Made by a program: the position numbers and the translations under genes. Below the pieces are notes generated by a model. The model did not search any database. It had not been told where the DNA came from and saw only the letters and a list, made by a program, of their open reading frames with translations. Source: Methanobacteriota archaeon (GTDB lineage: Archaea; Thermoplasmatota; Poseidoniia; Poseidoniales; Thalassarchaeaceae). Taken from it: a stretch of 33,724 bases of DNA. The stretch is taken from NCBI GenBank assembly GCA_002713585.1, contig PATD01000031.1:35892-69615 (forward strand). The letters run 5' to 3'. Shown one piece after another: positions 1 to 33,724 of this stretch (position 1 is the stretch's first letter; each line of letters starts with the position of its first letter).

Positions 1-2
1 TG

Positions 3-1178
3 ATTATCGCCGCTGCATCCGAGGTCGCCTCTGGCTCGTTGAATGATCATTTCCCTCTCCGTGTGTGGCAGACAGGGTCGGGCACACAGTCTAACATGAA
101 TGCGAATGAGGTAATCGCAAATCGAGCAATAGAGATGGCTGGAGGCGTGTTAGGTAGTAAGGACCCAGTCCACCCCAACGATCACGTCAATAAGGCCCAG
201 TCCAGTAACGACACTTTCCCCACAGCGATGCATATTTCTGCTGCTGAAGCCATAATGCACAGTGTGATTCCATCTGTTAAATCTCTCCGAAACTCGCTCC
301 AGGAAAAGTCAGAGGAATGGTCAGATATTGTGAAAATTGGCAGGACTCATTTGATGGATGCAGTACCTCTGACTCTCGGCCAAGAGGTTGGAGGCTGGGT
401 TGCTCAGATTGACGCTTCTCTCTCTCGTATCGAGGCGTCGATGGACGATCTCTACGAGATTGCTCTTGGAGGCACCGCGGTCGGCACTGGTCTAAACACT
501 CATCCTGATTTTGCCGCAGGAGTTGCCTCAAAGATTGCAGGCCATACCGGCCTACCTTTCCGCAGTGCTCCAAACAAGTTCGCTCAACTAGCAGCTCACG
601 ATGCAATCGTCGCGACAAGTGGAACGTTGAGTGTCCTTGCTGTTTCTCTAATGAAGATCGCCAATGATGTTCGATGGCTCGGCTCAGGTCCAAGGAGCGG
701 CCTTGGTGAGTTAGAGTTGCCAGCGAATGAGCCGGGTTCATCGATTATGCCTGGAAAGGTCAATCCTACTCAATGTGAAGCGTTGACGATGGTCTGTGCA
801 CAGGTCATGGGGAATCACACAGCCGTAACCGTTGGCGGGTCGCAAGGCAATTTCGAACTGAATGTGTACAAACCTATGATGATACACAACCTACTGCACT
901 CCGCACGCATTTTGACAGATTCCTGCCATTCATTCCGAGAGCGTTGTATCGATGGCCTTCAGCCGAATCGCGAGAATATTCGAGAGCACCTCGACAATTC
1001 GTTGATGCTCGTTACGGCTCTGAATAACCACATTGGATATGATGCGGCTGCTAAGATTGCGAAGAACGCTCATGAGAACGGGTTGACATTGAAGCAGAGT
1101 GCCCTTGAGTTAGGACTCCTTACCGAGGCCCAATTTGACGAATGGGTTCGTCCAGAAGATATGACTGGGCCGAAGTAA
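3..1178 (+). CDS. fumC: Class II fumarate hydratase (fumarase C), 5'-truncated by window edge
   Basis: Fumarase reversibly hydrates fumarate to L-malate in the TCA cycle, in the cytoplasm. The reading frame is open from the first bases of the window, and about 391 residues are visible against roughly 460 for the family, so about 70 N-terminal residues lie upstream. The TTG at 39 is internal and not a start. Family hallmarks are visible: the GSGTQSNMN substrate-binding segment near the start, SSNDTFPTA, the [16 protein letters not shown] helix, and the superfamily signature [11 protein letters not shown] encoded at 735-767. Fumarase is favoured over aspartase or argininosuccinate lyase because [13 protein letters not shown] and HPNDHVN are typical of FumC. 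It is followed after 58 nt by an M32 carboxypeptidase on the same strand. The gap carries a small hairpin (1199-1214) with no T-run. Confidence 0.96.
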
Positions 1179-1236
1179 ACAGTTTCTTTCGTTAAGATCC
1201 TCTGTCCAAAGAGGTAAAGGAGAATCTCTTCATCCA

Positions 1237-2751
1237 GTGTCCATGGACGCTTACCTAGAGTTGCTTTCAAAGCAGAAAGACATTGAGACGATTGGCCAAA
1301 TATCGGGACTCCTTGGATGGGATCAAGAAGTTATGATGCCACCAAAGGCGGCACCGCTACGCGCCGAACAACTTGCATGGCTCTCCAAAACTCGACATGG
1401 TATGATGACGAATCCCCAAATGGGTGATTTGCTATCCTCTGCTGAAGCCGAAGATGATGGTACTAATCCAACTCGTTCTGGAAATCTACGACTCATACGA
1501 GATGCTTACGATAAGGCGACTAAGCAACCTACCGATTTTGTAGAACGATTAGCTCGGCACAAGTCAAAGTCAATTGTATCGTGGACAGAGGCACGCGCCA
1601 AAAATGACTTCTCGATTTTCCGCGATGATCTTGCAACGATGGTTGATTTAGCTCGCGAACTTGCTGATCATCTTGGATACGAAACACTTCGCTACGATGC
1701 ACTTCTTGACCTCTATGAATCAGGTCTAACAGTTGCTCGGCTTGATCCTCTCTTCGCTGGACTCCGCGAGTCCTCAGTCCCTCTTATTCAGGGAGTAAAT
1801 GTAGATGATGGGGCACATGATTGGGTCTATCGTCATGAGTGGTCGAAAGAAGGACAGGAGAATCTCAGCCAGGCTCTTTCGGAAGCTGTTGGCTTTGATT
1901 TTGGAGCAGGCCGTAGAGACGAATCAACTCATCCGTTCTGCGGTGGAGCGAATCCTGACGATGTCCGTTGGACTACTCGCTACGACTCCCGTGAACCGTG
2001 GGGGGCGATCTTCGGAACCTTGCATGAAACTGGACATGCTCTCTACGAGCAGGGCCGTCCGAGAAACTTGGATTTTGAACCCAGTGGACACGCTAACGGA
2101 TTAGGTGTACATGAGAGTCAAAGCCGTCTTTGGGAGAATCAGGTTGGTCGCAGCCTTGCGTTCTGTGAATGGAGCCTCCCTATGTGGAAAGAACACTTCC
2201 CTGAGAATATGGATGGCGTAAGTGCAGAAATGCTCTGGAGGGCAATCAATCAGGTTGAACCGAGTTTAATTCGAGTCGAAGCTGATGAAGCTACATACAA
2301 TCTCCACATCATGATTAGGTACGAGGTGGAGAAACTACTCATCTCAGGCGAACTCGATGTTGATGATTTACCAGATGCCTGGGATGATATGTACGAACGC
2401 TACCTCGGCATCCGTTCCCCCGATCGTAAACAAGGAGTACTCCAAGATATTCACTGGTCGATGGGAGCATTTGGATACTTCCCGACCTATACATTGGGTA
2501 ATCTATACGCGGCTCAACTTCTTGTCGCAGCTCGTCAGGACCTCGAATCTGTAGGTCATACTTTAGAGGATGATTGGCGTGAAGGCACCTTCACTCCTCT
2601 CTTAGGATGGATGCGTGAACACGTCCATGGTCGTGGCTCAATACTAACGCCTGCAGGTCTCATCGAGGAGGCTACGGGAGAAGCACCTACACCGGACCCA
2701 TTCGTCAATTACCTACGGGATAAGATTGGCACAATCTACGGTTCTGTTTGA
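1237..2751 (+). CDS. M32-family metallocarboxypeptidase (carboxypeptidase Taq type)
   Basis: This is a zinc carboxypeptidase that removes C-terminal residues from peptides. It has no signal peptide, so it is probably a cytoplasmic scavenger of imported peptides. The 504-residue length matches M32 enzymes (about 500). The zinc site is intact: HETGH at residues 263-267 (HExxH), with the third ligand Glu293 in the diagnostic HESQSR motif. The C-terminal half carries the family segments GIRSPD and HWSMGAFGYFPTYTLGN. The start is either GTG at 1237 or ATG at 1243, two codons later. An AAAGGAGA Shine-Dalgarno-like sequence at 1216-1223 lies a suitable distance upstream of both. The stop codon directly abuts the start of the next gene, suggesting a two-gene transcript. 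Confidence 0.95.
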   Translation: MSMDAYLELLSKQKDIETIGQISGLLGWDQEVMMPPKAAPLRAEQLAWLSKTRHGMMTNPQMGDLLSSAEAEDDGTNPTRSGNLRLIRDAYDKATKQPTDFVERLARHKSKSIVSWTEARAKNDFSIFRDDLATMVDLARELADHLGYETLRYDALLDLYESGLTVARLDPLFAGLRESSVPLIQGVNVDDGAHDWVYRHEWSKEGQENLSQALSEAVGFDFGAGRRDESTHPFCGGANPDDVRWTTRYDSREPWGAIFGTLHETGHALYEQGRPRNLDFEPSGHANGLGVHESQSRLWENQVGRSLAFCEWSLPMWKEHFPENMDGVSAEMLWRAINQVEPSLIRVEADEATYNLHIMIRYEVEKLLISGELDVDDLPDAWDDMYERYLGIRSPDRKQGVLQDIHWSMGAFGYFPTYTLGNLYAAQLLVAARQDLESVGHTLEDDWREGTFTPLLGWMREHVHGRGSILTPAGLIEEATGEAPTPDPFVNYLRDKIGTIYGSV

Positions 2752-3909
2752 TTGCAACGATTGGACATAGGAACGAGGCGTCCTTATGCGCCGTCTCCTC
2801 TGAATCGAACTATGGACGGGCCGCGGACACTTGCTGCAGAATCCGTTGCATGGATGGAAAGACGAATGCCTCAGAGTATTTCTGCTGTCCATATCGATGA
2901 TTCGTTGATTCTTGCAGGAGATTGGAATGGGGCCATCGTCGCTTGGAACTTAGAGGGGGAGGAGTTGTGGTCAGCAGATGTAGGGGATCGGGTCACGTCC
3001 TTCAAAATAGACCCAACCGATCAGGATATTCGTTGTATAGCCGGGCGAGAAGCAATGAGAATCAATCCAATGGACGGAAGCATCCCATGGCGGACTGAAT
3101 TCGATGGTTCAACGGATATCTTGGCTTGTACAGAAGAAGGAAGATGTTGGGTTTCATCTTCTGTCTATGATATTGAGTTGAATGATTTCATAATTTGCGC
3201 AATCACACTTATCGATGCAGATGGAGAAATCATACACAGGCTCGAATTTGATGAACGCCCCTGGTCGCTTCACATCTTACCATCTGGAGGCATCGCTCTA
3301 GGTCTTGGGCGACCTAGAGGAGGGTTGTTGCGTCTGAAGCCAGATGGCAGCCACTTGATGGATGATCACCTCAATTTAGGTGAATCGCCCATATGTTGTG
3401 GTACCGGTCAGGACGAAATTCTTCTAGGGCATATCGATGGCAGTATCACAGAAATCAACATAGATGGTAAAGCAGAATCTCTCCCTTCAATCACTAAGGA
3501 AACAATCGAATGCATGGTCAAAGGCGAATCTTGCATCTTGGTGGGGACGTCTGAAGGGAGTGCTATTTGCTATCGTGATGGTAGCGCCTCTTGGTCCATC
3601 GATCTAGAAGCCGAGATTGAGAATATTTGCTACTTTAATGGAGAGTGGGCTTGGTTCAGTACTTGGTCAGGAAGAGATGGCATACTTTCACTTTTAGATG
3701 TGGACAACGGGGAGGTTATCGCTAATCTCACATTATCAGAACGCCTCAGAGATATCGCCGTTTACGAAGGGTTTACTGTAATTGGAATAGATGATGGTCG
3801 CTTACTTGTATTTCAGGAAGAGATGCTCACAAGACGAATTGATTCAGGCCCAACTGAGGTAAACGATCGTTCTGATTTGAGGGACCGACTCCGCGCGTTA
3901 CGAAAATAG
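2752..3909 (+). CDS. Beta-propeller (WD40/PQQ-like repeat) protein
   Basis: No enzyme family is recognised. The 385 residues contain recurring four-stranded blade-like units, such as GDWNGAIVAWNLEGEELW near residue 60, GSIPWRTEF, DGSASWSIDLEAEI and DDGRLLVF near the end. This alternation of DG turns and W-containing strands is typical of PQQ-like or WD40-like propellers. There is no signal peptide or membrane segment, so it is probably a cytoplasmic scaffold or sensor. The TTG at 2752 follows the upstream stop immediately (TGATTG). The first in-frame ATG is at 2812 and would shorten the protein by 20 residues, and I cannot decide between them. Co-transcription with the M32 peptidase is inferred from the zero-base gap. 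The partner or ligand is unknown. Confidence 0.75.
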   Translation: MQRLDIGTRRPYAPSPLNRTMDGPRTLAAESVAWMERRMPQSISAVHIDDSLILAGDWNGAIVAWNLEGEELWSADVGDRVTSFKIDPTDQDIRCIAGREAMRINPMDGSIPWRTEFDGSTDILACTEEGRCWVSSSVYDIELNDFIICAITLIDADGEIIHRLEFDERPWSLHILPSGGIALGLGRPRGGLLRLKPDGSHLMDDHLNLGESPICCGTGQDEILLGHIDGSITEINIDGKAESLPSITKETIECMVKGESCILVGTSEGSAICYRDGSASWSIDLEAEIENICYFNGEWAWFSTWSGRDGILSLLDVDNGEVIANLTLSERLRDIAVYEGFTVIGIDDGRLLVFQEEMLTRRIDSGPTEVNDRSDLRDRLRALRK

Positions 3910-3980
3910 AATTTAACAAATCTGCATCGGAAATAAGGGTTGTATAACGTTAATTTCCTTAGAAAAGTGCTGTTTTCTTG

Positions 3981-3993
3981 CAAAAGTTAATAG
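3981..3993 (+). promoter_or_regulatory. Archaeal BRE/TATA-like promoter for the candidate RNA
   Basis: The sequence CAAAAGTTAATAG resembles a purine-rich BRE followed by a TATA-like box (TTAATA). It lies about 25 nt upstream of about 4015, where the composition changes abruptly from AT-rich to G-rich and structured. That is the normal archaeal spacing from TATA box to transcription start. The surrounding 3910-4010 stretch is AT-rich and has no credible ORF. Confidence 0.45.
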
Positions 3994-4014
3994 ACGTCCC
4001 TTGCTTATGCTAAG

Positions 4015-4460
4015 TTACCGCTCCGGGGGAGTGGCGTGACGGGGCAACCTGTTGCGGGGACTCCGGTCCGGAACCGCGAACCTGAGCGGTTCCGATCACT
4101 CGGCAACGAGTGGACGGAAGGTCGATCATTCCGATGAGAGGCCTGGAGACGACGGCGAAGGGAAACCAACGCTGGAACGAATCGTGAAGCTACGGCAGAA
4201 CGAGGAGGACGCAACCAAACGCAGCAATGCGGAGGGGGCTCGCTCCAAATCCGGTATCCGGGAATGAACAGAGGGGAAACCCGAAGGGAATGAACGAGAG
4301 AGAGAGGAGAAGCAGGCAACTGCCGAACCAATCGACTGGAAAGACGACTGGAAATCGAAGGGCAACCGGAGAGGAACAGGAGTCAACCGCGGAGTTGAGC
4401 AGAGGGGGCGAAGTCCACCCGACGGAACCCCCTCTGCTCGCTCCCACCTGTCCTCTTGGA
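4015..4460 (+). ncRNA. Candidate structured non-coding RNA of about 440 nt, family not recognised
   Basis: This G/A-rich block has no protein-like reading frame: the overlapping short frames on both strands are low-complexity and lack recognisable folds. It contains many hairpins I can pair by eye. CGGAACCGC (4069-4077) pairs with GCGGTTCCG (4086-4094). CACTCG-GCAA-CGAGTG (4097-4112) and GCAG-GCAA-CTGC (4312-4323) are both GNRA-tetraloop hairpins. CGGAA (4115-4119) pairs with TTCCG (4129-4133). A 12-bp perfect stem joins 4397-4408 to 4428-4439. GGGAGT (4027-4032) can pair with GCTCCC (4440-4445), closing the two ends as in large folded RNAs. Sense is set to + because GNRA and GAAA-rich loops occur on that strand and a promoter-like element precedes it. 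The conserved cores of RNase P RNA and SRP RNA were looked for and not found. Boundaries are approximate. Confidence 0.6.
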
Positions 4461-4483
4461 CGATTGGAATCCTCATCTTCTGC

Positions 4484-4526
4484 TAATCAATCATTGTGGT
4501 TTTGATTACCCTCAAATGGGTGTTTT
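4484..4526 (+). terminator. Possible 3' end region of the candidate RNA (weak)
   Basis: A 7-bp stem TAATCAA/TTGATTA (4484-4490 with 4502-4508) is followed by a short ACCC/GGGT hairpin (4508-4511 with 4518-4521) and a GTTTT run. Archaeal termination mainly needs T-runs, so this is only suggestive. The rest of 4527-4580 shows nothing further before the ferritin-like gene ends. Confidence 0.22.
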
Positions 4527-4580
4527 CGAAAGATTCTTGCGATTGCCAAAATTGGTATTCATTACCAAGATTTCCAGCAT

Positions 4581-5006
4581 CTACTTCAGCATCATTCGGA
4601 GCTCTTCAACCGAGCGCATTTCATCGAAGTAGATGGTTTCCAATGAATCGTAGAGTTCTTTGTCACCTAACGTTTCAATCATAGGTAGGATTTGCCCATA
4701 TGTTTCACTTGCTTTCATCTCAGTTTTGTAAGCCTCTTTCAGCATCTCAGTGTAATCCATTGTATGGATAATCTCAGTATCTGCTCGATCTGTAGTTGCT
4801 ACCCCATCCAATTTTACAATTGCAGCTCGGACAGCAGCAGCATGTGTGGTGGATTCCGTGACTTCTTCGGAAAAATGTGCAGAAAGTTGTAGTCTATGAA
4901 TCCCAGATACATAGGCAGAATAGTGCGCATACATCGCAATGGCACGTAATTCCCAAGCAAGTGCACCATTGAGCGCATCGATAATCCCTGAACGATTCAT
5001 TGTCAT
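4581..5006 (-). CDS. Ferritin-like four-helix-bundle protein (bacterioferritin-like, possibly divergent site)
   Basis: This is a small, all-helical protein of about 141 residues. The N-terminal helix DALNGALAWELRAIAMYAHYS strongly resembles bacterioferritin helix A, with Glu19 at the expected ligand position. Helix B carries Glu51 and His55, but the spacing is ExxxH rather than the usual ExxH. In the last helix, where the second ExxH is expected, the sequence reads DEMRSVEEL with no His. Iron storage or oxidation is therefore uncertain, and a role as a degenerate ferritin-like scaffold is possible. The open frame extends to an ATG at 5063, but a promoter-like motif lies inside that extension. 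The helix-A alignment also begins at the paired ATGs at 5006 and 5000, so I chose 5006. It diverges from the S15 lipoprotein gene. Confidence 0.7.
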   Translation of the reverse strand: MTMNRSGIIDALNGALAWELRAIAMYAHYSAYVSGIHRLQLSAHFSEEVTESTTHAAAVRAAIVKLDGVATTDRADTEIIHTMDYTEMLKEAYKTEMKASETYGQILPMIETLGDKELYDSLETIYFDEMRSVEELRMMLK

Positions 5007-5043
5007 CAGTTGTCGCTTAACACGGAATCGAATAAACCATTGG

Positions 5044-5055
5044 AATATACTGTTT
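5044..5055 (-). promoter_or_regulatory. BRE/TATA-like promoter of the ferritin-like gene
   Basis: On the minus strand this reads AAACAGTATATT, identical over 12 bases to the element at 6961-6972 ahead of another gene. It lies 38 nt upstream of the ATG at 5006, which would leave a short leader. Its position inside the longest open frame argues against the ATG at 5063. Confidence 0.5.
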
Positions 5056-5118
5056 TGACCCATATTGAATCGGTCTTACAGCCGGTAGGCTTGAAATCGA
5101 GGGGCTTGACCGCTAAAC

Positions 5119-6951
5119 ATGGCTGTCAGGCGGGTTCGAGCAATCCTACTGACTCTCATTCTATTTCTTGCGCCTCTTGCAGGATGTTTCGGTTCGACTC
5201 AAGAAGAGCCTCAAACAGAACCGACTCATTGGCTCCCTCCTGTAGAGGAGCGTTTCGATATGATTTACCAAGCGGATGATGTGTTTTCACGTGTTTCATG
5301 GAATGGTTCGTATGGTATCGATGAACCCCTATCCGTCTTTGTCCCAGTTCCAGAGATTGATGCTTCGGATGGAGGAGCAGGAGTTACTGGTGGCGCTGAG
5401 GTACATCTCGGTCTTTGGCTTCCAATCATCGAGGGTTGTGATTGGGGCTCTGCTGAACTGCCTGCTGAATGCCAGGTGCCAGTCATAGCAGAAATCGGTC
5501 CTTACTACGATGATGGTGACGTTGATGCGTTGACTCCCGCGGATCGGCTTGGACGCTTCCTCATCGAGAATTTCGTTCCTCACGGCTATGGTGTGGCCCA
5601 GGTATCTGTTTTTGGGACAGGAGAATCAAATCACTGCATGGATTTGATGGGTTACGATGAACAGGCTGGAATCAAGGCAGCGGTCGATTGGCTTGGTTCT
5701 CAAGCATGGTCAAACGGTCGTGTTGGCGCAATAGGCAAGTCCTACGATGGTAGCACACCTTGGAATGCCGCTGCATCAGGTTCTGACCATCTTGCTACAA
5801 TCGTTCCAATGTCAGGCCTTATCGGAGTCCATGATTTGATGTGGAGAAACGGTAGCATGGAGGCTCGAGGTGCAATCATGCACAACGGTGTGTACGGTTC
5901 TTTCGGTCTTGATGGCGATAGTGGTGATATCGAAAATGCCTGTGAAGGTTATGTCGAGGGATATTATGCTGGACCTGCAGCTTACATGACTGGAGACAAC
6001 CTTGGTTGGACAGGTTCAGATTATTGGGAGGAGCGTCATTTCCTTACTGGTGCTCTTGATGTGTACAATGGTTCGATCTACATCATCCACGGGATGCAGG
6101 ACTGGAATGTTGATCCCCACATGGCTTTCCCTGCACATCAGATGTCTATCGACGCTGGTTTCGATGTCAAGGGACTTTACGGTCAATGGGCACACGATTA
6201 CCCTGATAGAGAGAGCGGACATTCCTCTCTATCGAGTGGACGTGGCGCAGAAGCGTATCCATACACGTTGCGATGGGATTGGGCCGATGACCTCCTTGAG
6301 TGGTTCGATTTCTATCTAAGAGATGTTGGCCCACAGCCTCGACTAATAGCTGAGATTCAGGATAATATGGGCGGTTGGCGAGCAGAATCAACTTACCCTC
6401 CAGAGGATACCGAGTGGCTAATGTTGGGTATGGATGAATGTGAGGTTCTTTCTGGTGGAGCAACGATTACCTCTACGAGCCAGACGACCATTGAATGCCC
6501 AATTTTTGAGAATGAAACTCGTATAATTGGAACGCCGACTTTTCATGTTGAGGCACAAATCTCCCTATTGGCAACCTCGGGCCATCTCTTCGTAGAGATG
6601 GTTCGCGCATCCGATGGAATGCATCTTGGACATGCGGTTATGGATCTCAGATTCCACGCTGGTGGCAAGGACGGGCAAGTCCTAACACCTGGAAGCACAG
6701 TGATTGCTAAAATGGAGTTCTTTGGCATGGATGTCGTTGTTCCAGCGGGAGATGGGATTCAGTTACTCGTTAGCCAAACCGGAGAGGATTACATCCCAAG
6801 TCCAGTTTCAACTCAAGCAGTTACAATTTCGCTTGATGGAAATAGCGCCCTTGGCCTCTCAACAGTGGATCGGGCCTGTGAAGACCTCTTCCTTCCACCT
6901 ATGCATGAGATGTATCCACAATGTTCCATGGATGATAACTCAGAAGAGTAA
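5119..6951 (+). CDS. Secreted lipoprotein of the S15 X-Pro dipeptidyl-peptidase/CocE esterase family
   Basis: This is an alpha/beta-hydrolase predicted to cleave peptides (X-Pro) or esters outside the cell. The N-terminus is a signal peptide with a lipobox (LAGC, Cys23), so the protein is probably lipid-anchored to the outer face of the membrane. The catalytic triad can be placed: Ser208 in GKSYDG (GxSxxG), Asp328 in HGMQDWNV and His359 in QWAHDYPD. The segment from about residue 410 onward matches the beta-sandwich C-terminal domain typical of S15/CocE enzymes. Its 610 residues suit the family. The ATG at 5119 immediately precedes the VRR signal-peptide n-region, which supports this start. 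It diverges from the ferritin-like gene. S15 peptidase and CocE-type esterase cannot be told apart from sequence alone. Role inferred: nutrient acquisition. Confidence 0.92.
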
Positions 6952-6960
6952 TCGCTATTG

Positions 6961-6972
6961 AAACAGTATATT
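6961..6972 (+). promoter_or_regulatory. BRE/TATA-like promoter for the 7001-10182 gene pair
   Basis: AAACAGTATATT followed by TTT lies 28 nt before the ATG at 7001. That is the distance expected if transcription starts within a few bases of the start codon, predicting a leaderless or nearly leaderless mRNA. No Shine-Dalgarno sequence is seen before 7001, which agrees. The same 12-mer occurs before the ferritin-like gene. Confidence 0.55.
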
Positions 6973-7000
6973 TTTGACTGAATTACTGTAATTCTCCACA

Positions 7001-7435
7001 ATGGGTTGGAAGCACATAGTGGCATCTAGTGCCGCAACTGGAGCATTATTGGCAATTTTCATCCTTGGAGTATTTGTCCTAGCCGAGATAGATCCAGGTT
7101 CATTTGGGGGATTATGTGGTGGTTTTTTTGCGCTATCGGCGCTTTCAGCTTACATCGTCAATGAGATATCGAAACGGGTCGATTGGCCAGAAGTAGGTCT
7201 CAAAACCCTCATTCCTGTGGCATTTATTACATCGATAATTCCCCTATTTGGACCTCTATTTGGATTACCAAATAACGAACCAATTACATTAGTCACAGTG
7301 GTCCTTTTTGGTGCGGTTGGAGGAGCATTTTGGAGTATTCCTTTTGCAGGTTGGGCATTTTACAGTGAAAGAAAAACCACACAAATAGTCGGCCCATCTA
7401 CACCTATGCCAGTGATATTGACCGAATCAGAGTGA
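7001..7435 (+). CDS. Small polytopic membrane protein, function unknown
   Basis: I do not recognise this 144-residue protein. It has four hydrophobic segments: about residues 8-28 (ending in VFVLAEID), a Gly/Ala-rich segment 34-54, 68-90 (LIPVAFITSIIPLFGPLFG) and 95-121 (VVLFGAVGGAFWSIPFAGWAFY). Short polar loops separate them and the C-terminal tail is short. Its last bases overlap the next gene by 4 nt (GTGA), implying translational coupling with the GDSL surface esterase. A role in exporting, anchoring or regulating that protein is possible, but it is inferred from position alone. Confidence 0.8.
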   Translation: MGWKHIVASSAATGALLAIFILGVFVLAEIDPGSFGGLCGGFFALSALSAYIVNEISKRVDWPEVGLKTLIPVAFITSIIPLFGPLFGLPNNEPITLVTVVLFGAVGGAFWSIPFAGWAFYSERKTTQIVGPSTPMPVILTESE

Positions 7436-10182
7436 TTGGTTTGAACGTGACATCAAGAAGTTCGGGTGTGAACCTCAGCGCCTGGGTCTTAGTTGGCTTG
7501 TTATTCGCTCATTCTGCCATAGTGCCTGCGGCCGCAGAGGAGCGGTCTTCACCGACGATTACACATGCCATCGACCGTCATGATTGGCATTCAAACGAGG
7601 TAATCGAGGTTACAACCTTCATCTCGAATTCACCTTACAATGCGCTTTACACAATCCAATGGTCTCTTTTCGGTTCTGGAACTACTCCATTACTTCAGGG
7701 CAATCAGATATTCCAGACTTCAGGCTCTTCGGATTCAACCATTTTTGATATCTATGGTTTCTACATGGGTGATCGGTTATACAGTATCGAAATCGAAGTT
7801 TTGGATTCAGTTGGTTCACTCATTGAATCTACAGAAATCACCTTTTTTGTTATTGGACAGACCGTTACTCCTTCCTACTCAGATTTGCTTGTCTTCGGTG
7901 ATTCTCTTAGCGATATGGGCAATGCTCGTTCAGCCCTCAATGTCCCTGATGTCCCCCCATATTGGCAAGGTCGATTCTCAAATGGCCCCGTGTGGGTTGA
8001 GCATGTTAGTGACCGTATGGGACTTTCAACCTCAATAGGCACAGGTTCTTCGGCTGGTGACAATCGAGCCTTTGGCGGCTCACAAACTGGAGCTGGTAAC
8101 TCCTACATTGTACTCCCCAATGTTGGGACCCAGATTACGGCGTATTTTGCAAACGTACAGGCTACTGTTCCACCAGGCTCCATAGTATCCCTTTGGGCCG
8201 GAGGAAATGATTTCCTCTACGGGTCAGCTAATTCCAATGTAATCGTCACGAATATGGAAGCCCATATCCGTCAATTATCGACGGCAGGGGCGACCGAGTT
8301 CATCATTCCAAATCTCCCTCCTCTAGAATTGACTCCCGAGATTTTGAGCAGGACCCAAGCACAGCAGTCCACGATACGTTCCGAAGTTATCTCGTACAAT
8401 CAGAAGTTGTCAAACCTTGTAGGGAACCTCTCCGCAGAACTCAATCTTACAATTCACATGGTCGATGCGTGGTCAATATTCCATGAGATTGTTCAGAATG
8501 AGGAGCATTTTGGTTTCACAGATACACAATCCGCTGCGTGCCGAGGTGGTGTCAGCCTTCTACCTCTACCAATCTGTAATTCTGGTGATCCAATCTCTCC
8601 TAATGTGGATGAGTATCTATTCTTCGATAAGGCCCATCCTACCCGGGTGATGCATCAGACAATTGGTTATCTTGCGATTGAAGCAATTGGTGAGCTAGAT
8701 ATTGATGGCGATGGTATTTCTGATGCAAACGATCTCTGTAATTGGACTAGAAATGAAACCGTTGATTCTGTAGGTTGTTCATGGGAACAAAGAGATGGGG
8801 ACGAAGATGGTGTACCAAATGGTGACGATGTTTGCCCGAATACCGATGCTGGGGCTAACTCAATTGATGCTTCTGGATGCGCAGATAATCAGCGTGATTC
8901 CGATCAGGATGGCTTAGTCGACTCAATTGATCCATGTCCTGACGGTCCTTCTGGCCCGGATTATGATTTGGATGGTTGTGCTGACGTGGCTGATTCCGAT
9001 GATGACAATGACGGCCACGAAGACACTGACGACGAATGTCCTCGAGGAACAATCGGGCTTCATTCTGATGATTTGGATCAGGATGGTTGCAATGATTCAG
9101 AGGATGATGATGATGATGGCGATGGCCTTAGTGATGCGGACGAAGAAATTCTCGGTAGTGATGAAAGGGACTCAGACACAGACGATGATGGAATAATGGA
9201 CGGAACAGACGCCTTCCCATTGGATCCAGAGGAATGGAGTGACGCCGATGGAGACGGTTGTGGAGATAATCGAGATCAGTTTCCAAGTGACCCTACTGAA
9301 TGCAGGGATCGGGATGGCGATGGAGTAGGAGATATAGGCGACGCCTTCCCTGATGATTTGACTGAATGGGTAGATTCAGATGAAGACGGATTTGGAGACA
9401 ACAGCGATATCTGTCCGAATGAAGCAGGAGATGCCCTCCAACCTCTAGGTTGTCCGGATCTCGATGGAGACGGATACGGTGACTCTGTTGATATCTTCCC
9501 GACAGATTCCAACGAATGGAATGATACAGATTCAGATGGCGTTGGCGACCATTCAGATATTTTCCCAGAGGACCCGTTAGATTGGGAGGATACTGATGGT
9601 GATACCCATGGCGATAATAGCGATGCCTTCCCATCGGACCCGTCGGAATGGTTGGATTCTGATGGTGACGGATATGGGGATAATCAGGACGTATTCCCAG
9701 AGGATTCCAAGGATTGGGTGGATTCTGATGGCGATGGTTGTGGGGACAATACCGATCTTTGGCCAAATAATCCGCAGGAATGTGGTGATCGAGACGGAGA
9801 CGGTTTTGGAGATCGCATGGATGCTTTCCCGGATAATCCGTCAGAATGGTTTGATCAGGATGGCGACGGAATCGGAGATAACTTCGACGTTGATCCCTTC
9901 GATCCAGAACTTCGAACTCCAGAAGATCTCGCCCGCCAAGAGAATGAACGTACAGTAACTTATGCAATCATAACGATTGGATTACTTGCTCTAATTTTTG
10001 CCGCAGTTGCAGTTGTTTTCTACATTCGAATGGAAGAAGCTCGGACTAGAGACCCGTCGTCGCTCTATGATTCGGTAACGGAATTTTCAGTACCTGCTAC
10101 AGCGCCCCCTACCGATATGTTCAGTGGAGGAACTGCATCTTCAGTCCAGTCGGACGAAGATGTTGAATCACGGCTTCTATGA
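7432..10182 (+). CDS. Membrane-anchored surface GDSL/SGNH esterase with calcium-binding (thrombospondin type 3-like) repeats
   Basis: Domain order: N-terminal signal-like hydrophobic segment (about 16-34, ending AAAEE); a beta-sandwich-like region (about 40-140); and an SGNH hydrolase domain (about 150-420). The hydrolase has Ser158 in FGDSLSD (block I), Asn259 in AGGND (block III), and Asp399 and His402 in DKAHP (block V). Then come DxDxDGxxD repeats (about 422-825), which settle into a 22-residue period after about 592, a membrane helix (about 839-863) and a cytoplasmic tail of about 50 residues. The enzyme probably hydrolyses lipid or acyl esters at the cell surface, with the repeats forming a Ca2+-stabilised stalk. 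The catalytic residues appear intact. The start is GTG at 7432, overlapping the upstream gene. SGNH domains of this layout resemble secreted thermolabile haemolysin/phospholipase-like enzymes, but the substrate is unknown. Confidence 0.92.
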   Translation: MIGLNVTSRSSGVNLSAWVLVGLLFAHSAIVPAAAEERSSPTITHAIDRHDWHSNEVIEVTTFISNSPYNALYTIQWSLFGSGTTPLLQGNQIFQTSGSSDSTIFDIYGFYMGDRLYSIEIEVLDSVGSLIESTEITFFVIGQTVTPSYSDLLVFGDSLSDMGNARSALNVPDVPPYWQGRFSNGPVWVEHVSDRMGLSTSIGTGSSAGDNRAFGGSQTGAGNSYIVLPNVGTQITAYFANVQATVPPGSIVSLWAGGNDFLYGSANSNVIVTNMEAHIRQLSTAGATEFIIPNLPPLELTPEILSRTQAQQSTIRSEVISYNQKLSNLVGNLSAELNLTIHMVDAWSIFHEIVQNEEHFGFTDTQSAACRGGVSLLPLPICNSGDPISPNVDEYLFFDKAHPTRVMHQTIGYLAIEAIGELDIDGDGISDANDLCNWTRNETVDSVGCSWEQRDGDEDGVPNGDDVCPNTDAGANSIDASGCADNQRDSDQDGLVDSIDPCPDGPSGPDYDLDGCADVADSDDDNDGHEDTDDECPRGTIGLHSDDLDQDGCNDSEDDDDDGDGLSDADEEILGSDERDSDTDDDGIMDGTDAFPLDPEEWSDADGDGCGDNRDQFPSDPTECRDRDGDGVGDIGDAFPDDLTEWVDSDEDGFGDNSDICPNEAGDALQPLGCPDLDGDGYGDSVDIFPTDSNEWNDTDSDGVGDHSDIFPEDPLDWEDTDGDTHGDNSDAFPSDPSEWLDSDGDGYGDNQDVFPEDSKDWVDSDGDGCGDNTDLWPNNPQECGDRDGDGFGDRMDAFPDNPSEWFDQDGDGIGDNFDVDPFDPELRTPEDLARQENERTVTYAIITIGLLALIFAAVAVVFYIRMEEARTRDPSSLYDSVTEFSVPATAPPTDMFSGGTASSVQSDEDVESRLL
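9208..9903 (+). repeat. Tandem 66-bp coding repeats (22-residue calcium-binding units)
   Basis: Successive units follow the pattern D-A-F-P-x-D-P-x-E-W-x-D-S-D-G-D-G-Y-G-D-N-x, for example the units at 9628-9693 and 9694-9759. Spacing is mostly exactly 22 codons, with one longer unit containing a CPN...GCPD insertion near 9412-9460. The coding DNA is diverged between units, so selection seems to act on the protein rather than reflecting recent DNA duplication. Confidence 0.85.
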
Positions 10183-11841
10183 TTATGGCACAAGTTCTAT
10201 CTGAAGCAAATCACTGATTTTCTCAGCAATTTCTTCTAAGCCATCTAATTCGGATTTTGCACGAATGGAAAGGCTTGTTTTTGCTTCTGTGCCAGAGTTA
10301 CGAATTCCAAATGATGTCTCGATACCATCGATATCTCCTCGGAGAAGAAAGAGTCCGGGTTCTCCTTCGACACCTCTGCGCTCGAGGTTCACAGTTCGGC
10401 CCTTCAAGGCGGTCTGGATTATTTCTTCAATTCTATCTGTAATCGGACCAACCCCAGTCCATCGAGATCGATCCGTTCCACGGATGGATACACGGCGTTT
10501 CCATCCTGATGTGAATGCTGGAACAACATCCGTGGTATTGAGAGCAGCACGTGCCATCAACTGTGAGATTAGCGTGGCAGCCCCATCACCCACTAGGCTC
10601 CATTCATCATCATTGACTGGATGAGGCGAGGCGAGAACTAGGTGCCCAGAATCTTCTGCTCCAATGATTTTTGGCCAAGATTCCCCGCTCAAATCCTCTG
10701 AGCCCAATGCTTCGGTCAACCAACGATCGCCGACAGCGCATTCGTGAATAATCACCTTACTTCGGAGACGATTGATTGATGCAGTCAATGCAAGGTCGGT
10801 TTCAATTGAGAATGCAGCAGTCATTTGTTCGGTTCCACTTGCAGACCATGCCCGCATCAAATCATCAGCCATTTGGTCTCCATCGACTACCTTCGCACCA
10901 CCGTTTATGGCTTCGATTAGGAGGCAACGATCTCCATCTCCGTCTAATGCGGCTCCGATGAGGCTTCCAGAAACTGGGGGTTTGGTTCCATGCAATTCAC
11001 CTAGTTCTCTGAGCAATCTATGTTGATTGGTTTGCATTTCATCCCATGTCCAAGAATCAGTAGGATATAGATCACCAGCCCCACAGTTCTCGTTGAGGGG
11101 GGAATTCACATCGGAGACCTCCCGAAATGGTATACCACGTCGAGCGAGCCCTGTGGCGAACCATTCTGCTGCTGCCCCCCCCGAAGAATCGAGGAGGAGT
11201 TCGGAAGTGCCAAGCGTTTCTGACCAATTGATTGATGTGTAATCAAGGGAAAAATCATCAGCAATTCCATCAAATCGTTTTGCAAGTGTGTTTCGATGCC
11301 CTCGTTCTGCATTGACCATCTTATCTGGAAGGCATAACTCCGGATCTGGTTCTCTGTTTTCTTCAAGATGAGCGATCCTCCACACTGTATCAGCAACACG
11401 CCGCTCAAAGGTAGGCATGGATTTCCGCCCTGTTGCATCGAAGAACTTCACTCCGGAATCGGAGGACGGATTGTGACTTGCTGTTACCATGAGTCCGGCA
11501 TCAGCTCGAGTGCCGATAACTGAATTGTGTAGACCAGGAGTTGCAACAAGCCCACCATGGATGACCTCTGCCCCAACTTGGTGGAGGCCATCAGTCAATC
11601 CTGAGACCAGCATTGCATTGCCTGGGCGCCTATCCCAACCAATCACAATTTTTGGTTGACGGCCGAGGTCTTCGTTGAGTACCTCTGCGAAAGCCATCCC
11701 GAGAAGCATGAATGCCCGACCATTTACTTCACGATACTCGACAATTGCCTTCAGAGCTTCAACATCGTTTGTAGGGGCGGCTTCGACGGCCCCCCGGATT
11801 CCATCCGTTCCATGCAACAGAGGGTGTTCCATGCCATTCAT
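10183..11841 (-). CDS. glmM: Alpha-D-phosphohexomutase, probably phosphoglucosamine mutase (GlmM-type)
   Basis: This enzyme interconverts hexose 6- and 1-phosphates. It has the full set of superfamily motifs: substrate-loop HGTDGIRG at residues 10-17, the phosphoserine loop TASHNP (Ser122), the Mg2+ loop DGDGDR (300-305), and the phosphate-binding RNSGTE near the C-terminus. The ATG at 11841 is chosen because it overlaps the stop of the upstream gene (ATGA) and puts HGTDGIRG at the usual distance. The longer open frame to 11946 would run deep into that neighbour. The 552-residue length is somewhat long for archaeal GlmM/ManB (about 450), with extra sequence around residues 160-200. GlmM activity is inferred from the coupled GlmU-like acetyltransferase. 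Phosphomannomutase or phosphoglucomutase cannot be excluded. The stop directly abuts the convergent GDSL gene. Confidence 0.88.
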   Translation of the reverse strand: MNGMEHPLLHGTDGIRGAVEAAPTNDVEALKAIVEYREVNGRAFMLLGMAFAEVLNEDLGRQPKIVIGWDRRPGNAMLVSGLTDGLHQVGAEVIHGGLVATPGLHNSVIGTRADAGLMVTASHNPSSDSGVKFFDATGRKSMPTFERRVADTVWRIAHLEENREPDPELCLPDKMVNAERGHRNTLAKRFDGIADDFSLDYTSINWSETLGTSELLLDSSGGAAAEWFATGLARRGIPFREVSDVNSPLNENCGAGDLYPTDSWTWDEMQTNQHRLLRELGELHGTKPPVSGSLIGAALDGDGDRCLLIEAINGGAKVVDGDQMADDLMRAWSASGTEQMTAAFSIETDLALTASINRLRSKVIIHECAVGDRWLTEALGSEDLSGESWPKIIGAEDSGHLVLASPHPVNDDEWSLVGDGAATLISQLMARAALNTTDVVPAFTSGWKRRVSIRGTDRSRWTGVGPITDRIEEIIQTALKGRTVNLERRGVEGEPGLFLLRGDIDGIETSFGIRNSGTEAKTSLSIRAKSELDGLEEIAEKISDLLQIELVP

Positions 11842-12530
11842 TCCTTGACCGTCTGACCGGGTTTGATCAGACCGCTCACGGTTACGTTCGGCCATGCACC
11901 GGATTCCATACCCATGATGGTACCGGGGTTCGTTACGACATTGCATCCGAGTTGCACCCCTTCACCAAGGATTGCTCCGAACTTTCTCAACCCTGAATCT
12001 TCGAGTAATTCTCCTGTATCAGCATCACGAATGAGGATGTTACGCCCATCGTTCCGGAGATTGGATAGTTTGCAACCTGCACCGAGATTGACTCCACTTC
12101 CAAGAATGGAGTCCCCAACATAGTTGAAGTGTGGAGCTTTTGCATCTGGAAGCAGCACAGAGTGCTTTGTTTCGGTGCAGTGGCCGACGACAGCACGACT
12201 ACAAATCCACGATCCCTTCCGGACATAGGCACCTTGCCGAATCTCGGCATTTTCGCCGATGTACGCTGGCCCCTCAATTAGTACACCGGGGCCAATCTTG
12301 GCATTAGAATGGACATGGATGATACCGTTTGAATCATCGAAAACGGTTCCAGGTTGAGGTTCAGGCATAGCCGAACCGAGAGAAGCCAGCATTTTCTCAA
12401 GTTGGGCCATGAGCCCCTCGGTAGAATTAGGGTCAAGAACTCCCCAAATATCTCCACTCATCGCGGGCCAGTCGCCGTTACCGCTTAGCGACGGGAACAA
12501 ATCCTGAACGGTGGTTCCGACCGGTGGCAT
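11838..12530 (-). CDS. Left-handed beta-helix acetyltransferase resembling the GlmU C-terminal domain
   Basis: Probably acetylates glucosamine-1-phosphate to GlcNAc-1-phosphate for UDP-GlcNAc synthesis. After about 70 poorly conserved residues come hexapeptide repeats (VHSNAKIGPGVLIEGPAYIGENAEI), then the GlmU active-site region KAPHFNYVGDSILG. His134 there corresponds to the catalytic His of GlmU, and LGAGCKLSNLRNDG follows. The nucleotidyltransferase domain of bacterial GlmU is absent and the protein is complete at 230 residues, so the uridylyl step must come from another gene. It overlaps the mutase by 4 nt and follows PEP carboxykinase by 23 nt. A UDP-sugar acyltransferase with another acceptor is an alternative. 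Confidence 0.85.
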   Translation of the reverse strand: MPPVGTTVQDLFPSLSGNGDWPAMSGDIWGVLDPNSTEGLMAQLEKMLASLGSAMPEPQPGTVFDDSNGIIHVHSNAKIGPGVLIEGPAYIGENAEIRQGAYVRKGSWICSRAVVGHCTETKHSVLLPDAKAPHFNYVGDSILGSGVNLGAGCKLSNLRNDGRNILIRDADTGELLEDSGLRKFGAILGEGVQLGCNVVTNPGTIMGMESGAWPNVTVSGLIKPGQTVKE

Positions 12531-12553
12531 GTGGGGTCATCCCCGCTGTCCAT

Positions 12554-14191
12554 TCATGAGTCGTCCGGCTGTTCGACCATTGATTGTGGTCCTGCGGCCA
12601 TCACACTCGTTGTGGCATCCTCTTCGTAACGTTCGAAATTGTCCTTGAATAGTTGAACCAAATTCTCCGCAGCCTCATCATATTCTTCTGGTTTTTTCCA
12701 TGTGCTTCGCACATCGAGAATCTCTGAAGGAACACCTTCACACTTGACAGGGACTTCAAATCCGAATCGTGGGTCAACCCTCATCTCAACATCGTTGAGG
12801 GATCCATCTAGTGCTGCATTCAGCAGCGCTCGTGTCCATCGGATACGGATCCGGTCACTCTTACCGTAGCCTTCTGCAATCCATCCGGTGTTTAACATCC
12901 AGCAGGTGGCTTCATGTTCGTCGATTTTCTCAGTTAAGATATCACCATAGACACTTGGATGCATGGGCATGAAAGGTGCTCCAAAGCATGCACTAAACGT
13001 CGCTTTCGGCTCTTTGACACCCATCTCGGTGCCCGCTACTTTTGCGGTATATCCGGAGATGAAGTGGTAAGCGGCCTGAGTCGGATTTAGACGTGAGATT
13101 GGCGGTAGTACACCGAAGGCATCGCAAGTCAGGAAAACTACGTTATGGGCATGACCCGCCATGCTTTTTGGAATGCGATTTTCAATGAAGTCAATGGGGT
13201 AAGATCCTCTTGTGTTTTCTGTCAGGCTACCATCATCAAAATCCGGGATACCTTCTGCATCGAGAATTACGTTTTCAAGGATTGATCCCGGCATCCGCGT
13301 AGTTGCAAAAATTGCAGGCTCATCATCTTCACTTAACCGAATCATCTTCGCATAGCAGCCTCCTTCGAAGTTGAATACGCCTTCGTCTGACCAACCGTGT
13401 TCATCATCCCCGATTAGAGGCCGAAGTGGGTCGGCTGAGAGCGTTGTTTTTCCTGTTCCAGAAAGGCCGAAGAATACTGCAGTATCACCGGTCTCTCCGA
13501 CATTGGCAGAACAGTGCATGGGCAGGTGTCCTTTACTCGGAAGAATGTGATTCATGATTGAGAAGATGGATTTCTTGATTTCACCGGCATAGCGCGTTCC
13601 ACCAATTAAGACAATTCCCTCGGCGAAGGAAATGATGACGAAGACCTGTGAATTCAATCCAGGAGTATTCTTCGGTGCCTCAAAATCTGGTGCGTGTAGG
13701 ATGGTAAATTCAGAAGCACGCGTTTGAATTTCTTCAGGTGCCAGCCGGAGAAACATGTTTCGTGCAAAGGATGCATGCCATGCACTGTTGGTAACAAGGC
13801 GGAGTGGTAGTCGTAGATTTGGGTCAGCTCCACAGGCAAGGTCCTGTACATGTAATTGGCTGGAAGAAGAGAGATGCGCGATAACCTTCGCTTTTAGATC
13901 AAGATAGGAATCTCGTTCAATTGGTCGGTTGACATCACCCCACCACACTGCATCTGTGAAAGGCGTCTCGTCGACGATGAATCGGTCGTTAGGTGATCGC
14001 CCAGTCCTTTCACCGGTTTCAGCGAGAAATACACCGTGTGCAGTCAAACGTCCTTCATCTCGTTGTAGAGCGTGCTGAATCAGGTCGGTAGATTCGAGAT
14101 TCCAGTGTACATCGCCTTCAGGTTCAATGCCGATAGCCTGTAGCCGTGGCTCAGTCACGACCCCTGCTGTGCCCATTAGGGGCAGAACCAT
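12554..14191 (-). CDS. pckA: Phosphoenolpyruvate carboxykinase (ATP)
   Basis: Converts oxaloacetate and ATP to PEP, CO2 and ADP, the entry step to gluconeogenesis. The ATP-type enzyme is identified by TGERTGRSPNDRFIV near the N-terminus, the kinase P-loop GLSGTGKTTLSADP (encoded around 13435-13475), and the LIGDDEHGWSDEGVFNFEGGCYAK block with its metal-binding acidic residues. The length of about 545 residues fits the family (about 530-540). The open frame reaches a TTG at 14221, and ATGs occur at 14191 and 14176. I chose 14191 because the family alignment starts shortly after it. It heads a minus-strand run with the acetyltransferase and mutase, linking gluconeogenic carbon to amino-sugar synthesis (inferred). 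GTP-type PEPCK, common in other archaea, is excluded by the motifs. Confidence 0.95.
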   Translation of the reverse strand: MVLPLMGTAGVVTEPRLQAIGIEPEGDVHWNLESTDLIQHALQRDEGRLTAHGVFLAETGERTGRSPNDRFIVDETPFTDAVWWGDVNRPIERDSYLDLKAKVIAHLSSSSQLHVQDLACGADPNLRLPLRLVTNSAWHASFARNMFLRLAPEEIQTRASEFTILHAPDFEAPKNTPGLNSQVFVIISFAEGIVLIGGTRYAGEIKKSIFSIMNHILPSKGHLPMHCSANVGETGDTAVFFGLSGTGKTTLSADPLRPLIGDDEHGWSDEGVFNFEGGCYAKMIRLSEDDEPAIFATTRMPGSILENVILDAEGIPDFDDGSLTENTRGSYPIDFIENRIPKSMAGHAHNVVFLTCDAFGVLPPISRLNPTQAAYHFISGYTAKVAGTEMGVKEPKATFSACFGAPFMPMHPSVYGDILTEKIDEHEATCWMLNTGWIAEGYGKSDRIRIRWTRALLNAALDGSLNDVEMRVDPRFGFEVPVKCEGVPSEILDVRSTWKKPEEYDEAAENLVQLFKDNFERYEEDATTSVMAAGPQSMVEQPDDS

Positions 14192-14291
14192 GGCCCAACC
14201 GGTCCACCGTCCATCCTTCAATGATTGGGCGGAATGGCGGGGGAGTTCGGTCCTTTCCTTCTCCTACCGATGATACCTTCAATTCAGTCGA

Positions 14292-17200
14292 ATGGTAGGA
14301 TGGGGCATGGAAACACCTCCTGATGAGGAGGACCGCTTTCTGCAGGAGCGGCAATTCGGCATCGGTACGGGCATTGATGTCTCTGATCTTTTGGAAGAGG
14401 TCGCAGACTCCTTCAAAGAAGCGCCTAAGCCGAAACCGCTCGATGAGGAGCCAGAGGAAGACGCTGCAATTGGAGAAATACTCGACCCCTTTGCAGAGGA
14501 TGACGGAGTTGGCCCAGGTCGTGTCATGCAGGACGGCAGTGTCCCTATTGCTCCGGAACGGGATTTGATTGAGGATATCGCCGTCCAAGGTGAGATTCGT
14601 CTCAATTGGGCATTAATGGGTGCGATGATTACAGTTTACTCCGCAATTTCAATTCTAATAGGCACCGTCGTCGAAAATCCCCTCTTTGCTCTTCTTGGTT
14701 TGTTAGCTCTTGCTGGATTTGGATTTACTCTTGGAGAGCGTTGGGTTCCACGTCCAGCGATGCGACAACTCGGGATTGTCTGGCTCATTATTGCGATGAA
14801 GATCCTCTATGGTTTAGCGATTGAACTCGGGTCTTGGGAATTGTTTGGGATTTTCCCTCTCAGCGAGAATTACGTGGGTGTTCTTCTTCTGGCATTGGTA
14901 GGAGTCAATGTTGGCGTTGCTTATCGTTATGATGAGGATGCAATAGCTGCACAAGCAGTCCTAGTTCTACTTGCGATTTCTTCCACCGTGGGCTCATTCT
15001 TGGGAGAAATTGGCGTAGCTGGCATGATTTTTGGTGCTTCAGTTCTGTTTCAACTTCTTGCATTACATCGGAGAAGTGGAAATCTCGCTTCGCTCGGAAT
15101 CGCCTCCTCAAATCTATGGATTGGTATGCATGCATTGACAAATGGTTTCGAAATTGGTTCGCTAACAGTCGTCCCTATTGAGACACCAATGGTCCTCTTT
15201 CTCCTATTGATCTTCACAAACGCCATCAATGCAGCCATGGCTTCCCGATTTTCGGCCTCAGAAAATTGGTTCTCAACAGGGCTAAACGTCGTCGGTCTAG
15301 GCCGCCCTGGTCTTTGGTCAGTTTCCGTTGGTTTAGGTCTAATAGGGGCGTTGATGGCCATCGGTGCAAATCGTGAAGATTCATCGTTTGCTCTTGCAAT
15401 GGTCACAGGTTTGTTGACAGTGTTCAGTGGATCTTACCTTACGGTTCGTGGGGTTCCGCCTTCTAGGATTATTACCCTTAATGGAGGAGGATTATGCGTA
15501 CTCACCTTCCTCCTCATCATTCTCGATGCGGGCTTGATGGAACTCCCATCATTCATCGATGCGTATGGAACGTTCACTGTGGGTGCGGTGATTATCGCTG
15601 CATGGCTGATTTTGTCGAATCAAGATAATGTCACAGATAGAGTACTTTGGACGGGCGCAGTCAGTATCGTTGTTCTTTTGACAGTCCTAATCCCATCTCA
15701 ACCATCTACAGAAGGAGGGGACGGAGGGCTTCTCCTTCTCAGTTCAGTAATTTTGATGATGGTGGCAACGACTTATCTCGCAGTAAAGAGGACCTCTCCA
15801 AGCCTCTCTGGAGTTACAGCCCTACTTCCATGGACTTGGGTGTTGTTCATGGGGGCCCTCACTTCAATCGTGCAGACCTTCTCGGTTACGAATGATTTTT
15901 CGGGACTTCCCACGGTTCAATTTGACGGAACTCCTCTTACTTTCTTCCTAGGTATAAGTGCCATATTGCAACTTATTGTGAATCTGAATTACCCTGATGG
16001 TGGAGTGAATCTTGCTGAGCGCTTCCTTGGGACACAAGAGGTCTCAGCTCGTCTCCGCGATTCAGGTTTGATGAAGGTCTGGAATCTTGGTTTCATCCTT
16101 GGTTTAATCGCATTGTTATCAGTTACAGTTGAGGATGGTATGACTGGAAGCCATCTACTCGTTTTATTTTCTATATTTCTTGGAATTCACATCGGAGCAG
16201 ATGCTTTCGATCGTCATCAGGAAAACCCTCGTCTTCTGTTGGTGCTGAGTGCTCTCACGATTTATGTTCTGATTTGGCGTCATGAGATGGCCGCTTACTG
16301 GATGGTCCTCCTCTTAATCGGTACCAATGCTCTGACCTGGACTCATCGGGATCGAAGTGAGGAGAGTAATCTACACATCTTGAATCTCTCAACAATAGGA
16401 TTCGGCATCCTTGTTTGGGGAACCAGCATGGACAGAGTTGCAGCATATCCGATGACGGCTCCTTTCCTACTCGATGATGCTGGTACTGCTTGGATCATGC
16501 TCATTTGTACTACGATACCTATCCTCGCGTTCCTTCCTAGGATATCCCATCTGAATGAAATCATTCGCTCATCTTTTGCTGCGCTTTTCCTAATGTCAAG
16601 CATCACGGTTTCCTTCCTTCTCACTGGGCACTCAGCCTTGCATTTGTATGCGGCTCTTTTCCTGTTTGCCATATCCAGCCTAATGATCTCAGTGAACGGG
16701 GAACTGCGTTCAGAGATTAGACAGGTATCTACGCGCGATAAACAACTTTCTTCGTTAATTCAGGCGCAGGAAGTAATCCAGAAACTCTCTTCGGAGGGCG
16801 AGATTAGCGAGTCCACTTCTCAGAACCTCCTGATGTTCAGCAGTGAGGCATCTGCTGAGGCCGCCTTAGAACTCTCAGCGGAGGATCGTGCTAAGACTGC
16901 AGTTGCAAAGAGCGGTTCAGGCATGCGTATCATCGATCCAAGGATGGTTGAACTTCTTCAGAAACAGAAGAAGCGAGCAAAGGTATCGGATGCCTCTGGG
17001 ATTCGAGATCTGATGGTTGGCGACATTCATCATCGCCCAGTTGTGGTGACCTCATTCCTTGGAGTAATGCTCGTCGCTGGCCTTGCTATCGCCTTCCTAT
17101 TCCCGTCGGTCCTCCTGTTAGCATTAATTGGAATTGGATTGCAGAGCATTCTACTGACAATGGTATCTAGATGGAGGGCCAGTGAAAGTGATTTGACCTT

Positions 17201-18218
17201 GCCGGATATCGCTGGAATCGAATCACCGATTGCTATCACGATGGCCGGTCTTGCCGTAATCGTCGGTTTGGGTTCTAGTGTTGTTGGCGCATCAATGAGC
17301 GATCAGCGTCTTCTTCTCATCTTGGCTGCGATAAACTTGGTTCTCGTCGCGGTTTCACTCTTTGGCAGGAAGGATGTTCTGAAACGAATCCCTTCTGCGT
17401 TGGAATGGATGCTCGGTACACTTTTCATTGCACGTGTCCTTGGTATACCTCTTGGAGGCACACCCTCTTTTGGTAGCGTAAACGTGCTGTCTGAAGTTCA
17501 CCCACTAATCGGTTGGGCGATGATATGGATGACTCTCGAAATCGTGCTTATTGGCATGGCCTTACTTTGGGATTGGATTGAAGGCAGACGTCGTGAAGCC
17601 GGTCTTGAAGACCATCGAAGTGCAGGTGGACGGGTTGTTTGGACCTTTGGAATCGCACTCCTTTCTGTAGGTCCCGCAGGACTAATCGCCTCAATCCTAG
17701 GTCTTCGTCGAGGGATTCAGTGGACCCAATCTGCAGTTCTGATGGGCACCGTGCTTAGTATCGCCATCTCAATCTCCGCTTTTTCCGCCTCGATACCAAT
17801 CCTTCAGGATAATCTTGGGCATATTCTGTTGGTTATGGGTTCAGCCTCATTTATCGCGACGTTGTTCACGATTCAGGAATCTCGTCGCATTTGGACTTCA
17901 GCCCATCTTATTGATGCGCATATTTTGTTGGTTCTTGGGGTCCTAATCTCACCGTTGCCAACCATCGCTTTCCTCTCGACTTTACTTGTACTTTCGACGC
18001 TCACTTGGCTTACAGGCATCCTCCAATTACGCAAGATGCTACGGTTTTGGGGGGCAACAGATCTTGTATTTGCAGGCCTCATGGCAATTCTCACCATGGG
18101 GTCTGAACTCCTTGAACCAACGAACGCTTTCATTGCCCTGATTGTTCTCGCAATTGAACTTGGATTAGTGGTCTGGCTCGCGCAGAGTCGACAGGCAGCT
18201 ATGATGGCTCAGGAGTAG
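14292..18218 (+). CDS. Giant polytopic membrane protein, function unknown
   Basis: I do not recognise this 1308-residue protein. It starts with a charged cytoplasmic region (about 1-100, rich in Glu and Pro). A long series of hydrophobic helices runs from about 105 to about 820. Next is a soluble helical segment (about 820-925) containing RDKQLSSLIQAQEVIQKLSSEGEIS and MVELLQKQKKRAKV. A second membrane block follows to about 1300, and the protein ends in a short tail. By eye there are on the order of 30 membrane segments. No transporter or glycosyltransferase motif is evident, and the helices are short and tightly packed without large extracellular loops. The start could be ATG 14292 or ATG 14307. 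AGGATGG just before 14307 resembles a Shine-Dalgarno sequence. A FKBP-like membrane protein gene follows 17 nt downstream. Confidence 0.85.
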   Translation: MVGWGMETPPDEEDRFLQERQFGIGTGIDVSDLLEEVADSFKEAPKPKPLDEEPEEDAAIGEILDPFAEDDGVGPGRVMQDGSVPIAPERDLIEDIAVQGEIRLNWALMGAMITVYSAISILIGTVVENPLFALLGLLALAGFGFTLGERWVPRPAMRQLGIVWLIIAMKILYGLAIELGSWELFGIFPLSENYVGVLLLALVGVNVGVAYRYDEDAIAAQAVLVLLAISSTVGSFLGEIGVAGMIFGASVLFQLLALHRRSGNLASLGIASSNLWIGMHALTNGFEIGSLTVVPIETPMVLFLLLIFTNAINAAMASRFSASENWFSTGLNVVGLGRPGLWSVSVGLGLIGALMAIGANREDSSFALAMVTGLLTVFSGSYLTVRGVPPSRIITLNGGGLCVLTFLLIILDAGLMELPSFIDAYGTFTVGAVIIAAWLILSNQDNVTDRVLWTGAVSIVVLLTVLIPSQPSTEGGDGGLLLLSSVILMMVATTYLAVKRTSPSLSGVTALLPWTWVLFMGALTSIVQTFSVTNDFSGLPTVQFDGTPLTFFLGISAILQLIVNLNYPDGGVNLAERFLGTQEVSARLRDSGLMKVWNLGFILGLIALLSVTVEDGMTGSHLLVLFSIFLGIHIGADAFDRHQENPRLLLVLSALTIYVLIWRHEMAAYWMVLLLIGTNALTWTHRDRSEESNLHILNLSTIGFGILVWGTSMDRVAAYPMTAPFLLDDAGTAWIMLICTTIPILAFLPRISHLNEIIRSSFAALFLMSSITVSFLLTGHSALHLYAALFLFAISSLMISVNGELRSEIRQVSTRDKQLSSLIQAQEVIQKLSSEGEISESTSQNLLMFSSEASAEAALELSAEDRAKTAVAKSGSGMRIIDPRMVELLQKQKKRAKVSDASGIRDLMVGDIHHRPVVVTSFLGVMLVAGLAIAFLFPSVLLLALIGIGLQSILLTMVSRWRASESDLTLPDIAGIESPIAITMAGLAVIVGLGSSVVGASMSDQRLLLILAAINLVLVAVSLFGRKDVLKRIPSALEWMLGTLFIARVLGIPLGGTPSFGSVNVLSEVHPLIGWAMIWMTLEIVLIGMALLWDWIEGRRREAGLEDHRSAGGRVVWTFGIALLSVGPAGLIASILGLRRGIQWTQSAVLMGTVLSIAISISAFSASIPILQDNLGHILLVMGSASFIATLFTIQESRRIWTSAHLIDAHILLVLGVLISPLPTIAFLSTLLVLSTLTWLTGILQLRKMLRFWGATDLVFAGLMAILTMGSELLEPTNAFIALIVLAIELGLVVWLAQSRQAAMMAQE

Positions 18219-18275
18219 CCCCCATAATCCCATTTCGTGGATAGGTTGATTCGCGGTGGAAGGAAGCCGAACTCC

Positions 18276-19250
18276 ATGACAGGCCCATGGATTGCCGATG
18301 CTTCTGAGGAGGAGGAGCACCCGACAGTGCCTATTGGCATCAATGAGATGACGATACCACGTGTCGCACTCATCATGTCCGTCGTTACACTGGTGGCCAT
18401 TCTCCTCATGGGAGGCGTCATTGGTTACTCATTCGTATCATTCCTCAATAGTATGGATGAATCGCTGGCCGCGGGCAACGATGATGTTCTCATGGAAGAT
18501 GGTCGTTGGGTTTGGGAGATTCATCTCCTGTTCGATACCTGTGTTCCCCGAGATGATGCATGGACTATGCCAGAGGTGTTAGCAGATCAAGACGACGAGT
18601 ACCTATATCCTGGAGAGCTTGAATGTGATTGGATACATCAGGGCGATGGCGATCGCGCAGTCGTTGTGATTCATAATCGTGGACCTAGCACGATTGATCT
18701 TATGTTGACTTCAGATCTCGATTCCATAGTATTTGGAGAGAGTGATGACACAAGTCTATTGGTACCAAGTATTGATGGAAATTCATCTTACTTTGCTATG
18801 CTTGATTTGAAGGAGGACCTCGATGAGACCACGTTTACAATCAACGCATCTCATGTGACTGTGATGGACGCGGTTGTGGGTCTGGACATCAATTTGATGC
18901 GTGGTTCAAATACAGAACCAGTCCACACAGATCCAGGAGACAGGCTCCAAGTCAACTACAAAGTATGGGATGCAGATACCGAAGTACTCCTTGATGACGG
19001 GGATCTTCCTGCAACTGCAGGTCCTGATCCAATGTGCGAGACTGGGGCACCTTGGGTCTGTTACATCGATGGATTCCCTTGGTCAATCCTTGGATTAGAT
19101 ATTGGTCAAGATCGAGGTGTACTTGGACCTGGGACAACACATACCACTCTATTGCCACCTCCAATTGCTTATGGTGGAAGTGAAGGACATGAACTTGAGA
19201 ACTCATGGCTTAGGTTTGAACTGGAACTCACCCTTCTTGCAGCCATATGA
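18276..19250 (+). CDS. Membrane-anchored protein with a divergent FKBP-like C-terminal domain
   Basis: The protein has a short acidic cytoplasmic N-terminus and one membrane helix (about 29-53 in this numbering, containing VALIMSVVTLVAILLMGG). An Asp-rich extracellular region of about 150 residues follows, then a C-terminal domain of about 105 residues that reads like a FKBP fold. That domain opens with GDRLQVNYKVWDADTEV and ends LLPPPIAYGGSEGHELENSW plus a closing LRFELELTLL strand. Tyr of the AYG motif is kept, but the FD pair and the VIxGW motif of active FKBP isomerases are not. Prolyl isomerase activity is therefore doubtful, and chaperone or binding activity is possible. An in-frame GTG at 18237 would add 13 residues. 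I prefer ATG 18276, with GGAAGG upstream. The gene is probably co-transcribed with the giant membrane protein. Confidence 0.8.
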   Translation: MTGPWIADASEEEEHPTVPIGINEMTIPRVALIMSVVTLVAILLMGGVIGYSFVSFLNSMDESLAAGNDDVLMEDGRWVWEIHLLFDTCVPRDDAWTMPEVLADQDDEYLYPGELECDWIHQGDGDRAVVVIHNRGPSTIDLMLTSDLDSIVFGESDDTSLLVPSIDGNSSYFAMLDLKEDLDETTFTINASHVTVMDAVVGLDINLMRGSNTEPVHTDPGDRLQVNYKVWDADTEVLLDDGDLPATAGPDPMCETGAPWVCYIDGFPWSILGLDIGQDRGVLGPGTTHTTLLPPPIAYGGSEGHELENSWLRFELELTLLAAI

Positions 19251-19293
19251 CTCGACCCGAAATGCCCATACCGTGGTACCCTGAATCGAACCC

Positions 19294-20598
19294 ATGGGCG
19301 AAGGGCATGAGGCGGTCAATTGTGATGGCCGCGCACAAGCTTGGGCCACACGACGTTTGAAGCCCAACTCACCGCGTAGAGGCGAGCCAGCGGTCCACAT
19401 GAATGACCAGATGCGACGCCTTTCGACGCCTTGGTCAATTGCTGTTGAGCGCTCAATCCGCATCTCGAATTCAGAATTCCTACCTGGAGTTCTACTCGAT
19501 CCTGCTTGTGGTTCAGGTATTCATCTAGCAGCGATGTGTCTTGAGACAGGGCGTGTTGGACTCGGGATTGAATTAGATGAGGAAGCGGGAAAGTTTGCGG
19601 CTGCGAATATGAACCGCCTCTTGGAGAAAGGGGAGGGTCCCGGGCGCCTTTCAAATCGTATTCTAATCGGGGATGGCGTGGATGCAGAGGGTGCCCTCGA
19701 AACGTACCATAACTCATTGGAAGATTCTGGTATTTCTTCGACCCCTCCGGTCTCCTTGCTTCACGTCGACCCAGCTCGCCCTTTAGATGCACAGAATCAC
19801 ACCTTGGATGAGATGGCTCCATCCATTGGAGATCTCCTCAGATCTTGGGTTCCTTGTATGAATCAGGATGATCGTGGGCCTGCCCTTTTACTCGACCTTT
19901 CTCCACGCCTTTCAAGGAAGCAGAGAGGGGAGATTGATACAATTCTCAATGAAGTAGCCCCCGGAGCAGCGAGGACTTGGGAGTGGCTTTCCCAAGGAGG
20001 AGGTCGGATCGACCGTCTCTCTGTGTGGGTCGGACCTTTAGCGAGCGAATCGTCCCATAGAGCAATTCGGATGGGTCAAAAAACACCTCTTCGAACTGTT
20101 GAAGCTGGGAGCACGTCACCCTTTATCTCTGAGAAGCGTGGCATGCCCCCTTCTTTCGACCAATGGATTGTAATCGTAGATCCCGCTGTTGTTGAGGCAC
20201 GCCTTCATGGTGCATGGCTCACTTCTTTCGATGCACCTGAGTATAATCCAATTTGGCAACGCGCATCTCTTCGCCGTCCTATCCTTGTTAGTGATACACC
20301 TCCACCGGATTCACTTCGTGAGGACCCCTTCACGGTCGCTGTGGGGCGAGTATGTGGCCATCGATTGAGTTCACCGGACATGGAAAATGCTCCCACGGTC
20401 GCGAGAGCAGCTGAGAGGTCAGGTATTGGACACCTAGTCCTTCGTTGCGAGGTCGATCCAGAATTACATCCGAAGATTCAGAAACGGTTGAACAAGGCTC
20501 TGAAGGGCGTTGAAGGAGAGCGTGGATTCATTGTTGACGTGCCAGTGAGTCGAGGTGACAACTGGCACGTAGTCCATGTAACGTGCATCGAATCCTGA
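19294..20598 (+). CDS. Class I SAM-dependent methyltransferase with DPAR motif (THUMP-like type), probably RNA-directed
   Basis: A Rossmann-fold methyltransferase core lies at about residues 45-220. Motif I is LLDPACGSG (68-75), motif II is GLGIELDEEAG (about 90-99), and motif IV is HVDPAR (158-162). DPAR replaces the DPPY/NPPY of common base methylases. It is characteristic of methyltransferases that carry a C-terminal THUMP-like region. The C-terminal half (about 230-434) has no clear catalytic motif and may bind RNA. The target is unknown. Because it sits just upstream of the uS13-uS4-uS11-Rpo3 operon, rRNA or tRNA is a reasonable guess, but that is inference from position only. The ATG at 19294 is the first in frame. 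The N-terminal 40 residues are Arg-rich, so a later ATG (residue 36) is possible. Confidence 0.78.
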   Translation: MGEGHEAVNCDGRAQAWATRRLKPNSPRRGEPAVHMNDQMRRLSTPWSIAVERSIRISNSEFLPGVLLDPACGSGIHLAAMCLETGRVGLGIELDEEAGKFAAANMNRLLEKGEGPGRLSNRILIGDGVDAEGALETYHNSLEDSGISSTPPVSLLHVDPARPLDAQNHTLDEMAPSIGDLLRSWVPCMNQDDRGPALLLDLSPRLSRKQRGEIDTILNEVAPGAARTWEWLSQGGGRIDRLSVWVGPLASESSHRAIRMGQKTPLRTVEAGSTSPFISEKRGMPPSFDQWIVIVDPAVVEARLHGAWLTSFDAPEYNPIWQRASLRRPILVSDTPPPDSLREDPFTVAVGRVCGHRLSSPDMENAPTVARAAERSGIGHLVLRCEVDPELHPKIQKRLNKALKGVEGERGFIVDVPVSRGDNWHVVHVTCIES

Positions 20599-20628
20599 TC
20601 TTCTAAATCGGCGGTCCGCATCGTTCTA

Positions 20629-20638
20629 TTCATATATG
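20629..20638 (+). promoter_or_regulatory. TATA-like promoter of the ribosomal protein/RNA polymerase operon
   Basis: TTCATATATG lies in the 107-nt gap between the methyltransferase stop (20598) and the uS13 ATG (20706). Transcription starting about 25 nt downstream would give a leader of roughly 45 nt. The leader region 20640-20700 is G-rich, but I see no defined regulatory fold. Confidence 0.5.
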
Positions 20639-20705
20639 GGGGGAGAGTCGGTGGGCTGCTCGTAAGGGCCATCGGGTGACCGATGAACACGGGGGAACCG
20701 TAGAA

Positions 20706-21170
20706 ATGAGTACCGAGAACGACTTCGGAGAAGATTTCCTGTACATCCTGCGAATCGCAGATGCTGACATTGACGGCGTGCGACCGATTGGGATGGGATT
20801 GACGAATGTAAAGGGCATTGGTCGCCGAACTGCGCGTCGTCTCTGTCAACTTGCAGAGATTGATCCTAGCAAGTTGGGTGGTCATCTAGATGATGCAGAA
20901 CAAGATCGTCTCCGGAATACGATTGATACTTACCCTTCTCTTGTTCCTGGCTGGCTTGTCAATAGGGAGCGCGATCTAGAGACCAATGAGGATGCACACC
21001 TGTTTTCCCTTGAAGTCAAACTAACACGGGACGATGACATCGCCCGCCTCGCTGAGATGAAGGCATACCGTGGCCTTCGCCACCGAAGTGGTCACAAGGT
21101 TCGTGGGCAACGTCTCCGAAGCAATGGCCGCAGTGGTCTTACACTCGGTGTTGAGAGGAAGAAGGTTTGA
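20706..21170 (+). CDS. rps13: 30S ribosomal protein uS13
   Basis: uS13 sits in the head of the small subunit and contacts 16S rRNA, tRNA and the large subunit. The 154-residue protein has the helix-two-turn-helix segment GLTNVKGIGRRTARRLCQLA and the C-terminal basic tail YRGLRHRSGHKVRGQRLRSNGR, both diagnostic, and the archaeal-length central insertion. A GTG at 20676 would add ten residues that do not resemble the family, so the ATG at 20706 is chosen. It is first in the operon uS13-uS4-uS11-Rpo3, the conserved archaeal order. The next gene is 12 nt away, with a GAGGAGG ribosome-binding site beginning within this gene's stop region. Confidence 0.97.
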   Translation: MSTENDFGEDFLYILRIADADIDGVRPIGMGLTNVKGIGRRTARRLCQLAEIDPSKLGGHLDDAEQDRLRNTIDTYPSLVPGWLVNRERDLETNEDAHLFSLEVKLTRDDDIARLAEMKAYRGLRHRSGHKVRGQRLRSNGRSGLTLGVERKKV

Positions 21171-21182
21171 GGAGGGGATTGA

Positions 21183-21872
21183 ATGGGCCAACCAAAGTTT
21201 TCACGTCCTAAGACACAGACTCCCACTCACCCTTGGAAGGCTGAGCGAATCGAAGAAGAGCATGCTCTCAAGGAGCAATACGGCCTCAAGCGTATTGGTG
21301 GAATGAAGGAGATTTGGCGTGCTAAGAGTGCACTTCGTCGCCATCGACAACTTGCCATGAAGCTCATTGGGCGAGTTGATACTACAGAAGGTCACTTCAT
21401 GCGAGAAAAGGGAGATTTTCTTTCCTCAATGCACCGTAAAGGTCTCATTTCGGAGGAAGCCGGATTAGATGACGTTCTACAGATCAACGTCGAGAATATG
21501 CTTGATCGCCGTCTACAGTCCCAGGTTTACTACAAGGGATTCGCACCGTCTATGCGTGCTGCACGAAATATCATCGTCCACGGCCACATTGTTCTGGGTA
21601 ACCAGAGGATGAATGTGCCCGGTTACCACGTCCTACGTCAGGAAGAGGCGGAAATCGCTTACCATCCGACTTCGAAGTTCAATAATCCGGACCATTCGAT
21701 GCGACAGGAGATGGAACGTCGCAGGCAGACTGTTGGCAGTGAGGAGGAGGATCCAGAAGCAATCCCTGAGACACGCGAGTGGACTGAGACCGATGTTGAG
21801 CAGATTAAGCAGGATGCTGCAGAGGCTGATGCAGTAGTTGATGCAGTAGTTGAGGAAGGGGGCGATGAATGA
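21183..21872 (+). CDS. rps4: 30S ribosomal protein uS4 with acidic C-terminal extension
   Basis: uS4 is a primary 16S rRNA-binding assembly protein at the mRNA entry site. The N-terminal [15 protein letters not shown] is the archaeal/eukaryotic form. The S4 RNA-binding domain spans about residues 100-165 ([19 protein letters not shown], then [20 protein letters not shown]). The 229 residues exceed the usual archaeal 170-190 because of an acidic tail (about 180-229, rich in Glu, Asp and Ala). GAGGAGG at 21169-21175 is a strong ribosome-binding site for the ATG at 21183. It overlaps uS11 by 4 nt (ATGA). Confidence 0.97.
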
Positions 21873-22252
21873 TGGGTCATAAGGCAATAGTTCACATCTT
21901 CAGTTCTCACAACAATATCTTGCTTACAGCCACCGATTTGACCGGCGCTGAGACAATCTGCAAGGTTTCTGGTGGCATTGTCGTAGGCAAGGGTTCCGCG
22001 AAGAGTGGACAATTCTCCTCAACTCGAGCTGCTGAGCAAATTGCTGAGATGCTTACTGAGAAGGATTTCGATCAACTCATTGTGAAGTACCGTGGTGCTG
22101 GGGGAAATCGTTCACCTTCCGCACCTGGTGCAACTTCAGCTATCCGCGCTTTAACTCGTGCAGGTATGACTATCACACGCATCGAAGATGTTACTCCTAT
22201 CCCGACGGATGGGACGAAGAAGAAGGGCGGACGCCGAGGACGCCGAGTCTGA
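21869..22252 (+). CDS. rps11: 30S ribosomal protein uS11
   Basis: uS11 lines the platform of the small subunit near the mRNA exit channel. The 127-residue sequence contains the family segments [39 protein letters not shown] and [21 protein letters not shown], and the basic tail [11 protein letters not shown]. Its start overlaps the uS4 stop. Two consecutive ATG codons (21869 and 21872) are possible starts, and the first gives the coupled ATGA overlap. Rpo3 follows after 12 nt. Confidence 0.98.
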
Positions 22253-22264
22253 GGGGGAATAGAA

Positions 22265-23149
22265 ATGGATTGTGAAATCATTGAAGAAGAGGATAACCGG
22301 ATTCGGATTCTGCTTAAGGATACGGATCACGCAGCTGTGAACGCCCTCCGCCGAACTATGATTGCGGACACCCCTAAGATGGCGATTCATCAGGTTCGCT
22401 TCACACAGTCAACCGAAGTCACCGATGATATGATTTGGGAAACTATTGGGCCAATTCCGGATGAAGTAATTGCTCACCGACTAGCAATGACTCCTATTCC
22501 ATCCGATACTCAGGATTTTTCGTTTGAAGATGAGTGCATCAATTGCAAGGATATGGTCGAGTCGCAGCGTGGCTGCCCAATGTGCAACATTGTCTACACT
22601 TGTAATGTCAAAGGAACCCCTGAGGGGCGTGCCGTCAAGGCGAGCGATCTCGAGGTTTTTGGTGATCTATCGCTTTCTATCCCAGAGGAATTTGGCAATA
22701 TCACCATCACCAAGCTCTACACTGGACAGATGATTTCACTCACGGCTAAGGCCAAGAAGGGCTATGGCCGAGACCATGTAAAGTGGCAACCTGTATGCGG
22801 CATAACCTTTGAAGTTCGACAGCATGCAGTCCTTAACGACAAGAAAGCAGCTAAGTCTCTATGGGGACTTGGACTAACAGTTACCGAGAAGGACTTCGGA
22901 AAGAATGGGCGCATCGAGGACATCCAAATGGTAGACAAGGTCCGCGCTGACCTCCATCATGTAGGCCCAAGTACCGACTTAGGCCGAGATTTCGGTGATG
23001 CCATTACTATGGAAGATATCGATGGTGAATTCATCCTGAGCTACGAGACGGACGGTTCAATGAAGGCCCGCACCGTCTTTGAACTCGCAACTGCATCACT
23101 CGGAGAGCGCTTTGCGTCCCTTTCCGGTGATTTGGATATCGTCCTTTGA
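22265..23149 (+). CDS. rpoD: DNA-directed RNA polymerase subunit D (Rpo3)
   Basis: Rpo3 pairs with Rpo11 to nucleate archaeal RNA polymerase assembly, equivalent to the bacterial alpha dimer and eukaryotic RPB3. Alpha-like motifs are present: DTDHAAVNALRRTMIADTPKMA near the N-terminus and GPIPDEVIAHRLAMTPIP at 62-79. A cysteine cluster C-x2-C-x9-C-x2-C-x5-C at residues 91-113 matches the zinc loop position of RPB3. In many archaea a later domain carries iron-sulfur cysteines. Here the corresponding stretch (about 180-265) has essentially none, so a cluster-free Rpo3 is predicted. At 294 residues it is slightly longer than average. It is followed by pantoate kinase rather than the more usual eL18/uL13 genes. 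A GGGGGAA ribosome-binding site precedes the start. Confidence 0.97.
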   Translation: MDCEIIEEEDNRIRILLKDTDHAAVNALRRTMIADTPKMAIHQVRFTQSTEVTDDMIWETIGPIPDEVIAHRLAMTPIPSDTQDFSFEDECINCKDMVESQRGCPMCNIVYTCNVKGTPEGRAVKASDLEVFGDLSLSIPEEFGNITITKLYTGQMISLTAKAKKGYGRDHVKWQPVCGITFEVRQHAVLNDKKAAKSLWGLGLTVTEKDFGKNGRIEDIQMVDKVRADLHHVGPSTDLGRDFGDAITMEDIDGEFILSYETDGSMKARTVFELATASLGERFASLSGDLDIVL

Positions 23150-23163
23150 TTGAGCGTGGCCTC

Positions 23164-24153
23164 ATGGCCGTCGTGACAACTACTGCAAAATGTGGCGGTC
23201 ACATTACCTTGGCATTCACGGTTCATTCCGATTCTGAAGAACTCTATGAACAGGGTTCCATGGGAATCGGGCTTTGTATCGAGGCGGGTATTTCCACTTC
23301 TTGTCGTTCAGATCCATCACGGTCATCAGGCCTAATGGTGATTTCAAACGGGCTACCAATCGATTCCAATCTCCATCGATTAGTGCTTGAGGAATGCGCA
23401 CGATTCGATCCCTCTCTTTCCTCGATGCACCACACATTCGATTTGATTAGTGAACTCCCCTTTTCACAGGGTTTTGGATTGTCTGCCGCGGGGTCAATTA
23501 CCGCTGCACGTTGCTTGATTGCTCACTCAGATATCCCCTCACAATTACACGAACCTCTGGTATGGGCGATTGCTCATCGGGTTGAACGTAGACACAGCGG
23601 TGGATTGGGGGATGTTACAGCCCTACACGCAGGAGGCGTTGTCCGCCGAACCACACCTGGTGCAACACATCAGATTGAACAGATTGAACCAGTTGTAGTT
23701 GGCACCGGACCAGGCCGTTCCGACGGGTGGTCGTCTCTGATTCCATTGCTCTTAGCTTGGCGGCCTAGTGGATCAAAGCACACTTCTACGTACATCGATT
23801 CTGAGGGTTGGAGTCAGCGAATTCGAGTCGCAGGTGAGGAGGTCATGGAGACACTATCTAACAATCCGTGGGATGCGACTCGTTGGCCGGAGATAATCGA
23901 TGCTGCACACTGTTTTGCTAAACAATCCGAATTAATCAAGGATTCAGAACGCGCTTCTCTTCTTGATGAGGTTCAGTGGGCATTGAAGCCCATAGAGCAA
24001 GATATCGAGGTGATGCTTTGTATGCTTGGAGAAAGTGTTGTTGTGGTCCCTCGTGAATTAGGTTCTGTAAATCGAATGGATGAGGCGGAGAACCTTCTTG
24101 GAAATCTCACATCTCTTCACTGCGCTCAAACAGTATTGAGTCCCATTTCATGA
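23164..24153 (+). CDS. Pantoate kinase (archaeal GHMP-family)
   Basis: Phosphorylates pantoate to 4-phosphopantoate in the archaeal route to coenzyme A. The GHMP-kinase hallmarks fit this family: N-terminal KCGGHITLAF, GSMGIGLCIE, the ATP-loop LPFSQGFGLSAAGSITAA, and RRHSGGLGDVTALHAGGVVRR. The length of about 330 residues is near the family norm (about 300). The frame is also open to a TTG at 23146 that would overlap the Rpo3 stop. The ATG at 23164 aligns better with the family N-terminus. The other archaeal CoA enzyme, phosphopantothenate synthetase, is not in this window. The stop lies in a palindrome, TCATGA, shared with the convergent CDIN1-like gene. Confidence 0.9.
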   Translation: MAVVTTTAKCGGHITLAFTVHSDSEELYEQGSMGIGLCIEAGISTSCRSDPSRSSGLMVISNGLPIDSNLHRLVLEECARFDPSLSSMHHTFDLISELPFSQGFGLSAAGSITAARCLIAHSDIPSQLHEPLVWAIAHRVERRHSGGLGDVTALHAGGVVRRTTPGATHQIEQIEPVVVGTGPGRSDGWSSLIPLLLAWRPSGSKHTSTYIDSEGWSQRIRVAGEEVMETLSNNPWDATRWPEIIDAAHCFAKQSELIKDSERASLLDEVQWALKPIEQDIEVMLCMLGESVVVVPRELGSVNRMDEAENLLGNLTSLHCAQTVLSPIS

Positions 24154-25128
24154 ACGAGATTCGTTATGCTCAATTAATCGAGACAAATCTACGGGCATCG
24201 CATCGAGTTTCTGCGCTCCTCTCAGATGTAGTCCATCGCAGAATCCATGCCGATAGATAATCGCTCCTTGGCCGTAAACCTCCGTGTAACGATTTACTTG
24301 CTTCTGTGTCTTCTTACGTGGGAAACTAAGTGCAGAACCGAAGAAGTGCTTGGCATCAATCCATGCACACGGGATTCCATTAATCCGGAGATCATCAAGA
24401 AAGAGGAGATCCGGTGTTCGAATTGGTCGCCCTTCTGAGAGTATCTGCTCCTTCGATAGTTCCCCTTGTCGCCGGAATCGGACACCCAAGGATTCGAAGT
24501 GATCACACAGGATATCCTCGAAGAGGTCAGCGGCGAGATGTGTCTCAGATTGGTCGACGTTAGCCACGCGGTCTGCCTCTTCAGCAATTCGAAATTGCTC
24601 CTGATCTCGTTCGTTCATACGGCCAGGCTCCTTTAGCATCATCTTAATCCGATTCTTGGAATGATTCCTTGCCGTCAGAATTGCCCTGAAGACATTAACA
24701 GGGGGGCCATCTACTAATTTCGCGAGTTCAAGAATCCCAGTTCCGTTTTCGTATCTACGTCGAAGGTCCTTCTTTCGGTCCATGATTCGGCGATGCGAGT
24801 AGACAGATTTCTCTTGATTAATTGCAGCCCGGAGTGATAGCGACTGTTCTAGACCAATGGGATATTCCTCAATGATTCGAGCGATTTCATCAACTCGTTC
24901 TGTTTCTAGAAATCCAAATTCTCCACGTTTTACAATTAGCTTACCGACTGCCTTCTGGACATTAAGAGGGACTGGGTCGATAGGCCACTCAATTTCGATA
25001 GTTTGTGGTTCCGGATCGATGTTTTCAGGGATTCCCATTGCTCGATTCTTGGTCTTAAATCGCTGGATTGCCCTAAGGCATGTCTGCTCATCTTTCCCCC
25101 AAACAGAGCCCTCTCCAGTTTCATTCAT
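24148..25128 (-). CDS. CDIN1 (C15orf41)-like predicted nuclease with TPD motif, PD-(D/E)xK fold
   Basis: The C-terminal domain (about residues 195-310) has the layout of the eukaryotic CDAN1-interacting nuclease: RTPDLLFLDDL with the TPD triplet at 238-240, CAWIDAKHFFGS with D258-x-K260, and QVNRYTEVYGQGAIIYRHGF. Asp240, Asp258 and Lys260 would be the PD-(D/E)xK metal-site residues. The N-terminal part is helical and charged (YSHRRIMDRKKDLRRRYENG at 110-129), a likely nucleic-acid-binding region. The 326 residues are close to human CDIN1 (about 280). Function in archaea is unknown; DNA or RNA processing is likely. It lies downstream of leuS by 47 nt on the same strand. Homology is judged by eye and would need a profile comparison. 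Confidence 0.72.
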   Translation of the reverse strand: MNETGEGSVWGKDEQTCLRAIQRFKTKNRAMGIPENIDPEPQTIEIEWPIDPVPLNVQKAVGKLIVKRGEFGFLETERVDEIARIIEEYPIGLEQSLSLRAAINQEKSVYSHRRIMDRKKDLRRRYENGTGILELAKLVDGPPVNVFRAILTARNHSKNRIKMMLKEPGRMNERDQEQFRIAEEADRVANVDQSETHLAADLFEDILCDHFESLGVRFRRQGELSKEQILSEGRPIRTPDLLFLDDLRINGIPCAWIDAKHFFGSALSFPRKKTQKQVNRYTEVYGQGAIIYRHGFCDGLHLRGAQKLDAMPVDLSRLIEHNESRS

Positions 25129-25175
25129 GGGTATCTCTCTCTCTCATTGGCCCTCTATGAACACCTTGGATAGAT

Positions 25176-28031
25176 TCAGAGGAAGGCGAGACCAGGTTGG
25201 AGTGGAGCTGCAAATCGTGCTTTTCCAGAGACGTCTTCTCCTTCTCCTGCCACATAGACTTCGATACTTTCGATACCTATGGCTTCGGAGATGAACAATG
25301 CGGCCGTCTTTATGCTCGCAGTTTCATCATGCTTTGAACGAATCAGGCTTTTCTCAGCATCTCGTAGAGTAAATACTCGGCCACGTGTCTTCTTACTACC
25401 AATTGTTAGAGCACGCCAGTATTGCATTACTTCACCACGCTTCGCTTCATCTGCAAACGTAGCGTGTTGCTGAATGAACGCAGTTCCTTCGCGCATAAAG
25501 TCGAATTCTGTATCAGCAAGATCCAGCGCCTCGATAAGGAGATCTCGCTTCCAATCAGGGGTTGTTTGAATCACCAAGCGAGTGACTGGTTTCTCCGAGT
25601 GTCGTTCTGCAAGTCCCTTCACGTTACGGGCTGAATCGATGAGGTCCTTGAGAGCACTTTCTTCTGAGAGGATTAAGACGTCACCATCATTGACACTCGG
25701 CTCATCGATTGTTGTCTCTGCCAGAGTTGCTTTATTTCCAAGTCGAGAATTCCATTCTTCCGCCATATGCGGTGTCGCTGGATACAGCATCGTGCCCCAA
25801 ACTGTGAGATGTTTCTTCAGTTCCTTTGAACCGACTCCACCCCGACGCATTGCCCACTGAAGGTCAGTTAGCATGTCGAAATGACTGATCATAACCCCCT
25901 CTCGAATACGAACATCATCCATCGCATCCCACCATTTCTGTAGGTTTGATCGCCGTTTCGCAGCTAGCCATTCATCCATCGGTCCGAACTCATCGGAAAC
26001 CTCGTCGAGGAGGTTAAGCACAGAGAAAATCTGGTGCATTTGACGGTGATTCGCTTCTACAGCAGAATCCGACCAGTCCATGCCTGCTTCGGGATTGGAA
26101 CCAAAGAGGATGAATAGACGGACAGTATCAGCCCCGAATTGCTCGATCATTATTTCTGGACTCACCGTGTTACCGAGACTCTTACTCATTTTCGCTGAAC
26201 GTGATCCAAGCAGTTCTCCGCATTGTGGGCAATCTCCCCCCGTTAGATCCACATGATGCTCCACATTGCAGGAGGTGCAGTAAGGCGTTGGTGCGTTTAC
26301 CATGCCTTGACAGACAAGACGGGAGAATGGTTCGGACACCTTGTTCATTCCAAAGTCCCTTAGTGCCTTTGTGAAAAATCGAGCGTATAGGAGATGCATG
26401 ATTGCGTGCTCGATTCCTCCAATGTATAGGTCCACGCCACCTTCCATCCAGTAGTCAATTGTCTCGCGATCATAGGGTGCATTCTCATTCATCGCATCGC
26501 AAAAACGGAGGAAGTACCATGAGGAATCATAGAAGGTATCCATGGTATCGGTTTCCCGTCTTGCCTCTCCTCCACAGGTCGGACAAGTCGTTTGGACAAA
26601 TTCCGTATGTGACCCAAGCGGGTTCCCGCTGTCTTCCTCAGAGAATACCACATCGAGAGGAAGCTTCACTGGAAGGTCTTCTTTTGGAACAGGAATGACA
26701 CCACATTTTGTGCAGTGGACAAATGGAATAGGTGTCCCCCAGAATCGCTGGCGTGAAAGTAACCAGTCCTTGAGTCTGAACTGTGTACTTCCTTTGCCAG
26801 CTCCCTCTGCTTCAAGAGCCTGAATCACAGCCTGTTTCGCATCGTCACCATACAGGCCATCGAAACCTTCTCTTGATGACCCAATCATCCAACCTAGTCC
26901 TTCGAAGGCCTTGCCTTCCGTCTTCGGTTCCTCTCCTTCACTTTCGCTGAGTACACGCCGAATCTGGATGTCATACTTCTCGGCGAAGTCGTGATCACGT
27001 TGGTCGTGAGCGGGCACTGCCATGACAGCTCCAGTACCATAGGATGCGACCACGAAGTTCCCTGCGTAGATTGGAATTTCCTCGCCCGACAGAGGATTAC
27101 GAGCCATGCGCCCGAGAAAGACCCCTTTCTTCTCGCGGAGCATATTGATCCGTTCGAATTCGGTTAATTTTGCACATTCATCTGCAAGCGCCCGGAATTC
27201 CTCCTCTTGTTCAGTACCAGCAACGAGTTCTTCGCAGAGTGGGTGTTCGGGTGAGAGTGTAATGAAGGTGACTCCGAAGATGGTATCAGGTCGAGTAGTA
27301 AAAGCCGCGATTGTATGGTCTGAATCCACTACAGGAAAATGGATTTCTGCACCATGTGAGCGGCCAATCCAGTTTCGCTGCATAGCCTTAACGTGTTCTG
27401 GAAACCCAATATTATCGAGACCATCGAGTAATTCGTCTGCGTAGGCAGTCATCCTCAGGAACCATTGAGCCATCTCCTTCTGGACGACTTCGGAGGAGCA
27501 TCTCCAACACCGATTGTTTTTGACCTGTTCATTGGCAAGAACTGTCTCGCAATCGTTGCACCAATTAACAGGAGCAGTCCTTCGTTCAACGAGTCCGGTT
27601 TCGTAGAATTTGAGGAAAATCCATTGGTTCCAGTGATAGTATCCTGCATTGCTGGTTGCTAATTCGCGGCGCCAATCGTAACTAAATCCCATACGTTGGA
27701 GATCCGCACGGATGGATTCGATATTTCCCCATGTTACATCATGAGGGTGGCCTCCCTTACTACGTGCTGCATTTTCAGCAGGCATGCCGAATGAATCGTA
27801 GCCCATTGGGTACAGGACATTGAATCCACGCAAGCGTCGATAGCGAGCAATACTGTCACCTATGCTATAGTTGCGTACATGCCCCATATGCATATGTCCA
27901 GAAGGATATGGAAACATCTCTAGGCAGTAGAACTTCGGTTTGGATTGATCGACATTGGAATCGAAGGACGCAGCATCCTTCCAGGCCAATTGCCACTTCG
28001 GTTCGATGGTATTCGGCTCATACTCTACCAT
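25176..28031 (-). CDS. leuS: Leucyl-tRNA synthetase, bacterial-type
   Basis: Charges tRNA-Leu with leucine, with editing of misactivated amino acids. The HIGH-type motif is YPSGHMHMGH (42-51), followed by VRNYSIGDSIARYRR, and the KMSKSLGN loop is encoded around 26171-26197. The zinc region reads NWCNDCETVLANEQV with RCWRCSS, and the CP1 editing domain follows (TTRPDTIFGVTF). These segments, especially YPSG and VLANEQV, are the bacterial form; typical archaeal LeuRS reads YPNG and differs in domain order. The start is set at ATG 28031 because EYEPNTIEPKWQLAW matches the family N-terminus and GAGGAG sits just upstream. The frame is open to 28121, overlapping the neighbour. The 951 residues are slightly long, partly from an extra Cys4 zinc ribbon before KMSKS. 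Confidence 0.97.
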   Translation of the reverse strand: MVEYEPNTIEPKWQLAWKDAASFDSNVDQSKPKFYCLEMFPYPSGHMHMGHVRNYSIGDSIARYRRLRGFNVLYPMGYDSFGMPAENAARSKGGHPHDVTWGNIESIRADLQRMGFSYDWRRELATSNAGYYHWNQWIFLKFYETGLVERRTAPVNWCNDCETVLANEQVKNNRCWRCSSEVVQKEMAQWFLRMTAYADELLDGLDNIGFPEHVKAMQRNWIGRSHGAEIHFPVVDSDHTIAAFTTRPDTIFGVTFITLSPEHPLCEELVAGTEQEEEFRALADECAKLTEFERINMLREKKGVFLGRMARNPLSGEEIPIYAGNFVVASYGTGAVMAVPAHDQRDHDFAEKYDIQIRRVLSESEGEEPKTEGKAFEGLGWMIGSSREGFDGLYGDDAKQAVIQALEAEGAGKGSTQFRLKDWLLSRQRFWGTPIPFVHCTKCGVIPVPKEDLPVKLPLDVVFSEEDSGNPLGSHTEFVQTTCPTCGGEARRETDTMDTFYDSSWYFLRFCDAMNENAPYDRETIDYWMEGGVDLYIGGIEHAIMHLLYARFFTKALRDFGMNKVSEPFSRLVCQGMVNAPTPYCTSCNVEHHVDLTGGDCPQCGELLGSRSAKMSKSLGNTVSPEIMIEQFGADTVRLFILFGSNPEAGMDWSDSAVEANHRQMHQIFSVLNLLDEVSDEFGPMDEWLAAKRRSNLQKWWDAMDDVRIREGVMISHFDMLTDLQWAMRRGGVGSKELKKHLTVWGTMLYPATPHMAEEWNSRLGNKATLAETTIDEPSVNDGDVLILSEESALKDLIDSARNVKGLAERHSEKPVTRLVIQTTPDWKRDLLIEALDLADTEFDFMREGTAFIQQHATFADEAKRGEVMQYWRALTIGSKKTRGRVFTLRDAEKSLIRSKHDETASIKTAALFISEAIGIESIEVYVAGEGEDVSGKARFAAPLQPGLAFL

Positions 28032-28113
28032 CGCGCACCGCTCCTCGGATTCGGTATGAACCATCGGCCTTCCGTTCTTGAATCCGGTGGACAGGTTATG
28101 CTCTACCGCCCCA

Positions 28114-30729
28114 TCATGCATCTAGGTCGGCGCTTTCGAGTAGGAAGAGTGCTTCACGTGTGAGCCGGTATCTGAAACGCATCCCCACCCTATCGCGTTC
28201 AATCAGACCATAGGCTTCGAGGGTCTTCAGATGGTGGCTGATGAGTTGCTGACTACTTTCTAGCCGCACAGCGAGTTCTTTTTGACTTAGGTTAACGATA
28301 TCGTTACCAGTTGCATCTAGAAGATCAAGAATACGCCCCTGGAGGGAGTTAGGGTCAGGAGATAAGAGAGGGACTGGAAGGTCATTTTCATCCAATTTCG
28401 AGTCAATTGTGGAAGGATAATACCGCATCATACGTCCATCTCTTCGTCGCCAAATCATCTCGGTTTCCTCGAGAACTTTCAGGTGGTGGGCTAATTGGCC
28501 GTTACTCATGTCCAGTGCAGCCAGCAGAGCTCGGAAGTGGACCCCCGGGTTTGCTACGAGGTAGCCGACGACACGTCCGCGTTGGAAGTCACCATCGTAG
28601 TCTCGTCGACGCACCATACCAATCAGAGCGAGACCACCGTTGAGCAAGCCAATTCGAATCCATTCTGTATTTACAATGAAAAGCAATACTATCGAGAGAA
28701 GTGATGTGGTGACAACCACAGTCGTTGCTGGCGCTGTAATCTGTTGAATAAACGGTGCAGACTCGCTATCCTCACTTTCCATATCCGTGGATGTAGATTT
28801 GTCTGCAGGGGCCCATTGGCTGAGGACTTCCTCAATTACGAAACCAGGCCCCCATGCTATGCAGTGTGATTGGGTTGTGAGTGCTGCTTCGACGGTTCGA
28901 TAGACGCCCTGTTCGCCATCGATAGCAGCGAAGGATGCATCGTTACTCATCTCGAGTGCTCTTTCTTCACCTGCAGGTGAGGTAAGTATCCAACATCCAC
29001 CATCGTTAGTGCGGACCCTACTCCAGGTTCCTTCAATGACATCCACAGACAAAATGGTCTCCTCCTCTACAACTATGATTTCTCCATCGTCATCCAATTC
29101 CGCGTTTTCCTCTCCCGCTTCTTCAGAATCTTCGATTGTGAATGTCATACTTGTTTGGATTTCAGGAACGGATTGTAGTGTGAAGAGAATCGTGTGTTGC
29201 CCTGATACGCCATTTGAGAGTGTATGAGATAATCCTTCGAAGATGAAGGTGTCACCTTCTGACAGACGAATCATTGAATCGTCAAGTTCGCAGGCGAGCG
29301 CACTTGAACGAGGACTCTGATCATCTCCCTGTAGAGATGATTCCGACCGGATAGCACAATCGCTTGACAAGATGAAATCTACAGGTAATTCTCCGTTGTT
29401 TGTGAGGGCGAGGTCAAACCTCACTAAATCCTCGACAACTTCGAACTCCTCGACAGAGAATACGATGTCATCGATTGGTTGATTGGATGCTCTACATTCC
29501 TGTGCCCCGCTTCCGTCCAATAGCTCGAAGTATCGTATCGATGATTGACCAATTTGGGGGAGATTAGCCTGTATTGCCATGTTTGAACCAATCCAACCGC
29601 AGCCATTCGTGTCTACTGTAGACACTTGATCTGCCCACAGAATAGTTTCCTCTCCAGGCAGAAGGTTGAGTGTAGTAAGTGGCGAATCACAATTCGCGGC
29701 TTCGTATTGATCATGCATCCAAAGTCCACGTTCATCAAGGACAGAGAGTGGTGCTGCGCAATCGGCGGAGTATTCCAAGATGATTTTCGCAGGACCCATA
29801 TTCTTCGCGACAACACGTACATCGATATCTGAGGCTGTAGGGGCAATCGAATCGCTGAGAGAGTGGGATTCGATACTAATCTCAACATCGGTGAGTGTTG
29901 ACTCACTCACAGTATGGGCCCAGTTGAATATCTGTGCTGAAAGGTCATTTCCGATAATCCACACGCTTGCTGACCTTGGCCCTGAAACAACCGCATCATT
30001 GAGCGGTTGCTCAATCCATCCAAGGTGGTGTGAATCGCCTGCATTGATTGTGATACCTTCACCACATCCGATTCCGGCCTCCATTGGTGTGTCACCATCG
30101 AGTGACCATAGAATGTCACAGTCATCGTAACCTTCGATGCTAACAGCCTCCGTTCCATCATTATGGATAATTGCACTGATTACGAGATGATCGGATGATT
30201 CAGAGACATCTCCAGATGTAAATGGAAGGACAATCGCTTCCATGCGGACATCGGTTGGTAGTTGGGTTTTCTGTTGAATATCGATTATTTGTCGAGCCAC
30301 CTCTACATCTTCACCGAATTGTGCTAAGATTTCATAGGTCCCAGTAGCTAAATCATCACCATTTGAGGTGAAGTCATATCTGACCGTGCCTACTTCCAGA
30401 ATCTCACCAGAGTCTAAGGTTTCACCACGCTTTTGAACGGGGCAGAGTCGCTCTGCCTCCAAATCATAGACGACAGATCCCATTGAATCAACGATTTGGA
30501 AGGTGTAGGGGCATGTCGGATTATACTCGATACTGTGGGCTATGGAATCCGAGTTTACGGCTTGAATCTTGAACTCAACTTCTTCACCTGCGATGAAGTG
30601 AATTCCATTCATCGGTTCTAGTTCTTCGATAGAGGTGTGCGGGCCAGTTCCATTCTGTGCAGAGGCTACTCCGATGCTCGATAGCAGGAGGGCGAGAACC
30701 AGAAGGATGCCTCGCTGCCGCTGGCTCAT
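28114..30729 (-). CDS. Transmembrane transcriptional regulator with large extracellular sensor and two winged-helix domains
   Basis: Order of parts: signal-like segment (about 6-25, ILLVLALLLSSIGVASA); a long extracellular region (about 30-660); a membrane segment (about 669-687) with a second hydrophobic stretch to about 706; then two cytoplasmic winged-helix domains (about 716-772 and 796-862). The extracellular region has several beta-sandwich-like modules. The first, EVEFKIQAVNSDSIAHSIEYN onward, resembles BsuPI-type domains. Both cytoplasmic domains have ArsR-like recognition helices: GQLAHHLKVLEETEMIWRR and QQLISHHLKTLEAYGLIER. It is therefore predicted to bind DNA directly while sensing outside the cell, without a kinase relay. 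Acidic residues abound outside. It precedes leuS on the same strand. Ligand and targets are unknown. Confidence 0.85.
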   Translation of the reverse strand: MSQRQRGILLVLALLLSSIGVASAQNGTGPHTSIEELEPMNGIHFIAGEEVEFKIQAVNSDSIAHSIEYNPTCPYTFQIVDSMGSVVYDLEAERLCPVQKRGETLDSGEILEVGTVRYDFTSNGDDLATGTYEILAQFGEDVEVARQIIDIQQKTQLPTDVRMEAIVLPFTSGDVSESSDHLVISAIIHNDGTEAVSIEGYDDCDILWSLDGDTPMEAGIGCGEGITINAGDSHHLGWIEQPLNDAVVSGPRSASVWIIGNDLSAQIFNWAHTVSESTLTDVEISIESHSLSDSIAPTASDIDVRVVAKNMGPAKIILEYSADCAAPLSVLDERGLWMHDQYEAANCDSPLTTLNLLPGEETILWADQVSTVDTNGCGWIGSNMAIQANLPQIGQSSIRYFELLDGSGAQECRASNQPIDDIVFSVEEFEVVEDLVRFDLALTNNGELPVDFILSSDCAIRSESSLQGDDQSPRSSALACELDDSMIRLSEGDTFIFEGLSHTLSNGVSGQHTILFTLQSVPEIQTSMTFTIEDSEEAGEENAELDDDGEIIVVEEETILSVDVIEGTWSRVRTNDGGCWILTSPAGEERALEMSNDASFAAIDGEQGVYRTVEAALTTQSHCIAWGPGFVIEEVLSQWAPADKSTSTDMESEDSESAPFIQQITAPATTVVVTTSLLSIVLLFIVNTEWIRIGLLNGGLALIGMVRRRDYDGDFQRGRVVGYLVANPGVHFRALLAALDMSNGQLAHHLKVLEETEMIWRRRDGRMMRYYPSTIDSKLDENDLPVPLLSPDPNSLQGRILDLLDATGNDIVNLSQKELAVRLESSQQLISHHLKTLEAYGLIERDRVGMRFRYRLTREALFLLESADLDA

Positions 30730-30823
30730 GTAGATTCAATGTCCTCCTCCTCGTATGAACTGATTGGTGCAGTTGAATTGTGACCTCCGTGGCATCCATA
30801 CGTCAAACGGGTCTGCGTTGCAC

Positions 30824-31552
30824 ATGATGCAACCAGGAGAGTTCGATCGGCGTACCCATGACGATGGCGTCGAAGTTTGGGTGACGCAAATGGGAGCGTT
30901 CATGAATATGAACACGGCTTTTATCGATCGTCAGAATGGTATTGTGGCCATCATTGACCCATTCGATTCCAATCGTTGGGTGGAGGCTTTGGATGAAGAG
31001 GGCCTCAAACCAACACATCTTCTGTACACTCATACTCATCGGGATCACACAGCAGGCTTCCAGAAAATGATCCGCAATGATTTCGGACACACCCTCGAGG
31101 TTTGGGCACATCGCGAAGCAGTGGACCCAGCTTGGTTGCGGTTCGATGTCTTTCGCCCCGTCCATGCAACCCATCTTTGGGAGCATGCCACTTGTACAGA
31201 TGTTGGATGGTCTGCAGGTTCTATTCAGTTAACCATCACACATACGCCTGGACATGCACCTGGGCATGTCACGATTCATGGTCACGGAGTATACCATGCG
31301 GGAGATCTTCTGTTTACTTCTGCATGTGGTCGAGATGACCTCCCAGGAGGGGATCCTCTAACTCTTTGGAGGAGCATTGCGCATGCTAAGAATCAGTTGA
31401 TTGGAATACCTAGTGATTGGCGTTTGATTCCAGGGCATCGGTATGACTGGATAGATGGGACAACGCCCGATTGGGTTTCCATCGGTGAGTGCCTTGAGCA
31501 CAACTATGCCTTAAATTCACCAACATTGGATGCCATAAGTTCGATGGACTAA
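30824..31552 (+). CDS. MBL-fold metallo-hydrolase (glyoxalase II-like)
   Basis: A metallo-beta-lactamase fold hydrolase of 242 residues, probably cytoplasmic. The zinc motif HTHRDH (HxHxDH) is encoded at 31031-31048. TPGHAPGHVTIHG supplies the next His, GDLLFTSACGRDDLPGGDPLTLWRSI supplies the bridging Asp and matches the glyoxalase II/persulfide dioxygenase subgroup, and the terminal IPGHRYDW gives the last His. The substrate is likely a thioester or persulfide, but not determined. The frame is open to a TTG at 30764. The paired ATGs at 30824 and 30827 precede the conserved start of the fold, so 30824 is chosen. Its stop abuts that of the convergent repeat protein with no gap. Confidence 0.9.
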   Translation: MMQPGEFDRRTHDDGVEVWVTQMGAFMNMNTAFIDRQNGIVAIIDPFDSNRWVEALDEEGLKPTHLLYTHTHRDHTAGFQKMIRNDFGHTLEVWAHREAVDPAWLRFDVFRPVHATHLWEHATCTDVGWSAGSIQLTITHTPGHAPGHVTIHGHGVYHAGDLLFTSACGRDDLPGGDPLTLWRSIAHAKNQLIGIPSDWRLIPGHRYDWIDGTTPDWVSIGECLEHNYALNSPTLDAISSMD

Positions 31553-33724
31553 TCAGAGATCATCCAAACTAGGAATGGATGCAAGAGCTTGCGCAGCTTC
31601 TTGTTCTTGGTGACGCTGCCATTCAGGCTTCTCAACCCAACCGAGTTCCTTCGCCTTTTCGAATTCACCAGTTTTGACATAATGGTCTATCCATGCTGCC
31701 TTCCGTTCATCTTCTTCAGCGAAAGCATCCTCCTGAACTTGCAATCGACGTTGTTCAGCGGAGAATCGTCGTTTTGCTGCTTGGCGTGAAATCATTGCCA
31801 TGAGGATTGCAGCTAGTAGGAATATGACTAGGAATATCCCTCCGCCCAAAACATAAGTCATGAAATCCGTGCCACCTTGACCTTCAGTGCCTTCGTTCAA
31901 GGCAGGATCTACGATGGCACATGTCGCCCCAAATTCAGAGGCATCCGGATCGAATGGACAAGAATCTCCCTGATCAGAAACGCCATCTGAATCACTATCT
32001 AAACAACCAATCCTGTCGATGTATGATGTTCCCGGCTGAGATTTGCAATCATCGGGCTCAAATGCATCTTTGGTTCCATTGTCACCATATCCATCTCTAT
32101 CGAGATCTTCGTTCTGCGTCGGGAGGAGTGGGAAAGCATCTGGCTCGTATCCAGTGCTGTTGTCACCATATCCATCTCCATCCATATCGGACCACTGTGT
32201 GGAGTCGTCAGGGAAGGCGTCTCCATACTGGACACGATTGATGACATCAATTGATTGTCCTCCATGACTGCTGTTCACTGTGACAGTAATGTTGGTGTAT
32301 CCGTAGTTGTCACCGTAGCCATCGAGGTCATCATCTTCCCACTGGAGAGGGTCCTCTGGGAAGGGGTCTATTCCGTCAGAGTATCCGTCCCCATCGGTAT
32401 CAGTACAACCGAACATGCCACCCAATGAGGAGTTACCTGCAAGGGTGGGGCAATCGTCCATGTTTGGCCCAATCTGGTCGGGATAACCATCTCCGTCACC
32501 ATCTGACCAAGCAAAACCATCGGTCGGAAACGGGTCCTCTATGTCTGCAGTCCCATCATTATCGGAGTCGGGGCAACCTCGAACTCCTTCCTCAGTCATC
32601 GTTCCGTATTCTAGTGGGCAGATGTCAGCATCAGTACCGGTTTGATTGTCACCGAAGCCATCGGAGTCAGTATCATGCCATTGGGTTGAGTCGTTGGGGA
32701 ACCAGTCACCATTGTCCCCACTGGGGACGTCACCATATCCATCTCCATCTGAGTCGGTACATTGGACACTGTCATCAATAAAGAGGTCTGGATTGTTACC
32801 GCTCGCGTTTTCACCGCAACCATCTCCGTCTCGATCAGCCCATTGTGTGGTGTCATCGGGAAATGCATCGAAGACATCTGCATAGGTATCCCCATCACGG
32901 TCTGGACACCCGAAGTGTTCCAAGTCTTCCATTTCTTGACTGGTAGTGTTGTACACTGCTGCCCATAGACTGGTACCTGCTTGTCCACATCGATCTCCTT
33001 GGAAGCCCGTGGCATTGTCTCCGTAACCATCTCCGTCTTGATCAGACCATTGACTTGCTTCGTTTGGAAAAGCGTCCGCCTCACCATTCGGGGATGCGAG
33101 GCTATTCTGGTCAGGGTCTGAATAGCCATCTCCATCGGAGTCGGGACAACCTAATCGATCCCATATGGAACGTCCAGGAGTACCAAGGCACCCATCTGAA
33201 TTGGGTGAGAATTGTTGGTCTCCGACCCAATCTCCATCGTCGTCACTCCAATGATCGGGGTCTAGAGGGAAGATATCTACCTCTGAGATTTGAATTGGAG
33301 TCATCGTAGTGATGAGTTCGCCAGGCCAACTTGTTGGACGGAAATTGTATGCAGAACCATGGTTGGGATTGTTGTAGTTGTCACCGTAACCGTCCCCATC
33401 AGTATCGTTCCATTGAGTGGGATTATTCGGCAGGTAATCCAATGCGCCATAAGGGGAAGGGGAACGCCCATCGTTCACATTGTCTGGATATCCATCTCCA
33501 TCAGTATCTGCCCATTGGTAGAAGTCCGTAGGATAATCGTCACCTGAATCAGACCAGCCATCCCCATCGGAGTCGATACATCCGTAGACATCTTGAGTGG
33601 AGGTGCCAGGAGTATTAGGACAGGAATCTGGCTCGTTTCCGTTTACGTTGTCACCATAACCATCTCCATCTGAATCGTCCCACTGAGTTCCATCTTCTGG
33701 GAAGGCATCGTCTGGATTTAGCAC
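31553..33724 (-). CDS. Large calcium-binding-repeat surface protein with C-terminal membrane anchor, N-terminus beyond window
   Basis: The frame is open at the right edge, so the N-terminus is missing; the GTG at the edge is an internal codon. About 600 visible residues are acidic repeats of the form D-x-FP-x-D-x-xQW-x-D-x-DGDGYGDN. They resemble thrombospondin type 3 and other DxDxDG calcium-binding repeats, with occasional paired cysteines (SCPN...GC). Then come a linker, one membrane helix (about 614-639, VLGGGIFLVIFLLAAILMAMI) and a charged cytoplasmic tail containing WIDHYVKTGEFEKAKELGW. No catalytic domain is visible in the part present. Likely a rigid Ca2+-dependent surface stalk or adhesin, with any binding or enzymatic domain at the missing N-terminal end. 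Many repeats carry N-glycosylation sequons directly after the calcium loop. Confidence 0.88.
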   Translation of the reverse strand: MLNPDDAFPEDGTQWDDSDGDGYGDNVNGNEPDSCPNTPGTSTQDVYGCIDSDGDGWSDSGDDYPTDFYQWADTDGDGYPDNVNDGRSPSPYGALDYLPNNPTQWNDTDGDGYGDNYNNPNHGSAYNFRPTSWPGELITTMTPIQISEVDIFPLDPDHWSDDDGDWVGDQQFSPNSDGCLGTPGRSIWDRLGCPDSDGDGYSDPDQNSLASPNGEADAFPNEASQWSDQDGDGYGDNATGFQGDRCGQAGTSLWAAVYNTTSQEMEDLEHFGCPDRDGDTYADVFDAFPDDTTQWADRDGDGCGENASGNNPDLFIDDSVQCTDSDGDGYGDVPSGDNGDWFPNDSTQWHDTDSDGFGDNQTGTDADICPLEYGTMTEEGVRGCPDSDNDGTADIEDPFPTDGFAWSDGDGDGYPDQIGPNMDDCPTLAGNSSLGGMFGCTDTDGDGYSDGIDPFPEDPLQWEDDDLDGYGDNYGYTNITVTVNSSHGGQSIDVINRVQYGDAFPDDSTQWSDMDGDGYGDNSTGYEPDAFPLLPTQNEDLDRDGYGDNGTKDAFEPDDCKSQPGTSYIDRIGCLDSDSDGVSDQGDSCPFDPDASEFGATCAIVDPALNEGTEGQGGTDFMTYVLGGGIFLVIFLLAAILMAMISRQAAKRRFSAEQRRLQVQEDAFAEEDERKAAWIDHYVKTGEFEKAKELGWVEKPEWQRHQEQEAAQALASIPSLDDL
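31915..33724 (-). repeat. Coding array of DxDGDG calcium-binding repeats
   Basis: More than fifteen loops of the DxDGDGYGD type are spaced irregularly (about 22 to 50 residues), unlike the strict 22-residue spacing in the gene at 7432-10182. The extra length comes from insertions such as DNxTGxxPD and CPxxxGTS. The array continues past the right edge. Confidence 0.85.

Follow-up and report, generated by a model that had tools for sequence, protein, structure and literature searches.

A large structured RNA gene with a promoter of its own at a conserved locus in Poseidoniales archaea

Introduction

In the sunlit ocean, Marine Group II ranks among the commonest archaeal groups. The window analysed here, a stretch of 33,724 nucleotides from a genome of the Poseidoniales, contains one long segment without a protein gene. 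Between positions 3910 and 4580 (671 nt) neither strand holds an open reading frame of at least 126 aa, and the next-longest such gap in the window measures 58 nt. What this segment encodes is the question addressed here. A preliminary description had singled it out as the sole long gene-free stretch of the region, which these lengths confirm, and had proposed an orphan structured RNA with its own promoter. Comparison with Rfam, with orthologous regions, for covariation and for conserved reading frames all favours an RNA gene, and we regard the existence of such a gene as virtually certain. The RNA at this locus is conserved and folded, it has a promoter of its own, and its position in the genome is fixed.

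Composition, fold and promoter

A composition scan gave a GC content of about 0.6 and an AT skew of up to +0.65 over approximately 4000-4450. The part from about 4012 to 4463 is rich in GC and purines and has sharp edges, and these steps in GC and AT skew bear out the earlier impression of a sharply bounded, purine-rich stretch. The minimum free energy of the whole stretch is -196.9 kcal/mol, compared with -161.3 +/- 5.5 for dinucleotide shuffles (n=100; z = -6.5), none of which folded as low. The RNA is placed at 4012-4463 on the plus strand on the basis of homology in nine of the ten genomes of the genus, the fold z-score of -6.5 and matches to covariance models of both ends; its ends are inferred, and the conserved core spans 4014-4448.

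A BRE/TATA-like box, AAAAGTTAATAG, lies at 3982-3993 on the plus strand, about 25 nt 5' of the conserved RNA start (around 4014). Its counterpart in relatives reads GAAA(N)RTTTAT and the spacing is alike in all relatives compared, so that the promoter proposed earlier at this distance is upheld. Alignment of the promoters revealed a second, distal element with the family consensus ATTTCCAGTGnACTGC, of which the window has a degenerate copy (3952-3968, plus strand). The exact 16-mer occurs once per genome, solely at the promoter of the RNA, in 7 of 13 genomes searched; the remaining matches carry one or two mismatches, and the copy is weak in the genus of the window. The idea that this promoter is shared with other stable RNAs was dropped, as the distal element was not seen upstream of the RNase P RNA gene in the same genome.

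Conserved ends and covariation

The 5' domain begins with hairpin P1 (CCGCUCC GGG GGAGUGG; 4018-4034, plus strand), which shows compensatory changes and in which 98.4% of the cells are paired. The preliminary description had paired 4027-4032 with 4440-4445 in a helix closing the two ends of the RNA. The two segments are indeed complementary, but comparison favours other partners for them: over 65 sequences, P1 (4018-4024/4028-4034) keeps 388 of 390 pairs and the end-closing helix 336 of 390, and at the 3' end CUCC (4441-4444) is nested with an invariant GGAG (4391-4394). As GGAG and CUCC never vary, this last pairing is supported by position and not by covariation. P1 is followed by hairpin P2 (4035-4056, plus strand), which is predicted by folding and shows compensatory changes in six of nine pairs across genera. 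Its loop is GCAA in the window and of the UUCG type in most relatives; MAFFT fails to align the loop in the genus of the window (g1) with that of other genera, which makes these counts conservative. Three more hairpins are predicted by folding on the plus strand between 4058 and 4112, namely one with a UCCG loop (4058-4069), an 8-bp stem (4070-4093) and one with a GCAA loop (4097-4112). Within the genus, a stem of this region changes from GGAACCGC/GCGGUUCC to GGAACUAC/GUGGUUCC.

In the 3' domain (4377-4448, plus strand; covariance model R1), the invariant segments GCGGAG (4389-4394) and CUCCCA (4441-4446) flank a long covarying hairpin (4397-4439). The model matches the window with 71.4 bits and an E-value of 1.9e-14. 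In this domain 93.8% of the cells are paired, and 10 of 17 pairs show compensatory change; doubly changed cells number 42, whereas shuffles give 11.3, and shifted registers all fall far short. Just 3' of the domain lies a small hairpin, GUCC-UCUU-GGAC (4450-4461, plus strand). Similar short hairpins occur at this position in most genera, and judged by its sequence it is probably the 3' end of the RNA or a processing signal. In genus g3 (locus L107 of genome G031 and other genomes), several genomes have two copies of the 3' domain hairpin approximately 300-330 nt apart.

The signal extends over the full length. Compensatory changes were found in 88 of 138 pairs for 32 sequences of the family (column-shuffled alignments: 20.4 +/- 3.4) and in 85 of 219 pairs for 14 sequences of genus g15 of the sister family (16.1 +/- 3.2). 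Because the full-length structures had been optimised on the very alignments used for this count, which are sequence-based, column shuffles served as the control. Covariation is thus very strong, both in the 3' domain and P1 and in the full-length alignments. All individual hairpins listed in the preliminary description are present as well, at 4070-4093, 4097-4112 and 4312-4323 (the latter two with GCAA loops) and at 4397-4408/4428-4439 (12 bp).

A variable body

Between the two ends lies a variable, purine-rich body (4118-4303, plus strand), delimited by BLASTN pieces and inspection of the sequences, and followed by a further GCAA tetraloop hairpin that is visible in both sequence and fold (4312-4323, plus strand). 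The segment 4118-4303 is tandemly duplicated in G001, G006 and contig C38 of G003; in G001 and G006 the duplication adds about 225 nt to the RNA. In the RNA of G027, a 63-nt unit is repeated six times. The length of the RNA ranges over approximately 0.44-0.95 kb: the copy in the window has 436 nt, others reach 846 nt, and in g3 the distance up to the first 3' domain is about 935 nt. The ends of the RNA are conserved, and its body is variable and grows by duplication. Tetraloop hairpins are in excess. GNRA loops prevail in the genus of the window and UUCG-type loops in the sister family, and either kind is clearly more frequent than expected. Uracil is scarce and makes up 7-15% of the RNA in most of the window's family and up to 21% elsewhere. 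In genus g9 (L116, 714-1287), the six 63-nt purine-rich units in the body contain few pyrimidines, so that the unit can hardly pair with itself.

The composition of the RNA also bears on whether the minus strand might encode a protein instead. This strand is open over the whole length of the RNA in some genera (g7 and g9), because the plus strand is poor in U. The frame is broken in g1, g10, g15 and others, no reading frame is conserved across the relatives, the indels of the RNA are not multiples of three, and its pairs covary strongly. We give a minus-strand protein next to no credence.

Distribution and genomic place

A DNA search detected the RNA in nine of the ten genomes of the genus at 74-96% nucleotide identity, and a 22-nt core near the 5' end is identical in all nine. 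It was not found in the tenth genome, G007; the neighbouring genes are missing from that genome too, and its absence there is uninformative for this reason. Upstream of the RNA lies a beta-propeller gene that is conserved through the order. In contrast to the high identity of the RNA within the genus, the propeller protein of the window's genome is only about 40% identical to that of six other genomes of the genus. A gene-free stretch directly downstream of the propeller gene is also found in genera g2-g11 of the family and in g15, g17 and g22 of the sister family, and these stretches share the promoter, the 5' end and the 3' end of the RNA. It thus occupies the same place in 14 of the 25 sampled genera of the class, comprising every genus of the family and three genera of the sister family; the search for orthologous intergenic regions suggested earlier was in this way successful. 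We take the relatives that carry the RNA to be Marine Group II (Poseidoniales).

Two covariance models were built, R1 for the 3' domain and R2 for the 5' domain, with g11 and g22 left out of both. R1 located the RNA in 128 of the 293 genomes searched, covering 14 of the 25 genera of the class. Of the two genera left out, g22 was matched by R1, and g11 by both models, whose matches lie about 570 nt from each other at the syntenic locus. Over 390 genomes of the phylum (155 genera), R2 matches were confined to the two families of the order. In g12, g13 and g14 no copy of the RNA was found, and the propeller gene is closely followed by protein genes in the examples read; the RNA is apparently lacking in some genera of the sister family. 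Weak matches to R2 alone in g12, g13, g14 and g16 were discarded as homologues, and the best two of them (L181 and L182) look coding and were rejected by eye.

The RNA is single copy and does not form a repeat family. What look like second copies in G037 and G053 are fragments at contig ends, each with its own propeller gene, and are for this reason ascribed to another strain rather than to a paralogue. Assemblies often break at this locus, and in G004 a run of N stands at the 3' end. In G003, the two halves of the RNA lie on the ends of contigs C38 (L026) and C8 (L027) and resemble different species of the genus, which is probably an assembly chimera at a conserved locus, or else the result of recombination.

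The fixed neighbourhood raises the possibility of a cis-acting element, which might belong to the propeller gene as its 3' untranslated region or serve the next gene as a leader or riboswitch. Wherever the sequence extends far enough, the RNA indeed follows the propeller gene and runs in the same direction. However, the RNA is preceded at fixed spacing by a TATA box and a distal element of its own, and the propeller gene persists without it in other genera. A leader or riboswitch would lie in the 5' untranslated region of a co-directional gene, and here the downstream gene is convergent: the next gene (fumarase in most genomes, a ferritin-like gene in the window) points towards the RNA, which therefore cannot be its leader. 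A cis-acting role is accordingly very improbable. In the window itself the neighbourhood is rearranged, with fumarase upstream (39-1178) and the ferritin-like gene (4581-5063) in the place facing the RNA.

Relation to known RNA families

At gathering thresholds, Rfam gave no match for the window or for 11 orthologous loci, the OLE, ROOL and GOLLD families included. At E-values of up to 10, only sub-threshold chance matches appeared, mostly from microRNA models hitting a single stem. Divergence from a universal RNA (RNase P RNA, SRP RNA, rRNA or an intron) would fit the size and the GNRA hairpins, and such divergence does occur among large archaeal RNAs. Archaeal RNase P RNA (RF00373) and SRP RNA (RF01857) are likewise large, stable archaeal RNAs with genes of their own, but they bear no resemblance to the present RNA, and each is encoded elsewhere in the same genome (G000:C24:20612-20909 and G000:C23:24530-24838, respectively). 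Neither model matches the stretch, in agreement with the failure of the preliminary description to recognise these RNAs there, and the wider Rfam search at E up to 10 gave chance matches only. We consider this origin scarcely credible. As a sequence-and-structure family the RNA has no match in Rfam, and the term orphan holds with respect to databases only.

Possible mode of action

This single-copy RNA, which is larger than the RNase P RNA of its host and is contained in no RNA family database, has been kept with its promoter and its place across a family and part of the sister family, and must therefore do something worth keeping. The conserved ends, the dedicated promoter, the fixed place and the length-tolerant body together suggest that the terminal domains do the work and that the body is a spacer or arm. 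In the model that we propose, the RNA would be transcribed from about position 4012 of the window, and the conserved 5' and 3' domains would fold into a working core that may serve as a binding place for a protein or for a second copy of the RNA. The body, tetraloop hairpins strung on unpaired purines, could be a length-tolerant spacer or a multivalent arm that is free to duplicate. The role of the RNA would then be architectural, comparable to that of OLE, ROOL and GOLLD in bacteria and phages. Our best explanation as a whole is that Poseidoniales have an independent gene for a large, trans-acting non-coding RNA with a core-plus-spacer architecture; in our judgement it stands at about an even chance. 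For the architectural mode of action, which we propose from anatomy and by analogy, we would put the likelihood slightly short of even, and the body is so variable that it may lack a common function.

OLE, ROOL and GOLLD are large ornate RNAs that form homo-oligomers, and GOLLD and ROOL occur in phages (PMC12286853). The RNA described here is likewise several hundred nucleotides long, with a covariation-backed structure and no conserved ORF. GOLLD resembles it in being long (often >800 nt), in having one conserved and one less conserved region and in occurring in viruses; ROOL in its similar length (659 nt in one example) and ornate fold; and OLE in being large, ornate and poorly understood in function (PMC12286853). 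There are also clear differences. Homology to any of the three was not detectable with the Rfam models. GOLLD is carried by phages and prophages near tRNAs, ROOL by bacterial prophages and phages, and OLE by bacteria, whereas the present RNA is single-copy and chromosomal with fixed neighbours and only one viral relative seen. Its kinship to the large ornate RNAs is thus loose and descriptive. With it, archaea join the bacteria and phages in which a small number of large function-orphan RNAs is known.

The main mechanistic rival to the architectural model starts from the body rather than from the ends. Repeated purine motifs (GGA, GGACGMAAGGAA) might titrate an RNA-binding protein in the way that CsrB and RsmZ titrate CsrA. 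The body is purine-rich and U-poor, the 12-mer GGACGMAAGGAA occurs up to six times per RNA in g9 (0.0 expected), members of g4, g7, g8 and g11 have one copy or more, and the sixfold 63-nt unit of G027 would suit such a sponge. The 12-mer, the one motif tested, is not repeated throughout the family, as a CsrB-like RNA would lead one to expect: it is absent from the tested members of g1 (the genus of the window), g3, g5, g6 and the sister family, and cannot for this reason be a common function. Moreover, the strongest conservation is at the ends of the RNA and not in the repeats. The sponge reading is weakened by these results, and we judge it improbable.

Relation to Tan1

A further question concerns novelty and is compatible with the best explanation given above. 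Tan1 (Thalassoarchaea ncRNA 1) is an abundant 229-nt non-coding RNA of Marine Group II that ranked fifth in RNA-Seq of a Red Sea metatranscriptome; it has a complex predicted fold, was unknown to its authors, and is represented by six sequences, with five homologues 75-79% identical (PMC5069720). Tan1 might be a fragment of the present RNA. It derives from the same archaeal group and was likewise an unknown non-coding RNA to those who reported it (PMC5069720), and the first 229 nt of our RNA show 75-78% identity over approximately 224-232 nt between several genera. Against it stand the reported length, 229 nt compared with 0.44-0.95 kb, and the fact that the same identity range could equally fit another RNA. 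Judged by their descriptions, the two may well be the same, although we lean somewhat against it. Among the papers searched, no other one dealt with Tan1. If Tan1 is part of this RNA, its marine abundance has already been demonstrated, and the full length, distribution, synteny and structure are still new. With R1 and R2, the RNA can be searched for directly in metatranscriptomes.

A virus-borne 5' domain

A tailed-virus contig of 72 kb in IMG/VR (IMGVR_UViG_3300007514_000005; L238, 1515-1600) carries the TATA box, the spacer and the 5' hairpin of the RNA. Among its genes are those for a large terminase, a portal and a tape-measure protein. R2 matches this copy with 37.4 bits and an E-value of 2.5e-8 in 43 kb searched, a value that overstates the case, because a pattern search in a very large collection had singled out the contig. 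The copy is closest to genus g10 (79% identity over 53 nt), and about 500 nt without an obvious gene follow the hairpin. From its sequence, this is likely a virus-borne version of the RNA. The 3' domain was not found on the 72-kb contig and the fold z-score of the region is only -1.15, not better than shuffles, so that a viral RNA beyond the 5' domain remains a lead.

A viral copy of the 5' end provides a handle on function. The boldest account that we entertain is that this is the first ornate large RNA family of archaea, that it assembles, by itself or with protein, into an RNA-based particle, and that one or more tailed viruses have a version of their own with which to exploit or subvert it; we put this forward as a speculation that is rather unlikely to hold in full. 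A short motif (TTTGTAGC / GCTACAAA) is present in many copies scattered over the viral piece, at 1320-1510 of L238 and elsewhere.
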